This document shows positions 1 to 64,000 of a stretch of 64,000 nt of DNA, piece by piece (the first letter of the stretch is position 1; every line of letters begins with the position of its first letter). The DNA is from Thermosulfurimonas sp. F29 (lineage in GTDB: Bacteria; Desulfobacterota; Thermodesulfobacteria; Thermodesulfobacteriales; Thermodesulfobacteriaceae): assembly GCF_019688735.1 (NCBI RefSeq), contig NZ_JAIFYA010000003.1, positions 124,001 through 188,000 on the forward strand, in the 5' to 3' direction. Made by a program: the position numbers and the translations under genes. Under the pieces are notes generated by a model, which saw only the letters and a list, made by a program, of their open reading frames with translations, searched no databases and was not told where the DNA came from.

Positions 1-4
1 CCCT

Positions 5-451
5 TTAATCCGCTTTATACGACTTGCGGGAACGCCTGTCAAGTAGACAGGCCTCTTTCCGCACCAGATCGGCAAAGGTGGTGTTTCCGAGTTTGTCGCG
101 AATGAGATCCAGGAGTTCCTTCCAGGTGTGATGGACTGGGCACAGAGGCTGACGCCGGCAATTTTCGGGATCCAGGATGCAGGGGCTCAAAAATAGCTCC
201 CCGCTCATGGCTTCCATAACCTGCAGAAGGGTCAATTCCTCCGGGGGGATGCGCAGGCGGTACCCTCCCTTTCTTCCCCGGATGATCTCGATGATGCCGG
301 CCCGGGCCAGGTCCTGGGCGATCTTGGCCAGAAAGGGTTCGGGTATGTTCATGGATCGGGCGATCCGCCAGCGCGGGATCACCTTTTTGGGCTGGCGGGC
401 CAGGTAAAGCACACACCGAATACCGTAGTCCTCCGCCTGCGTGATCTTCAT
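5..451 (-). CDS. Rrf2-family Fe-S transcriptional regulator (IscR-like)
   Basis: A 148-residue winged-helix repressor/activator of the Rrf2 family. The N-terminus MKITQAEDYG and the wing motif RGRKGGYRL are typical. Three cysteines at about residues 91, 98 and 104 sit where IscR carries its [2Fe-2S] ligands (92, 98, 104), so cluster binding and redox or iron sensing are likely. The reading frame extends nine codons upstream to a TTG, but that TTG overlaps the predicted -10 box, so I start at the ATG nine codons later, which has GGGGA about six bases upstream. It lies 3' of threonine synthase on the same strand but has its own promoter. Its target genes cannot be read from this window. Confidence 0.9.
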   Translation of the reverse strand: MKITQAEDYGIRCVLYLARQPKKVIPRWRIARSMNIPEPFLAKIAQDLARAGIIEIIRGRKGGYRLRIPPEELTLLQVMEAMSGELFLSPCILDPENCRRQPLCPVHHTWKELLDLIRDKLGNTTFADLVRKEACLLDRRSRKSYKAD

Positions 452-477
452 GACCGTCCCCGAAACTTTTTTGGACA

Positions 478-506
478 ATGTTAGTCTAAAAAAATATTTT
501 TGTCAA
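478..506 (-). promoter_or_regulatory. Sigma70-type promoter of the Rrf2 gene
   Basis: Read on the minus strand: TTGACA (consensus -35), 17-base spacer, TAACAT (-10, 4 of 6 matches). The -10 ends on the first base of an in-frame TTG, which excludes that TTG as a start codon. Confidence 0.6.
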
Positions 507-510
507 GGAT

Positions 511-1902
511 TCACAGGGCGTGTTCGGATATAAAACGGCGAACGGCCTCCACCTCGGCCGGAAGGATCACCACCCGTCGGGGTCTTGATTCCAGGTCCCG
601 CAGGGGCTCGGGGACCGGCGGGGGGAATCCCAGCGCCCGGGATACCGCCTCGGGGAACTTGGCCGGATGCGCCGTGGCCAGACATATCGTCGGGAGGTCG
701 CTCGGGAATTCCCGGGCCGCCCGCACCCCCACCGCGGTGTGAGGATCCAGAATGTACCCGGTCTCCTGATAAAACTCCCGGATGGTCCGGAGGGTCTCCT
801 CCTGGGAGACGGAGGCCGACAAAAAGTCCCGCCTCACCCGGGCCAGATCCTCTTCGGAGAAGGAGAGACGCTTCTCCTCGGCGAAACGCTCCATGGCCTC
901 CCTCACCCGCCCCGCATCCTCACCCCAGAGATAGTAGAGGTAACGCTCGAAATTGGAGGCCACCTGAATGTCCATGGAGGGACTGATGGTGGGGACCACC
1001 TGCCGCACCGAGTAGTCTCCCCGGGTGACGAAGCGGGTCAGGATGTCGTTTTCGTTGGTGGCCAGGATCAGACGCTCAACCCGGTCTCCCAGCATCCGCC
1101 GGGCCAGATAACCGGCAAAGATGTCTCCGAAGTTCCCGGTGGGCACCGAGAAACGGACCCTCTCCGCTCCCTCGGCTTCCGAAACTCGGAAGTAGGCCCA
1201 GAGGTAATAGACGATCTGGGCAAGCACCCGGGCCCAGTTAATGGAGTTCACCGCCCCCAAACGATAGCGGCGTTTGAACTCCAGGTCCGCAAAGAGTCGT
1301 TTCACTATGGCCTGACAATCGTCGAAGGTGCCCTCTATGGCCAGATTGAAGACATTGGGGTCGGTGACGGTGGTCATCTGGAGGGCCTGCACCGGAGAGA
1401 CGCGCCCGTGAGGATGGAGAATAAAAATGGTCAGGTTCCTGCGCCCGCGCACGCCGTAAATGGCCGCCGAACCGGTATCCCCGGAAGTGGCTCCCAGAAT
1501 GTTCATCCTCTCTCCGCGCTCGGAAAGGAGGTACTCGAAAAGATTCCCTAGGAACTGGAGGGCTATATCCTTAAAGGCCAGGGTGGGCCCGTGAAAGAGC
1601 TCCAGGATCCAGAAGGCCCCCTTCCTGACCACCGGCGTAATGTCCGGATGGGTGAAGGTTCCGTAGGACCTGGCCACGAGGATCTTAAGATCCTCCTCCG
1701 GGATGTCGTCCACGAAAAGACGGAAGACCCTAAAGGCCAGATCCTGATAGGGCAAATGGCGCAGGGACTCTACCTCGGAGTCGGAAAGACGGGGCACCCT
1801 TTCGGGAACGATAAGCCCCCCGTCTTCGGCAAGCCCCGAAAGAACCGCCTCTTTAAAGGAAAGGGGAGGGATTCCTCCCCGCGTGCTTAAATATTTCATC
1901 AT
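511..1902 (-). CDS. thrC: Threonine synthase
   Basis: PLP enzyme that converts O-phosphohomoserine to threonine, the last step of threonine synthesis, in the cytosol. The N-terminus STRGGIPPLSFKEA and the PLP-lysine motif GPTLAFKDIALQF (lysine near residue 112) are diagnostic, and SGDTGSAA is the phosphate-binding loop. Length 463 fits the long (E. coli-like) subclass. There are two adjacent ATGs at the start and I see no purine-rich ribosome-binding site in front of either. The chemoreceptor gene ends 9 bases upstream, so read-through from it is likely. Confidence 0.95.
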   Translation of the reverse strand: MMKYLSTRGGIPPLSFKEAVLSGLAEDGGLIVPERVPRLSDSEVESLRHLPYQDLAFRVFRLFVDDIPEEDLKILVARSYGTFTHPDITPVVRKGAFWILELFHGPTLAFKDIALQFLGNLFEYLLSERGERMNILGATSGDTGSAAIYGVRGRRNLTIFILHPHGRVSPVQALQMTTVTDPNVFNLAIEGTFDDCQAIVKRLFADLEFKRRYRLGAVNSINWARVLAQIVYYLWAYFRVSEAEGAERVRFSVPTGNFGDIFAGYLARRMLGDRVERLILATNENDILTRFVTRGDYSVRQVVPTISPSMDIQVASNFERYLYYLWGEDAGRVREAMERFAEEKRLSFSEEDLARVRRDFLSASVSQEETLRTIREFYQETGYILDPHTAVGVRAAREFPSDLPTICLATAHPAKFPEAVSRALGFPPPVPEPLRDLESRPRRVVILPAEVEAVRRFISEHAL

Positions 1903-1911
1903 ATTTATTAT

Positions 1912-3492
1912 CTACACTTTAAACCGGGAAACCGCCCGGGCAAGTTCCTGAGCTACATGGACGAGTTTTCGTATAGCCTCCAGATTTTCTCTGACTCCGG
2001 CCAGGGTCTTTTGAGCGGCTGCATACGCCTCTTCCGCCTCCTGAGCAAACCTTTCCGCGCTACCTCGCTGATCGTCCACCTTCTGAACGATGTCTGAAAT
2101 CACCGCCGTCTGTTCCTCCACCGCCGCGGCTATGGCCGAGGCAATCTGATCGATTTCCTGAATAATATCGGTGATCTCGTCCGCGGCCCGAATGGCCTCC
2201 TCGCTTCCGGACTGCATGGCCCGTACCTTCTGCGTGATTTCCTCGGTGGCCTCCGCGGTCTGCCGGGCCAGTTCCTTCACCTCGTTGGCCACCACGGCAA
2301 AACCCTTCCCGGCCTCCCCGGCCCGGGCCGCCTCAATGGTAGCGTTGAGGGCCAAAAACTTGGTCTGCTCGGCTATGTTCGTGATGAGCTGAATCACTCC
2401 CTCGATCTCCTGCGAGGCGGCCCCGACTCTGTGCATTATTTCCTGCGCGTTGCGGGCCTTTTCCACCGCCTCCTTGGTGATCATGCTCGCCCGGGTGGTG
2501 TTCTGACCGATCTCCTGTATAGCCGCGGAAATCTCGTTTATGGACCGGGATTCCTCTTCTACGCTCTCAAGAATGGTCTTCCCCTCGTTTCTCATCCTGG
2601 TGGCACGCTCTCCGGCTGCCTCCGCTTCCCGGGAAGCTCCCTCTAAACGCTCCTTCATCTCTAGGGAAACCTCCTCCACCTCTCGGGATCCAGAAGCTAC
2701 ATCTTTCAAAAGGGGCCGCAGGGTGGAAACCATGTGATCCAGGTGCTTAAGAATCTGTGCCGTCTCGTCCCTACCATCCACGCTGAAACTGCGGGAAAAA
2801 TCCCCCCGCGCCAGGGCGTCCACAGCATCAATAATCAGACGAATATTCCGGGAAAGCCCGCGAGAAATTACGACGAGAATCAAAATGGTACTGAGTATTA
2901 GAATCAAATTCGTTAAAACCGTAACCTTCTTTACCAGTAAAAGGGCTTCCGAAGCCTGAGCCTTGGCTTCGGCCTCCCTTCTGTCCAAAAAATCCCGCCC
3001 TAACCGTCTCATAAGACGGAAGAGTTTCTTGGAAAGAGGGTTGGTCTTCTCGTTATAAATTGCCACAATATCCTCGTAATCCGCCTCACGGGCATAAAGC
3101 TTCTGCATCTCGGCTACTGAAAGATGGAGCTCACGATCAACTTCCCGAATCTTCTGAATCAGTTCGGCCTCCTCGGAATCCAGGGGCTTATACTCAGCCA
3201 GAAACCTCTGAAGAGGACATTTTTTCGGGTCAACCACCACCTTAGGAGCCGCTTCATTGAGCACAGCCACAAGAACATTCACCTTCCAGCGAATATGAGA
3301 GGCTATGAACCTTTCCATGTTTTCCCTTACTCTTTGGGCCTGCTCCGCCCTGAAGTAGTCGTGATCAGCCTTCTCCTGGAAATACCAGAGCACACTCAAA
3401 TTGACCAAACTAATCAGAATTACCGCCAGAAAGCTCAATAAAAGTTTCTGCCACATCTTGAGTGAACGGCTCATTCTCTCCATAAACGACAT
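1912..3492 (-). CDS. Methyl-accepting chemotaxis protein with CZB-like extracytoplasmic sensor
   Basis: A 526-residue chemoreceptor that would signal to CheA/CheW. Order: cytoplasmic N-tail, TM1 (about 16-38), a sensor of about 140 residues, TM2 (about 190-212), HAMP, then the methyl-accepting helical domain with the hairpin tip [21 protein letters not shown], intact. The sensor holds HIRWK and a later CPLQRF, which resembles the H-x-x-W and C-x-L elements of the CZB zinc-binding domain, but here it lies between the membrane segments. CZB domains are usually cytoplasmic. That assignment is a resemblance, not a proven domain. No other che gene is in the window. Confidence 0.92.
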
Positions 3493-3573
3493 TTCGTGGT
3501 CCCCCGATTTCTGGGATTTAATGGTAAATTAATTTATATAATTAATCCCTTGAGATCAAGGAGTTTCCGCAGG

Positions 3574-4131
3574 ATGATGAAAAAGTTATTTTTCCCTTTG
3601 CGGAGCAGAAAAATTCTACTTGAACTGACCCCCGGTGAATTGATTCTGCTTTCGGGCAGGCTTCTTGCGGCCCGCGACGCCACGCACCGACGCCTGCTTA
3701 AGCTCCTGGATGCGGGGCGTGAACTTCCGGTGGATCTTCAGGGTCAGGCCATTTACTATGTGGGGCCCAGTCCGGCTCCTCCGGGGCGCGTCATCGGCTC
3801 CGCCGGCCCCACCACGGCCTACCGCATGGACCCCTACACTCCGCGCCTCCTGGAACTGGGCCTGGCCGTCACCATCGGGAAAGGCCCCCGCGGGCCGGAG
3901 GTGCGCGAGGCCGTCGTGCGCTACAGGGCTGCTTACCTCGCCACCTTCGGAGGAGCCGGGGCCTATCTGTCGGAAAAGATAAAAGCGGTGCGAACGCTCG
4001 CCTTCCCCGAACTCGGACCGGAGGCCCTGCTGGAGCTCGAGGTTGAGGACTTTCCCGCCGTAGTGATCAATCCCCCGGGCGGAGGCGATTACTACGAGGA
4101 GGTAAGGCGTCGTGCCGGTGGCGAGCTCTGA
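3574..4131 (+). CDS. Class I fumarate hydratase / tartrate dehydratase beta-type subunit
   Basis: A 185-residue Fe-S hydro-lyase C-terminal-type subunit, which in two-subunit class I fumarases reversibly hydrates fumarate to malate. The signatures GPTTAYRMDPYTPRLLELG and IGKGPRG, plus the FPAVVINPPGGG segment near the end, match the beta family. I start at the ATGATG preceded by a short AG-rich stretch; the frame runs 26 codons further upstream without family similarity. A TATAAT lies 32 bases upstream (3537-3542) without a clear -35. The alpha, cluster-binding subunit is not in this window. The 3' end overlaps the next gene by 20 bases. Confidence 0.9.
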   Translation: MMKKLFFPLRSRKILLELTPGELILLSGRLLAARDATHRRLLKLLDAGRELPVDLQGQAIYYVGPSPAPPGRVIGSAGPTTAYRMDPYTPRLLELGLAVTIGKGPRGPEVREAVVRYRAAYLATFGGAGAYLSEKIKAVRTLAFPELGPEALLELEVEDFPAVVINPPGGGDYYEEVRRRAGGEL

Positions 4132-4858
4132 GGTTCGCCATTACCGGACCTGGTTCCGGCCCGGGGAGGGACTGGTCGCCTTTCGGGTGGTCTATAAAGA
4201 GACCGACCTCGCCATCCTGGCCGAAAGGGACCTCTCCCTGGAGGGGCTGCGGCTGGTGCGTGAGATTCGGGCTCCCCTGGAACGATACATAGGGAATCAT
4301 CCGGAATTCCTCACGGCCCTTAAGCCTCTCCCGGAGGACCCGGAGGCCCCGGAACTGGTGCGCAGAATGATGCTTGCCGCCCGGACCGCCCGGGTGGGGC
4401 CCATGGCCGCGGTGGCCGGAGCCATCGCCGAGGCCCTGGGACGCCGCCTCCTTGAGGAGGGACGAACCTCCCAGGTGGTGGTGGAAAACGGCGGAGACAT
4501 CTTTCTGGCCCTGCGTCGCCCGGCCACCGTGGCTCTCTTCGCCGGAGAATCCCCCCTCTCCGGCCGGGTGGGACTCCGCCTGCCCGCGGAACTCATGCCC
4601 TGCGGGGTCTGCACCTCCTCGGGGAAGATCGGGCACAGCCTTTCCCTGGGGCGGGCGGAGGCGGTTTGCGTCATCGCCGGGGACACGGCACTGGCCGACG
4701 CCGCGGCCACGGCGCTCGCCAATCTGGTGAAGGGGCGCCGCTCACTCAAGAAGGTGCTGGCCCGGGCGGGGGAAATCCCCGGTCTTATGGGGGTGGTAGC
4801 GGTGGTGGAGGACGAAATCGGGGCCTGGGGACCGGCCGTGGAACTGGTACCGCTATGA
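4112..4858 (+). CDS. UPF0280 family protein (ApbE-like fold)
   Basis: A 248-residue conserved protein of unknown function, related in sequence style to ApbE flavin transferases. Family motifs seen: VVENGGDIFL (about 127-136), GVCTSSGKIGHSLSLGRAEAVCV and DAAATALANLV. It starts at GTG with AGGAGG ten bases upstream and overlaps the fumarase beta gene by 20 bases, then ends in an ATGA junction with the metal transporter, so the three are probably one operon. In other genomes UPF0280 genes often sit beside redox enzymes; a specific substrate cannot be read here. Confidence 0.88.
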   Translation: MPVASSEVRHYRTWFRPGEGLVAFRVVYKETDLAILAERDLSLEGLRLVREIRAPLERYIGNHPEFLTALKPLPEDPEAPELVRRMMLAARTARVGPMAAVAGAIAEALGRRLLEEGRTSQVVVENGGDIFLALRRPATVALFAGESPLSGRVGLRLPAELMPCGVCTSSGKIGHSLSLGRAEAVCVIAGDTALADAAATALANLVKGRRSLKKVLARAGEIPGLMGVVAVVEDEIGAWGPAVELVPL

Positions 4859-5805
4859 GGGGACTCTATCAGATCACCCTTCTGGGGGCGGTGGTCAACC
4901 TTTTCCTGGCCCTTTTCAAGATCGGAGCCGGGTGGTGGGCCGGAAGCCAGGCCGTTCTCGCCGACGGACTCCACAGCCTCTCCGATCTGGCCACGGACCT
5001 CCTCGCTCTTCTGGGGTTGCGTTACGGCAGTGCCCCACCGGACGAGTGTCATCCCTACGGACACCGCCGCATAGAAACCCTCGTTTCCGTGGTCATAGGC
5101 CTGCTGCTCGCGGGTACCGGTCTGGGACTGATGGTAAAGGCCCTCCTTTCCCTGAAACACTGCCGGGCCCTTTCGGGCCTTCCCCCGTGGGTGCTCCTCC
5201 CCCCGGCCCTGTCCCTGATTTTCAAGGAGGCCCTGTACCGGATCACACTAAGGGTGGGAGAGAGGGCTTCCTCTCCCGCGGTGGTGGCCAACGCCCATCA
5301 CCACCGCTCCGACGCTCTCAGCTCCATTCCCGCCCTGGTGGGAGCGGGATTGGCCGCCTGGCGCCCGCAACTGGCCTTCTTTGACCCGGTGGGTTCCATG
5401 GCGGTCTCCCTCTTCATCCTCAAGTCCGCATGGAACATCGTGAAACCCGGGGTGGTGGAGCTCTGTGACGGCGTGGACATCTCCGAGGCCTGCCGTATCA
5501 GGGAAGAGGTGTTGAGGATAAAGGGCGTGCGCGATGCCCACCGGGTGCGCACCCGCAAGCACGCCGGCCACACCCTGGTGGACCTTCACATCCAGGTGGA
5601 TCCGGAACTTTCCGTGCGGGAGGGGCACGAAATCTCCGAGGAGGTAAAGAAGACCCTCCTTTCCCGGCACCGCCGGGTCATCGATGTGGTGGTGCACCTC
5701 GAGCCCTACGAGGAGCCTAGCCCGGAGGCCAGGTCATCTCGCGGCCACCGAGAAGGTGCAGGTGAAGGTGGAAGACGGTCTGCCCGGCCTGAGGGCCGGA
5801 GTTGA
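4855..5805 (+). CDS. Cation diffusion facilitator family transporter
   Basis: A 316-residue CDF exporter for divalent metals (Zn, Fe, Co, Mn or Ni) across the inner membrane by proton antiport. The first TM segments carry ADGLHSLSDLATD, the metal-site D-x-x-x-D type motif of TM2, followed by HPYGHRRIE, and the second pair sits in NAHHHRSDALSS of TM5. A C-terminal cytoplasmic ferredoxin-like domain follows (HRVRTRKHAGHTLVDLHIQVD). Translation is coupled to the previous gene by ATGA. The last ~30 residues run antisense through the 3' end of the HIT gene, an 89-base tail-to-tail overlap, and look like low-complexity read-through. Confidence 0.93.
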   Translation: MRGLYQITLLGAVVNLFLALFKIGAGWWAGSQAVLADGLHSLSDLATDLLALLGLRYGSAPPDECHPYGHRRIETLVSVVIGLLLAGTGLGLMVKALLSLKHCRALSGLPPWVLLPPALSLIFKEALYRITLRVGERASSPAVVANAHHHRSDALSSIPALVGAGLAAWRPQLAFFDPVGSMAVSLFILKSAWNIVKPGVVELCDGVDISEACRIREEVLRIKGVRDAHRVRTRKHAGHTLVDLHIQVDPELSVREGHEISEEVKKTLLSRHRRVIDVVVHLEPYEEPSPEARSSRGHREGAGEGGRRSARPEGRS

Positions 5806-6076
5806 TCACCAGCCGGTATCCCCGCGTGGGATCCTTGGCCGGGGAAAGCTCCAGGTCCTCGGCGATCCTGCGGGCCACCCAGAAGAGATGCCCCACCAGG
5901 GCGCGATCCTCCTCGGACATCTCGTGCACCCCGGAGAGGTGCTTCCTGGGAATGATAAGGATGTGAATGGGGGCCACGGGATTGATATCGTGAAAGGCGT
6001 AGGCCAGATCGTCCTCGTAGACCTTTCTCGAGGGAATTTCCCCCCTCAGAATCTTACAGAAGATGCACTCCGACAT
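5717..6076 (-). CDS. HIT family nucleotide-binding hydrolase (HINT-like)
   Basis: A 119-residue histidine triad protein. CIFCKILRGEIPS at the N-terminus and the catalytic triad FHLHLHLLGGR near residues 102-108 match the HINT branch (purine nucleoside phosphoramidases), cytosolic. The C-terminus is short, ending REMTWPPG, where HINT proteins usually have MGWPPG. It is convergent with the CDF transporter and divergent from amrS, with 150 bases between the two start codons that hold the palindrome described at 6153. Confidence 0.93.
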   Translation of the reverse strand: MSECIFCKILRGEIPSRKVYEDDLAYAFHDINPVAPIHILIIPRKHLSGVHEMSEEDRALVGHLFWVARRIAEDLELSPAKDPTRGYRLVINSGPQAGQTVFHLHLHLLGGREMTWPPG

Positions 6077-6152
6077 CCCACCCTCCTTTTCGCAGGCTTT
6101 AGGTTCTAATTAGCTCATCTTCCCCCTCCCATCAACCCAATTTTTCCAAAAA

Positions 6153-6171
6153 AATAGGATCGGATCCTATT
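6153..6171. promoter_or_regulatory. 19-bp palindrome, operator-like, upstream of amrS
   Basis: AATAGGATC-G-GATCCTATT, a perfect inverted repeat with 9-base arms and a single central base. It lies in the HIT/amrS divergent gap, 7 bases upstream of a weak candidate -35 for amrS. A copy with one mismatch occurs upstream of gatB at 53760-53778. The regulator is unknown. Confidence 0.5.
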
Positions 6172-6178
6172 AGCCGGA

Positions 6179-6207
6179 TTGCTGAAAGGAAGAAGCGGTC
6201 TTATTTT
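6179..6207 (+). promoter_or_regulatory. Candidate promoter of amrS-hypE
   Basis: TTGCTG, 17-base spacer, TATTTT. Only moderate matches to consensus. Position is supported by the palindrome just upstream and the AAAGGAGG ribosome-binding site just downstream. Confidence 0.35.
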
Positions 6208-6226
6208 AGAGGAAAGGAGGTTCGTA

Positions 6227-7243
6227 ATGCGCGAGGCCCTTCTCTACGATCGTCTGGAAAACGACGAGGTGAAGTGTCACCTGTGTCATCACCGCTGCCG
6301 GATTCCCCCGGGAAAGACCGGAATCTGCGGGGTGCGCAAGAACGAAAGGGGCGTGCTTTACACCCTGGTTTACGGGGAAATAATCGCCCGCCATGTGGAC
6401 CCCATAGAGAAAAAACCCCTCTTTCACTTTCTCCCCGGCACCCTCAGCTACTCCATCGCCACGGTGGGCTGCAACTTCCAGTGCGACTTCTGCCAGAACT
6501 TCGAAATCTCTCAGTTCCCCAGGCATTACGGATATGTAACCGGGGAAAAGGTCTCCCCGGAAAGGGTGGTGGAGGAGGCCAGACGCTCCGGCTCCCGATC
6601 CATCTCCTACACCTACACCGAACCCACCGTGTACTTCGAGTTCGCTCTGGATTGTGCCCGCCTGGCGGAGGAAGCGGGGCTGAAGAATGTCTTCGTCTCC
6701 AACGGCTACATGACCCCCGAGGCCCTGGAGACCATTTATCCCCACCTGCACGCGGCCAACATCGACCTCAAGTCCTTTCGGGAGGAGTTTTACCGGCGAC
6801 ACTGCCGGGCCAGGTTGAAACCGGTTCTGGAAACCCTGCGGCACCTCAAGCGTCAGGGGGTGTGGCTGGAGGTCACCACTCTGATCATCCCGGGGGAAAA
6901 CGACGATCCGGAGGAATTGCGGGACATTGCCAGTTTCATCAAGGAAGACCTCGGCCCCGAAACCCCCTGGCATGTAACCCGCTTCTATCCCACCTATCGC
7001 CTGCTCACGCGCCCCCCCACCCCCATTGAGACCCTGCACACGGCCTACGCCATAGGGCGAAAGGAGGGGTTAAAGTATGTCTATACCGGGAACATACCCG
7101 GAGACCGGGGGGAAAACACCTACTGCTGGTCCTGTGAACACCTTCTCATCGAGCGGTACGGTTTCCGGATCCTGAAAAACGAAATCACTGAAGAGGGCAC
7201 CTGTCCCCGCTGTGGAGCCCGCCAGGATGGCCACTGGGCGTGA
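6227..7243 (+). CDS. amrS: AmmeMemoRadiSam system radical SAM enzyme
   Basis: A 338-residue radical SAM protein of the family that co-occurs with AMMECR1 and MEMO proteins; the reaction has not been established to my knowledge. It has an N-terminal zinc-like CHLCHHRCRIPPGKTGICGVR segment and the radical SAM cluster motif CNFQCDFCQN at about residue 79-88, then a C-terminal CWSCEHLLIERYG and CPRCGAR. The start is the ATG behind AAAGGAGG; a TTG 16 codons upstream lacks such a site. The AMMECR1 and MEMO partners are not in the window. It overlaps hypE by 17 bases, which suggests co-expression with hydrogenase maturation. Confidence 0.92.
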   Translation: MREALLYDRLENDEVKCHLCHHRCRIPPGKTGICGVRKNERGVLYTLVYGEIIARHVDPIEKKPLFHFLPGTLSYSIATVGCNFQCDFCQNFEISQFPRHYGYVTGEKVSPERVVEEARRSGSRSISYTYTEPTVYFEFALDCARLAEEAGLKNVFVSNGYMTPEALETIYPHLHAANIDLKSFREEFYRRHCRARLKPVLETLRHLKRQGVWLEVTTLIIPGENDDPEELRDIASFIKEDLGPETPWHVTRFYPTYRLLTRPPTPIETLHTAYAIGRKEGLKYVYTGNIPGDRGENTYCWSCEHLLIERYGFRILKNEITEEGTCPRCGARQDGHWA

Positions 7244-8243
7244 GGGAATCGTACTTCTCGATCACGGAAGCGGAGGGCGGGCCACCCATAACCTGATCCG
7301 GGAGGTATTCCTTTCCGCTTTCTCCGGCGGGAAAGAACTCCTGGACGCGGCCCTCCTCGGCGAGGTTGCGGGTCCTCTGGCCTTCACCACCGACGGGTTC
7401 GTGGTGGATCCCATCTTTTTCCCGGGCGGGGACATCGGGTCTCTTGCCGTCCACGGCACGGTCAACGACCTGGCCATGGCCGGAGCCGAACCCCTGTATC
7501 TTTCCTGCGGATTCATCCTGGAGGAGGGGCTTCCCCTTGAGGAACTCCGCCGGGTGGTGACCTCCATGGCCCGGGCCGCGCGGGACCTCGGCATCCCCAT
7601 CGTTTGCGGAGACACCAAAGTGGTCCCCCGGGGCAAGGGAGACCGGATTTACATCACCACCACCGGTCTGGGCCGAATCCGGCTCTCCCCTCCCCCTCAT
7701 CCGGAACGCATCCGTCCGGGGGATGTGGTGCTGGTCTCCGGTCCGGTGGGGGAGCACGGACTGGCGGTACTCGCGGCCCGGGAGGGGTTACCCCTCACGG
7801 GGCTCAAAAGCGACTCCGCCCCGGTCTGGCCCCTGGTGAAGGTCCTTCTCGAGAAACTGGGGGCCGAACTGCACGCCCTGCGGGATCCCACCCGGGGAGG
7901 GCTGGCCACCACCCTCAATGAGCTGGCCGAGGAGGCGGGAGCGTGTTTCCTGGTGGAGGAAGCCGAAATTCCGTTAAGCCCGGCGGTGCGGGGGGGAAGC
8001 GAGATTCTGGGTCTAGATCCCCTTTATCTGGCCTGTGAAGGGCGTTTCGTGGCCGTGGTTAGCGAAAGGGCCGCTCCGCAGGCCCTGGAAATACTTAAAA
8101 GCTTTCCCGAGGCCCGCGAGGCCCGAATCATCGGACGGGTGGAGGAAAGGAAAGGCCGCCCTCCGGTGATCCTGCGCACCCGGGTGGGAGGGGAACGGGT
8201 GCTTCCGGTTCTCACCGGCGAACCCCTTCCTCGAATCTGCTGA
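7227..8243 (+). CDS. hypE: [NiFe]-hydrogenase maturation protein HypE
   Basis: A 338-residue PurM-like enzyme that dehydrates its own C-terminal thiocarbamate to thiocyanate, supplying CN ligands for the NiFe site. LDHGSGGRATHNLI at the N-terminus, the ATP-site CGDTKVVP, and the C-terminus ending Pro-Arg-Ile-Cys, which carries the modified cysteine, are all present, so it should be active. An alternative GTG start lies five codons upstream. It is translationally coupled to amrS. HypD is 29 kb away, and HypA, B, C and F and the hydrogenase subunits are not in the window. Confidence 0.96.
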   Translation: MATGREGIVLLDHGSGGRATHNLIREVFLSAFSGGKELLDAALLGEVAGPLAFTTDGFVVDPIFFPGGDIGSLAVHGTVNDLAMAGAEPLYLSCGFILEEGLPLEELRRVVTSMARAARDLGIPIVCGDTKVVPRGKGDRIYITTTGLGRIRLSPPPHPERIRPGDVVLVSGPVGEHGLAVLAAREGLPLTGLKSDSAPVWPLVKVLLEKLGAELHALRDPTRGGLATTLNELAEEAGACFLVEEAEIPLSPAVRGGSEILGLDPLYLACEGRFVAVVSERAAPQALEILKSFPEAREARIIGRVEERKGRPPVILRTRVGGERVLPVLTGEPLPRIC

Positions 8244-8316
8244 GCCGAAACTATTGAAGAGCTCCCTTTTCGGGGGTAAAAACCCTGGAAAAAAAGCGGT
8301 GTGAGGAGCGCGATCC

Positions 8317-9534
8317 ATGGAAAGACGCACCCCGGAAGAGGCCCTGGAGTACCTAAAACGCGGCACCGTGGACATCGTGGAAGAGGAGGAATTACTGGCC
8401 AAACTCAAACGCTCGGCCGAGACCGGGACTCCCCTCCGGGTAAAGGCCGGTTTCGATCCCACCGCTCCGGATCTCCACCTGGGCCACACCGTGCTCCTGC
8501 GCAAGATGCGCCACTTCCAGGATCTCGGCCACGAAGTCTACTTCCTCATCGGGGACTTCACGGCCATGATCGGAGACCCCTCCGGTCGCTCCGAAACCCG
8601 CCCCCCGCTCACCAGGGAACAGGTGATCGAGAACGCTAAAACTTACGCCGACCAGGTCTTCAAGATCCTGGATCCGGAAAAGACCAGGGTGGTCTTTAAC
8701 AGCGAATGGATGAGCAAGATGACCGCCGAGGACTTCATTCGTCTCTGCGCCAGGTACACCGTGGCCCGCATGCTCGAACGGGAGGACTTCAGGAAACGCT
8801 TTGAGGCCCATCGCCCCATAGCCATTCACGAACTCATTTATCCCCTCATCCAGGCCTACGACTCCGTGGCCCTCCGGGCGGATGTGGAGCTCGGGGGTAC
8901 CGATCAGCTTTTCAACCTCCTGGTGGGACGGGAGATCCAGCGGGAGTACGGCCAGGAACCTCAGGTCATCTTGACCGTGCCCATCCTGGAAGGGCTCGAC
9001 GGGGTGCAGAAGATGTCCAAGAGCCTGGGCAATTATGTGGGAATCACCGAGCCTCCGCAGGAAATGTTCGGAAAACTCATGTCCATTTCCGACGAGCTCA
9101 TGTGGCGCTATTACGAGCTTCTCACGGACCTTCCCCTTTCGGAAATAGAGGCCCTCAGACGGGCGGTGGCGGAAGGGCGGGAACATCCCAAGGAGGTGAA
9201 GAAGCGTCTGGCCATGAACATCGTGGCCCAGTTTCACTCCGAAGCCGCGGCCCGCGAGGCCGCGGAGGAGTTCGAGAGGGTCTTTGCCCGGCGCGAAGTC
9301 CCCAGAGACATTCCGGAAGTAAAGGTGGCGCCGGGGAGGATCTGGATTCCCGGCCTCCTCAAAGAAACCGGTCTGGTAAAAAGCACCTCCGAGGGCAAAC
9401 GACTGGTCTCCCAGGGAGCGGTCAGGCTCGTGGACGGAGAGGCCCTGAGGGAGGAACACTTCGAGTTTGGCCCGGGAGAATACGCCCTCCGGATCGGTAA
9501 AAAGCGTTTCCTGCGGGTCCTGGTGTCGGCCTGA
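8317..9534 (+). CDS. tyrS: Tyrosyl-tRNA synthetase (TyrZ-like branch)
   Basis: A 405-residue class I synthetase that attaches tyrosine to tRNA-Tyr in the cytosol. [12 protein letters not shown] holds the HIGH-type motif, KMSKSLGN (about residue 230) is the second ATP motif, and the last 70 residues form an S4 RNA-binding domain. The motif style fits the TyrZ rather than the TyrS branch. GAGGAG lies 8 bases before the ATG. The 73-base gap behind hypE holds no clear hairpin or T-box. The dus gene follows after 7 bases. Confidence 0.96.
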
Positions 9535-9541
9535 TCCGAAA

Positions 9542-10531
9542 ATGGTCCGCCGGGGAGAGGTCATCCTGGCCCCGCTTGCGGGCTACACCCATTCCCCCTT
9601 TCGCCGGCTCGTGCGCCGACTCGGGGCCGACCGTACCTGGACCGAACTCGTAAGCGCGGACCTGATCCTGCGGAAGGGACCCTCCGATCCTCTTCTCCGT
9701 TTCACTCCGGAGGAACGCCCCCTGACCGTACAGCTTTTCGGAAACGACCCCGAGAAGCTCCACCGGGCCGGAAGGCTCGTGGCCTGTGAGCTCCGTCCCG
9801 ACGGCCTTGACCTCAACCTGGGCTGTCCGGTGAAGAAGGTGGTCTCCCGGGGAGCCGGGGCAGGGCTTCTTCGGGACCCCGTCCGAATGCAGGCCTGCGC
9901 CGAGGCCCTGGTTTCGGCCGGGAAGGCTCACGGAATCCCGGTCTCGGCCAAGATCCGGCTGGGCTGGGACGAAGATCGCCTGGAGGACATCGTCGAACGG
10001 CTTCTTTCCGCCGGGATTTCCGCCCTGGCCCTTCATCCCCGGCTGGCCAGAGAGGGTTTCTCCGGCCGGGCCCGCTGGGAACGCATCCGGGATCTGGTCC
10101 GCCTCGCGGGAAACCGTATTTTCGTGATCGGCAACGGGGACATCCGTAAGTGGACGGACATTGAACGCATGTTTCGCGAAACCGGTTGCGCAGCGGTCAT
10201 GGTGGGTCGGGCGGCCCTGAAAAACCCCTGGATCTTTAAAGAATTCAGGGAAAAACGGGAGCTCGCGCACGGAATTTCCGAAAGGGCCGCGCTCGCCCTG
10301 GAGCTTCTTGACGAGATGGCCCGCTTTTTTCGCCCCGAAACCGCGGCCAAAAAGATTAAGGCCTTTCTGGCGCAGCTCTTCAAAGGGGTCCCCGGAAAGA
10401 AGGCCCTCCTTCCGGCGCTCCTCACGGCCCCGGATTACGAGACCCTGGAGAAACGCCTTCGGAGTTTACCGGAGGGCTCGAATCGTGGTAAGCTGGATCC
10501 AAGACCATCCGGTGAGGGGGTTATTAAATGA
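9542..10531 (+). CDS. dusB: tRNA-dihydrouridine synthase (DusB-like)
   Basis: A 329-residue FMN enzyme that reduces uridines in tRNA D-loops. The N-terminal APLAGYTHSPFRRLVR, the catalytic cysteine in NLGCPVKKVVSRGAGAGLL, and the FMN-phosphate site VIGNGDI with VMVGRAALKNPWIF fit the family. The ATG chosen is 7 bases behind the tyrS stop; earlier in-frame codons lie inside tyrS. The subfamily symbol is a best guess from motif style. Confidence 0.9.
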   Translation: MVRRGEVILAPLAGYTHSPFRRLVRRLGADRTWTELVSADLILRKGPSDPLLRFTPEERPLTVQLFGNDPEKLHRAGRLVACELRPDGLDLNLGCPVKKVVSRGAGAGLLRDPVRMQACAEALVSAGKAHGIPVSAKIRLGWDEDRLEDIVERLLSAGISALALHPRLAREGFSGRARWERIRDLVRLAGNRIFVIGNGDIRKWTDIERMFRETGCAAVMVGRAALKNPWIFKEFREKRELAHGISERAALALELLDEMARFFRPETAAKKIKAFLAQLFKGVPGKKALLPALLTAPDYETLEKRLRSLPEGSNRGKLDPRPSGEGVIK

Positions 10532-10713
10532 AAGCCCTTCGAGCGCAGAGGATTCTCATGGGGTTGATCCTTCTGGTGGGGCTTCTCCTGATGCACTCGG
10601 GACGCCCGTGGGGGGAGTATCTCGTCTGGTTCGTGACCTTCATGAGCGTTCTTTCCGGAATAATTAACTTCTGCCCCTCGGAGTGGTTCTTCCGCAGGAT
10701 CTTCAGAGAGTAA
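10528..10713 (+). CDS. Small two-helix membrane protein (YgaP-like TM domain, DUF2892 type)
   Basis: A 61-residue protein with two hydrophobic segments (about 9-25 and 31-48) and INFCPSEWFF at the end of the second, resembling the GFCP motif of DUF2892/YgaP membrane domains. It begins inside the dus stop codon (ATGA), so it is translated with that operon. No enzymatic role is visible. Confidence 0.75.
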   Translation: MKALRAQRILMGLILLVGLLLMHSGRPWGEYLVWFVTFMSVLSGIINFCPSEWFFRRIFRE

Positions 10714-10720
10714 GAGGATC

Positions 10721-10742
10721 GGGCGGCCCGTACGGGCCGCCC
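10721..10742. terminator. 22-bp perfect palindrome between convergent operons
   Basis: Arms GGGCGGCCCG and CGGGCCGCCC around TA, midway between the end of the dus operon and the end of rpoC. It has no T-run on either side, so a classical intrinsic terminator is not shown; it may act with Rho or as a bidirectional barrier. Confidence 0.5.
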
Positions 10743-10750
10743 TCCGCGTC

Positions 10751-13700
10751 CTAGAAGGGGATCTCGAGCCCGGGTTTCTCGCTCTGAAGGGCCTTGCGCT
10801 CCTCGGCCTTCATGTCGTAATACACCCGACCCGTTCCGGCGGGAATGAGCCGTCCGATGATTACATTTTCCTTGAGTCCGCGCAGGTAGTCCACCTTTCC
10901 GGCGAGAGCCGCGTCCGTGAGCACCCGGGTGGTCTCCTGGAAGGAGGCCGCCGAGAGCCAGCTCTCCGTGTTGAGCGCGGCCTTGGTGATGCCCAGCACC
11001 ACCGGCTCGGCCACCGCGGGACGCCCGCCCTCCCTGAGCACCCGCTCGTTCTCCTCCTCGAAGACGGCCCGGTCCACCAGCTCCCCGATCATGAAACGGG
11101 TATCACCGGTCTCCTTGATCTTCACCTTCTTCAACATCTGGCGCACGATGACCTCAAAGTGCTTGTCGTTGATGCGCACCCCCTGGAGCCGGTAAACCTC
11201 CTGGATCTCCTCCACCAGGAACTTGGCCAGCTCCTTTATCCCCTTCACCCGCAGGATGTCGTGTGGATTGGGGGAACCCTCGATCAGGGGATCACCGGCC
11301 CGAATGTAGTCCCCCTCCTGCACCGCGAGGTACTTGCCCTTGGGCACCAGATACTCCTTGGGTTCACCGATCTCGGGCTTTACGATGATCTTCCGCTTTC
11401 CTTTAAGCTCCTTGTCGAAGATGACCTCTCCCTCGATCTCGCTGATCACGGCGTAGTCCTTGGGCTTGCGGGCCTCAAAGAGCTCGGCCACCCGGGGGAG
11501 ACCTCCGGTAATGTCCTTGGTCTTTACCGTCTCCCGCGGAATCTTGGCGATGATGTCGCCGGCCTCCACATAGTCCCCCTCCTGCACCGTGAGAATGGCC
11601 CCCACGGGAAGCAGGTACCGGGCCTCACCCTTGCCGGAGGGCAGCTTCTTGGTGCGCCCGCGCTCGTCCTTGATGGAGACGCGGGGACGATAGTCGGTGA
11701 GCTTGTACTCCCGCACGATAATGCTCACCCGACCGGTGATGGGATCGGTGCGCTCGTCCACCGTGACCCCGTCGATGATGTCTCCGAACTTCACCTTTCC
11801 GGAGACCTCGGTGATGATGGGATTGGTGAAGGGATCCCACTCCACCAGGAGGTCGCCGGGTTTCACCTCCTGATCCTCCTCCACCCGAATCCTGGCCCCG
11901 TAAACCACGGGGTAACGCTCCTTTTCCCGACCGTCCGGGGCCACGATGGCGATTTCCCCCTGACGGTTCAGAGCCACCAGGGATCCGTCCCGGGCCCGCA
12001 CGGTCTTGAGGTTGACGAACTTGACCCGCCCCTGGGTCTGAGCCCGATGTTCGCTCTGTTCCACCGCCCGGCTGGCGGTTCCTCCGATGTGGAAGGTCCG
12101 CATGGTAAGCTGGGTTCCGGGCTCACCGATGGATTGCGCCGCAATGATCCCCACCGCCTCGCCTATCTCCACCATCCGTCCGGTGGCCAGATCCCGACCG
12201 TAACACTTGGCGCAGACCCCGTAACGGCTCTGACAGGTCAGCACCGACCGGATGGCCACCTTCTCGATTCCGGCCTCGCGCAGCTTCTTCACCGCCTTCT
12301 CGTCGATCTCCTCGTTGGCCCGCACCAGGACCTCCCCGGTCACCGGATCCACTATGTCCTCCAGGGCCACCCGACCCAGCACCCGGTCCCACACCGGTTC
12401 CATGATCTCTCCGGCCTCGATGAGGTGCCCCACCTCGAGGCCGTCAATGGTGCCGCAGTCCTCCTCCACCACGGTGCAGTCCTGCGCCACATCCACCAGA
12501 CGACGGGTGAGGTACCCGGCGTTGGCGGTCTTGAGGGCCGTGTCCGCGAGCCCCTTACGGGCCCCGTGGGTGGAAACGAAGTACTCAAGCACCGAAAGCC
12601 CTTCCCGGAAGTTGCTCTTGATGGGGGTCTCGATGATTTCCCCGGAGGGCTTGGCCATGAGACCCCGCATCCCGGCTAGCTGCCGGATCTGGTCCACCGA
12701 ACCCCGGGCCCCGGAATAGGCCATGATGTAAACCGGGTTCATGCTGGGACCCACCACCTTCTTCCCGTCCGGGCCCACATACTCCGCGGTCTCCATCTCC
12801 TTGATCATCTCCTGAGTGACCCGATCCGTGGCGGCGGACCAGATGTCCACGGTCTTGTTGTAACGCTCCCCGTCGGTGATGAGTCCGTCACGATACTGCT
12901 GCAGGATCTCCTCCACCTTCTTCTCGGCCTCCGCGAGAATCTCGGCCTTCTTTTTGGGGATGACCAGATAGTCCACGCAGATGGAAAGACCCGCTTCCGT
13001 GGCCATCTGATACCCCATGTCCTTCATGCGGTCGGCGAAGATGACCGTCTTCTTGGCCCCGGCCCTACGGTAGGAGAGATCGATGAGGCGCTGAAGTTCC
13101 TTCTTGCGCAGGGGTTTGTTGTACTCCTCAAAGGGGATCTCCTCCGGAACGATGGTGCGAAAGATGAGCCGCCCGGGGGTGGTCTCCACCAGCTTTCCGT
13201 CCATACGAACCTTGATCCTGGCCTGAAGATCCACGGCCCCTTCCTGATAGGCCAGAAGCACCTCCTCCGGATCCCGGAAGACCCATCCTTCCCCCCTGGC
13301 GAAGGGCCGATCGAGCGTCATGTAGAAGAGCCCCAGAACCATGTCCTGGGTGGGATAAACCACCGGCACGCCGCTTGCCGGAAGGAGGATGTTGTTGGTG
13401 GAAAGCATCAGCACCCGGCACTCGGTCTGGGCCTCCACGGAAAGAGGTACATGCACGGCCATCTGGTCGCCGTCAAAGTCCGCGTTGTAGGCCACGCACA
13501 CCAGGGGGTGCAGCTGAATGGCCTTGCTGTCTATGAGCACCGGCTCAAAGGCCTGAATCCCGAGCCGGTGAAGCGTGGGGGCCCGGTTGAGCATGATGGG
13601 AAATTCCTTGACGATCTCCTCCAGCGCGTCCCAGACCAGGGGATCCTCCTCCTCCACCAGACGCTTGGCCGTCTTGATGGTGGTGGCGTAGCCGTGCTTC

Positions 13701-14857
13701 TCCAGCCACTGGTAGATAAAGGGCTTGAATAGCTCGATGGCCATCTTCTTGGGCAACCCGCACTGGTGCATCCGAAGCTCCGGACCGGCCACGATCACCG
13801 AACGACCGGAAAAGTCCACCCGTTTGCCCAGAAGATTCTGCCGGAACCGGCCCTGCTTTCCCCGGAGCATGTCCGAGAGGCTCTTCAAGGGGCGACGGTT
13901 CGGACCGGTCACCGGACGCCCTCGCCGCCCGTTGTCAAAGAGGGTGTCCACCGCCTCCTGGAGCATGCGCATCTCGTTGCGCACGATGACCTCCGGGGCG
14001 TCCAGCTCCTTAAGCCGCCTGAGCCGATTGTTCCGGTTGATCACCCGGCGATAGAGGTCGTTTAAGTCCGAGGTGGCAAAACGCCCCCCCTCAAGCGGCA
14101 CCAGGGGACGAAGCTCCGGGGGAATGACCGGCACCACCTCGAGGATCATCCACTCGGGACGGTTGCCGGAGGTGCGCAGGGCGTCCACCACCTTGAGGCG
14201 TTTGCCCAGCTTCTTCCGTCGGGCCTCGCTCGCGGTCTTTTCCATCTCGGCCCGGATCTCCTCGGCCAGACGATCCAGATCCAGACCCCGCAGGATCTCC
14301 CGCACCGCCTCCGCCCCCATGCCCACCCGGAACTTCTCCCCGTGTTTCTGCCGGAGGGCGTAAACCTGCTCCTCGGTGAGCACCTTGCCCACCGGGATCT
14401 CGGGAACCTCGCTTTCCACCACGATGTACTTCTCGAAGTAAAGGACCGCCTCGAGCTCCTTCAAGGTGAGATCGAGAAGGGATCCGATCTTGCTGGGAAC
14501 GCTACGCAGAAACCAGATGTGCGCCACCGGAGCGGCCAGCTCGATGTGCCCCATCCGCTCCCGGCGCACCTTGCTCTGTATCACCTCCACCCCGCACTTC
14601 TCACAGATCACTCCCCGGTGTTTGGCCCGCTTGTACTTACCGCACAGACACTCGTAGTCCTTCACCGGTCCGAAGATCTTGGCGCAGAAAAGGCCATCGC
14701 GCTCGGGCTTGAGGGTCCGGTAGTTGATGGTCTCCGGCTTCTTCACCTCCCCGTGGCTCCACTCCCGGATCTTCTCCGGAGAGGCCAGCCCCAGACGAAT
14801 GGCCCGAATGTTCATGGGGTCCTTGGGTTTGGCAAAGTAAGAAAAAAGCTCTTCCAT
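10751..14857 (-). CDS. rpoC: DNA-directed RNA polymerase subunit beta prime
   Basis: The 1368-residue catalytic subunit. The N-terminal zinc site [20 protein letters not shown], the Mg-binding NADFDGDQM loop (about 455-463) and the second zinc site [13 protein letters not shown] are intact. Length is like E. coli, with an SI3-type insertion region between the trigger-loop halves judged from length only. It starts 25 bases after rpoB ends, with AGGAGG at good spacing. Confidence 0.99.
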
Positions 14858-14882
14858 ACGAATGCACCTCCTGCGAGGCTTT

Positions 14883-17800
14883 TTATTCCTCCAGCACCTC
14901 TACATCCAGGCAGAGGCCCTGGAGTTCCTTGACCAGAACCTTGAAGCTTTCGGGAAGCCCGGGCTCAAGAAAGTTCTCACCCTTCACGATCTTCTCGTAC
15001 ATCCGGGTCCGCCCGGTCACATCGTCGCTCTTGACCGTCAGGAACTCCTGCAGCGCATAAGCCGCCCCGTAGGCCTCCATGGCCCACACCTCCATCTCAC
15101 CCAGACGCTGCCCTCCGAACTGGGCCTTCCCTCCCAAGGGCTGCTGGGTGATGAGGGAGTAAGGACCGGTGGCCCGGGCGTGAATCTTGTCGTCCACCAG
15201 GTGGTGAAGTTTGAGCATGTACATATACCCCACCGTAACCGGCTCCCGAAAGGGCTCCCCGGTCATCCCGTTGTAGAGCACGGTCTGCCCGGTCTCGGAA
15301 AGACCGGCCTCCCTGAGCCAGGCCTTGATCTCCGGCTCCCGGGCCCCGTCGAACACCGGCGTGGCCACCGGGATACCGTCGGCAAAGGCCCGGGCCAGGT
15401 CCAGGATCTCCTCGTCGGTTTTCCCCTCGGTCAGGCGCCGGTATTCCTCCTCGGAAAAGAGACGCTTCAACATGTCCTTCACCGCCTGCACCTGGTGCTC
15501 CTCCGCCAGTCGGGCCAGCTTCCGCCCCAGCTCCTTACAGGCCCAGCCCAGATGGGTCTCCAAGATCTGTCCGATGTTCATTCGGGAGGGCACCCCCAGA
15601 GGCGAAAGCACCATGTCCACCGGGGTCCCGTCCGGAAGATAGGGCATGTCCTCTATGGGCACCACCTTGGAGACCACGCCCTTGTTCCCGTGTCGCCCGG
15701 CCATCTTGTCCCCGGGCTGAAGCTTCCGCTTCATAGCCACATACACCTTCACCACCTTGAGCACCCCCGGCGGGAGCTCGTCCCCCTTGGTAACCCGCTT
15801 GATCCGCTGCTCGAACTCGTGCACTATCTCGGCCTTCTTGGTTTCGAAGTTCCTGAGGATCTCGTCCACCTTTTTCTTGAGCTTCCTGGGCGCGATCTCC
15901 CGGAGTTGAGACATGGGCACCTTTTCCAGCACCTCGGGGGTAATCTTCACCCCCCGGCCCACCACCTCGTTTCCGTCCTGGTCAATGTAGGCCGCGGCGG
16001 TCTCCTCTCCCACCAGCACCTCTTCCAGGGCCTTGAGGGTGCTGCGACGCAGGATCTCCAGGTAATCGGCCCGATCCTTTTCCAGACGGGCAATCTTCTC
16101 CGCCTCCTTGGCCAGTGCCCGCTCGTCCTTCTCCACCCCCCGCCGGGTGAAGACCTTGGTGTCGACCACGATCCCCTCTATACCGGCGGGCACCCGAAGT
16201 GAGGTGTCCTTAACATCGCTGGCCTTCTCCCCGAAGATGGCCCGAAGGAGCTTCTCCTCCGGGGTGAGCTGAACCTCTCCCTTGGGCGTCACCTTCCCCA
16301 CCAGTATGTCTCCGGGCCGCACATAGGCCCCGATCTTCACGATCCCGCTTTCGTCCAGATTGGAAAGCGCCTCCTCGCTCACATTGGGAATGTCGCGGGT
16401 GATCTCCTCCCGTCCGAGTTTGGTCTCCCGGGCCACGCACTCGAACTCCTCGATGTGAATGGAGGTGTAAACATCGTCCCGCACCAGACGCTCGGAAATC
16501 ACGATGGAATCCTCGAAGTTGTAACCCCTCCAGGGCATGAAGGCCACCAGGATGTTCTTGCCCAGGGCCAGTTCCCCTCCGTCGGTGGAGGGGCCGTCGG
16601 CCAGCACCTCGCCCTTCCGCACCCTCTGGCCGGGCCGCACCCGGGGTTTCTGATTGAAGGTGGTGTTCTGGTTGGAACGCCGCCACTTCATCAGGTTGTA
16701 AATCCTGACCCGCGGAGCCCCGCCGTTTCTCCCCAGATACCGCACCACGATACGGGTGGCGTCCACATCCTCCACCACCCCGTCGTCCTCGGCCAGGATC
16801 ACCACCCCGGAATCCCGGGCCGCGATCTTCTCCATCCCCGAGCCCACCAGCGGGGCCTCCGTCCGAACCAGGGGCACCGCCTGGCGCTGCATGTTCGACC
16901 CCATGAGGGCCCGGTTGGCGTCGTCGTGCTCCAGGAAGGGAATCAGGGACGAGGACACGCTCACCACCTGGGCCGGAACCAGGTCCACCAGATCCACCTC
17001 CTCGCGCCGGGCCATGATGAATTCTCCTCCCTTCCGGGCCGGCACCACCTCGTCGAGGATGTTGCCGTCCTTATCGATGTTGATGGTGGCCTGGGCGATG
17101 ACCATGTCCTTCTCTTCCGCGGCGTTGAGATAGATCACCTGATCCGTCACCCGACCGTTTTTCACCAGCCGGTAAGGGGTCTCCAGGAACCCGTAAGGAT
17201 TGGTGCGGGCGTAAGTGGCCATGGATACGATGAGTCCGATGTTCGGCCCCTCCGGGGTCTCGATGGGACAGATGCGCCCGTAGTGGGAGGGATGCACATC
17301 CCGCACCTCGAAACCGGCCCGCTCCCGGGTAAGCCCCCCGGGGCCCAGGGCCGAAAGCCGGCGCTTGTGCGTGATCATGGAAAGAGGATTGGTCTGATCC
17401 ATGAACTGGGAAAGCTGCCCCTGGGCGAAAAATTCCCGCAGGGCCGCGGAGACCGGCTTCGGATTGATGAGGTCGTTGGGCATGAGGGCCTCCACATCCT
17501 GCAGGGTCATCCTCTCCTTAACCGCCCGCTCCATCCGCACCAGCCCCACCCGGTACTGGTTCTCCGCGAGCTCCCCCACGGCCCGCACCCGGCGATTGCC
17601 CAGATGATCGATGTCGTCCCCCTCGCCACCCTCCTCCTTGAGCCGAATGAGCTCCTTCAGGATGGCCAGCACATCCTCCTTGGTAAGCGTGGTCTGGGTG
17701 ATGGGTATGTCCAGCCCCAGCCGAAGATTGATCTTGTAGCGCCCCACCTCGGAGAGATTGTAGGTGGCCGGATCGAAAAACAGGGACTTGAAGTAGGGTT

Positions 17801-18965
17801 CGGCCACCTCGAGAGTGGCGGGACTCGAGGGACGCATCTTCCTGTAGATCTCGATCAGGGCCTCCTCCCGGGTCTTGGCCTTGTCCAGCTTCAGGGTATC
17901 CCGCAGGGCCCGGGTGTAACGATGGACATCGATGTAAAGACACTCCACCTCCCTGACCCCGGCCTCCCGCAGCCGGGCCAGCTTCTCCTTGGTAATTTCC
18001 TCGTTGCACTCCAGGATGACCTCTCCGGTTTCGGGATCCACCACATCCTTGGCCGCCACACGGCCGAGGAACTCCTTCTCGGTAACCGGTACGGTCTTCA
18101 CCCCGGCCTCGAGCAGGCGCTTCAACGCCGCCTTGGTCACCTTGCGCCCGGCCTTGAGCAACACCTCCCCGGTCTCCGGATGAACGATGTCCACCGAGAC
18201 CTTCTGCGTGAGAAAGACCTCCGGGTTGATCTCCTTCTCGATCCGGTCGGGATGGATGATGAACCTCTCCCGCGGATAGAAGTAATTGAGGATCTCCTCC
18301 TCGGTCATCCCCATGGCCTTGAGAAAGGTGGTGGCGGTGAAGTTCTTGCGCCGATCGATACGGGCCAGCAACCTCCCCCGGTGATCGTACTCGAAGTCCA
18401 GCCACGACCCCTTGGCCGGAATGACCCGGGCGGTGTAGACGATCTTGCCGGCGTGGGCCTTGCCCTTGTCGTGATCGAAGATCACCCCCGCCGAACGCTG
18501 AAGCTGACTCACCACCACCCGCTCGGTGCCGTTGATGATAAAACGCCCGTCCTCGGTCATGAGGGGCACGGAACCGAAAAAGATCTCCTGTTCCTTGATG
18601 TCCCGGATGCTCTGGGCGCCGCTTTCCGGATCCACATCGTAGGTGATGAGCCGCACCCTCAGTTTCATCAGAGCCTCGTAGGTGAGCCCCTTCTCCCAGC
18701 ACTCCTCCGGGGTCAACTCCGGGGGAAGAATCTCGTAGTCCACGAACTCCAGCTCCGCCGTCCCGGTAAAGTCCTTGATGGGAAAGACCTCCTTCAGTGC
18801 GGCAAGGATCCCCTTGTTCTTCCGGGACTGCGGAGGCACATCCTGCTGAAGAAACTCTCTGTAGGATTCCTTCTGCAAACTGATGAGGTAGGGCACCTCC
18901 ATGGGGGGCCTGACCCTGCCGAAGTTTCTCCTAACCCTGGCCGGAACGATGGTGGGGGTTTCCAT
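14883..18965 (-). CDS. rpoB: DNA-directed RNA polymerase subunit beta
   Basis: A 1360-residue core subunit. The rifampicin region ([29 protein letters not shown]) keeps the drug-sensitive residues, and [13 protein letters not shown] near the C-terminus is the active-site lysine-rich motif. Its codon use is strongly C-ending (GCC, ACC, CTC, ATC), a useful contrast with tuf. A hairpin lies upstream, between rplL and rpoB. Confidence 0.99.
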
Positions 18966-19004
18966 AGCCTGGATCGCCTCCTTCCCGATTTTTCAAACAC
19001 AATA

Positions 19005-19034
19005 AGGGCTTCCCCCGCACCGGGGGAAAGCCCT
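19005..19034 (-). terminator. rplL-rpoB intergenic hairpin (candidate attenuator)
   Basis: A 12-bp GC-rich stem with one bulged base and a five-base loop. On the minus strand it is followed only by TATTGTG, a weak U-tract, which suits partial termination that would lower rpoBC relative to the ribosomal proteins, as known for E. coli. Its better T-run faces the plus strand. Confidence 0.5.
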
Positions 19035-19063
19035 CTTTTTATCGTGCTCTTTTGCCCCTAATT

Positions 19064-19453
19064 TTACTTGATTTCTACCTTGGCGCCAACGGCCTCGAGC
19101 TTCTTTTTGATCTCCTCGGCCTCCTCCTTGGATACCCCCTCCTTCACCGGCTTGGGCGCGCTCTCCACCAGTTCCTTGGCCTCCTTGAGACCCAGCCCGG
19201 TGATGGCCCGCACCTCCTTAATCACCTGAATCTTCTGGCTGCCGACCTCGGTCAGAATTACATCAAACTCCGTCTTTTCCTCGGCCGGCGCGGCCTCCGC
19301 CCCGGGCGCCGCCCCCGGAGCTGCCGCCACCGCCGCCACCGGAGCCGCCGCGCTCACCCCGAACTTTTCCTCGAGCTCCTTGATGAACTCCGAAAGCTCG
19401 AGCACACTCATGTTGGCAATAAACTCAATTACCTCTTCCTTGGTTACCGCCAT
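19064..19453 (-). CDS. rplL: Ribosomal protein L7/L12
   Basis: A 129-residue stalk protein. N-terminal dimerisation helices ([22 protein letters not shown]), an Ala/Pro-rich hinge, then the GTPase-factor-binding domain with [24 protein letters not shown]. It recruits EF-Tu, EF-G and other factors to the ribosome. It follows rplJ by 30 bases. Confidence 0.98.
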
Positions 19454-19483
19454 CTTGCCTGCCTCCTTCTGATATTTTTGAGA

Positions 19484-20017
19484 TTACTGGCCTCCCTCGG
19501 CCTTCTTTTTCTCCTCAATAGCCCTGAGCACATAGAGGAAGTTCCGCACCACATTGGCCAGAAGCTGCACCAGCCGCGCCGGAGGAGCCTGAAGCAGACC
19601 CAGAAGCTGGGCGAGCAGCACCTCGCGCGGCGGAAGCTTGGCGAGGGCCTCGATCCCCTTGGCGTCCACCGGTTTACCCTGAAGAGCCGCCCCACGCAAA
19701 ACCAGGGCCTCGTGCTCCTCGGAAAACTCCTTGAGGACCTTGGCCAGCGCCACCGGATCCTTATAGGCCAGGGCTATCCCCGTGGGCCCCTCGATGAACT
19801 CCTGAATGGGTTCCGCAGGAGTGTCCGCGGAGGCGATACGGAGGAGAGTGTTTTTCACCACCCGGTACTCCCCTCCGGCCTCCCGAATAAGCCTCCTGAG
19901 CTCGTTGCTCTCGTTGGCCGTAAGCCCCTTAAAGGAGGTCACGAAGACCGCCTGGGCCTCCTGAAACTTCTCCCGAAGATTCCTGACCAGTTCTTCCTTC
20001 TGCGCACGCGTAAGCAC
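19484..20017 (-). CDS. rplJ: Ribosomal protein L10
   Basis: A 177-residue stalk base protein that binds 23S rRNA and carries L7/L12 dimers by its C-terminal helix. LTRAQKEELVRNLREKF and FIEGPTGIALAYKDP are family segments. It is preceded by a 137-base structured leader, the usual site of L10 autoregulation. Confidence 0.97.
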   Translation of the reverse strand: MLTRAQKEELVRNLREKFQEAQAVFVTSFKGLTANESNELRRLIREAGGEYRVVKNTLLRIASADTPAEPIQEFIEGPTGIALAYKDPVALAKVLKEFSEEHEALVLRGAALQGKPVDAKGIEALAKLPPREVLLAQLLGLLQAPPARLVQLLANVVRNFLYVLRAIEEKKKAEGGQ

Positions 20018-20154
20018 CGCCCGCCTCCTTCAAAAACTTTTGGACGAAGGCTTCCCTTCGTCTCCACAGGCCGGCCCCCGGGCCGTTTAAAGCCTGCCGG
20101 CTACCTGTGCTCTCCGACTCAGGGTCGCCTCCCGAGGGGAGGGACACCTGAGAA
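20018..20154 (-). ncRNA. L10 leader (autoregulatory mRNA element)
   Basis: The 137 bases between rplA and rplJ are rich in complementary segments on the minus strand, including GGCCCGGGGGCC and the AGACGAAGG...CCTTCGTC stem close to the rplJ ribosome-binding site. Position and the AGACGAAGG element agree with L10 leaders that bind the L10-L12 complex and repress rplJL translation. Called from position and pattern, not from a covariance model. Confidence 0.7.
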
Positions 20155-20874
20155 TTATTCCACCTGGTAATCCTTCACCAGGTTCCGTACATCCGCCGGG
20201 TCCACCTTTATCCCCGGCCCCATGGTCGTGGAGATGGTAACGCTTTTTATGTATTGCCCCTTGGCCGCCGAAGGCTTGGCCCGGAGCAGGGCGTCAAAGA
20301 AAGCCGCCAGATTCTCCAGAATCTTCCTCTCCCCGAAGGAAACCCGGCCTACCGGGGCGTGCACCACCCCCGCCCGATCCACCTTGAAGTCCACCTTTCC
20401 GGCCTTGATCTCCTTAACCGCCCGGGCCACATCAAAGGTCACCGTGCCCGTCTTGGCACTGGGCATGAGCCCCCGCGGCCCCAGGATCTTACCTATGCGC
20501 CCCACCAGAGGCATCATGTCCGGCGTGGCCACGGCCTTGTCGAACTCCAGCCAGCCATCCTGGATCTTCTTGATCAGGTCCTCCGCCCCCACATAGTCCG
20601 CCCCCGCGGCCTCGGCCTCCTTGGCCTTGTCCCCCTTGGCAAAAACCACCACCCGGGCCGTCTTCCCCGTGCCGTGAGGAAGCACCACCGAACCCCGCAC
20701 CATCTGATCCGCGTGGCGGGGATCCACCCCCAGCACCACCGCCACATCCACGCTCTCGTCAAACTTCGCGTAAGCGTTCTCCAGCGCGAGCTTCACCGCC
20801 TCTTCAAAAGTGTAACGCCTGGTGCGGTCTATCCTGGAAAGAGCCTCGCGATACTTCTTGCCCCTCTTCGCCAT
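20155..20874 (-). CDS. rplA: Ribosomal protein L1
   Basis: A 239-residue protein of the ribosomal L1 stalk. [14 protein letters not shown] at the N-terminus and [24 protein letters not shown] in the middle are characteristic. In E. coli L1 represses its own operon; no L1 site can be placed in the 11-base gap to rplK. Confidence 0.98.
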
Positions 20875-20885
20875 CTTCCCTCACC

Positions 20886-21311
20886 TCAATCCACGATCTC
20901 TATCCCCATACTCTTGGCCGTACCCTCGATCATCCGCATCGCGGCCTCAAGACTCGCCGCGTTGAGGTCCTTCATCTTCATCCTGGCGATCTCCTCCACC
21001 TGCTTCCGGGTCACCCGCCCTACGATCTCCTTCTTCGTGGCGTGCGCTCCCTTCTCAATCCCCGCCGCCTTCTTGAGCAACACCGAGGCCGGCGGCGTCT
21101 TCAACTCGAAGGTGAAGGAACGGTCCGCATAAACCGTGATCACCGCCGGGATGATCATCCCCTCCTGGCCCTTGGTCTTGGCGTTAAAGGCCTTGCAGAA
21201 CTCCATGATGTTCACGCCGTACTGACCCAGGGCCGGCCCCACCGGCGGCGCCGGATTGGCCTGTCCGGCCGGAAGCTGAAGCTTTATAACCCCTATGACC
21301 TTCTTAGCCAT
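20886..21311 (-). CDS. rplK: Ribosomal protein L11
   Basis: A 141-residue protein of the GTPase-associated centre. [29 protein letters not shown] is the proline-rich N-terminal domain, and the C-terminal rRNA-binding part ends [18 protein letters not shown]. It follows nusG by 11 bases. Confidence 0.98.
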
Positions 21312-21322
21312 GGCTCACCCCT

Positions 21323-21847
21323 CTAAATCTTCTGCACCTGCGCAAATTCGATCTCCACCGGCGTCTCCCGCCCGAAAATGCTCACCAGCACCCTAACCTT
21401 CCCCTTGTCCGGTTTCACCTCGTCCACCACACCTATGAAATTGGCAAACGGCCCCTCGGTAATCCGCACCCGGTCTCCGGGCATGAACTGATACCTGGGC
21501 TTCGGCTTGATCTCCTCAACCGTAATCTGTTCAAGGAGCTTCCGGGCCTCCTCCTCGGAAAGAGGCCGGGGTTTTCCGTCGCCCATAATCCCTACCACAC
21601 CTTCCACGTTTCGCAAGACCTCGAAAATTCCCTCCGCCTCCTCGGCCAGACGCACCAGGATGTAGCCCGAATAAAACCTCCGGGAAACATGCTTCTCCGG
21701 ACTGAAAACCACCTCGATGATCTTCTCTGGAGGAACCACCACCTCCTCCAGAACCTCCGCCATACCCGCCCGGGAGAAGGCCTCCCTCAGGGCCTCCCCC
21801 ACCGCCTTCTCCTTTCCCGACCACACATAAACTACATACCAGGGCAT
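21323..21847 (-). CDS. nusG: Transcription termination/antitermination factor NusG
   Basis: A 174-residue factor with an N-terminal NGN domain ([20 protein letters not shown]) that binds RNA polymerase and a C-terminal KOW domain ([23 protein letters not shown]) that contacts Rho or ribosomal protein S10. It follows secE directly. Confidence 0.98.
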
Positions 21848-21848
21848 C

Positions 21849-22124
21849 TCAATACACCAGCCATTGGACTATTTTGGAGAGCAACAGGTCCACCAGACCT
21901 AAGTAAAAGGCAATAAAAAGGGTAAAGGAAAGCACCGCCACGGTGGTGGCCAGCGTCTGCCGGCGATTGGGCCAGGTGATCTTTTTGAACTCGACCCTTA
22001 CCTCTTTGAGAAACTGAACGGCCCGACCGGGAAACCCCTGCTCCCTCAGATCCTTAAGGTAGGCCACCTTCCCCGTAGCCTCTCCCCTCTGAACCTTCCT
22101 CTTCTTTTTGACCGCCTTGGCCAT
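21849..22124 (-). CDS. secE: Preprotein translocase subunit SecE
   Basis: A 91-residue single-span subunit of SecYEG. A basic N-terminal tail is followed by the amphipathic segment FLKEVRVEFKKITWPNRRQTL and one membrane helix (about 62-84). Confidence 0.96.
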   Translation of the reverse strand: MAKAVKKKRKVQRGEATGKVAYLKDLREQGFPGRAVQFLKEVRVEFKKITWPNRRQTLATTVAVLSFTLFIAFYLGLVDLLLSKIVQWLVY

Positions 22125-22149
22125 TCCCCTCTCCCAAAATATGAAAAAA

Positions 22150-22226
22150 TGGCAGGCCAGGGAGGATTCGAACCCCCAACCCCCGGATTTGGAGTCCGGT
22201 GCTCTACCAGTTCGAGCTACTGGCCT
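22150..22226 (-). tRNA. trnW: tRNA-Trp (CCA anticodon)
   Basis: Minus-strand cloverleaf: acceptor AGGCCAG/CTGGCCT, anticodon loop CTCCAAA giving CCA, T-loop TTCGAAT, discriminator G and encoded 3' CCA. It sits between rpmG and secE, the common ancestral position. Confidence 0.97.
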
Positions 22227-22240
22227 GCCTTATCGTTATT

Positions 22241-22414
22241 TTACTTCCCCTTGACCTCCCTGTGGAGGGTGTGCTTCCGATCCCAGGGACAGTACTTCCG
22301 CAACTCCAGCCGATCCGGCGTGTTCCGCCTGTTCTTGGTGGTGGTGTAATTCCTGCGCTTGCACTCCGTGCACTGCAGATGAATGATAACCCGCGCGTCT
22401 CCCTTCTTGGCCAT
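22241..22414 (-). CDS. rpmG: Ribosomal protein L33
   Basis: A 57-residue protein starting [19 protein letters not shown] behind GAGGAG. It keeps the first CxxC pair, but the second is reduced to one cysteine (KYCPWDRKH), so the usual four-cysteine zinc site has only three thiols, with Asp in the fourth place. I recall the same CPWD form in Desulfovibrio-like L33. It is placed between tuf and tRNA-Trp. Confidence 0.95.
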
Positions 22415-22430
22415 CGCTCCTCACCCCTCA

Positions 22431-23630
<1,200 letters not shown>

Positions 23631-23662
23631 CTCTTACCTCCCTCTTTGTGATGAAACCTCTC

Positions 23663-23738
<76 letters not shown>

Positions 23739-23755
23739 TCCTCCGTTTCCCCAAG

Positions 23756-23828
23756 AGCGGGAGACGGGACTCGAACCCGCAACCCTCAGCTTGGAAGGCT
23801 GATGCTCTGCCAATTGAGCTACTCCCGC
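23756..23828 (-). tRNA. trnG: tRNA-Gly (TCC anticodon)
   Basis: Acceptor GCGGGAG/CTCCCGC, anticodon loop CTTCCAA with stem TCAGC/GCTGA, T-loop TTCGAGT, discriminator T. No CCA is encoded, unlike the three other tRNAs on this strand, so CCA addition is needed. Confidence 0.95.
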
Positions 23829-23847
23829 CCCATAACTTCCCGCAAAG

Positions 23848-23932
23848 TGGTGGAGGGGGGAGGATTCGAACCTCCGAAGGCTGAGCCATCGGGTTTACAG
23901 CCCGACCCCTTTGACCGCTCGGGAACCCCTCC
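23848..23932 (-). tRNA. trnY: tRNA-Tyr (GTA anticodon)
   Basis: Class II tRNA of 85 bases with a long variable arm. Acceptor GGAGGGG/CCCCTCC, anticodon loop CTGTAAA giving GTA, discriminator A, encoded CCA. First gene of the tRNA-tuf operon. Confidence 0.96.
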
Positions 23933-23935
23933 ATC

Positions 23936-23966
23936 AAAAAAGCAGGTCTGATTCCTCAGACCTGCT
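23936..23966 (-). terminator. Intrinsic terminator after qmoC, overlapping the tRNA-tuf transcript start
   Basis: Stem AGCAGGTCTGA / TCAGACCTGCT with a four-base loop and a run of six Ts on the minus strand. It should end the sat-apr-qmo transcript. It lies after, not before, the consensus promoter at 23972-23999. Confidence 0.85.
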
Positions 23967-23971
23967 TTGCA

Positions 23972-23999
23972 ATTATAACCAAAACGCCATCTGTGTCAA
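23972..23999 (-). promoter_or_regulatory. Consensus sigma70 promoter of the tRNA-tuf operon
   Basis: TTGACA, 16-base spacer, TATAAT: both boxes are perfect. It begins 7 bases after the qmoC stop. The expected start near 23965 is the first base or so of the terminator stem. Confidence 0.8.
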
Positions 24000-24005
24000 G
24001 AAGAA

Positions 24006-25289
24006 TCAGGCTGCTTGAGACTCTTCTCCGGCCTCGGTCTCCTCTACGGAGACCTCTTCAGCCGGAGCCGCAGAACCCCCTTCCGCGGCAGCAGCCCTTA
24101 CAGTTTCAAGAGCTGCCATCTTGGCCCGGACATCCCGGCTATAAAGGTCAAATACATAGGCCGTGGTCCGGTAAACCAGGTGCGCGAACTTGGAATAGGG
24201 TACGCTCAGAAAGAGCAGAAATACCGCCGAAAGATGGGAAATGTAGAAGGCGGGATACAGAACATTCCCGGCAATCCTGAAGACCTCCGTAAGAATCCCC
24301 GTTAACCCCACCGCAAGAATCAGGTAAATCAGGAACCAGTCCTGATAGGAACTGGAAAGCTTACCCTCCCCCGCGGCCCTGTTCCGATTCACTATGATGG
24401 CTATCACCCCGTACACCAGTAATACAGCCCCGATGTTGGCCAGAATCTTTACGGGATTATAAAGGGGCCAGGGGGTGTGGAAACCGAACACATCCGCCGC
24501 TATAAATACCACCGCCGTAACGAAGGCCAGAATTATAAACGACCAGAGCAGCATCCGGTGCCCGTTGGCCCGCCACCGGTTGGCCCCGCACTCCAGAAAC
24601 CGGCTGTGCGCAAGAATTTCCCGAATGGCCGGCACCAGATATGTGCTCACAAGGGCCCACAGTCCCATTCGATAGGCCGCGGGTATGCCGGCTCCGGCCA
24701 TCATCCCGTTCCACAAACGGTTAACCCCGATACCCACCATAATCACCACAAAGGCCGCAAGAGGTAAAAATATCGCGTCCACCGCCATCACTTTCGGGGT
24801 CAACTTGAGAAACAGAATCTCCACCTCCTCCTTACCCACACTGGGGATCAAACTCCAGTGAGGAAATCCGGGCTCCACCCCTCCGGCGAAGACCATGAGC
24901 GCCAGCACCACCACACTCACCGCCATCAGAATCAGGATGGGAAGCCCCCAGGGCTTGTTGTAAAAGGTCCACAGAAACTTGAATTCGCTGAGCTCCCGCA
25001 CGGCCATGTTCCGGAGCGCCCCCAGCACATCCCCCGGCCGGGCCCCCCGGGGACAGTACTGCGTACAGTCCCCACACTGATGACACAACCACAGCGCCGG
25101 ATCCGACAACAGCTTCTCCTTGAACCCCCACTGCCCCAGAAGCATCTGCTTCCGGGGAAAGGGCACCTCCTCGGTGGCCAGCGGACACACCGAGGCACAG
25201 GTGGCACACTGATAGCACTTCTTGACCGTATCCCCTCCGGCAGCCTGAATCTCCCTTACCGTTCTTACATCGGGCTCTATACGGGCCAT
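24006..25289 (-). CDS. qmoC: Quinone-interacting oxidoreductase subunit QmoC
   Basis: A 427-residue membrane subunit that links the APS reductase side to menaquinone. N-terminal HdrC-like half with two [4Fe-4S] motifs (CYQCATCASVC and CHQCGDCTQYC), then a HdrE/NarI-like half with about six membrane helices and histidines suited to b-type hemes. The last ~30 residues are an Ala/Glu-rich tail that looks dispensable. It is 11 bases from qmoB. Confidence 0.96.
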   Translation of the reverse strand: MARIEPDVRTVREIQAAGGDTVKKCYQCATCASVCPLATEEVPFPRKQMLLGQWGFKEKLLSDPALWLCHQCGDCTQYCPRGARPGDVLGALRNMAVRELSEFKFLWTFYNKPWGLPILILMAVSVVVLALMVFAGGVEPGFPHWSLIPSVGKEEVEILFLKLTPKVMAVDAIFLPLAAFVVIMVGIGVNRLWNGMMAGAGIPAAYRMGLWALVSTYLVPAIREILAHSRFLECGANRWRANGHRMLLWSFIILAFVTAVVFIAADVFGFHTPWPLYNPVKILANIGAVLLVYGVIAIIVNRNRAAGEGKLSSSYQDWFLIYLILAVGLTGILTEVFRIAGNVLYPAFYISHLSAVFLLFLSVPYSKFAHLVYRTTAYVFDLYSRDVRAKMAALETVRAAAAEGGSAAPAEEVSVEETEAGEESQAA

Positions 25290-25300
25290 ACCTTACCTCC

Positions 25301-27499
25301 TTACCATCCCTTAAAGGGGCTTTCTCCGTATTCCTGCAGAAATTCCACAAACTTGTTCATGATCTGAGGCAGCTTCTCCACCTCGTCTATGGCCACGATT
25401 TCCAGCGTCACCCGCTCGGTCTCGAGAGCCAGCTGCTGGAGGGTCTCGGCCACATTCTCCATCCGCCGGTTGGCCAGCTCACTTCCCTTGATGAAGTGGC
25501 ACTGGTAGTTCTCCCCGAACTTACAACCCAGAAGCAGCACTCCGTCAAAGCCCTTGCTCATGGCGTCCTTCACGAAGGACACATTCACCGCCCCAAGGCA
25601 CCGCACCGGGATTACCCGGAAGGCCACCGGAAGGTTAAGCCGCCGGTAAGCCGCCATGTCCAGAGCCGGATAGGCGTCGTTCTCGCACACCAGAGCCAGC
25701 ACCCGGTAGAGTCCGTAATCCGGCTCGGGCATCTCGCAGGCCTTGATCATCTGCGTCACCATGTCGATGCTGTAGTCCTTGAAGTTGATGATCCGCTGCG
25801 GACAGGCCCCGAAACAGGTCCCGCAACGCCGGCAACGGGTGGGATTGGGCATGGGCGTGCCGTCCTCGGTCTCGTCCAGGGCCCCGAAGGGGCACTCCTC
25901 CGTACACCGCTTACACTGGGTGCACATCTTGAGGTCCCACTCCGGATAGGCGAAGTCCCAGGTCCGCGGATGCACCGCGTGCCCCATCTCTATGGCCTTG
26001 AGACACTGAAGGGCCTTGAGCGCCGCCCCGGCGGCGTCCTCCATGGCCTGAAAGACGGTCATGGGCTGATGCACCGCTCCGGCGGCGTAGATTCCCGTGC
26101 GCCGGGTCTCGTAAGGGAAGCAAATGTAATTGGAGTCCGCAAAACCGTAAAAGAGTTCAAGCTCCGGAAAACCGTGCCCCTGCCGGTACTCCAGAGGAAT
26201 GATGGGATCCTCCGCCGTGGCCGGCACCATCCCCGTAGCCAGCACCACCATGTCCACCGGAATCTCTATCTCCTCCCCGAAAAGGGTCTGGTCCACCTTC
26301 ACCACCAGCCGCCCGTCCTCCTCCCGGATCTCCTTGACCTCACCCTTGGTAAGGAAGACCCCCGGATCGTCCTGCATGGCCCGATAGAAGTCCTCGTAAG
26401 CCCCTACCGTCCGCATGTCCTTATAAATGATGTAGGCCTTGGCCTCGGGATCGGCCTCCCGCACATACCTGGCCTGCTTGAGGGAGACCAGACAACACAC
26501 CGAAGAGCAGTAGGGAAGATGATTCTCGTCCCGCTGACCGGCACACTGCACGAAGAGCACGCTCTTTACCGGCTCCCCGCTGGACTTGCGCTTGAGCTCC
26601 CCCTTCGCACACATCTCCTCGAATTCCACATTGGTCACCACATCCGCAAACTTTCCGTAGCCCAGGTCCTCAAGCTTGGAGGCGTCGTACGGCTTCCATC
26701 CCGCCGCCACCACTATGGCTCCCACCTTAACCTCTTCCTCGCCACCGGCCTTCTTTATGGTCACCGTAAAGAGCCCCGGAGCCCCCTTGATGCTGGTTAC
26801 CTGGGCCCCGGTGTAAACGGTAATATTTTCGTTCCCCTGCACCTCGGAAATGAGCTTTCCGGTTACGGGCTCGGAGATTCCGTCAAAGGGAGGCTCGGCC
26901 TTCACCTGGGCCTTCATCCTGGCCACGAATCCACCGAGCTCCTTTTCCTTCTCCACGATGATGGCCGGATGCCCCGCCCTGGCCACCTCGAGAGCCGCGG
27001 TCATCCCCGCCACACCGCCTCCGATCACGAGAACCGTCTTCGAAATCTCCTCCTCGGGCTTGTAAGGCTCGGGATGCTTGTAGCTCTGGAGCTTGGCCAC
27101 CCCCATCCGCACATAGTCCTTGGCCAGGGCCATGAGCTCGTCCTTGAAGGTGACCCCCTCGGCCACCTCCTTGCTGTCATCCACCGATTCCTCACCCTCC
27201 CCGGGAACCGGAAAACGACTCCAGACCACCCCCTCCCGCAGGTTCACCCGCTCCACCGCCACCTTGCCGAAGTTAAAGACATCGTAATTCACCCGCGGGG
27301 AACACGCGCAGATGGCCACCGCCTCGAGCCCCTCGTTCTTGATGGTCTCGTTTATGAACTGGCAGCCCTCCTTGCTACACAGAAACTCCCGGGAGGCCGC
27401 AAACTGCGCCCCCTGATCCTGGGCCGCCGCTTCCAGCTCAGAGACCTCCAGCCTCTCCCCGATATTACAAGAGGTGCAGATAAAGACTCCTATCTTCAT
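25301..27499 (-). CDS. qmoB: Quinone-interacting oxidoreductase subunit QmoB (HdrA-like with MvhD domain)
   Basis: A 732-residue flavin/Fe-S protein. An FAD-binding GGGVAGMTAALEVA lies near residue 160-173, two ferredoxin clusters follow (CTQCKRCTEEC and CRRCGTCFGAC), and the C-terminal ~130 residues resemble MvhD, the delta subunit that passes electrons in methyl-viologen hydrogenases (VRCLGAVNVSFV, LLLGCKFGENYQCHF). It is cytoplasmic and works with QmoA and QmoC. Gene spacing to qmoA is 4 bases. Confidence 0.96.
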   Translation of the reverse strand: MKIGVFICTSCNIGERLEVSELEAAAQDQGAQFAASREFLCSKEGCQFINETIKNEGLEAVAICACSPRVNYDVFNFGKVAVERVNLREGVVWSRFPVPGEGEESVDDSKEVAEGVTFKDELMALAKDYVRMGVAKLQSYKHPEPYKPEEEISKTVLVIGGGVAGMTAALEVARAGHPAIIVEKEKELGGFVARMKAQVKAEPPFDGISEPVTGKLISEVQGNENITVYTGAQVTSIKGAPGLFTVTIKKAGGEEEVKVGAIVVAAGWKPYDASKLEDLGYGKFADVVTNVEFEEMCAKGELKRKSSGEPVKSVLFVQCAGQRDENHLPYCSSVCCLVSLKQARYVREADPEAKAYIIYKDMRTVGAYEDFYRAMQDDPGVFLTKGEVKEIREEDGRLVVKVDQTLFGEEIEIPVDMVVLATGMVPATAEDPIIPLEYRQGHGFPELELFYGFADSNYICFPYETRRTGIYAAGAVHQPMTVFQAMEDAAGAALKALQCLKAIEMGHAVHPRTWDFAYPEWDLKMCTQCKRCTEECPFGALDETEDGTPMPNPTRCRRCGTCFGACPQRIINFKDYSIDMVTQMIKACEMPEPDYGLYRVLALVCENDAYPALDMAAYRRLNLPVAFRVIPVRCLGAVNVSFVKDAMSKGFDGVLLLGCKFGENYQCHFIKGSELANRRMENVAETLQQLALETERVTLEIVAIDEVEKLPQIMNKFVEFLQEYGESPFKGW

Positions 27500-27503
27500 G
27501 GAA

Positions 27504-28748
27504 TTACCCCCTTACAATGGTCTGTATGGCTTTTAGGGCCGCGGCCGTAGCCGTCTCGTTGGAGGTCATCACATCGAGCGGAAGACGCGCACAGCCGCAG
27601 GCATACATCCCCTCGGAAATCCGGACGAATCCGTTCTCGTCCACCGAAACCCCCGCCGGAACCTCCCCTTCCGCCAGCGAGGGCTGCATCCCCACCGCCA
27701 GCACCACCATGTTCACCCGCTGACTCACCTTCTTGCCGGAAAGGGTGTCCTCCGCGGTCACGATGAGGTCCTTGGTCTCGGGATCCTCCTCGATCTTGGC
27801 CACCTTGCCCTTGATGAAGTTGATCCGCGCCTCCTCCTGCGCCCGACGCAGGAACTTCTCGTAACGCCCGGGAGTCCGTATGTCAATGTAAAAGATAAAA
27901 ATCTCCGTATCCTTGTCCTGCTCGGCCAGGTAAAGACTCTGCTTGAGGGAGGCCAGACAGCAAATGTAAGAACAGTAGGGCAGATGATTCTCGTCCCGCG
28001 ACCCGGCACACTGAACGAAGGCCACTGTCTTGGGCGCCGTCTGGTCTGAAGGCCGAAGGATCTTTCCCCCGGTGGGCCCGGTGGGCGAGGCCAGACGCTC
28101 CATCTGCATGTTGGTGATCACATTGGCGAAACGCCCGTAACCCAGGTTGTCGAGCTTCCGGGCGTCGTAAGGCTTCCACCCCGTGGCCCAGATGATGGCC
28201 CCTACCTCAAGCTCCACCGTCTGGGGCTGCATGTTCGGATCGATGGCGTCGTACTTGCAGGCCGCCATGATCCGGTCAAGATCCCCCTCGGCAAGAGCCG
28301 ACTTGTCCAGCACATACCGCAGGGGAAAGGCCATGGGATGGGGAAGATAAATGGCCTTGGTCCTGGAAAGACCGAAGTCAAAGGTGTTCTCCCGCTCCCC
28401 CTGACAGACCTTCTCGCACTCCCCACAGGCCGTGCAATTCTCGTTCACATACCGGGGAGCGATCTCCACCGTTACCCGGTAGTTGCCCGGACCGCCGGAG
28501 ACGCTCTTCACCGTGGCCAGGGTGTAAACCGTGATCCGGGGATTGGTCTTGATGCGCCGGTAGTTCATCTCCAGACCGCAGGTGGGCGGACAGAGCTTGG
28601 GAAAATAGTACCGCAGCTGCGCCACCCGGCCTCCCAGCGAGGGCTCCCTCTCCACCAGATAGACATCGTATTCCATTTCGGCCGCCTCCACGGCCGCCGT
28701 GATACCGCTTATCCCTCCGCCTACCACCAGTATTTTATCATTAGCCAT
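27504..28748 (-). CDS. qmoA: Quinone-interacting oxidoreductase subunit QmoA (HdrA-like)
   Basis: A 414-residue FAD/Fe-S protein. The N-terminal Rossmann motif VVGGGISGITAAVEA, CPPTCGLEMNYRRIKTNP and the Cys-rich CTACGECEKVC (about residue 120) fit QmoA of sulfate reducers. It is thought to bind AprBA. The gene is preceded by a terminator-like hairpin behind aprA and a second, nested hairpin in its own leader. Confidence 0.96.
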   Translation of the reverse strand: MANDKILVVGGGISGITAAVEAAEMEYDVYLVEREPSLGGRVAQLRYYFPKLCPPTCGLEMNYRRIKTNPRITVYTLATVKSVSGGPGNYRVTVEIAPRYVNENCTACGECEKVCQGERENTFDFGLSRTKAIYLPHPMAFPLRYVLDKSALAEGDLDRIMAACKYDAIDPNMQPQTVELEVGAIIWATGWKPYDARKLDNLGYGRFANVITNMQMERLASPTGPTGGKILRPSDQTAPKTVAFVQCAGSRDENHLPYCSYICCLASLKQSLYLAEQDKDTEIFIFYIDIRTPGRYEKFLRRAQEEARINFIKGKVAKIEEDPETKDLIVTAEDTLSGKKVSQRVNMVVLAVGMQPSLAEGEVPAGVSVDENGFVRISEGMYACGCARLPLDVMTSNETATAAALKAIQTIVRG

Positions 28749-28777
28749 AACCGCCTCCTCCAGGTTTTATAAAAACC

Positions 28778-28825
28778 CTTGGCTTGCACCGGAAGCCCGC
28801 AACCGGCTTCCCGCCCAAACCAAGG
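28778..28825 (-). promoter_or_regulatory. Nested hairpin in the qmoA leader
   Basis: Outer arms CCTTGG/CCAAGG enclose an inner stem GGAAGCC/GGCTTCC with a six-base loop, about 30-77 bases before the qmoA start. No consensus promoter is visible between it and the upstream terminator, so it may protect a processed mRNA end. Confidence 0.45.
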
Positions 28826-28829
28826 AAGC

Positions 28830-28857
28830 AAAAAAGAGGGGGCCTTACGGCCCCCTC
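28830..28857 (-). terminator. Intrinsic terminator between aprA and qmoA
   Basis: Nine-base-pair GC stem GAGGGGGCC / GGCCCCCTC, loop GTAA, then six Ts on the minus strand. It begins 20 bases after aprA ends and would lower or stop read-through to qmoABC. Confidence 0.8.
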
Positions 28858-28876
28858 GAGGTTCGCCCGAAGGCCC

Positions 28877-30877
28877 TTACGGTCCCAGCGGATCGGGGAT
28901 GATCTGGATGTAGGGGAACTTCTCCATCTTCCACTCGCCGGTCTCGGGATCCACGCTGGAGAGGGTGAAGCACCGCCAGTTCTGATCGTCAAGATTGGGG
29001 AAGTCGGCCCGGTAGTAGTATCCGGGATAACGGGTCTCCTCACGGAAGAGGATGTGCCGCAGATGCGCCTCCGCCGTCCACACGCGGTGGATATTCTCCC
29101 AGGCCCGCATGAGCTCGTGAAGATCCCGCGCCGCGGCCTTCTGCATGTCCTCCTTGAGCATGGTGAGCAGCTCAAGCCCGGTCTCGAGCATCACCTTGTT
29201 GGTCTGATAGTAGGTGGAGGTTCCGGCCACATACTCGTCCATGATCTTCATGAGACGGTTCTGGATCTGCCGCGGCAGGAGGTAGTTGGGGTTGATCTCG
29301 TAGACCGTGGTGGCGTTCTTGAACTCCTGGAAGCGATACCACGGCCCGTAGATCTCCTTCTTGTAATCCTCGGCCGAACGCTTCGGGGTGGGCTTGAAGT
29401 CCTTGTGATCCAGGCAGAACTTCACCATGGCCTTGGCCGCAATCCGCCCCTCCACATGGGACCCGGAGGAGAACTTGTGTCCGCAGGCCCCCACGGTGTC
29501 GCCGGCACAGAACATCCCCTTCACGGTGGTCATCCGGTTGTAAAGCCCGATCTCCTTCCAGGGCGCCTTGTACTCCTCGGGCACCCAGTCCTCGTCCGGA
29601 CCGCAGCACCAGGCCCCGGCGCAACCGGCGTGAGACCCCAGGAAGTAGGGCTCGGTGGGCATAATCTCGGAGGGCTTCTTCTCGGGCTCGATGTTCAGGC
29701 AGGCCCACAGCCCGGCCTGGGTCACGCACATGTCCAGGAAGTCCTCCCAGGCCTCGGCCTCAAGCTTCTTGAACTCCTTCTTGTCCATCTGCTTCATGGC
29801 CTCCTGAAGGGCCCACTCGGTGTGCATGAAGATGGGCCCGCGACCCTCCTTCATCTCGATGAGCATGGCGTGGTTACGCAGACAGGTACCCACCACGGAG
29901 GCCTCACTGTAGGGCGCGAACTTCTTGAGTTCGTCCTTGTGCTTGGCGATGTAGTCCTCGTCGAAGGCGTTGGTGGCCCGGGCCTTGAAGAGGAGGAACC
30001 AGGCCCCCACCGGTCCGTAGCCGTCCTTGAAGCGGGCGGGCACGAACCGGTTCTCCATGAGAACCAGCTTGGCTCCGCTCATCAGGCACATGGCATAGCC
30101 GGAACCGGGGTTCCACACCGGATACCAGGTCCGGCCCATACCCTCACCCTGGGAACGCGGACGGAAGATGTTCACCGCACCACCGGTGGCGATCAGGGTG
30201 GCGTTGGCCTTGATGATGTAGATCTTGTTCTCACGGACGGAAAAGCCCACGCCGCCGCAGCAGCGGTTGGGCTCGTTGGCGTCCATGAGAGGCCGCACAA
30301 TGAACACCCGCTCAAGGATCACGCCGTTTTCACCCATCTGATCCATGGCGTTCTTGGCCGCCTCGGCCACGATCACCTTGTAGGACTCACCGTTGATCAT
30401 AATCTGCCAGCGTCCGGAGCGCACCGGCTTGGCCCCACCTTTCAGGGTGAGCCCCTTGGCCTTGGCCTCGGCGCCGTCCAGGGTCTTCCCATCCTCGGTC
30501 TTCTTCCAGATGGGAAGACCCCACTCCTCAAAGCAATGCACGGTGTCGTCCACATGACGCCCCACATCGAAGGAGAGATCCTCACGGATGATACCCATCA
30601 GGTCGCAGCGGACCATCCGCACATAGTCGTCCGGCTTGTTCTCACCAATGTAGGTGTTGATGGCCGAAAGACCCATGGCCACCGCACCGGAACGCTCAAG
30701 AGCCGCCTTGTCACACAGGACAATCTTAAGACCGGCCTGCTTGGCCCACCGCACGGCCTCCACGGCCGCCCCGCAGGCGGCCATACCGCCTCCCACGATA
30801 AGAATATCCGTCTCCATCTCTACGATTTCAGGCTCGGCACACTCCAAACCGGGATTATAAGACCAAATCCGACCCAT
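28877..30877 (-). CDS. aprA: Adenylylsulfate (APS) reductase alpha subunit
   Basis: The 666-residue FAD subunit that reduces APS to sulfite and AMP (or works in reverse in sulfur oxidation and disproportionation). VETDILIVGGGMAACGAAVEAVRWAK is the FAD-binding N-terminus; GMGRTWYPVWNPGSGYAMCLMSGAKL and RCCGGVGFSVRENKIYI are conserved around the substrate site. Length fits the bacterial enzyme. It pairs with aprB 38 bases upstream. Reductive versus oxidative direction cannot be told here, but the QmoABC partner supports the reductive/disproportionation type. Confidence 0.98.
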   Translation of the reverse strand: MGRIWSYNPGLECAEPEIVEMETDILIVGGGMAACGAAVEAVRWAKQAGLKIVLCDKAALERSGAVAMGLSAINTYIGENKPDDYVRMVRCDLMGIIREDLSFDVGRHVDDTVHCFEEWGLPIWKKTEDGKTLDGAEAKAKGLTLKGGAKPVRSGRWQIMINGESYKVIVAEAAKNAMDQMGENGVILERVFIVRPLMDANEPNRCCGGVGFSVRENKIYIIKANATLIATGGAVNIFRPRSQGEGMGRTWYPVWNPGSGYAMCLMSGAKLVLMENRFVPARFKDGYGPVGAWFLLFKARATNAFDEDYIAKHKDELKKFAPYSEASVVGTCLRNHAMLIEMKEGRGPIFMHTEWALQEAMKQMDKKEFKKLEAEAWEDFLDMCVTQAGLWACLNIEPEKKPSEIMPTEPYFLGSHAGCAGAWCCGPDEDWVPEEYKAPWKEIGLYNRMTTVKGMFCAGDTVGACGHKFSSGSHVEGRIAAKAMVKFCLDHKDFKPTPKRSAEDYKKEIYGPWYRFQEFKNATTVYEINPNYLLPRQIQNRLMKIMDEYVAGTSTYYQTNKVMLETGLELLTMLKEDMQKAAARDLHELMRAWENIHRVWTAEAHLRHILFREETRYPGYYYRADFPNLDDQNWRCFTLSSVDPETGEWKMEKFPYIQIIPDPLGP

Positions 30878-30915
30878 AATTTCCCCTCCTTTCTAAAATT
30901 TTCTCGTTAACAAAA

Positions 30916-31380
30916 TTACCCGGCAAACTTGATGCACACCGGATTCTCCGGCGTGGCCGGAGTAACCCCGTCAGCAATCTCGGTAAAGAGACGGTTGTCC
31001 GAAAGAGCGCCCAGATCCGGATCCGGCTTGCCCACCGTGGGATCCGCGGAACCCTCGGGCGTGGTCCGAATGGGGAACTTGAAGCGCTTCACCACGCCGT
31101 TACGGAACTTGATGGTCCACATGATGTCCGTGGTGCCCCGCATGGGCTGGCAGGAAGCCCCAAGCGGAGAGAAGTCCGAATAGTGCCGCACGGAGATGGC
31201 CCCCTGCGGGCAGCTCTTCACGCAGCTGTAGCACTCCCAGCACTGATCCGGCTCCTGGTTGTAGGCCTTCATGTTCTCGGTGTCCAGGATCATAAGATCG
31301 TTGGGACAGATGTACATACAAACCGTCCGATCACCACCCTTGCATCCGTCACACTTTTCAGGATTTACATAGCTCGGCAT
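30916..31380 (-). CDS. aprB: Adenylylsulfate (APS) reductase beta subunit
   Basis: A 154-residue electron-transfer subunit with two [4Fe-4S] clusters: CDGCKGGDRTVCMYIC with the insertion typical of AprB, and CWECYSCVKSCPQGAI. The C-terminal tail wraps AprA in known structures. A 167-base AT-rich gap with long A-tracts on the minus strand lies in front; I could not find a convincing promoter there. Confidence 0.98.
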   Translation of the reverse strand: MPSYVNPEKCDGCKGGDRTVCMYICPNDLMILDTENMKAYNQEPDQCWECYSCVKSCPQGAISVRHYSDFSPLGASCQPMRGTTDIMWTIKFRNGVVKRFKFPIRTTPEGSADPTVGKPDPDLGALSDNRLFTEIADGVTPATPENPVCIKFAG

Positions 31381-31547
31381 ACTTCCTACCTCCTTACTTT
31401 ATTTTTTTTTGGAAGCCCCTTTCGGGCCCTTCACCTCTCTTCCCTCTTACCCAAACCCCTCTTTTTTTTCAACTCCCATCTTAGGAAGCTGAGAGAACTT
31501 ACCCTTTTAATTCCCTTCCAAACTGTCCCTAATTCTCCATTTCACAC

Positions 31548-31907
31548 TTATTCAGTCTCAATCTGAGGAGGTGGAAGGTATTCCGACTCCTTGGCCGCCA
31601 TCTCCTTGATCTCGTTCACCTTGGCCAGCACCCCTTCCACCACCTCGGGACCCAGGGACTTCTTCTCCGCCACCTGATTGAAAAGCTCCCGCATGAAGGC
31701 CACCGGCACATCGGTAATGGCCCCCCGGGAGTCCACCCGGGCCGTCTCAAACTCGGCGAGGATCTTGTCCTTCAACTCCTCGGTGACCTCCACCTCGAGA
31801 AGCCGAAGCTCCCCGCCGAACATATATTTAATGTGCTTTTCCAGATCGGTCCCCTTTATCTTCTCCATCCGGCTATCGTCCAAAAGTACCACCATAAAGT
31901 AGGCCAT
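31548..31907 (-). CDS. Uncharacterised small protein in the sat-apr operon
   Basis: A 119-residue soluble protein between sat and aprB. It starts MAYFMVVLLDDSRMEKIKG with a beta-strand-like opening, then alternates charged helices; there is no signal peptide, membrane segment or cysteine. No enzyme motif is recognised. It lies 33 bases behind sat with a good GGAGGGAGAG site, so it is almost certainly co-transcribed. I believe small genes of this sort occur near sat in other sulfate reducers, but I cannot name a characterised family. A structural or regulatory partner of Sat or AprBA is the simplest guess. Confidence 0.85.
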   Translation of the reverse strand: MAYFMVVLLDDSRMEKIKGTDLEKHIKYMFGGELRLLEVEVTEELKDKILAEFETARVDSRGAITDVPVAFMRELFNQVAEKKSLGPEVVEGVLAKVNEIKEMAAKESEYLPPPQIETE

Positions 31908-31940
31908 TTCTCTCCCTCCCTACATGATTTTTGGATCTCT

Positions 31941-33302
31941 TTAGAGGTCCTCCAAGTCGACCTCGAGCTCTTTCTCCTTGTTGATCACATACTTCTCGTT
32001 ACAGAAGGGATACCCGAACTTCTTCCACCACTTGACCACCACCTTGTACACCTCGGGCCGCATGATGATGCTCGGAGGCTGCACGCCCTCGGCCACCATG
32101 CCCCGCAGAAAACTTCCGGAAAGCTTCTCCCGCTTGTGCCCGCAGGTCTCGGAATAGGCCATCTCCTTACAGGTGGGGCAGTAGGAGAACTCACGCATGT
32201 TCTGAGGCCGGATCTTGAGACCGTAGGGCACATCGGTGGGCGGAGCCGGGAAGCCAAAGCTGGGAATCCCCTTCGTCCAGAGGATCTGCGTGGCGAACTT
32301 GTCGTAGTACTCACCCACCGCGGCGTGGTCACGCCCGAACATGTGGTGAGTGCAGCCCATGTTCTGGCGGATAATCCCATGGAGCAGGGACTCGAGCGGG
32401 TTCCCGTAACGCATGTCCCAGAGCACGATGCTCACCAGGTGCCGCTCGGGCTTGATGTAGCCGTACTTGTTCACCGCCTCGTGCGCCTCCACGATGGCCT
32501 CGTCGGGATAGTCTCCCCGCCGCTTGACCCCGATCACGGCGTTCACCAGGATCCCGTGACAGGGCTCCACATCGCCGGTGAAGGCCGCACACTTCATCAG
32601 AAACTCATGACCCACATGGGGCACATTCCGGGTCTGGTGATTGATCACCGTACGCCAGCCCCGCTTCTCGAACTCCTCCCGGGCCTTGCGCGGAGGGAAC
32701 CAGAACCGATCAAAGGGCGGCTTTAACCTGGGAGGATTGATAATGGTGTACTTTCCGGCCAGCACCCAGGGCTGATGGCTCCGATAAATCACCCACCCCG
32801 GATGCTTCTTATCGAACTTCTGCTGAACCACCTCGGGATTGGTCTCCGGATCCCCGAAGGTCTTGTAGGCCAGCTCCTCGGGATCGATCTCGTAAATCTC
32901 CTCGATGTCGAGAATAGCAAAGGGTTTACCCTTCAGGGTGAGACCCAGACGATCCCCGGGCTCCACCCCCAGCTTGTTGAGATCGTCCTTGCTGATATCG
33001 AAGATCAGAGGATAGGGAAAGATCCACTCGTTAAGGAGACGCCGCTCCTTCAGCACCCGCTCCACCTCGGCCTGCTTCATGGAACCCTCGACCGGGCTGA
33101 AGAAACCGTAGCAGATGGACATGATCTCCCGGTATACATTGCGCACCGGAACCCCGGTCTCATAGTGGAGCGTGGGCTTGATCTCGTAGACGGCATTACA
33201 GGTCTTCCACATCTTCCTGGCCACCGCTTTGTCCTCGATCACCCTTTCCACCAGACGCCCGCCGTGAGGCAGAGGCCGCTCAATCAAAAGACCCGACATC
33301 AC
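31941..33302 (-). CDS. sat: Sulfate adenylyltransferase (ATP sulfurylase), dissimilatory type
   Basis: A 453-residue single-chain enzyme that forms APS from ATP and sulfate, the activation step of sulfate reduction (reversible in sulfur disproportionation). An N-terminal PUA-like domain precedes the catalytic domain with QTRNVPHVGH (ATP site) and GRDHAAVGEYY; zinc-type cysteines appear in YCPTCKEM and CGHKREK. Two adjacent ATGs follow AGAAGGAGG. First gene of the operon behind a near-consensus promoter. Confidence 0.98.
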   Translation of the reverse strand: MMSGLLIERPLPHGGRLVERVIEDKAVARKMWKTCNAVYEIKPTLHYETGVPVRNVYREIMSICYGFFSPVEGSMKQAEVERVLKERRLLNEWIFPYPLIFDISKDDLNKLGVEPGDRLGLTLKGKPFAILDIEEIYEIDPEELAYKTFGDPETNPEVVQQKFDKKHPGWVIYRSHQPWVLAGKYTIINPPRLKPPFDRFWFPPRKAREEFEKRGWRTVINHQTRNVPHVGHEFLMKCAAFTGDVEPCHGILVNAVIGVKRRGDYPDEAIVEAHEAVNKYGYIKPERHLVSIVLWDMRYGNPLESLLHGIIRQNMGCTHHMFGRDHAAVGEYYDKFATQILWTKGIPSFGFPAPPTDVPYGLKIRPQNMREFSYCPTCKEMAYSETCGHKREKLSGSFLRGMVAEGVQPPSIIMRPEVYKVVVKWWKKFGYPFCNEKYVINKEKELEVDLEDL

Positions 33303-33369
33303 ACACCTCCTTCTCAGACTTTATTTTGAAAACCTCATACAGATCCTTTCCCCGCCTCTTTCTTCCCGG

Positions 33370-33399
33370 TTTATAGAACCGCTCTAGTGAGTTTGTCAA
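33370..33399 (-). promoter_or_regulatory. Promoter of the sat-apr(-qmo) operon
   Basis: Minus strand TTGACA, 18-base spacer, TATAAA (5 of 6). The expected leader is about 60 bases. The same gap must also serve mobA on the plus strand. Confidence 0.75.
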
Positions 33400-33452
33400 G
33401 ACTAGATTCCCGGCCTTATGGCAAGTTTTGGAAAATTTGCTAAAAAAATCCC

Positions 33453-34076
33453 ATGCATAAGAAAACAATCGGATTAATACTTGCGGGAGGATACGCCCGG
33501 CGTTTCGGAGGGAGGAAGGCCCTGAGCCTTCTGAAAGGGAAACCTCTACTACTATGGGTCAGGGAGACAATAGCTCCTCTGTGTACGGAAGTCTGGCTCT
33601 CTCTGAGAGATCCGAAACAGGCCGAAGCCTCCCTCAAGACCTATTTTGACCGTGTGATATGGGACCCCCTTCCGGGAGCCGGACCGCTTTCCGGACTCCT
33701 GGGAGGATTGCGCGAACTGGCCCCGAACGAGGCCCTTCTCGTAGTCTCCTGTGACCAGCCCCTTCTGCAGGTTTCCCTTCTCCACAAACTCCAAGACATT
33801 TTCAATACGGGAAATTACTGGGTCGTCTTTTGTCTCAACCGTAAAAATGAACCCGAACCCCTTCCCGGAGTTTACGGAAAAAAACTGCGGGAACATCTGG
33901 AGAAGTATTTATGTGCGGGCCGAAAGTCCTTCCGGGAGTGGTTAAAGACTCTACCTCCTGAAAAAATCCTTGGCCTTCCCTTCGAAATCTGGTATTCTCT
34001 AGATAAGAAGGGTCTGAGTTTTCTTAACATCAACTTCAGGAAAGATCTTGAAGAGGTAGAGAGGATTTTACATTGA
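33453..34076 (+). CDS. mobA: Molybdenum cofactor guanylyltransferase
   Basis: A 207-residue nucleotidyltransferase that links GMP from GTP to molybdopterin for DMSO-reductase-type Mo/W enzymes. GLILAGGYARRFGGRKAL is the nucleotide-binding loop, and DPLPGAGPLSGLLGGL and VVSCDQPLL are family segments. No ribosome-binding site is visible before the ATG. The 3' end fuses by TTGA to the response regulator, an unexpected partner. Confidence 0.88.
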   Translation: MHKKTIGLILAGGYARRFGGRKALSLLKGKPLLLWVRETIAPLCTEVWLSLRDPKQAEASLKTYFDRVIWDPLPGAGPLSGLLGGLRELAPNEALLVVSCDQPLLQVSLLHKLQDIFNTGNYWVVFCLNRKNEPEPLPGVYGKKLREHLEKYLCAGRKSFREWLKTLPPEKILGLPFEIWYSLDKKGLSFLNINFRKDLEEVERILH

Positions 34077-35203
34077 ATCGCTCTCGAATACTCTGTATTG
34101 ACGACGACTCTACCATTCTGGAATTACTCACGGATTATCTCGAAGCACTGGGATACGAAACCCTTGCAGCTCCGGACGGGGAGGCCGGGCTGGAGCTGGC
34201 TCGCAAGGAATTGCCGGATCTTATCCTGCTCGATGTGATGATGCCCGGGCTTTCCGGATTCGAAGTATGTCGGGCCCTAAAGGAGGATCCGCAGACCCGG
34301 GACATTCCGGTGGTGATGGTGACGGCCCTGGGAGAGATCGAAGACCGGGTGCAGGCCCTTGAGGCCGGAGCGGATGACTTCCTGACCAAACCCGTGGCCC
34401 TGCCGGAACTCAAGGCCCGTGTCAAGTCTCTTCTTGAGGTCAAGGCCTACCGGGACCATCTCAAGCGACACAAGGAAGCCCTAGAAAAAGAAGTGGCCCT
34501 CAAAACCGAAGAGCTCCAGAGGGCCTTTGAGGCCCTGCGCCGGGCCCATCAGAAGATAAAGGAACTATCACTTGAGGTGATCCTGCGTCTTTCCCGGGCC
34601 GCCGAGTACCGGGACGAACACACCGGCGAACACATTCGGCGCATGGCCCACTACTGTGCCCTAGTGGCCCGCAAGCTGGGCCTAAACGAGGAAGCCGTGG
34701 AGAGCATCCTTTACGCCGCTCCCCTTCACGACATAGGCAAAATAGGAATCCCCGACCAGATCCTTTTAAAACCCGGCCCACTCAACGAAAAAGAGTGGGA
34801 AGTCATGAAACGGCACACCGAAATAGGGGCCGAAATCCTCCGCGGGACCCAGAGCGGATTCGTAAAGGTGGGGGAAATAGTGGCCCTTTATCACCACGAG
34901 AGGTGGGACGGACAGGGTTATCCCCGGGGGCTAAAGGGCTCGGAGATCCCGCTGGCCGCCCGCATCGTGGCCGTGGCCGATGTCTTTGACGCCCTAACCA
35001 GCGAACGGCCCTATCGAAAGGCCTTTTCCGTAGAGGAAGCCTTTCAAATCATTGAGGAAGGTCTGGGTAGTCAGTTTGATCCGAAAGTAGGAAAGGCCTT
35101 CTTAGAATCCCGGGAAGAAATTCTTCGCATTAAAGAGACCTTCCAGGACAAAGAACATTCCAAGCTTTACCGCCTGGTTAAAAGTTTACGGAAATCCCGA
35201 TGA
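34073..35203 (+). CDS. Response regulator with HD-GYP domain
   Basis: A 376-residue protein. Receiver domain: acidic pair in CIDDDS, phospho-acceptor Asp in LILLDVMMPG, lysine in DDFLTKPV. After a coiled coil (about 125-170) comes an HD-GYP domain with HDIGKIG and HHERWDGQGYPRGLKG, intact for hydrolysing cyclic di-GMP. The start is TTG, overlapping the mobA stop as TTGA. It is coupled by ATGA to the histidine kinase that probably phosphorylates it. Confidence 0.95.
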   Translation: MNRSRILCIDDDSTILELLTDYLEALGYETLAAPDGEAGLELARKELPDLILLDVMMPGLSGFEVCRALKEDPQTRDIPVVMVTALGEIEDRVQALEAGADDFLTKPVALPELKARVKSLLEVKAYRDHLKRHKEALEKEVALKTEELQRAFEALRRAHQKIKELSLEVILRLSRAAEYRDEHTGEHIRRMAHYCALVARKLGLNEEAVESILYAAPLHDIGKIGIPDQILLKPGPLNEKEWEVMKRHTEIGAEILRGTQSGFVKVGEIVALYHHERWDGQGYPRGLKGSEIPLAARIVAVADVFDALTSERPYRKAFSVEEAFQIIEEGLGSQFDPKVGKAFLESREEILRIKETFQDKEHSKLYRLVKSLRKSR

Positions 35204-37173
35204 AGATCGGCATTCTGGATGAATTGCTCGAAGACCTGGAAAGATCTCCAGGATTCTTTTATACCCGGGTTTGTGAGGTAGTACGGGATAAAACCCGCGC
35301 TGATCTGGTATGGCTTGGATTTGTGGAAAAAAACGGGATAATAAAACCCCGCGCTTATTCCGGAAAATATTTTGCCTACCTCAAAGAATTAAAGATAAAT
35401 CTAAATGATCCCGAACTCTCCCGGGGTCCCACCGGAAGGGCCCTTCTGGAAAAAAAGCCTGTAATAGAACCGGACATTCAGCAATCCTCAAGTTATGCTC
35501 CCTGGAGGGAGCGGGCCCTTTACTTCGGCTTTCAATCTTCCATGGCCATACCCGTAATCTACTGCAAGGAAACTCTGGGAGTAATCAATCTCTACTCCCT
35601 CCAAAAAAATTACTTTTCCCGGGAAAAAGCAACCGCTCTCGAAAAACTGGCCCGGGAGGTGGCCTTAATCCTTACCATCTATACCCGTTTTCAAAGAGGA
35701 GAACAGGAACGAAAAACTCTAGCAAGACGAATAGAAAACCTAAAACAGGATCTCCGGGAGAAGGATCTTTACCTCCAGCACCTGGAGGAATGCAAGGACC
35801 GGTGGCTGGCTTTACTGGGCCACGAATTGCGCACGCCCCTTACTTCCATTCTGGGATTCGCGGAAATGCTGCTTTCCGGACTTTTCGGAAATCTTTCCGA
35901 AAAACAACAGCGTTACCTCAAACACATCAAAAAGAATGCCGAATTCATCCTGCGTATCCTCGAAGAACTTCAAAAACTGGCTCGCTTTAAGTATTTGCGG
36001 GAGACGGGAACCGAGATTTTTTCCTTTGAAGAAGTCATCGAGAGGATATTATTTCTGTTAAAAGAAGAAATCAATAAAAGAAAAATCTCTTTAAAAATCG
36101 ATTATCCGGAAAAATTTAAATTAATTGGAAATAGCCATTTGCTTCAGGAGGTGATTTTCAATCTTCTCTCAAATGCCCTTAAATTTAGTCCTGAAAAAGG
36201 AACCGTTTCCATAAAAGTTACTCGGGAAAAGGATTTGAGGGCTCGTGGTTGGATGGGGGTAGCGATACTCGATCAGGGGCCGGGAGTCAGGCCCGGAGAG
36301 TATTATCGCATCTTTAAACCCTTCGTTCAGGCCGGATCCTTTTACACGGGAAAACCCAGCGGACTGGGACTGGGTTTGAGTCTTTCCCGCGAAATAGTGG
36401 AAAGACAGGGGGGTGTTCTAACCATCCTTCCTTCCAGAAGAGGAGGACATTTCGTATTCTTCTGGCCGGAGACCCCGATTACCCATCCCGAAAAAATAGA
36501 GGCTCTGCTTCTTGAAGGACGCGAACGAACCGCCCATCGCATGATCCTCTGGCTAATCGGGGAGGGTCTCCGGACCACCGTTTTCCCCGAACCCGAAGCC
36601 CTTCTCAATACTTTAAAAGAAGAAAGAGGGACTTTCGTCCTGGCTCTCGACCCCTGGGAGTATCCTCGAGAGGCTCGAAGTCTCCTCCTCCGCATGGAGG
36701 CGGAGAATCAGGCTCTTCCCACCCTATTCTATCGCATGGAGGGAGAGAGGCTTAAGATGGCCCTGGGGGCCAACTTTGTCTGTCTAAGACCCCTTAACTT
36801 TCCTTACCTGAGAAAACAGCAAAAACAGTTTCTGGACATCTTCCAGACCCCTCCCACGAGAGTATTTCTGAACGCCCGGGAACACCTGGCCTCCGAAGCC
36901 CGAAGACTGCTTTCGGCCCTTGATCTGGAATTGGTATCCCATCCGGAGGAGGCTGAAGTGGCCGCTCTGGATCTGGGACTTCCGCCGCAGGATATCATCA
37001 CCGCTCTTCGCCATCTCAGTCCCAAAACTCCCCTTTTTGTCAACTTTTCCGAGGCAAACCCGCGCCCTCCTCGGATAGAGGAAGAACTGCCGGCGGAAGA
37101 CTTCCGGCGGGAGGTGGCCCGATTACTTCTCGTGGCCAAACCGGAAGTAAGCCGCACAGGATCCCTCGTTTGA
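35200..37173 (+). CDS. GAF-domain sensor histidine kinase with degenerate receiver-like C-terminus
   Basis: A 657-residue soluble hybrid-like kinase. GAF domain (about 15-165), short coiled coil, HisKA with H-box LLGHELRTPLTSILGFAEML, and an HATPase domain with N-box NLLSNALKFSPEKG and G-boxes DQGPGV and GLGLGLS. The last ~230 residues look like one or two receiver folds (KIEALLLEGRERTAHRMI and RVFLNAREHLASEARR starts) without clear acidic triads. There is no membrane segment, so the signal is cytoplasmic. The final 51 bases are antisense to the 3' end of hypD. Confidence 0.92.
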   Translation: MKIGILDELLEDLERSPGFFYTRVCEVVRDKTRADLVWLGFVEKNGIIKPRAYSGKYFAYLKELKINLNDPELSRGPTGRALLEKKPVIEPDIQQSSSYAPWRERALYFGFQSSMAIPVIYCKETLGVINLYSLQKNYFSREKATALEKLAREVALILTIYTRFQRGEQERKTLARRIENLKQDLREKDLYLQHLEECKDRWLALLGHELRTPLTSILGFAEMLLSGLFGNLSEKQQRYLKHIKKNAEFILRILEELQKLARFKYLRETGTEIFSFEEVIERILFLLKEEINKRKISLKIDYPEKFKLIGNSHLLQEVIFNLLSNALKFSPEKGTVSIKVTREKDLRARGWMGVAILDQGPGVRPGEYYRIFKPFVQAGSFYTGKPSGLGLGLSLSREIVERQGGVLTILPSRRGGHFVFFWPETPITHPEKIEALLLEGRERTAHRMILWLIGEGLRTTVFPEPEALLNTLKEERGTFVLALDPWEYPREARSLLLRMEAENQALPTLFYRMEGERLKMALGANFVCLRPLNFPYLRKQQKQFLDIFQTPPTRVFLNAREHLASEARRLLSALDLELVSHPEEAEVAALDLGLPPQDIITALRHLSPKTPLFVNFSEANPRPPRIEEELPAEDFRREVARLLLVAKPEVSRTGSLV

Positions 37174-38142
37174 GACCATGCAGGGTCCGTGCGGGGTGTC
37201 CGGGGTGCAGACCCGGACGAAGAGGGGACAGTCCGGAGGAAGCACCTTCCCCTTAAGGACCTCTCCGCAGCGGCATCCGGCCGGTTCCGGGCTCGGGGTC
37301 AGGGAAAGTCCGAATTCCCGCACCGCATCGTATTCCTCAAACTCTCCGGACGGAACCAGTTTGCTCTCCGGAATCTCACCGAGGCCGCGCCAGCGTCCCG
37401 ACACCGGTCGAAAGACCTCGCTCATCATCCTGCGGCCCCAGGGATTCCCTTCGGGGCGCACCGCCCGCGTATACTGAATCTCAATCCGTGGAAGACCCTC
37501 CCGCAGGATCCTTACCAGAAGGGCTATCCCCTCCAGGATATCCCGGGGCTCGAATCCGGTTATCACCCCGGGGATCCCGAACTGCCGGGGAATAAACTCG
37601 TAGGGTTTACTTCCTATGACCGTGCTCACATGCCCGGGAAGGATCAGGCCGTGGACTCTCAGGTCCGGGTCCGAAAGAAGGGCCCGCAGGGCCGGGGGCA
37701 TGAGCCGGAGGGCGGGAAAGAAGCGAAAGTTTCCGAGCCGCCGCTTCCGGGCCTCGATCAGGGCCACGGCGTGGGCCGGAGCGGTGGTCTCAAAACCCAC
37801 CCCGGCCAGCACCACCCGTCGATCCGGATTCTCCTCCGCTACACGCACGGCATCCAGAGGAGAATAGACGACCCGCACCTCTCCCCCGCGGGCCCGGGCC
37901 TCCCGAAGGGAGGACCGAGTCCCCGGCACCTTGAGCAGATCCCCGAACACGCAGAGGATCACCCGGTGGACCTCCACCAGTTCGATGAGGGCGTCTATCT
38001 CCTCCTGAGGCATCACGCACACCGGACACCCCGGACCGGAAAGCAAACGCACCTCCGGGGGAAGGAGACTCCGCAGTCCGAAGCGAAAGATGTTAACCGT
38101 GTGGGTGCCACAGACTTCCATGAGGGTGTAAGTCTCTCCCAT
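37123..38142 (-). CDS. hypD: [NiFe]-hydrogenase maturation protein HypD
   Basis: A 339-residue Fe-S scaffold that, with HypC, assembles the Fe(CN)2CO unit. MEVCGTHTVNIFRFG, SGPGCPVCVMPQ and GFETTAPAHAVAL are conserved active-site segments, and the C-terminal cysteines (CRCGEVLKGKVLPPDC, VCTPDTPHGPC, GSC) hold the [4Fe-4S] cluster. It is about 20 residues shorter than usual at the N-terminus, and no in-frame start exists upstream. It overlaps the DUF72 stop by one base. HypC is not in the window. Confidence 0.95.
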   Translation of the reverse strand: MGETYTLMEVCGTHTVNIFRFGLRSLLPPEVRLLSGPGCPVCVMPQEEIDALIELVEVHRVILCVFGDLLKVPGTRSSLREARARGGEVRVVYSPLDAVRVAEENPDRRVVLAGVGFETTAPAHAVALIEARKRRLGNFRFFPALRLMPPALRALLSDPDLRVHGLILPGHVSTVIGSKPYEFIPRQFGIPGVITGFEPRDILEGIALLVRILREGLPRIEIQYTRAVRPEGNPWGRRMMSEVFRPVSGRWRGLGEIPESKLVPSGEFEEYDAVREFGLSLTPSPEPAGCRCGEVLKGKVLPPDCPLFVRVCTPDTPHGPCMVSNEGSCAAYFRFGHEK

Positions 38143-38921
38143 CAGTCAAGGGGCCTCCCTTGAAGGATTTTCAGGGCCTCCGGGGGCAGACTCCGCGCGG
38201 GAAGTCCCAGCCTCTTCCTCAAGCGCAGAGCGTTTTCCGGAGCCCATCCCAGAGCGTCGTTGTCAAAATACACATAAACTCTTTTTACCGAAAGCTCCTC
38301 AATCCTCCGGGCCCAGAAGTCGAGCTCCTCGTCGGTATAAGAGGAGCGATAGAGGACCCGGGAACCGTGCAACCGGATGTAACTGAAGTTCGCGGTAACG
38401 GCCCAGAGGAGGGAGGGGTAGCGTCCGGCGGTGTCGGAGACGCAGAGGGCCACTCCGTACCTCCGCAACTGATCGAGAAAAGCCTCCCGGTGGAAACTGC
38501 GATGACGGATCTCGATGGCCACCGGGAAATCCCGGGGAAGGATCCGCAGGAACTCCTCAAGGAGGTCGGGATCGTACCTCAACGAAGGGGGAAACTGGAA
38601 CAGGATCACCCCGAGCTTGGGATAGAGGGGTTCCAGGGAAGCGTAGAAACGGGAAAGGGCTTCGTCCACCCCACGAAGTCGTTTTATGTGGGTGATGTAG
38701 CGATGGGCCTTCACGGCGAAAAGAAATCCCTCCGGGGTCTCCTCGGCCCACTGGCGCAGGGTCTCTTCCTTAACGGTTCCGTAGAAGGTGGCGTTTACCT
38801 CCACCGTGTCAAAATAGCCTGCGTAGTAGTTAAGCCATTCCCTCGTCGGGAGACCTTCGGGGTAGAACACCCCGCGCCAGTGTCTGTAACGCCATCCCGA
38901 GGTTCCTATGCGAACCTCCAT
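38142..38921 (-). CDS. DUF72 domain protein (YecE-like TIM barrel)
   Basis: A 259-residue protein. RIGTSGWRYRHWRGVFYPEG at the start and VEVNATFYG, FQFPPS and VAIEIRHRSF inside are family markers. The fold is a TIM barrel of unknown activity. The ATG chosen has AAGGAG 8 bases upstream; an earlier in-frame start would lie before the promoter -10. Coupled by TGATG to hypD, without a known functional link. Confidence 0.92.
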   Translation of the reverse strand: MEVRIGTSGWRYRHWRGVFYPEGLPTREWLNYYAGYFDTVEVNATFYGTVKEETLRQWAEETPEGFLFAVKAHRYITHIKRLRGVDEALSRFYASLEPLYPKLGVILFQFPPSLRYDPDLLEEFLRILPRDFPVAIEIRHRSFHREAFLDQLRRYGVALCVSDTAGRYPSLLWAVTANFSYIRLHGSRVLYRSSYTDEELDFWARRIEELSVKRVYVYFDNDALGWAPENALRLRKRLGLPARSLPPEALKILQGRPLD

Positions 38922-38922
38922 A

Positions 38923-38951
38923 TTGACACTCCTTAAAAAGGAAATTATAGA
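38923..38951 (+). promoter_or_regulatory. Promoter of rpsT, overlapping a divergent -10
   Basis: Plus strand TTGACA, 17-base spacer, TATAGA. On the opposite strand a perfect TATAAT (38949 to 38944) would serve DUF72-hypD with a leader of about 16 bases, so the two -10 boxes share bases. Confidence 0.65.
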
Positions 38952-38987
38952 TTTGAGTGCCGAATATTCCAAAGGGAGGGAGTAGTC

Positions 38988-39272
38988 TTGCCGCTACACA
39001 AATCTGCTGCTAAGGCCCTGAGGCAGAGTGAGAAACGGCGTCTGCGCAACAAGGCTATAAAGACCCGCGTAAAGACAGCCACGAAGAAGTTCCTGAAGAC
39101 CCTTGAGGAAGGGGATCTGGCCAGGGCGGAGGAGGCCTTTCGGGAGGCCCAGAGTATTATTCAGAGGGCGGTTTCCAAGGGCACACTTCACTGGCGCACG
39201 GCCGCCCGTAAGATTTCGAGGCTTGCGGCCAAATTGAACGCCAAGAAAGCGGCTCTTTCCGGTCAGGCGTAA
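38988..39272 (+). CDS. rpsT: Ribosomal protein S20
   Basis: A 94-residue small-subunit protein, rich in Lys/Arg and Ala, with KSAAKALRQSEKRRLRNKAIKTRVKT as the rRNA-binding helix. It starts at TTG behind GGAGG; E. coli rpsT likewise starts with UUG, a weak start used in its autoregulation. Followed 11 bases later by tRNA-Ala. Confidence 0.96.
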   Translation: MPLHKSAAKALRQSEKRRLRNKAIKTRVKTATKKFLKTLEEGDLARAEEAFREAQSIIQRAVSKGTLHWRTAARKISRLAAKLNAKKAALSGQA

Positions 39273-39283
39273 CTTATTTCGGT

Positions 39284-39359
39284 GGGGACGTAGCTCAGTT
39301 GGGAGAGCGCCAGAATCGCAATCTGGAGGTCGCGGGTTCGAATCCCGCCGTCTCCACCA
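39284..39359 (+). tRNA. trnA: tRNA-Ala (CGC anticodon)
   Basis: Acceptor GGGGACG/CGTCTCC contains the G3-U70 wobble that identifies alanine tRNA. Anticodon loop ATCGCAA gives CGC (reads GCG), stem CCAGA/TCTGG, discriminator A, encoded CCA. It lies 139 bases upstream of alaS. Confidence 0.97.
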
Positions 39360-39420
39360 GTTGTTAAAGATAATCTGTAACCCCCGCCCACGATAAGTAC
39401 GAACTTCCTTGCCTCTTAGA

Positions 39421-39449
39421 TTGGCTAGACACGAACAGGGTTTTAAAAT
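39421..39449 (+). promoter_or_regulatory. Candidate promoter of alaS
   Basis: TTGGCT, 17-base spacer, TAAAAT (5 of 6). It lies between tRNA-Ala and alaS, giving a leader of about 43 bases; no terminator is visible after the tRNA. Confidence 0.55.
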
Positions 39450-39498
39450 GGGTTCGATAAATCGGGAATATTGTTTTGATCTTTTCGGGGGTGTGTGA

Positions 39499-42144
39499 AT
39501 GAAGGGACGGGAGATTCGGAAAGCCTTTCTGGATTACTTCGCCCGAAACGGCCATGAGATAGTACCCTCAAGTTCACTGGTTCCGGCGGATGACCCCACC
39601 TTGCTTTTTACCAATGCGGGTATGGTGCAGTTCAAACGGGTCTTTCTGGGGGAGGAGGAGCGCCCCTACCGCCGGGCGGCCTCCTGTCAGAAGTGCATGC
39701 GGGCCGGAGGTAAACACAACGATCTCGAAAATGTGGGTTATACGGCCCGTCACCATACCTTTTTCGAGATGCTGGGGAACTTTTCCTTCGGGGATTACTT
39801 CAAGGCCGAAGCCATCGCCTACGCCTGGGAATTCCTTACCCGCGAGCTCGGACTCCCCCCGGAGAGACTTTACGCCACGGTCTTCCGGGAGGACGACGAA
39901 GCCGCAGATCTCTGGCGAAGGATCTCCGGCCTTCCGGAGGATCGCATCGTGCGCCTAGGGGAAAAGGACAATTTCTGGGCCATGGGGGACAGCGGCCCCT
40001 GCGGTCCCTGTTCGGAGATCATCTATGATCAGGGCGAGGAGGTAGGCTGCGGTCGTTCGGATTGCGGTCCGGGCTGCGATTGTGATAGGTTCCTGGAAAT
40101 ATGGAATCTGGTCTTTATGCAGTACGAAAGGGACGAGTTCAGCAAACTGAAACCCCTCCCCCGCCCCTCCATCGATACCGGGATGGGACTTGAGCGGATA
40201 ACCGCTGTGATTCAGGGTGTGCAAAGCAATTACGACACGGATATTTTCGCCGGAATTATGAAGGGGATTGCCGATCTCTCCGGTCGTTCCTATGAGGAAG
40301 GCGGAGAAATCACCGTGGCTTTTCGGGTCATCGCCGACCACCTGCGGGCCTCGGTTTTCCTCATCGCCGACGGTGTGGTGCCCTCCAATGAGGGGCGTGG
40401 TTATGTATTGCGGCGGATCATTCGTCGAGCCGAACGCTTCGGCCGACTCCTCGGATTGACCGAACCCTTCCTTTTTAGGCTGGTCCCACGGGTGGTGAGC
40501 GAGTTCGGGGACTTTTATCCGGAGCTCCGGCGGGCGGAACGGGCCGCCGAGAAGATTCTGGAAATTGAAGAAGGACGCTTTCAGGAGACCCTTGCAAAAG
40601 GGCTTGAATTGCTAGAGACCGAGCTTGAGCGCCTTTCTAAGGCCGGCGAGTATCGCGTCCCCGGGGGGATCATTTTCCGCCTTTATGACACTTACGGTTT
40701 TCCCCAGGACATTGTGCGTGATGTGGCTTTTTCCAGGGGTTTTGAACTGGATCTGGAGGGTTTTGAGAAGGCCATGGCCGAAGCCCGGGAGCGCAGCCGG
40801 CGTAGTTGGAAAGGGCGGCTTGCCATGGTGCCCGAGGTACTGAAAAGGCTTTCGGAAAGCTTTAGGGAAACCCCCTTTGTGGGTTACGAAAGTTTTTCCA
40901 CCGAGGCCGAGGTTCTGGCCCTTATAAAGGACGAAAAAGAGGTCCCGGAGGCCGCCCCCGGGGAGGAACTTTTGGTCCTTTTTTCGGAGACACCCTTTTA
41001 CCCTGAGGGCGGAGGCCAGGTGGCCGATATTGGCCTGGTACTGGCTCCGGGGCTTAAGGCCGATGTGCTCGAGGTTCGACGCTTCGGAGGGCTCGTTCTT
41101 CATCGGGTGCGGGTGGTACAGGGAATCCTTCACCGGGGTCAGCGGGTTCGCCTTGAGGTTATTGTGGATCGAAGGCTTTCTACAGCTCGACATCATACCG
41201 CTACCCATTTGCTTCATGCGGCTCTCCGCCGGGTACTCGGGGAACATGTGCGTCAGGCCGGATCGCTGGTGACTCCGGACCGTCTGCGCTTCGATTTCAC
41301 CCACTTCGAGCCCCTTACCCATGAGGAAATCCGTTCGGTGGAGAGCCTGGTTAACCGAAAGATCCGGGAGGATATATCGATTTCGGTGCAGGTGGTCCCC
41401 TTTCGAGAGGCACTCTCTATGGGGGCCCTGGCCCTTTTTGGGGAGAAGTACGGAGACCGGGTGCGGGTGGTGCGCATCGGAGATTTTTCCCTGGAGCTTT
41501 GCGGCGGAACTCATGTGCGCCGCACCGGGGAGCTGGGACTTTTCAAGATCGTCTCCGAAGGAGGCGTGGCCGCGGGAGTGCGTCGTATTGAGGCGGTGGC
41601 CGGCGAGCCGGCCCTGCGCTGGATTTATTCCCTTGAGGACGAGCACCTGCGGCTAGCTCAGCTTCTGCGCTGTTCGCCTCAGGAGGTTGAACGAGAGGTG
41701 CGGAGACTTCTTGAGCGAGTTAAAGAGTTGGAGGCTGAGGTGCGTCGGTTTAAGAGTGGTGCGATCCGACGAAGTCTTGAAGAAAAACTTACAGAGCTGC
41801 GGGAGGTCGACGGGGTTAAGGTTCTGTGTACCGAGGTTCCGGCCCGCAACGCCGCAGAGCTTCGGGAAATGGGAGACTTTTTCCGGGACAGGCTCGGCTC
41901 CGGCGTGGTTTTCCTTTATGCGGTAAACGACGGCAAGGTACAGCTGCTCGCCATGGTAACCCGGGATCTTTCCGGGCGAATTCCGGCGGAGAAACTCCTG
42001 CAGGCCGTGGCTCCAGTGGTGGAAGGGCGCGGAGGCGGGCGCCCGGAAATGGCCCAGGGAGGAGGTTCTCGCCCGGAAGCGGTCTCGGAACTTCCTCTGG
42101 CCGTGCTCAAAAAGGTGAAGGAGTTTCTCGGAAGGACAAGTTAG
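39499..42144 (+). CDS. alaS: Alanyl-tRNA synthetase
   Basis: An 881-residue class II synthetase with editing. Catalytic core begins with PSSSLVPADDPTLLFTNAGM; the editing site shows HHTATHLLHAAL (HxxxH) and the matching CGGTHV; the C-terminal C-Ala/DHHA1 region is marked by the GRGGGRPEMAQGGG loop. Complete. Its stop codon overlaps the HU gene stop. Confidence 0.98.
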   Translation: MKGREIRKAFLDYFARNGHEIVPSSSLVPADDPTLLFTNAGMVQFKRVFLGEEERPYRRAASCQKCMRAGGKHNDLENVGYTARHHTFFEMLGNFSFGDYFKAEAIAYAWEFLTRELGLPPERLYATVFREDDEAADLWRRISGLPEDRIVRLGEKDNFWAMGDSGPCGPCSEIIYDQGEEVGCGRSDCGPGCDCDRFLEIWNLVFMQYERDEFSKLKPLPRPSIDTGMGLERITAVIQGVQSNYDTDIFAGIMKGIADLSGRSYEEGGEITVAFRVIADHLRASVFLIADGVVPSNEGRGYVLRRIIRRAERFGRLLGLTEPFLFRLVPRVVSEFGDFYPELRRAERAAEKILEIEEGRFQETLAKGLELLETELERLSKAGEYRVPGGIIFRLYDTYGFPQDIVRDVAFSRGFELDLEGFEKAMAEARERSRRSWKGRLAMVPEVLKRLSESFRETPFVGYESFSTEAEVLALIKDEKEVPEAAPGEELLVLFSETPFYPEGGGQVADIGLVLAPGLKADVLEVRRFGGLVLHRVRVVQGILHRGQRVRLEVIVDRRLSTARHHTATHLLHAALRRVLGEHVRQAGSLVTPDRLRFDFTHFEPLTHEEIRSVESLVNRKIREDISISVQVVPFREALSMGALALFGEKYGDRVRVVRIGDFSLELCGGTHVRRTGELGLFKIVSEGGVAAGVRRIEAVAGEPALRWIYSLEDEHLRLAQLLRCSPQEVEREVRRLLERVKELEAEVRRFKSGAIRRSLEEKLTELREVDGVKVLCTEVPARNAAELREMGDFFRDRLGSGVVFLYAVNDGKVQLLAMVTRDLSGRIPAEKLLQAVAPVVEGRGGGRPEMAQGGGSRPEAVSELPLAVLKKVKEFLGRTS

Positions 42145-42431
42145 TACCTCAACCGTCTTTTCAAGCGGCGCGAAGGTCTGAAACGGATCACCTGGCGGCC
42201 GGGAATTTCTATTATCTTCCCGCTGGGAAAGTGATATCCCTTCCGGGGAGCCCGGAGGGATACCTCCAGGGTCCCGAACCCGGTAAGACGCACCGATTCT
42301 CCCGAGGCCAGGGTTTCATGGATCAATTCGATGAAGGCGGAAAGAACGGTGTGCACCTCCGCCCGAGACCAGGAAAGACCGAATTCCCGTAACCGTTTTC
42401 GTACTTTCTTTTCCAGTTCCTGACGGGTCAA
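42141..42431 (-). CDS. HU/IHF-family DNA-binding protein
   Basis: A 96-residue nucleoid-type protein: TRQELEKKVRKRLREFGLS dimer helices, RLTGFGTLEVSLRAPRKG in place of GFG.F..R.R..R.GRNP, and IEIPGRQVIRFRPSRRLKRRL at the end. The arm lacks the usual RNPRTGE, so DNA bending may differ. I start at TTG overlapping the upstream stop (TTGA); a longer frame extends 15 codons into the neighbour without similarity. It is divergent from standard HU. Confidence 0.82.
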   Translation of the reverse strand: MTRQELEKKVRKRLREFGLSWSRAEVHTVLSAFIELIHETLASGESVRLTGFGTLEVSLRAPRKGYHFPSGKIIEIPGRQVIRFRPSRRLKRRLRY

Positions 42432-42778
42432 AGAAGTCTCACCCCCCACCAGAGTAAAACCAGAGGCAGAAGCCACCGGTAAATCCTTTCCGGATTTTCA
42501 ATCCTGAACCCCGGGATTACTTCCAGCAGAGCCAGTCCCAGGATTATCACCGAAAAGGGATTAAGGACCAGGGCCTCGCGCACCCGTCCCCCGGAAAGGG
42601 CCCACAAGGCCCGGGTCATTCCGCATCCCGGACAGGGAAGTCCGGTCATGCGCCGAAAAGGACAGAAGACGACCTTTTCTCCCTTCCGATAGAAGGTTGA
42701 AAGGGGGGTTATAAAATGGGCCAGGATCATAATCACAAAGACCAAAATAAGGAGTATGCTAAAGCCTCTTTCACTCAT
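42428..42778 (-). CDS. DUF2752 membrane protein
   Basis: A 116-residue protein with three hydrophobic segments and the family motif CPFRRMTGLPCPGCGMTRA between the first and second. Function unknown. The ATG used overlaps the DUF4234 stop by eight bases; a TTG two codons upstream is also in frame. Confidence 0.88.
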   Translation of the reverse strand: MSERGFSILLILVFVIMILAHFITPLSTFYRKGEKVVFCPFRRMTGLPCPGCGMTRALWALSGGRVREALVLNPFSVIILGLALLEVIPGFRIENPERIYRWLLPLVLLWWGVRLL

Positions 42779-43163
42779 GAGCAACTACATGGTCAATGAT
42801 TTCGTTTAGTTCTTTCTGTTCGATGGCATCGACTATGAGAGGAAGTCCAGCCAGGGAAAGGATCAAGGCCAGTACAGGAAGGTGACTGCTCGGTACCGGT
42901 TTTCCTATCTGATACTGAATCTCCACGATATACTTGGCCATCAGGTATTCATGATAGACATGATAAAGACCACAGGTAAGAAAGGTAAAAAGAACCCATC
43001 GCCAGAAGGAGAGTTTCTTCTTTCCCAGAAAAAAGTTAACGGTGTTGATCTGGTGTTTCTGCCAGAAGGGGTAATAGATTCCGCAGGTAAGAAGAGTTAA
43101 AACCACCGCAGCGGCGACATCCCTACGATATTGCGGGGCCTTTAGACCGAGGTCCCGATCCAT
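42771..43163 (-). CDS. DUF4234 membrane protein
   Basis: A 130-residue protein with three membrane helices; LTLLTCGIYYPFWQKHQIN and its repeat FTFLTCGLYHVYHEYLM are the typical TCGIY/W motifs of DUF4234. Function unknown; such proteins commonly occur with DUF2752, as here. Confidence 0.85.
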   Translation of the reverse strand: MDRDLGLKAPQYRRDVAAAVVLTLLTCGIYYPFWQKHQINTVNFFLGKKKLSFWRWVLFTFLTCGLYHVYHEYLMAKYIVEIQYQIGKPVPSSHLPVLALILSLAGLPLIVDAIEQKELNEIIDHVVAHE

Positions 43164-43203
43164 GCCGCCTCCTCAGAAGGAAGAGAGCCGGAGGCCCGGT
43201 GAA

Positions 43204-45451
<2,248 letters not shown>

Positions 45452-45455
45452 CGGG

Positions 45456-46490
45456 CTATTCCTGAGCGGTCTTCTCTGCGGAGGGGGTCTCCTCCCGCGG
45501 AAGCCCGGCCATCTCCCGGATGCGCATCTCTATCTCCCTGGCGAGATCCGGCTTCTCTTTAAGCAAACGCCGTACATTCTCCCGGCCCTGTCCCAGCCTC
45601 TCACCGGCATAAGAAAACCAGGAACCGCTTTTTTCAATGAGCCCCATGGCTATTCCAAGATCGATAAGCTCTCCCTCCCGGGAAATGCCTTCTCCGAAAA
45701 GGATTTCAAATTCCGCCTCCCGAAAGGGCGGAGCCAGTTTGTTTTTCACCACCTTGACCTTGGTGCGATTGCCAATCTGTTCGGCCCCCTCTTTCACCTG
45801 ACCGATTCGCCGGATGTCAAGCCGCAGAGTAGCATAAAACTTAAGGGCCATCCCCCCCGTCGTGGTTTCCTGTGGTCCGTAACTAAACCCACCGATCTTC
45901 ATCCTGGTCTGATTTATGAACACCACGGCGGTGTCTGTCTTGGCAATGACCGAGGTGAGTTTGCGCATAGCCTTGGACATGAGCCGGGCCTGAAGACCTA
46001 CCTGCTGATCGGTCATCTCTCCTTCCAGTTCCGCTGCCGGAACCAGAGCGGCCACCGAGTCCACCACGATCACATCCACCCCGCCACTCCGGGCCAACAC
46101 CTCAGCTATTTCTAAGGCCTGTTCTCCGGTATCCGGCTGACTGATTAGAAGATCGTCCACATTCACCCCCAGTTTTTCCGCGTAATGTACATCCAGAGCG
46201 TGTTCAGCGTCGATGAAGGCCGCCACCCCTCCGGCTTTCTGGGCCTGGGCTACTATGTGAAGAGCTAGGGTAGTCTTCCCGGAGGACTCCTGCCCGAAGA
46301 TTTCGGTAATGCGTCCGCGAGGAATACCTCCGATTCCGGTGGCTATATCCAGCGAAAGGGATCCGCTCGGAATGGCCCGCACTTCGATGCGTTTTCCCCG
46401 CTCCCCCAAGCGCATGATGGCACCTTTCCCAAACTGGCGCTCAAGTTGAGCTATAGCCGCTTCCACAGCCTTCTTCTTATCCAGGGCCAT
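45456..46490 (-). CDS. recA: Recombinase RecA
   Basis: A 344-residue strand-exchange ATPase. [13 protein letters not shown] (Walker A) and [11 protein letters not shown] (Walker B) are complete, and the disordered acidic tail is short (SAEKTAQE). It heads a run recA-rfaE1-eno with a 4-base gap and an 8-base overlap. I did not find a clear LexA box upstream. Confidence 0.98.
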
Positions 46491-46612
46491 ATTTGCCTCC
46501 CCGTTACTAAAATTCTCCTTCTAACAAAAGACCTCTCTTGTGCTCATGTCCGTACAGCAAGATTGTTTTTATAACCACTTTAGCATATCCGCCGGGAAAA
46601 ATCCATTTAACC

Positions 46613-46643
46613 AATAAAAAAGGCCCGCTCGCGCGGGCCTTTT
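46613..46643 (-). terminator. Intrinsic terminator after the cold-shock gene
   Basis: Stem AAAGGCCCGC / GCGGGCCTTT, loop GCGA, with further Ts and TATT on the minus strand. It separates csp from recA. Confidence 0.88.
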
Positions 46644-46666
46644 AGTTTTCAGGGCCGAACCGTCGA

Positions 46667-46870
46667 CTAACCGATCACTCTCACATTGCTCGCCTGCTCA
46701 CCCTTCGGGCTCTGCGTTACCTCGAACTCCACCTTCTGGCCCTCCCTGAGGGTCTTGAAACCCTCCATCTGGATGGCGGAGTAGTGCACGAACACATCTC
46801 CACCATCGTCCCGCGAAATGAACCCGTAACCCTTCTTCTCGTCAAACCACTTCACCGTACCTGTTGCCAT
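46667..46870 (-). CDS. Cold-shock domain protein
   Basis: A 67-residue single OB-fold RNA chaperone. [30 protein letters not shown] contains both RNP motifs. AAGGAGG lies in front of the ATG. The 125-base upstream region is long for this genome and probably includes a structured leader, as for many csp genes; it also carries a half-copy of the ATAGGATC motif (46957-46965). Confidence 0.96.
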
Positions 46871-46995
46871 GATGCTAAAACCTCCTTAAAAATTTACTCT
46901 ACTCTCAGCCTAGCACCTCCCCGGAAAAAGTAAAGCCCTACAGGACCGAGAAACCGGATCCTATCAGTGCTTTTTCTCAAACCGGGATTTGTAAA

Positions 46996-47355
46996 CTAGC
47001 TGCTAATTCGTATCCGTCCCGGCTCACAGACGAAAACCTTTCCGGCCTGTTCCCTATCGCAGATCGCCTGGAGGCATCTCAAAATCGCTTCCAGCAGACT
47101 CTCCATCGAGAGATCCGAACACCCGCGCACCACCATCACACCGGCGTGATCCTCAGGCAATCTTATCACCGAGCCGAACCCCAGATCTTCCGTGAGAATC
47201 AGAAATCCCCGCGCCTTCGCCCAGGACAGTATCTCCTCATCCGAAGCGCCCTTTAAACCCACCTCTCGCACATCAACGGCCTCAAAACCATGGCTTCTCA
47301 AAAAAGATGACAGGCGGAGAGGAAGGTTTTCGTCCACCAGAACCTTAAGCGGCAA
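46996..47355 (-). CDS. DUF5615 PIN-like protein (putative toxin)
   Basis: A 119-residue PIN-like nuclease-fold protein. KVLVDENLPLRLSSFLRSHGFEAVDV and ASDEEILSWAKARGFLILTEDLGFG supply the acidic positions of the family (D8, E9, then E and D in LTEDLGF). It starts at TTG, inside the last codons of the DUF433 gene (11-base overlap). The pair resembles predicted toxin-antitoxin modules; activity is unproven. Confidence 0.85.
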   Translation of the reverse strand: MPLKVLVDENLPLRLSSFLRSHGFEAVDVREVGLKGASDEEILSWAKARGFLILTEDLGFGSVIRLPEDHAGVMVVRGCSDLSMESLLEAILRCLQAICDREQAGKVFVCEPGRIRISS

Positions 47356-47569
47356 TCAAATACCTCTCTTCACTAAGCCGAGAAGCAGCAAAGGCAAGAA
47401 CCGCTCGCACATCCTCCAGGGTGAGGCCAAACTCCGAAGCTACTTCCTCCATAGACATTCCCTTCGCCAGATACTTCAGCACTACCCCCACCGGCACACG
47501 GGTGCCTTTCACGACCGGAAGTCCTCCCTGAATGCGAAGATTTGCTTCAATTCCCGGAAAAATCTCCAT
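47345..47569 (-). CDS. DUF433 protein (putative antitoxin)
   Basis: A 74-residue helix-turn-helix protein with GGLPVVKGTRVPVGVVLKYL and SEFGLTLEDVRAVLAFA, both standard for DUF433. ATG preferred; GTG and TTG lie just upstream in frame. It precedes its DUF5615 partner and would repress the module. Confidence 0.87.
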   Translation of the reverse strand: MEIFPGIEANLRIQGGLPVVKGTRVPVGVVLKYLAKGMSMEEVASEFGLTLEDVRAVLAFAASRLSEERYLIAA

Positions 47570-47657
47570 CACCAACCCCTCTGAATCGTTATTTAACCAA
47601 AAATTTCCCTGGTAGAAAAGTTCTCAACCCTGATTTCCGGTTAACTGGATATCAGCC

Positions 47658-51481
<3,824 letters not shown>

Positions 51482-51482
<1 letters not shown>

Positions 51483-51859
51483 CAAAAATACCCCTCCACC
51501 ACCTCAAGAAATCGGTAAAGGTCGTCTAGATAATCGAGTTTTTTATGGACTTCTTCGTCTTCCAGTCTGGCATAAACATGGGCCAACAAATTTCGAAACT
51601 GGACCAGAACCATGAGTCTTTCCCCTAGATCTTCCGGAAGATGTCCGGCTTGCACCAGTTTTTTTACACATTCGCGATAGCTTTCCGGCACTCCGAGATC
51701 TAGACGATTTACCAGATGACAACAAATGTCGATCATAATTTGGATGCTTTCGTAAAAACCGTACCGCAGGGACCAGCCATCAATCCCGGAAGGAGACATT
51801 TTTCGAAAATTTTCAAGTCGCTGCAGATTGCTCCTTAGCCTCGCGAGAAGTTCTCTCAC
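51482..51859 (-). CDS. hepT: HepT-like RNase toxin
   Basis: A 125-residue helical HEPN protein. RNLLAHVY (about 98-105) is the R-x4-H-x-Y RNase motif, intact. The gene overlaps the nucleotidyltransferase gene by 47 bases. In characterised pairs MntA adds AMP to the HepT tyrosine to silence it. Confidence 0.88.
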
Positions 51860-52268
51860 GCCACCTCCTCAGGTGTTCTTTAAAGTATTTCCAGTTTAGT
51901 TCCCGCAGAAAAGCGGTATCCCAATAATGGTGCCAGATTTTTTCTCGCCAGGATAGCCATTCAATTTGATCCGTTATCTTGATAGGAATTCCTTCCCGGG
52001 TAATCTCAAAAGCTACGGCCGGACTCGTTTCGTATATTTCCGGAATCTGAATTACATCCACCCGACCTCGACACAAATCTTCAAGCTCTCCGGTTACGCG
52101 GAGAAGCTCATCGAAAGTTAGTTGCGGCTCCGCGAGCACCGCCACATCTATATCACTTTCCCGTTTGATGTCTCCGCGAGCCACGGAACCGAAAAGGATC
52201 ACGATTCGGAAACGCTCCCGGGGCTCAAAATAGGCCCGGAGTTTTTCCATAATCTCTTCTCGTCTCAT
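51813..52268 (-). CDS. mntA: MntA-like nucleotidyltransferase antitoxin
   Basis: A 151-residue minimal nucleotidyltransferase. [21 protein letters not shown] holds the GSx10DxD signature. It begins ATGA inside the gatB stop and is unusually AT-rich beside GC-rich gatB and mtnA, which hints at acquisition followed by close fitting into the operon. Confidence 0.88.
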
Positions 52269-53695
52269 TCCTCGAGCAACCTCGCAAGGATCTGATTGAC
52301 CAGTTTGGGGTTGGCCTTGCCCCGGGTCTTTTTCATAACCTGCCCCACGAAAAAGCCGATCACTCCCTTTTTTCCGGCCTTATACTTTTCCACCTCGGCG
52401 GGGTTTTCGGCCAGTACCTCCCGGCACACCGCCTCAAGCGCCCCTTCGTCGCTCTCCTGACGCAGTCCCTTTTCCTCAACCAGCTCTTTCGGGGAGCGTC
52501 CGGTGGCGTAAACCTCGGGAAAGATCTTCTTGGCCGCGGTGATGGAAATGACCCCGTCCTCCACCAGTTTGAGGAGCTCCGCGATGTGCTCGGGTTTCAG
52601 TCCGGTCTCGTCTATTTCCTTGCCCTCGCGGTTCAGCTCCCTCAGCACCTCGGTCATGAGCCAGTTGGAGACCTTCTTGGGCTGGGGAAAAAGCCTCACG
52701 CAGGCCTCGAAGAACTCCGCAAGGGACCGGGAGGCCGTGAGGATCTCGGCGTCGTAGGCCGGAAGACCGTATTCCCTGAGGAAACGCTCCTTTTTGGCGT
52801 CGGGGAGTTCCGGAAGTTCCGCGCGCACCCGTTCGATCCAGGCCTCGTCGATCCTCACGGGAACCAGATCCGGATCCGGGAAGTAACGATAGTCGTGCGC
52901 CTCCTCCTTGCCCCGCATGGAGTGCGTGGTGCCGGTGGCCTCGTCGAAGAGCCGGGTCTCCTGGACCACCTCCTTGCCCTCCAGGATGAGCCCGATCTGG
53001 CGCTTGATTTCGTAGCGCAGGGCCCGCTCCACATGGCGAAAGGAGTTCATGTTCTTGAGTTCCACTTTCGTGCCGAACTCGGAGCTGCCCTTGGGCCTTA
53101 CGGAGACATTGGCGTCGCACCGAAGGCTCCCCTCCTCCATGTTCCCGTCGCAGATCCCCAGGTAGCGCACGATGGTGCGGAGTTTCTTGAGGTAGGCCAC
53201 GGCCTCCTCCGGGCTGCGGATGTCCGGCTGACTCACGATCTCGAGAAGCGGCACCCCGGTGCGGTTGAAGTCCACATAGGAGACCGGGCGTTTCTCGTCG
53301 TGAACCAGTTTCCCGGCGTCCTCCTCCATGTGGATGCGGACGAGACCGATCCTTTTTCGTTTCCCGTTGACCTCGATTTCGATGGCCCCGCCCTCGGCGA
53401 TGGGGGCCTCGTACTGGGAGATCTGGTAGTTCTTGGGAAGATCCGGGTAAAAGTAATGTTTTCGGGCAAACACGCACACCGGATTGATCCGGGCGCCCAC
53501 GGCCAGGGCCAGCCTCAGGGCGAAATCCACCACCCGTCGATTGAGCACCGGAAGGCTCCCGGGCATTCCGGTGCACACCGGGCAGGTGTGGTGGTTGGGC
53601 GGAGCCCCGAATTTGGTGGAACAGCCGCAGAAGATCTTGCTCTCGGTTAGGAGCTGAGTGTGGACCTCCAGCCCGATCACGGCCTCGAATTCCAT
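52265..53695 (-). CDS. gatB: Aspartyl/glutamyl-tRNA amidotransferase subunit B
   Basis: A 476-residue subunit of GatCAB, which converts Glu-tRNA-Gln and Asp-tRNA-Asn to the amide forms. [18 protein letters not shown] and [15 protein letters not shown] at the N-terminus form the kinase-like domain with zinc cysteines; [16 protein letters not shown] is the C-terminal YqeY-like end. gatA and gatC are not in the window. Confidence 0.97.
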
Positions 53696-53722
53696 GCCCT
53701 ACCTCCGGGAAACTTTTCACAA

Positions 53723-53751
53723 AGCTTATCCCCGGGGCCCCCGCCGGTCAA
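53723..53751 (-). promoter_or_regulatory. Candidate promoter of gatB
   Basis: Minus strand TTGACC (5 of 6), 17-base spacer, TAAGCT (weak). The 19-bp palindrome ends 8 bases upstream of it. Confidence 0.35.
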
Positions 53752-53759
53752 CTTCAAAA

Positions 53760-53778
53760 AATGGGATCCGATCCTATT
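53760..53778. promoter_or_regulatory. 19-bp near-palindrome, second copy, upstream of gatB
   Basis: Minus strand AATAGGATC-G-GATCCCATT, identical to the site at 6153-6171 except one arm base. It overlaps the uvrC stop codon and lies 8 bases from the candidate gatB -35, a spacing almost the same as at amrS (7). Confidence 0.5.
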
Positions 53779-55576
53779 TTTGGAGGTGGCGGATCAGGGT
53801 TTCGGCCGCCGTTCGGTTGAAGCCCGGTAGGCGGGCTATCCCGGACACGCCCGCGGAGAGTATCTCCTCCGGGCTGGAGAAGCGGGAAAGGAGGACCTTT
53901 TTTCTCTTCGGGCCTATCCCGGGGATGCCGTCCAGGAAGGAGGCCAGGGCCTCTTTCTCCCGGGTTTTCCGGTGAAAGGAGAGGACGAACCGGTGGGCCT
54001 CGTCCCGGATCCGCATCAGAAACCGGAGCACCTCGCCGTGTCCGGAAAGCCGCAGGGGGTTCTTGCGTCCGGGAAGATAGACCTTTTCCCCCTCGTCCTC
54101 TCTCTCCTTGGCGATGGAGCAGAGTCCGATCCTTTCCGATAGTCCGAGTTCCTCCACCACGGTGCGGGCGGTCTCCAGGTGTCCGCGTCCCCCGTCTATA
54201 ACCAGAAGATCCGGGAGATCGTTCTCCTCGAGGCCCCGCCGGAGGCGCCGGGTGAGCACCTCCCGCAACATGGCGTAGTCGTCGGGGGTTCCGGAGACGG
54301 TACGAATGTGGTAGCGCCGGTACCGGTTCCTGTCCGGTTCTCCCTCGAAGAAGGCCACGATGGCCCCCACCGGGGCCGCGCCCTGAAGGCTCGAGAGATC
54401 CACGGCTTCGACCCGTTGCGGGATCACCGGGAGCTTCAGGACCCCGGCCAGTTCCTCGGCGAGTTCCTCCCAGGTCCGCTCCCCCCTGAGCCTCGAGCGC
54501 AGGGCTTCCTCGGCGTTGCGCCGGGCGATCTCGTAAAGGTCTTTGAAGGAAACTTCCTCCGCCGAAACGAGACGCACCGGCCCTCCCCGTAGCTCGGAAA
54601 GCCACTCCTCCAGGACGGCCCTTTCCCCGGGAAGCTCCGGAAGGACCACCATCTCGGGAAGGAGTTTCCCCTCGTCGTAAAACTGAGCCAGAACATCCTC
54701 CCAGGGATCCTCTTCCGGGGTGCCGCGCAGGTGGAAGATTTTGTGCCCCAGAAGCTTTCCCCGCCTTACGAAAAGGACGGCTCCGGAGACTCTGTCCCCT
54801 TTCCGGGCCAGGGCGAAGACATCGAGGTCCTTTTCTTCGGGAAGCACCGCGGCCTGAGCCTCGAGGATCCTGGACAGGGCCCGGAGGCGATCCCGCAGTA
54901 AGGCCGCCCGCTCGAACTCCAGCTTTTCCGCAGCGGCTTCCATCTCCCGGGATAGTTTTTCCAGCAACTCCTGGCTTCGCCCCTCTAGGAAGGCCACGGC
55001 CTTTTCCACGATCCGACGATATTCCTCCGGCGTGATCAGACCCGCGCAGGGCCCCGGACACTTCCCGATCTGATAATAGAGACAGGGACGGGTGCGGCGG
55101 TGCATCTCGGCATTGGAGCACCGTCGCAGGGGGAAAAACCTGGTGAGAACCTTTACGGTTTCGCGCACGGCCCCGGCGGAAGGGTAAGGCCCGAAGTAAA
55201 GGGCCCGATCTCCCCGGCGCCGGCGACGCACCACGGTAAGGCGCGGGAATCTCTCCCCAAGGGAGATCCGGATCAGCGGATAGGCCTTGTCGTCCCGGAG
55301 GAGCACATTGTACCGCGGGCGGTGTTTCTTGATGAGGTTGGCCTCGAGGATCAGGGCCTCTTTTTCGTTGCGGGTGAGGATGGTCTCGAGCCTTTCCGCC
55401 CGGGCAAGGAGGTTCCTCGTCTTGGGGGTGGCGGGGGTGAGGTAGGAGGCCAGCCGGCGCCTGAGGTTTTTGGCCTTGCCCACATAGAGAACCGTGCCCC
55501 GGGAATCGATAAAGAGGTAAACTCCGGGGGCTTCGGGAATCTCGCGGAGATTCTCCGGGCTAAGCTCCATCCTCAC
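53774..55576 (-). CDS. uvrC: Excinuclease ABC subunit C
   Basis: A 600-residue nuclease of nucleotide excision repair. GIY-YIG domain at the start (GVYLFIDSRGTVLYVGKAKNLRRR), the four-cysteine cluster here as CSNAEMHRRTRPCLYYQIGKCPGPC, UVR motif, RNase H-like C-half with VIDGGRGH, and two helix-hairpin-helix motifs (IPGIGPKRKKVLL). It overlaps ispF by 17 bases. Confidence 0.97.
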   Translation of the reverse strand: MRMELSPENLREIPEAPGVYLFIDSRGTVLYVGKAKNLRRRLASYLTPATPKTRNLLARAERLETILTRNEKEALILEANLIKKHRPRYNVLLRDDKAYPLIRISLGERFPRLTVVRRRRRGDRALYFGPYPSAGAVRETVKVLTRFFPLRRCSNAEMHRRTRPCLYYQIGKCPGPCAGLITPEEYRRIVEKAVAFLEGRSQELLEKLSREMEAAAEKLEFERAALLRDRLRALSRILEAQAAVLPEEKDLDVFALARKGDRVSGAVLFVRRGKLLGHKIFHLRGTPEEDPWEDVLAQFYDEGKLLPEMVVLPELPGERAVLEEWLSELRGGPVRLVSAEEVSFKDLYEIARRNAEEALRSRLRGERTWEELAEELAGVLKLPVIPQRVEAVDLSSLQGAAPVGAIVAFFEGEPDRNRYRRYHIRTVSGTPDDYAMLREVLTRRLRRGLEENDLPDLLVIDGGRGHLETARTVVEELGLSERIGLCSIAKEREDEGEKVYLPGRKNPLRLSGHGEVLRFLMRIRDEAHRFVLSFHRKTREKEALASFLDGIPGIGPKRKKVLLSRFSSPEEILSAGVSGIARLPGFNRTAAETLIRHLQK

Positions 55577-56036
55577 GCAACACCGCCACGGCCCAGGCGG
55601 CCACCCCCTCCTCTTCGAAAAGGGCCAGGCCCTCCGGGCTCTTGGCCTTGAGCCCCACCCGTTCCACCGGAATGGCCAGAAGACGGGCCAGGTTTTCCCG
55701 CAGGCGATCCCGATGGGGAACCAGTTTGGGCCGGGCCAGAACCAGGGTCAGGTCCACCTGATAAACCGAAAGGCCCTTTTCGGAGACCAGTCGCAGGGCC
55801 TCCCGCAGAAAAAGCGAACTTGCCGCACCCCGATACCGGGGATCGGTGTCCGGAAAGAGGGAGCCCAGATCCGGAAGTCCGGCGGCCCCGAGGATGGCGT
55901 CGGTGAGGGCATGAAGGGCCGCATCCGCATCGGAATGACCGGAAAGCCCCACCTCGCAGGGTATCTCCACCCCGCACAGCACCAGGCGACGGCCCGGTAC
56001 CAGACGATGCGAGTCAAACCCCAGCCCCACGCGCAT
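55560..56036 (-). CDS. ispF: 2-C-methyl-D-erythritol 2,4-cyclodiphosphate synthase
   Basis: A 158-residue MEP-pathway enzyme that cyclises CDP-ME 2-phosphate. GLSGHSDADAALHALTDAILGAAGLPDLGSLFPDTDP carries the zinc DxH pair, with KSPEGLALF near the end. ispD is nearby on the other strand, so the pathway pieces are close but not one operon. Confidence 0.97.
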   Translation of the reverse strand: MRVGLGFDSHRLVPGRRLVLCGVEIPCEVGLSGHSDADAALHALTDAILGAAGLPDLGSLFPDTDPRYRGAASSLFLREALRLVSEKGLSVYQVDLTLVLARPKLVPHRDRLRENLARLLAIPVERVGLKAKSPEGLALFEEEGVAAWAVAVLREDGA

Positions 56037-56049
56037 AAATGCAACCCTA

Positions 56050-56078
56050 TCGAAATTTTAACTATTTTTTGCTACAAT
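56050..56078 (+). promoter_or_regulatory. Candidate promoter of the EAL/HDOD-mpl-nfi-ispD run
   Basis: TCGAAA (4 of 6), 17-base spacer, TACAAT (5 of 6), in the gap divergent from ispF. Confidence 0.5.
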
Positions 56079-56096
56079 AACATCCAGGTAGAGTAT

Positions 56097-57347
56097 ATGG
56101 ATAATACCTATTTTCCTCGGGTTTATGTGGCGCGGCAACCCATTCTGGACGAACGAGGGCGCACGCATGCCTACGAGTTGCTCTACCGGCAAAGTCTGGA
56201 AAACTTCTTCGTTCCGGAAGAAAACCGGGAAGACATAGCCTCCAAGAGGGTCCTGGTGCATGCCTTTCTGAATTTCGGTCTGGAAAACATAGCCTTCGGA
56301 CGCAGAGTCTTCGTGAACTTCACCGGTGAGCTCCTGAAAGCGGGGATTCCGTATCTCCTGCCTCCCCAGAAGCTGGTTATAGAGGTGCTCGAAAGAATTT
56401 CCGATCCGGACGAAGTCAGGCCTGTGGTGAGAGAGCTTAAAAAGAGGGGATATCTGATAGCCCTGGACGATTTCCGGGAGGATTCACCCCTTAAGATATT
56501 CCTGCCCTATGCCGATTATGTAAAGATAGACTTTCGTATCACCCCTTCCGAAGAGATAAAGCGTCTCTGTGAAGAACTGAGGGGCGATTTCCGTCTGGTG
56601 GCGGAAAAAATAGAAACCCAGGAGGAACTTGAGGAGGCTCGCTCCCTGGGTTTTACCTACTTTCAGGGGTTCTTTTTCGCCCGCCCCAAGATCCTTTCCT
56701 CTCAGGAAATCCCGGTCTTAAAGATCCATTACCTGCGCCTTATCAAGTTTCTCTATTCTGCTCGGGACAACCTGGAGGAAGTGATAGAGGTAATAAATTC
56801 CGATCCGGCTCTGGCCCTGAAACTTCTCAAATACATAAATTCGGCCTTTTTCGGGTTTGTTACCAAAATTCACTCCGTAAGGCACGCCGGGGTGCTGCTG
56901 GGTTATCAGGGGCTTCGAAAGTGGGCCTCTCTGGTGGCCCTTCACCTTATGGCTGCGGATCGTCCTCCGGAGCTCATAATAAACTCCATGGTGCGAGCCA
57001 GGTTCATGGAACTCCTGGCCCGGCGGGTGGGCCTTGAGGAACGCGCCGACGACGCCTTCATCGTGGGCCTTTTCTCCCTCCTAGAGGCGATGGTGGATCA
57101 GCCCATGCACGCTATAATCGCCGACCTTCCCCTGGAAGACGATGTTAAGGCCGCTCTTCTCGGACGGGATAGTCCCTTCACCCCTCTTCTTTCGGTAATT
57201 CGGGCCTATGAAAGCGGTCAATGGGAAATTCTTAAAAATTTGGTGCCCAAATTAAACCTTCTTTCCAACAATACCCTTCCGGAAATTTACGCCGAGGCCC
57301 TGTCCTTCGCTCATCAGGCCTTTTCTACGGGAGGGTCTTCCCAATGA
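56097..57347 (+). CDS. EAL-HDOD signalling protein (YuxH-like)
   Basis: A 416-residue protein. The N-half is an EAL-like domain opening YVARQPILDERGRTHAYELLYR with ALDDF; it lacks the full E-A-L and metal set (ELLYR in place of EALLR), so cyclic di-GMP cleavage is doubtful and binding more likely. The C-half is an HDOD domain (LALKLLKYINSAFFGFVTKIHSVRHAGVLLG). Such proteins act in signalling and division control. Followed by mpl through ATGA. Confidence 0.9.
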   Translation: MDNTYFPRVYVARQPILDERGRTHAYELLYRQSLENFFVPEENREDIASKRVLVHAFLNFGLENIAFGRRVFVNFTGELLKAGIPYLLPPQKLVIEVLERISDPDEVRPVVRELKKRGYLIALDDFREDSPLKIFLPYADYVKIDFRITPSEEIKRLCEELRGDFRLVAEKIETQEELEEARSLGFTYFQGFFFARPKILSSQEIPVLKIHYLRLIKFLYSARDNLEEVIEVINSDPALALKLLKYINSAFFGFVTKIHSVRHAGVLLGYQGLRKWASLVALHLMAADRPPELIINSMVRARFMELLARRVGLEERADDAFIVGLFSLLEAMVDQPMHAIIADLPLEDDVKAALLGRDSPFTPLLSVIRAYESGQWEILKNLVPKLNLLSNNTLPEIYAEALSFAHQAFSTGGSSQ

Positions 57348-58738
57348 GGGTTCACCTGCTCGGGGTGGGGGGGATCGGGATGTGCGCTCTCGCCGGATTG
57401 CTTTCGGCCCGGGGTTTTTCGGTTACCGGAAGCGAGGGGGCGCCTCCCTATCCCCCCTCAAGCACCGTGCTGGAAAAACTGGGGATTCACCCCCGTATAG
57501 GTTATCGTCCCGAACACATAGACGAACTCTCTCCGGAGGCCGTGGTGGTGGGAAACGCCATCCGGGCGGACAATCCGGAGGTTCGCCGGGCCGAAGCCGC
57601 CGGACTTCCCTTACGATCTCTTCCCTCGGCGCTGGCCGAATGGGTCCTTCCCGGGCGCAGATCCCTGGTGGTGGCCGGAACCCACGGAAAGACCACCACC
57701 GCCGCCCTCCTCGCCCACGCTCTGGAAAACCTGGGGAGTGAGCCCACCTATCTCGTGGGCGGCCTTCTGCGGGACCGAAAGCTCAATTTCGCCTGGGGAA
57801 ACGGCCCTTTCGCGGTCCTTGAGGGGGACGAATACGACACGGCCTTCTTCGACAGGACCCCCAAGTTCTGGCACTACCACCCTTACGCCGCCATCCTCAC
57901 CTCGGTGGAGTACGATCACGCCGACATCTATCCCCACTACGAGAGCTTACTTGCCGCCTTTGAAAGGTTCGCCGGGCTCGTGGCCGCCGAGGGCCTTTTC
58001 GTCTTCTGTGCGGACGATCCCGGGGCCGTGCGGGTGGCCGGGCGTACGCCAGCCCGGAGGGTCTCCTACGGGAGGGATCCGGAGAGCACCTATCGCCTCC
58101 TCAAGACCCGGAGCCTTTCCGAAGGGACGGAGGTCACCTACCGGGGGCCCGGAACCACGGGCACCTTTTTTATACCCCTGTGGGGGGAGCACAACGCCCT
58201 TAACGCCCTTGCGGTGTGGGCCCTTCTCCGGGAGCTCGGTTTTGAGGACACGCGCCTTAGGGAAGCTTTCCGGAGGTTTCCCGGGGTCTCGCGTCGCCAG
58301 GAGGTCCTTTATCGGGGAAGGGTGACGGTGGTGGACGACTTCGCCCATCATCCCACCGCGGTGAGGGTCACCCTTTCGGCCCTGCGGGAGGCCTTAAAGC
58401 CCCGCCGCATCCTTCTGTGTTTCGAGCCCCGCACCAACACCAGCCGGCGGAGGCTCTTTCAGGGGGCCTATGCGGAGGTTCTCGCGGAGGCCGACGAAGT
58501 GTGGCTCAAGAAACCCCCGGGGCTGGAACGCATCCCCTCCTCCGAAAGACTCGATCTTGAAGAGCTGGCCCGGGCGGTGTGTGGCAGGGGCCGGGGAGGC
58601 CTGGTCGTCGAAGAAGATCCGGCGGAGGCGCTCGCGGCCACCGCGGAGGAAGGGGATCTGATCCTTTTCATGTCCAGCGCCTCCTTCGGGAACACCTACG
58701 AGAACCTGATCCGGCGTCTTAAGGACAAGGGGCTTTAG
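57344..58738 (+). CDS. mpl: UDP-N-acetylmuramate:L-Ala-D-Glu-meso-DAP ligase (Mpl)
   Basis: A 464-residue Mur-ligase that reattaches recycled murein tripeptide to UDP-MurNAc. VLLGVGGIGM-type start (here HLLGVGGIGMCALAG), ATP loop GTHGKTTTAALL, GDEYDTAFFDRTPKF and SVEYDHADIYP, then DDFAHHPTA. The GDEYDTAFFD signature separates Mpl from MurC. Indicates DAP peptidoglycan recycling, in keeping with a Gram-negative wall. Confidence 0.94.
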   Translation: MRVHLLGVGGIGMCALAGLLSARGFSVTGSEGAPPYPPSSTVLEKLGIHPRIGYRPEHIDELSPEAVVVGNAIRADNPEVRRAEAAGLPLRSLPSALAEWVLPGRRSLVVAGTHGKTTTAALLAHALENLGSEPTYLVGGLLRDRKLNFAWGNGPFAVLEGDEYDTAFFDRTPKFWHYHPYAAILTSVEYDHADIYPHYESLLAAFERFAGLVAAEGLFVFCADDPGAVRVAGRTPARRVSYGRDPESTYRLLKTRSLSEGTEVTYRGPGTTGTFFIPLWGEHNALNALAVWALLRELGFEDTRLREAFRRFPGVSRRQEVLYRGRVTVVDDFAHHPTAVRVTLSALREALKPRRILLCFEPRTNTSRRRLFQGAYAEVLAEADEVWLKKPPGLERIPSSERLDLEELARAVCGRGRGGLVVEEDPAEALAATAEEGDLILFMSSASFGNTYENLIRRLKDKGL

Positions 58739-58740
58739 CG

Positions 58741-59391
58741 GTGGGAGTCCTGGACCTCGAAAGGCTCAGGACCCTTCAGGTGGAGATCGCGCAAAAGGCC
58801 CGATCCGGATCCTTCGGGAGGGAACCCCGTCGGGTGGCCGGGGTGGATGTGGCTTACCGGAAGGACGGAAATTGGGCCTTTGCCGCAGCGGTGGTTCTTT
58901 CCTGGCCGGACCTCCGGATACTCGAGGAGCGAGTTTTGAAGCTTCCGGTCCGATTCCCCTATGTCCCCGGTTATCTTTCCTTCAGGGAAGTCCCGCTTCT
59001 CAAGGAGCTCCTTCGGACCCTCCGCGAGAAACCGGACCTTCTTTTCGTGGACGGGCAGGGACGGGCCCATCCCCGCCGGTGCGGCCTTGCGGTGCACCTG
59101 GGGGTGGAGGTGGGGATTCCGAGCCTTGGTTGCGCAAAAAAGCCCCTCCTTCCTGGGGTGGTCCTTCCCGAGGACCGGCGCGGAGCCAGGACGCCCATCC
59201 TTCTCGAAGGGGAGGTGGTGGGATATGCGGTGCGGACCCGCTCCGGGGTGAAGCCGGTCTATGTCTCTCCGGGGCACGGGCTTTCGGTGGAGGAGGCCGT
59301 GGAGTTTGCGCTTTCCGCCTCGCGGGGATTTCGTATTCCCGAACCCATAAGACGGGCCCATCACCTGGCCACGGAGGCCCGGAATGCCTGA
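58741..59391 (+). CDS. nfi: Endonuclease V (deoxyinosine 3' endonuclease)
   Basis: A 216-residue repair nuclease that cuts near deaminated adenine. VAGVDVAYRKDG holds the catalytic Asp, YVPGYLSFREVPLL is the PYIP-wedge region, and DGQGRAHPRRCGLAVHLG is the second metal motif. GTG start two bases after the mpl stop. Deamination repair suits a thermophile. Confidence 0.95.
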   Translation: MGVLDLERLRTLQVEIAQKARSGSFGREPRRVAGVDVAYRKDGNWAFAAAVVLSWPDLRILEERVLKLPVRFPYVPGYLSFREVPLLKELLRTLREKPDLLFVDGQGRAHPRRCGLAVHLGVEVGIPSLGCAKKPLLPGVVLPEDRRGARTPILLEGEVVGYAVRTRSGVKPVYVSPGHGLSVEEAVEFALSASRGFRIPEPIRRAHHLATEARNA

Positions 59392-60076
59392 GACGGCGGC
59401 CATTCTCGCCGCAGCCGGCCGGGGCGTGCGCCTGGGGGCCGAAATCCCCAAACAGTTTCTTGAGGTGAGGGGAAGGCCGCTCTTTCTCTATTCCCTCTCG
59501 GTCCTTGAGGAACATCCCGGGATCTCCGAGATCGTGGTGGCGGTGCCTCCGGGCTGGGAGGAGAGGGTGTTTACGATCATCCGTAAGGAGGGTTTCCGGA
59601 AGGTGAAGGCCGTGGTGCCCGGGGGGGGAAGCCGTCAGGAATCCGTCCGCCGGGCCTTTTTGCGGATCTCCCGCCGGGTGGAAGCGGTGCTGGTGCACGA
59701 TGCGGCCCGGCCGCTTCTTTCCGCGGATCTGGTATCAAGGGTGCTCGAGGCCGTATGGCTTGAGGGGGCAGCGCTTCCTGCGGTCCCGGTGCGGGACACG
59801 GTGAAACTGGCGCGCGAGGGACGGGTGGTAAGGACCGTCCCCCGCGAGGGACTCTTCCTGGCTCAGACCCCTCAGGGAGCCCGCCGAGAGTGGTTCGAGG
59901 AGGCCTTGCGCCGCGCCGGAGACCGGGAGTTCACCGACGAGGCGGCCCTGCTTGAGGCCGCGGGTTTCCCCGTGCGGGTGGTCCCCGGAAGCCCCCTCAA
60001 CCTTAAGCTCACCTATCCGGAGGACCTCGTCCTCGTCGAAAAGCTTCTCGGTCTTGACATCCGCCCGAAATTGTGA
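59384..60076 (+). CDS. ispD: 2-C-methyl-D-erythritol 4-phosphate cytidylyltransferase
   Basis: A 230-residue MEP-pathway transferase. AILAAAGRGVRLGAEIPKQFLEV at the start, VLVHDAARPLLS in the middle and NLKLTYPEDL near the end are diagnostic. It overlaps nfi by 8 bases. Confidence 0.97.
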   Translation: MPETAAILAAAGRGVRLGAEIPKQFLEVRGRPLFLYSLSVLEEHPGISEIVVAVPPGWEERVFTIIRKEGFRKVKAVVPGGGSRQESVRRAFLRISRRVEAVLVHDAARPLLSADLVSRVLEAVWLEGAALPAVPVRDTVKLAREGRVVRTVPREGLFLAQTPQGARREWFEEALRRAGDREFTDEAALLEAAGFPVRVVPGSPLNLKLTYPEDLVLVEKLLGLDIRPKL

Positions 60077-60119
60077 GGTTATTAAGGTAAACCATTTCTA
60101 ATCAAGGGGAGGTCGTAAC

Positions 60120-60458
60120 ATGTTTCGGAAAATTAAGAAGGGGTTAATCGGTCTGGGATTGGTTTCCGTATTGATAATGCCGGTGGGTTGCACCCAGAAA
60201 CTTTCCCAGCAGGATCGGGCCCTTATTCAGCAGGCCATAGAGGCCTCCAAGCAGGCCCAGGCGGCGGCGGAGGAGGCCAAGAAGGCCCAGGCCCAGGTGG
60301 AGGCGGAGCTGGCCCGTATCGAGGCTGCGGCGAAGCAGGCCGCTCTTGCGGCTCAGCGGGCGGACGCGGCGGCCACCCGGGCGGCGGAAGCGGCGGAAAA
60401 GGCCAACGCCGCTGCGGCCAAGATGGAAAGGATTTTCGAAAAGTCCCTGCGAAAGTAG
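60120..60458 (+). CDS. Ala-rich coiled-coil lipoprotein, Lpp-like
   Basis: A 112-residue exported protein: basic N-terminus, hydrophobic stretch, and MPVGC at 20-24 as a slightly unusual lipobox (Pro at -3). The mature ~89 residues are one long Ala/Lys/Glu/Gln helix with heptad-like AAEEAKKAQAQVEAEL repeats and no globular part. The chain ends in Ser-Leu-Arg-Lys; Braun lipoprotein likewise ends Arg-Lys, whose lysine is joined to peptidoglycan by an L,D-transpeptidase. A gene for such an enzyme lies next door, convergent. GGGGAGG precedes the ATG. Confidence 0.85.
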   Translation: MFRKIKKGLIGLGLVSVLIMPVGCTQKLSQQDRALIQQAIEASKQAQAAAEEAKKAQAQVEAELARIEAAAKQAALAAQRADAAATRAAEAAEKANAAAAKMERIFEKSLRK

Positions 60459-60477
60459 GGCTGACAAGCGGGGTCCC

Positions 60478-61377
60478 TCAGCGCACCTCTCCCACCTCGC
60501 GGGGGACCCCGTCGGGTTTCCTGAGCACCTCTCGCACCCGGAAGAGATCGAGGGTTAGGTCGTATCCCGTCTCTCTTTCGAGACGCGCGGCCATTTTTAC
60601 CACCTCGAGTACCGGATCCGGAAGCCGTTTCTCTATGTCGGGGAAGGCCTGAAGGTAAACGCGCCCCTCCCGAATACCGAGTTTCACCGGCTGGTAGAGG
60701 ACTCGCACCGGAGTCCCCACCGGAACCAGGGGAAAGAGGGCCTTGATGTCTTCGGGATAGAGCCGGATGCAGCCGTGACTCACCCTCCGGCCGATACCCC
60801 AGGGACGGTTGGTCCCGTGGATGGCGTAGGCCCCCCGGGAAAGATACAGGGCGTAATCCCCCAGGGGGTTTTCCGGCCCCGGGGGCACCACCTCGGGCAG
60901 CGTGGGATCTTCCTTCCTTATGGATTCCGGCACATGCCAGTAAGGGTGTTCCTTCTTTCGATAAACCGTGTAGATGCCCTGGGTGGTGAGCCTTCCCTCT
61001 GTTCCTATTCCTATCGGGGCGGTGTAAACCACCCGGACCCCGCCTTCGGTCCGAAAGTAATAAAGACGCATCTCCGGAAGGTTTACCAGGATACCCGTGT
61101 GAGGACCCTCGGGGAGAACGAATTCCTTGGGGATGAGTACCCGATGTCCGGCCGGGGGTATCCAGGGATCCAGCCCGGGATTGGCCAGAACGATCTGGTT
61201 GTAGCCCAGGTCGTAGGCCCGGGCCACATCAAGCAGGGTCTCGTTTCCCGAAAGGGTGTGGTAAAGGATTTCCCCGAAAACGCTCTGTCCCTCCGGGATC
61301 ACGAACCGGTCCAGGGCCAGGAGACGAGCCGGCAGACACAGCCCCAAGATTAGAAGTAGGCGGATCAAAAATTTCAT
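60478..61377 (-). CDS. L,D-transpeptidase of the ErfK/YbiS type
   Basis: A 299-residue periplasmic enzyme: signal peptide (about 1-21), a LysM-like module (LSGNETLLDVARAYDLGYNQIVLANPGLD), then the YkuD domain with HGTNRPWGIGRRVSHGCIRLYP containing the catalytic His and Cys. The order matches E. coli ErfK, YbiS and YcfS, which join Braun lipoprotein to meso-DAP. It converges on the lipoprotein gene with 19 bases between stops and is divergent from cysM-cysS with 17. Confidence 0.95.
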   Translation of the reverse strand: MKFLIRLLLILGLCLPARLLALDRFVIPEGQSVFGEILYHTLSGNETLLDVARAYDLGYNQIVLANPGLDPWIPPAGHRVLIPKEFVLPEGPHTGILVNLPEMRLYYFRTEGGVRVVYTAPIGIGTEGRLTTQGIYTVYRKKEHPYWHVPESIRKEDPTLPEVVPPGPENPLGDYALYLSRGAYAIHGTNRPWGIGRRVSHGCIRLYPEDIKALFPLVPVGTPVRVLYQPVKLGIREGRVYLQAFPDIEKRLPDPVLEVVKMAARLERETGYDLTLDLFRVREVLRKPDGVPREVGEVR

Positions 61378-61394
61378 GTTAGAGATTTTAAAAC

Positions 61395-63731
61395 ATGGAG
61401 ACCTTTCGCAAACCCTCGAAAAACATTCTGGAGCTTATCGGCAACACCCCTCTGGTAAAGTTGCGCCGCATCCGGGTTAAACCCCGGGTGGAGATCTGGG
61501 TCAAGCTGGAAAGTTTCAATCCCGGAGGCTCGGTCAAGGACCGGATCGCCCTTTCCATGATCGAGGACGCCGAGGAGAGGGGGCTTCTCACCCCCGGAAA
61601 GATCGTGGCCGAGGCCTCGAGCGGGAACACCGGTATAGGCCTGGCCATGGTGTGTGCGGTCAAGGGTTACCGTTGTCTCATCGCCATGCCCGAGTCGGCC
61701 TCCATCGAACGGCGCAAGATCATGCAGGCCTACGGAGCCGAGATCCTGCTTACCCCCGCGGAAAAGAGCACCGACGGGGCCATCGAAGCCATTTACGAGC
61801 TGGTCCGGCAGTATCCGGACAGGTACTACAATCCCGATCAGTTCAACAATCCGGCCAACTGGAGGGTTCATTACCGCACCACGGCTCCGGAGATCTGGCG
61901 GGATACCGAGGGGCGGGTCACCCATGTGGTGGCCTCCATGGGGACCACCGGGACTCTCATGGGGCTCGCCCGCTACTTCAGGGAAAAGGCCCCCCAGGTA
62001 CGGGTGATAGGGGTGGAGCCGGTGCCGGGGCATCGCATTCAGGGCCTCAAGAACATGAAGGAATCCTATCCTCCGGGAATTTACGACCGCAAACTGCCCC
62101 ACGCGGTAATCAATGTGGACGACGAGGAGGCCTACGAATTGAGCCGGCGTCTGGCCCGGGAGGAGGGCATCTTCGTGGGCATGAGCTCCGGGGCGGCGCT
62201 GGCCGGGGCCCTGAAGGTGGCCCGGGAGATAGACGAGGGGCTCGTCGTGGTCATCTTTCCCGACGGGGGCGAGCGTTACCTCTCCACTCCTCTGTGGGTC
62301 TTCCCCGAGCCTCCGCGCCGGGAGGACTTTCGCCTGACCAATACCCTCACCGGAAAAAAGGAGGTTTTCGAGCCCCTTGAGCCCGGAAAGGTCCGGATCT
62401 ACACCTGTGGCCCCACGCTCAATCGCCGGCCCCATCTGGGCCTTTACCGGAGGATGCTCACCGCGGATCTGCTGAGGCGCTGGCTCGAGGCTCGGGGCTT
62501 TGAGGTGAACCATGTGGTCAACCTTACCGACTTCGACGACAAGACCCTGGCCGCGGCGGAAGCCGCGGGGCGTCCCCTTAAGGAATTGACCGAAGAGCTG
62601 GCCCGGGAATTCTTAGAGGACCTCCGGTTTCTCCGCATAAAGCCCGCCACCCATTATCCCCGGGTGAGCGAACACCTTTCGGAGATGGTGGATCTCACCC
62701 GCCGGCTCCTTCAGAGCGGGGTGGCTTACGAAAAGTACTCCTCGGTCTATTTTGATGTCTCTAAACTTGCCGATTACGGAAAACTTTCCGGAGTGGATCT
62801 TTCGGGGCTACGGCCCGGGGCCACCGTGGATCTCGACGAATACGAAAAGGATTCTCCGGCGGATTTTACCCTCTTCAAGAGGGTAACCATTCAGGAACTC
62901 AAGCAGGGTTACTTCGTGGACACGGAATGGGGAAAGGTGCGTCCGGGGTGGCACATTCAGTGTGCGGCCCTGGCCATGAAGTACCTGGGGGAAAAGTTCG
63001 ACATCCACACCAGCGGTATGGACCTCCTCTTTCCCCACCACGAAAACGAACGGGCCATTGCCCGGGCCCTCACGGGTGAGGAATTCTGTCGCTACTGGGT
63101 GCACTCGGCCCTGGTGCTGGTGGAGGGCAGGAAGATGTCCGTTTCCGCCGGAAACGAGGTGACCCTTGCGGACCTCCGGGCCAGGGGATATACCGGTCGC
63201 GAGATACGGTTTTTCCTCCTGCGGACCCACTATCGCAAGCCTCTGAACTTCAGCTTTCGGGCCCTGGAGGAGGCCCGAAGGGCCCTTTCCTGGCTGACTC
63301 TTTTCTGTGGCCTCCTGGCGAGCGCACCCCGGGGTGGGAGATCCTCCGAGGCTGAAGAGGCCCTTAAGGAACTACGGGAGGGGTTTGAGACGGCCATGAA
63401 CGACGACCTCAATGTTCCTCAGGTGGTGGCCGAACTCTTTCGCTTCTCCCGGCGGTGGTATCCTCTGGTGGTGGAAACCGGCGTGCCGGAGAGCCTGAGA
63501 GACGAGGCCCTTTCCGTGCTTAAAGAAATCGACGGAGTGCTCGAGGTGCTGGTCTTTCCCGAGGAGGTGCGGGAGGAGGGGGTTCTGCGGATCGTTTCCG
63601 AGAGGGAGACCGCCCGCAAGTCCCGGGATTTTGCCACCGCCGATCGTCTGCGGGACGAACTTCGCCGGGCGGGATTCCTCCTGGTGGACACTCCTCGAGG
63701 TCCCCGGGTCTTCCGTCTCCCGGATGAGTAG
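61395..63731 (+). CDS. Fused cysteine synthase (CysM-like) and cysteinyl-tRNA synthetase-like protein
   Basis: One uninterrupted 778-residue frame. Residues 1-305 are a CysM-like PLP enzyme: PLP lysine 48 in NPGGSVKDR, SGNTG at 76-80, GTTGT at 183-187, EGIFVGMSSGAALAGAL. From about 312 a whole CysRS follows: RLTNTLTGKKEVFEPLEPGK, CGPT (Cys338), zinc residues Cys523, His548 and Glu552 in PGWHIQC and FPHHENE, and the end domain RDFATADRLRDELR. The HIGH motif is HLGL (347-350) and KMSKS is KMSVS (580-584). Cysteine would be made and perhaps activated in one chain. Whether it charges tRNA is open. No ribosome-binding site is evident. Confidence 0.93.
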   Translation: METFRKPSKNILELIGNTPLVKLRRIRVKPRVEIWVKLESFNPGGSVKDRIALSMIEDAEERGLLTPGKIVAEASSGNTGIGLAMVCAVKGYRCLIAMPESASIERRKIMQAYGAEILLTPAEKSTDGAIEAIYELVRQYPDRYYNPDQFNNPANWRVHYRTTAPEIWRDTEGRVTHVVASMGTTGTLMGLARYFREKAPQVRVIGVEPVPGHRIQGLKNMKESYPPGIYDRKLPHAVINVDDEEAYELSRRLAREEGIFVGMSSGAALAGALKVAREIDEGLVVVIFPDGGERYLSTPLWVFPEPPRREDFRLTNTLTGKKEVFEPLEPGKVRIYTCGPTLNRRPHLGLYRRMLTADLLRRWLEARGFEVNHVVNLTDFDDKTLAAAEAAGRPLKELTEELAREFLEDLRFLRIKPATHYPRVSEHLSEMVDLTRRLLQSGVAYEKYSSVYFDVSKLADYGKLSGVDLSGLRPGATVDLDEYEKDSPADFTLFKRVTIQELKQGYFVDTEWGKVRPGWHIQCAALAMKYLGEKFDIHTSGMDLLFPHHENERAIARALTGEEFCRYWVHSALVLVEGRKMSVSAGNEVTLADLRARGYTGREIRFFLLRTHYRKPLNFSFRALEEARRALSWLTLFCGLLASAPRGGRSSEAEEALKELREGFETAMNDDLNVPQVVAELFRFSRRWYPLVVETGVPESLRDEALSVLKEIDGVLEVLVFPEEVREEGVLRIVSERETARKSRDFATADRLRDELRRAGFLLVDTPRGPRVFRLPDE

Positions 63732-64000
63732 TTATTACGGGGATATTCTTCAAGAAATCTACCGGCGACTTTTCCGGCACTTCGGTCCGCAGCACTGGTG
63801 GCCTGCGGAAAGCCCCTTCGAGGTCTGCGTGGGGGCCATACTCACCCAGAACACCAACTGGCGCAATGTGGAAAGGGCCATCGAAAACCTTAAAGCCCGA
63901 AACCTGCTCTCCCCGCAGGCCCTCTATGAACTTCCAGAAGATCTTTTGGCCGAACTTATTCGCCCGGCCGGGTACTTCCGGGTGAAGGCGCGGCGTCTCG
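63724..64000 (+). CDS. HhH-GPD DNA glycosylase, EndoIII/MagIII-like (partial, runs off the window)
   Basis: The first 92 residues: ILQEIYRRLFRHFG, WWPAESPFEVCVGAILTQNTNWRNVERAIENL and the following helix. The WWPA and GAILTQNT style resembles the MagIII branch (3-methyladenine glycosylase of EndoIII type). The catalytic region is beyond the edge. It begins ATGAG inside the last codons of the fusion gene (8-base overlap). Confidence 0.88.
   Translation, partial: MSSYYGDILQEIYRRLFRHFGPQHWWPAESPFEVCVGAILTQNTNWRNVERAIENLKARNLLSPQALYELPEDLLAELIRPAGYFRVKARRL

Follow-up and report, generated by a model that had tools for sequence, protein, structure and literature searches.

In this study we describe a gene in a 64,000-nucleotide stretch of Thermosulfurimonas DNA (the window) that joins a CysM-type cysteine synthase to a degenerate relative of cysteinyl-tRNA synthetase (CysRS). 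The recognition parts of the CysRS-like half appear to be kept, its activation parts appear to be lost and the whole is fused to a cysteine-making enzyme, a combination that is most simply read as a sensor acting on the synthase. On the present alignments, we put it at about an even chance that the pseudo-CysRS reads tRNA-Cys, and in most members also cysteine, and regulates the fused synthase. A fusion of cysteine synthase with a pseudo-CysRS appears to be undescribed in the literature searches made; these covered titles, the starts of abstracts and passages from part of the matching papers, and no mention of it was found there.

The gene occupies 61395-63731 on the forward strand as a single open frame (ATG at 61395, stop at 63731, 778 amino acids) and the two halves follow one another without a break. 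In profile searches PALP matched residues 12-290 of the window protein (E 1.7e-83) and tRNA-synt_1e matched residues 325-628 (E 1.7e-89), with a weaker DALR match behind the catalytic domain. The earlier note had claimed a cysteine synthase and a CysRS in one frame, and the intact 778-codon frame with profile matches for both halves bears this out. No frameshift or stop separates the halves, either here or in the relatives, which share the architecture with 0 internal stops from 87% identity (same genus) down to 54% and include Thermosulfurimonas and Thermodesulfatator records among those named. An assembly or frame artefact is ruled out because such stop-free fusions recur. The motifs named in that note are all in place (Lys48, SGNTG at 76-80, GTTGT at 183-187, HLGL at 347-350, KMSVS at 580-584 and DFTLFK at 490-495), as are the zinc residues Cys338, Cys523, His548 and Glu552, which align to E. 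coli C28, C209, H234 and E238. The features of the gene are as follows.

61395..63731, + strand: fused CysM/pseudo-CysRS gene, 778 aa plus stop (frame, profile matches, recurrence in relatives)
61416..62297, + strand: cysteine synthase half, CysM-type, PLP fold II, residues 8-301 (profiles; structural match to 2bht_C)
61536..61538, + strand: PLP lysine K48 (125/125 fusions)
61620..61634, + strand: SGNTG, residues 76-80 (125/125 fusions)
62043..62054, + strand: GLKN, residues 217-220 (every position 125/125 fusions)
62298..62327, + strand: linker joining the synthase and CysRS-like halves (residues 296-308 have pLDDT below 50)
62328..63278, + strand: CysRS-like catalytic domain, residues 312-628 (profile, fold matches)
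62406..62408, + strand: Zn-ligand Cys338, E. coli C28 (alignment)
62433..62444, + strand: degenerate HIGH, reading HLGL, residues 347-350, E. coli HIGH 37-40 (alignment)
62862..62879, + strand: DFTLFK, residues 490-495, E. coli DFVLWK, with Trp184 of E. coli replaced (alignment)
62961..62963, + strand: Zn-ligand Cys523, E. coli C209 (alignment)
63036..63050, + strand: stretch with Zn-ligands His548 and Glu552, E. coli H234 and E238 (alignment)
63132..63146, + strand: degenerate KMSKS, reading KMSVS, residues 580-584, E. coli 266-270 (alignment)
63255..63569, + strand: helical (DALR) region, residues 621-725 (profile match, AlphaFold2 model)
63570..63704, + strand: anticodon-binding (CysS_C) domain, residues 726-770 (profile below cut-off; alignment)

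The surroundings of the gene were also examined. Divergent start codons lie 17 bases apart beside it. A consensus scan gave no promoter-like site in 60000-64000, and no leader RNA or T-box was matched in Rfam at gathering level in 56000-64000. The neighbours of 79 of 80 loci, when clustered, gave no operon clue, as they look like housekeeping genes (names judged by eye) and differ between lineages. An apparent third domain in locus L142 (a 1403-aa frame) was set aside, being by eye an open frame antiparallel to another gene. A dedicated second tRNA-Cys was also rejected as a conserved partner: genome G000 has two tRNA-Cys genes but its congener G004 a single one. A pattern that finds both G000 genes matched in 289 of 395 genomes and in none of the other 106, and so misses some; only about 22 of the 395 gave at least two matches, some of them visibly by chance.

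The fusion is widespread and is no oddity of one genome. The survey of CysM-CysS architectures in Desulfobacterota that the earlier note had proposed finds the whole fusion, at a best match of E below 1e-140, in 156 of the 395 genomes sampled from the phylum (six of these, G099, G145 and four members of family f42, were called on E-value alone), with the best fusion match above 1e-106 in the other genomes. When contigs were searched with the fusion, the best 80 of 391 matches nearly all had titles of Desulfobacterota type. The second, standalone cysS that the same note had suggested looking for is present in the window genome and carries HLGH and KMAKS. A standalone CysRS was detected at 1e-112 or better in 357 of the 395 genomes, including 146 of the 156 with the fusion. 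Eight of the remaining ten fusion genomes were inspected (G111 and G127 were left out) and G031 was added from outside that sample. A separate CysRS match is present in G137, G166 and G191, the gene is split over two adjoining frames in G074 and G058 has a 100-residue piece; a standalone CysRS was not found in G040, G245 and G375 (79, 82 and 94% complete) or in G031 (98% complete). Charging of tRNA-Cys would fall to the standalone enzyme. When 57 fused and 11 standalone CysRS sequences were placed in an unrooted tree, one branch splits the two groups with support of 100/100.

The C-terminal half is a relative of CysRS and is predicted to have the CysRS fold. An AlphaFold2 model built on 35 sequences has a mean pLDDT of 88.1 and a pTM of 0.61, the latter leaving the arrangement of the two halves uncertain. 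VIA-align matched the model to 8qhp_A (Z 50.6, rmsd 1.5, 399 aligned) and, over residues 311-775, to 1u0b_B, the CysRS from a complex with tRNA-Cys (Z 48.7, rmsd 3.3, 441 aligned), and the synthase half to 2bht_C (Z 41.4, rmsd 1.5, 288 aligned). A common fold is no demonstration of function, and the residues kept and lost were therefore followed across an alignment of 125 fusions. The set was not drawn at random but combines the fusions that best match the window protein with weaker matches chosen by hand, duplicate proteins being merged and partial fusions excluded; of the 20 weaker-match stretches so chosen, one (G241:C1:1-100) is a placeholder without a gene.

The part of the CysRS-like half that appears to persist best is a set of residues in the anticodon domain, a feature that the earlier note does not mention. 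R737, R741, D750, R753 and D765 of the window protein align to R423, R427, D436, R439 and D451, which we take to be anticodon contacts in the E. coli CysRS complex; the passages covered by our literature searches did not yield a residue-by-residue account of these contacts. The set, with R or K at 427, is present in 122 of the 125 fusions, which are all of the 122 with a C-terminus readable in frame. In the other three the stretch is missing: the contig ends too early in L057 and L099, and in L175 the frame breaks, the remainder of the C-terminus lying in the next frame. The CysS_C profile matched in 29 of 35 fusion members and gave the window protein 20.9 bits, under the cut-off of 23. The excerpts seen describe CysRS as possessing a separate anticodon-binding domain (PMC4519929) and tRNA-Cys as having the identity elements GCA and U73 (PMC9976931).

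Among the 45 fusions below 70% identity, conservation is 0.90 for the 10 anticodon-domain invariants and 0.33 for 14 ATP-signature columns. The difference is greatest in 15 distant fusions (11 below 70% identity) in which C28, C209 and E238 of the zinc site are all replaced: there the anticodon invariants are kept at 0.96 and the ATP-signature columns at 0.10 (Mann-Whitney p 1.1e-5), and all five anticodon residues are present. In the 110 zinc-keeping fusions (34 below 70% identity) the anticodon columns again exceed the ATP-signature columns in conservation (p 0.00035), but are not significantly ahead of all other invariant columns (p 0.093). Columns around the kept positions vary. In eight close fused sequences the C-terminal part evolves fastest, with an identity of 0.57 versus 0.86 in the catalytic CysRS part; this fast rate argues against overall conservation of the anticodon domain, though the gradient is shared by six standalone CysRS from this group (0.66 versus 0.90).

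It is unlikely that the fusion is a sensor of cysteine only, in which free cysteine, bound in the zinc pocket, leads to inhibition of the synthase as histidine does through HisZ for HisG, while tRNA binding is vestigial. Some features nevertheless speak for it. C28, C209 and H234 are present together in 105 of the 125 fusions (all four zinc ligands, with E238, in 77) and W205 is present in 124. Strong purifying selection also appears to act on the catalytic part, as judged from eight closely related sequences (six from the genus and two from the family): median dN/dS is 0.06 for the synthase, 0.07 for the catalytic CysRS part, 0.20 for the helical part and 0.30 for the C-terminal part, ratios that are rough because dS is near or above 1. 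A precedent is provided by HisZ, according to the part of the source seen (PMC9437257). The 15 members without C28, C209 and E238 are what speaks against a cysteine-only sensor: they hold the five anticodon residues, which suggests that the protein can do without the zinc site but not without the anticodon set.

The kept fold and anticodon set would also suit a pseudo-CysRS that serves as a tether, holding the synthase close to tRNA-Cys or to the translation machinery, or dimerising or stabilising it, with its activity unaffected. R42, D69, H234 and E236 are each fixed in 125/125 fusions, however, and together with W205 this goes beyond what a tether would seem to need, so that we regard this explanation as rather unlikely.

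The earlier note had proposed that cysteine is channelled from synthesis to charging or that the second half is a paralog that uses Cys-AMP for something other than tRNA. Several features of the window protein would fit an active CysRS half of either kind, including an MshC-like one. It has the zinc site, retains H347, G349, K580, M581, S582 and S584 within the ATP signatures and passes the cysS model TIGR00435 (369.1 bits, cut-off 340), so that the description of a full-length CysRS half with its zinc residues kept was correct. Across the 125 aligned fusions, however, the ATP signatures HIGH, HGGG and KMSKS are degenerate as judged from the alignment. Both histidines of HIGH are found together in 0/125; the first (H37) is present in 94 and the last (H40) in one, L175, in the context NLAH. 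K269 of KMSKS occurs in three fusions and never with S270 (0/125), and about 15% of the first 106 fusion rows have a gap at L271/G272. In the HGGG loop, which presumably contacts ATP in CysRS, G225 is absent from all 125, with T in its place in 101. Among the standalone CysRS aligned, the HLGL/KMSVS pattern is not ordinary, a possibility that had been raised against the original reading: H-x-G-H and K-x-x-K-S are found in all 31 (29 of relatives, plus those of the window genome and of E. coli). Motif loss alone is no proof of inactivity, since HIGN (with KMAKS) occurs in the standalone CysRS of the distant genomes G137 and G191. The CysRS-like half probably makes no Cys-AMP, and channelling and the use of Cys-AMP elsewhere are unlikely since both need adenylation. 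The half is a paralog, a standalone CysRS being present in the same genome, but the Cys-AMP part of the proposal was not supported; the score against the MshC model TIGR03447 is far under the cut-off (200.2 versus 485.1 bits). We consider an active CysRS half improbable. If the sensor reading is true, the label "cysteine--tRNA ligase" is probably wrong for the fusion gene despite the cysS equivalog model being passed.

The N-terminal half has, by sequence, an intact CysM-type active site, as would be expected of the apparently active enzyme first described. K48 and SGNTG are present in 125/125 fusions and TIGR01136 (cysKM) is passed with 389.5 bits (cut-off 344.15). Known cysteine synthases, whether of TIGR01136, TIGR01138 or the O-phosphoserine type (e.g. 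3dki), likewise have the catalytic lysine and loops that are intact in the fusion. The fusion differs from them in its added C-terminal half, in its GLKN loop and in narrowly missing the cut-off of the CysM equivalog TIGR01138 (393.5 bits versus 394.2). In place of GLKN, the CysK-type GIGAGF is found in 6/6 readable standalone synthases, out of seven fetched; five of the six lie beside SAT-type genes and one in a fusion locus. The synthase half is 40-50% identical to the CysM and CysK chains in the fold list, which include 3dki, titled O-phosphoserine dependent, at 42%; a structure alignment gave no pointer to O-phosphoserine selectivity, and a residue-level account of it was not found in the literature searches.

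Serine acetyltransferase (SAT) is usually the feedback-controlled step, according to the portion of the source consulted (PMC8786284). At E 1e-35 or better SAT was undetected in 78 of 156 fusion genomes versus 55 of 239 others, and CysE exceeds its curated cut-off in 4/156 versus 71/239, counts that are uncorrected for relatedness. A substantial SAT match (E below 1e-40) is found in 7 of 41 relatives. The other 78 fusion genomes have SAT, so it cannot be said in general that control has moved away from CysE. The window genome has no substantial SAT match (the best is 9.4e-10 and partial), and no second close cysteine synthase is found among four of its five whole-fusion matches; the synthase there therefore likely uses a donor that does not depend on SAT, such as O-phosphoserine. 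Generally, in genomes without SAT the donor would probably be O-phosphoserine or another SAT-independent serine derivative. That the pseudo-CysRS instead holds (phospho)seryl- or acetylseryl-tRNA-Cys for conversion to Cys-tRNA-Cys by the CysM half, as the kept anticodon set, the degenerate ATP signatures, SAT being undetected in half of the fusion genomes and an analogy with SepRS/SepCysS (parts seen of PMC8762117 and PMC5424206) might suggest, is very unlikely and has weaker support than a tRNA-gated synthase: a known source of misacylated tRNA is lacking because SepRS and SepCysS each exceed their cut-offs in 0/41 relatives (weak partial matches only), a standalone CysRS is present, and SGNTG, which we take to be the loop binding the free alpha-carboxylate that a tRNA ester lacks, is intact in all fusions.

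The reading of a synthase gated by tRNA-Cys can be compared with known systems. HisZ, a synthetase paralog and the regulatory subunit of HisG ATP-phosphoribosyltransferase, carries out no adenylation and conveys feedback to this biosynthetic enzyme, as stated in the part of the source seen (PMC9437257). As far as that account goes, the fusion resembles it in that an aminoacyl-tRNA synthetase paralog, here with degenerate signatures, is attached to the biosynthetic enzyme of the same amino acid. To our knowledge, HisZ is without an anticodon domain; the fusion is covalent and has kept this domain, and by profile and fold its C-terminal half is a class I CysRS whereas HisZ is a class II HisRS homolog. 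In eukaryotic GCN2, a HisRS-like domain that has lost synthetase activity senses tRNA charging and controls a kinase. The pseudo-CysRS would work alike, but the synthetase is unrelated and the target of GCN2 is a kinase rather than a biosynthetic enzyme. The fusion shares with bacterial CysRS (TIGR00435) the fold, zinc ligands and anticodon domain in addition to a score above the cut-off, but it is degenerate in HIGH, HGGG and KMSKS, is fused to a synthase and coexists with a standalone CysRS.

A study by Mukai et al. described CysRS* of Desulfobacterales, which in the excerpt seen has no anticodon domain, does not read tRNA-Cys and is active on SelC* (PMC9437257). Like the fusion, CysRS* is, on that excerpt, a second CysRS in the same phylum; the anticodon domain, present in the fusion and absent in CysRS*, gives the reverse pattern. 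MshC, so far as we know, also lacks this domain, and the tRNA-reading part of the proposal is supported by its absence from both. MshC chains have 413-414 residues compared with 461-501 for the bacterial CysRS chains listed. The MshC rows in the fold list end at model residue 720, which is no evidence for a missing domain because several CysRS rows end there as well.

In the mechanism that we propose, the CysRS-like half would bind tRNA-Cys and, in zinc-keeping members such as the window protein, also cysteine or the cysteinyl end. The activity of the fused synthase would follow the bound state, whether charged, uncharged or cysteine-loaded, with undercharged tRNA-Cys presumably turning cysteine synthesis on. 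A more specific form, which we put forward tentatively as somewhat less than an even chance, is that the CysRS half, being dead as a synthetase, recognises both the GCA anticodon and the charged or uncharged end of tRNA-Cys, turns cysteine synthesis on or off and replaces SAT feedback in lineages without SAT. If the proposal is true, amino-acid supply would be tied to translation demand within one polypeptide, with no transcription or riboswitch control, and HisZ and GCN2 would have a class I counterpart in bacteria. It would also offer a possible explanation of cysteine control in anaerobes without detectable CysE.

The gene for the fusion of cysteine synthase and a CysRS-like half is adjoined in 37 loci by a conserved gene on the same strand (positions 2553-3569 in locus L050 and its counterparts in 36 more), which lies at a distance of no more than 400 bases in 35 of them. 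In the window, the fusion is also divergent from a gene with 17 bases between the two starts, and a homolog of this divergent gene is found close to the fusion in 17 of the 79 loci whose neighbours were clustered.

Window 60478-61377, minus strand: the divergent gene, putatively L,D-transpeptidase-like, from the sequence read by eye

Two tRNA-Cys (GCA) genes that are dissimilar to each other are present in the window's genome (G000).

G000 C1:724102-724173: tRNA-Cys (GCA) gene, locus L203
G000 C2:579775-579847: tRNA-Cys (GCA) gene, locus L227

With a tRNA-Cys pattern search, G004, which belongs to the same genus, shows a single match, and only about 22 of the 395 genomes give at least two.

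A fusion gene with 58% identity to that of the window, resembling the Thermodesulfobacterium fusions, is present in JAPDJT010000009.1 (L034), a record titled Candidatus Thermoplasmatota archaeon that is probably mis-binned. The fusion gene L175 (G049 C1, a single-contig genome) has a frame break near residue 599 with the remainder in another frame.

The standalone CysRS L191 (G074 C2:129281-130649) of a near-complete genome is spread over two adjoining frames, reflecting either a frameshift error or a split gene. In the fusion genomes G137 and G191, HIGN replaces HIGH in the standalone CysRS (L184 and L185) alongside KMAKS, and thus a His-to-Asn change at the last position of the signature does occur in otherwise normal-looking CysRS.
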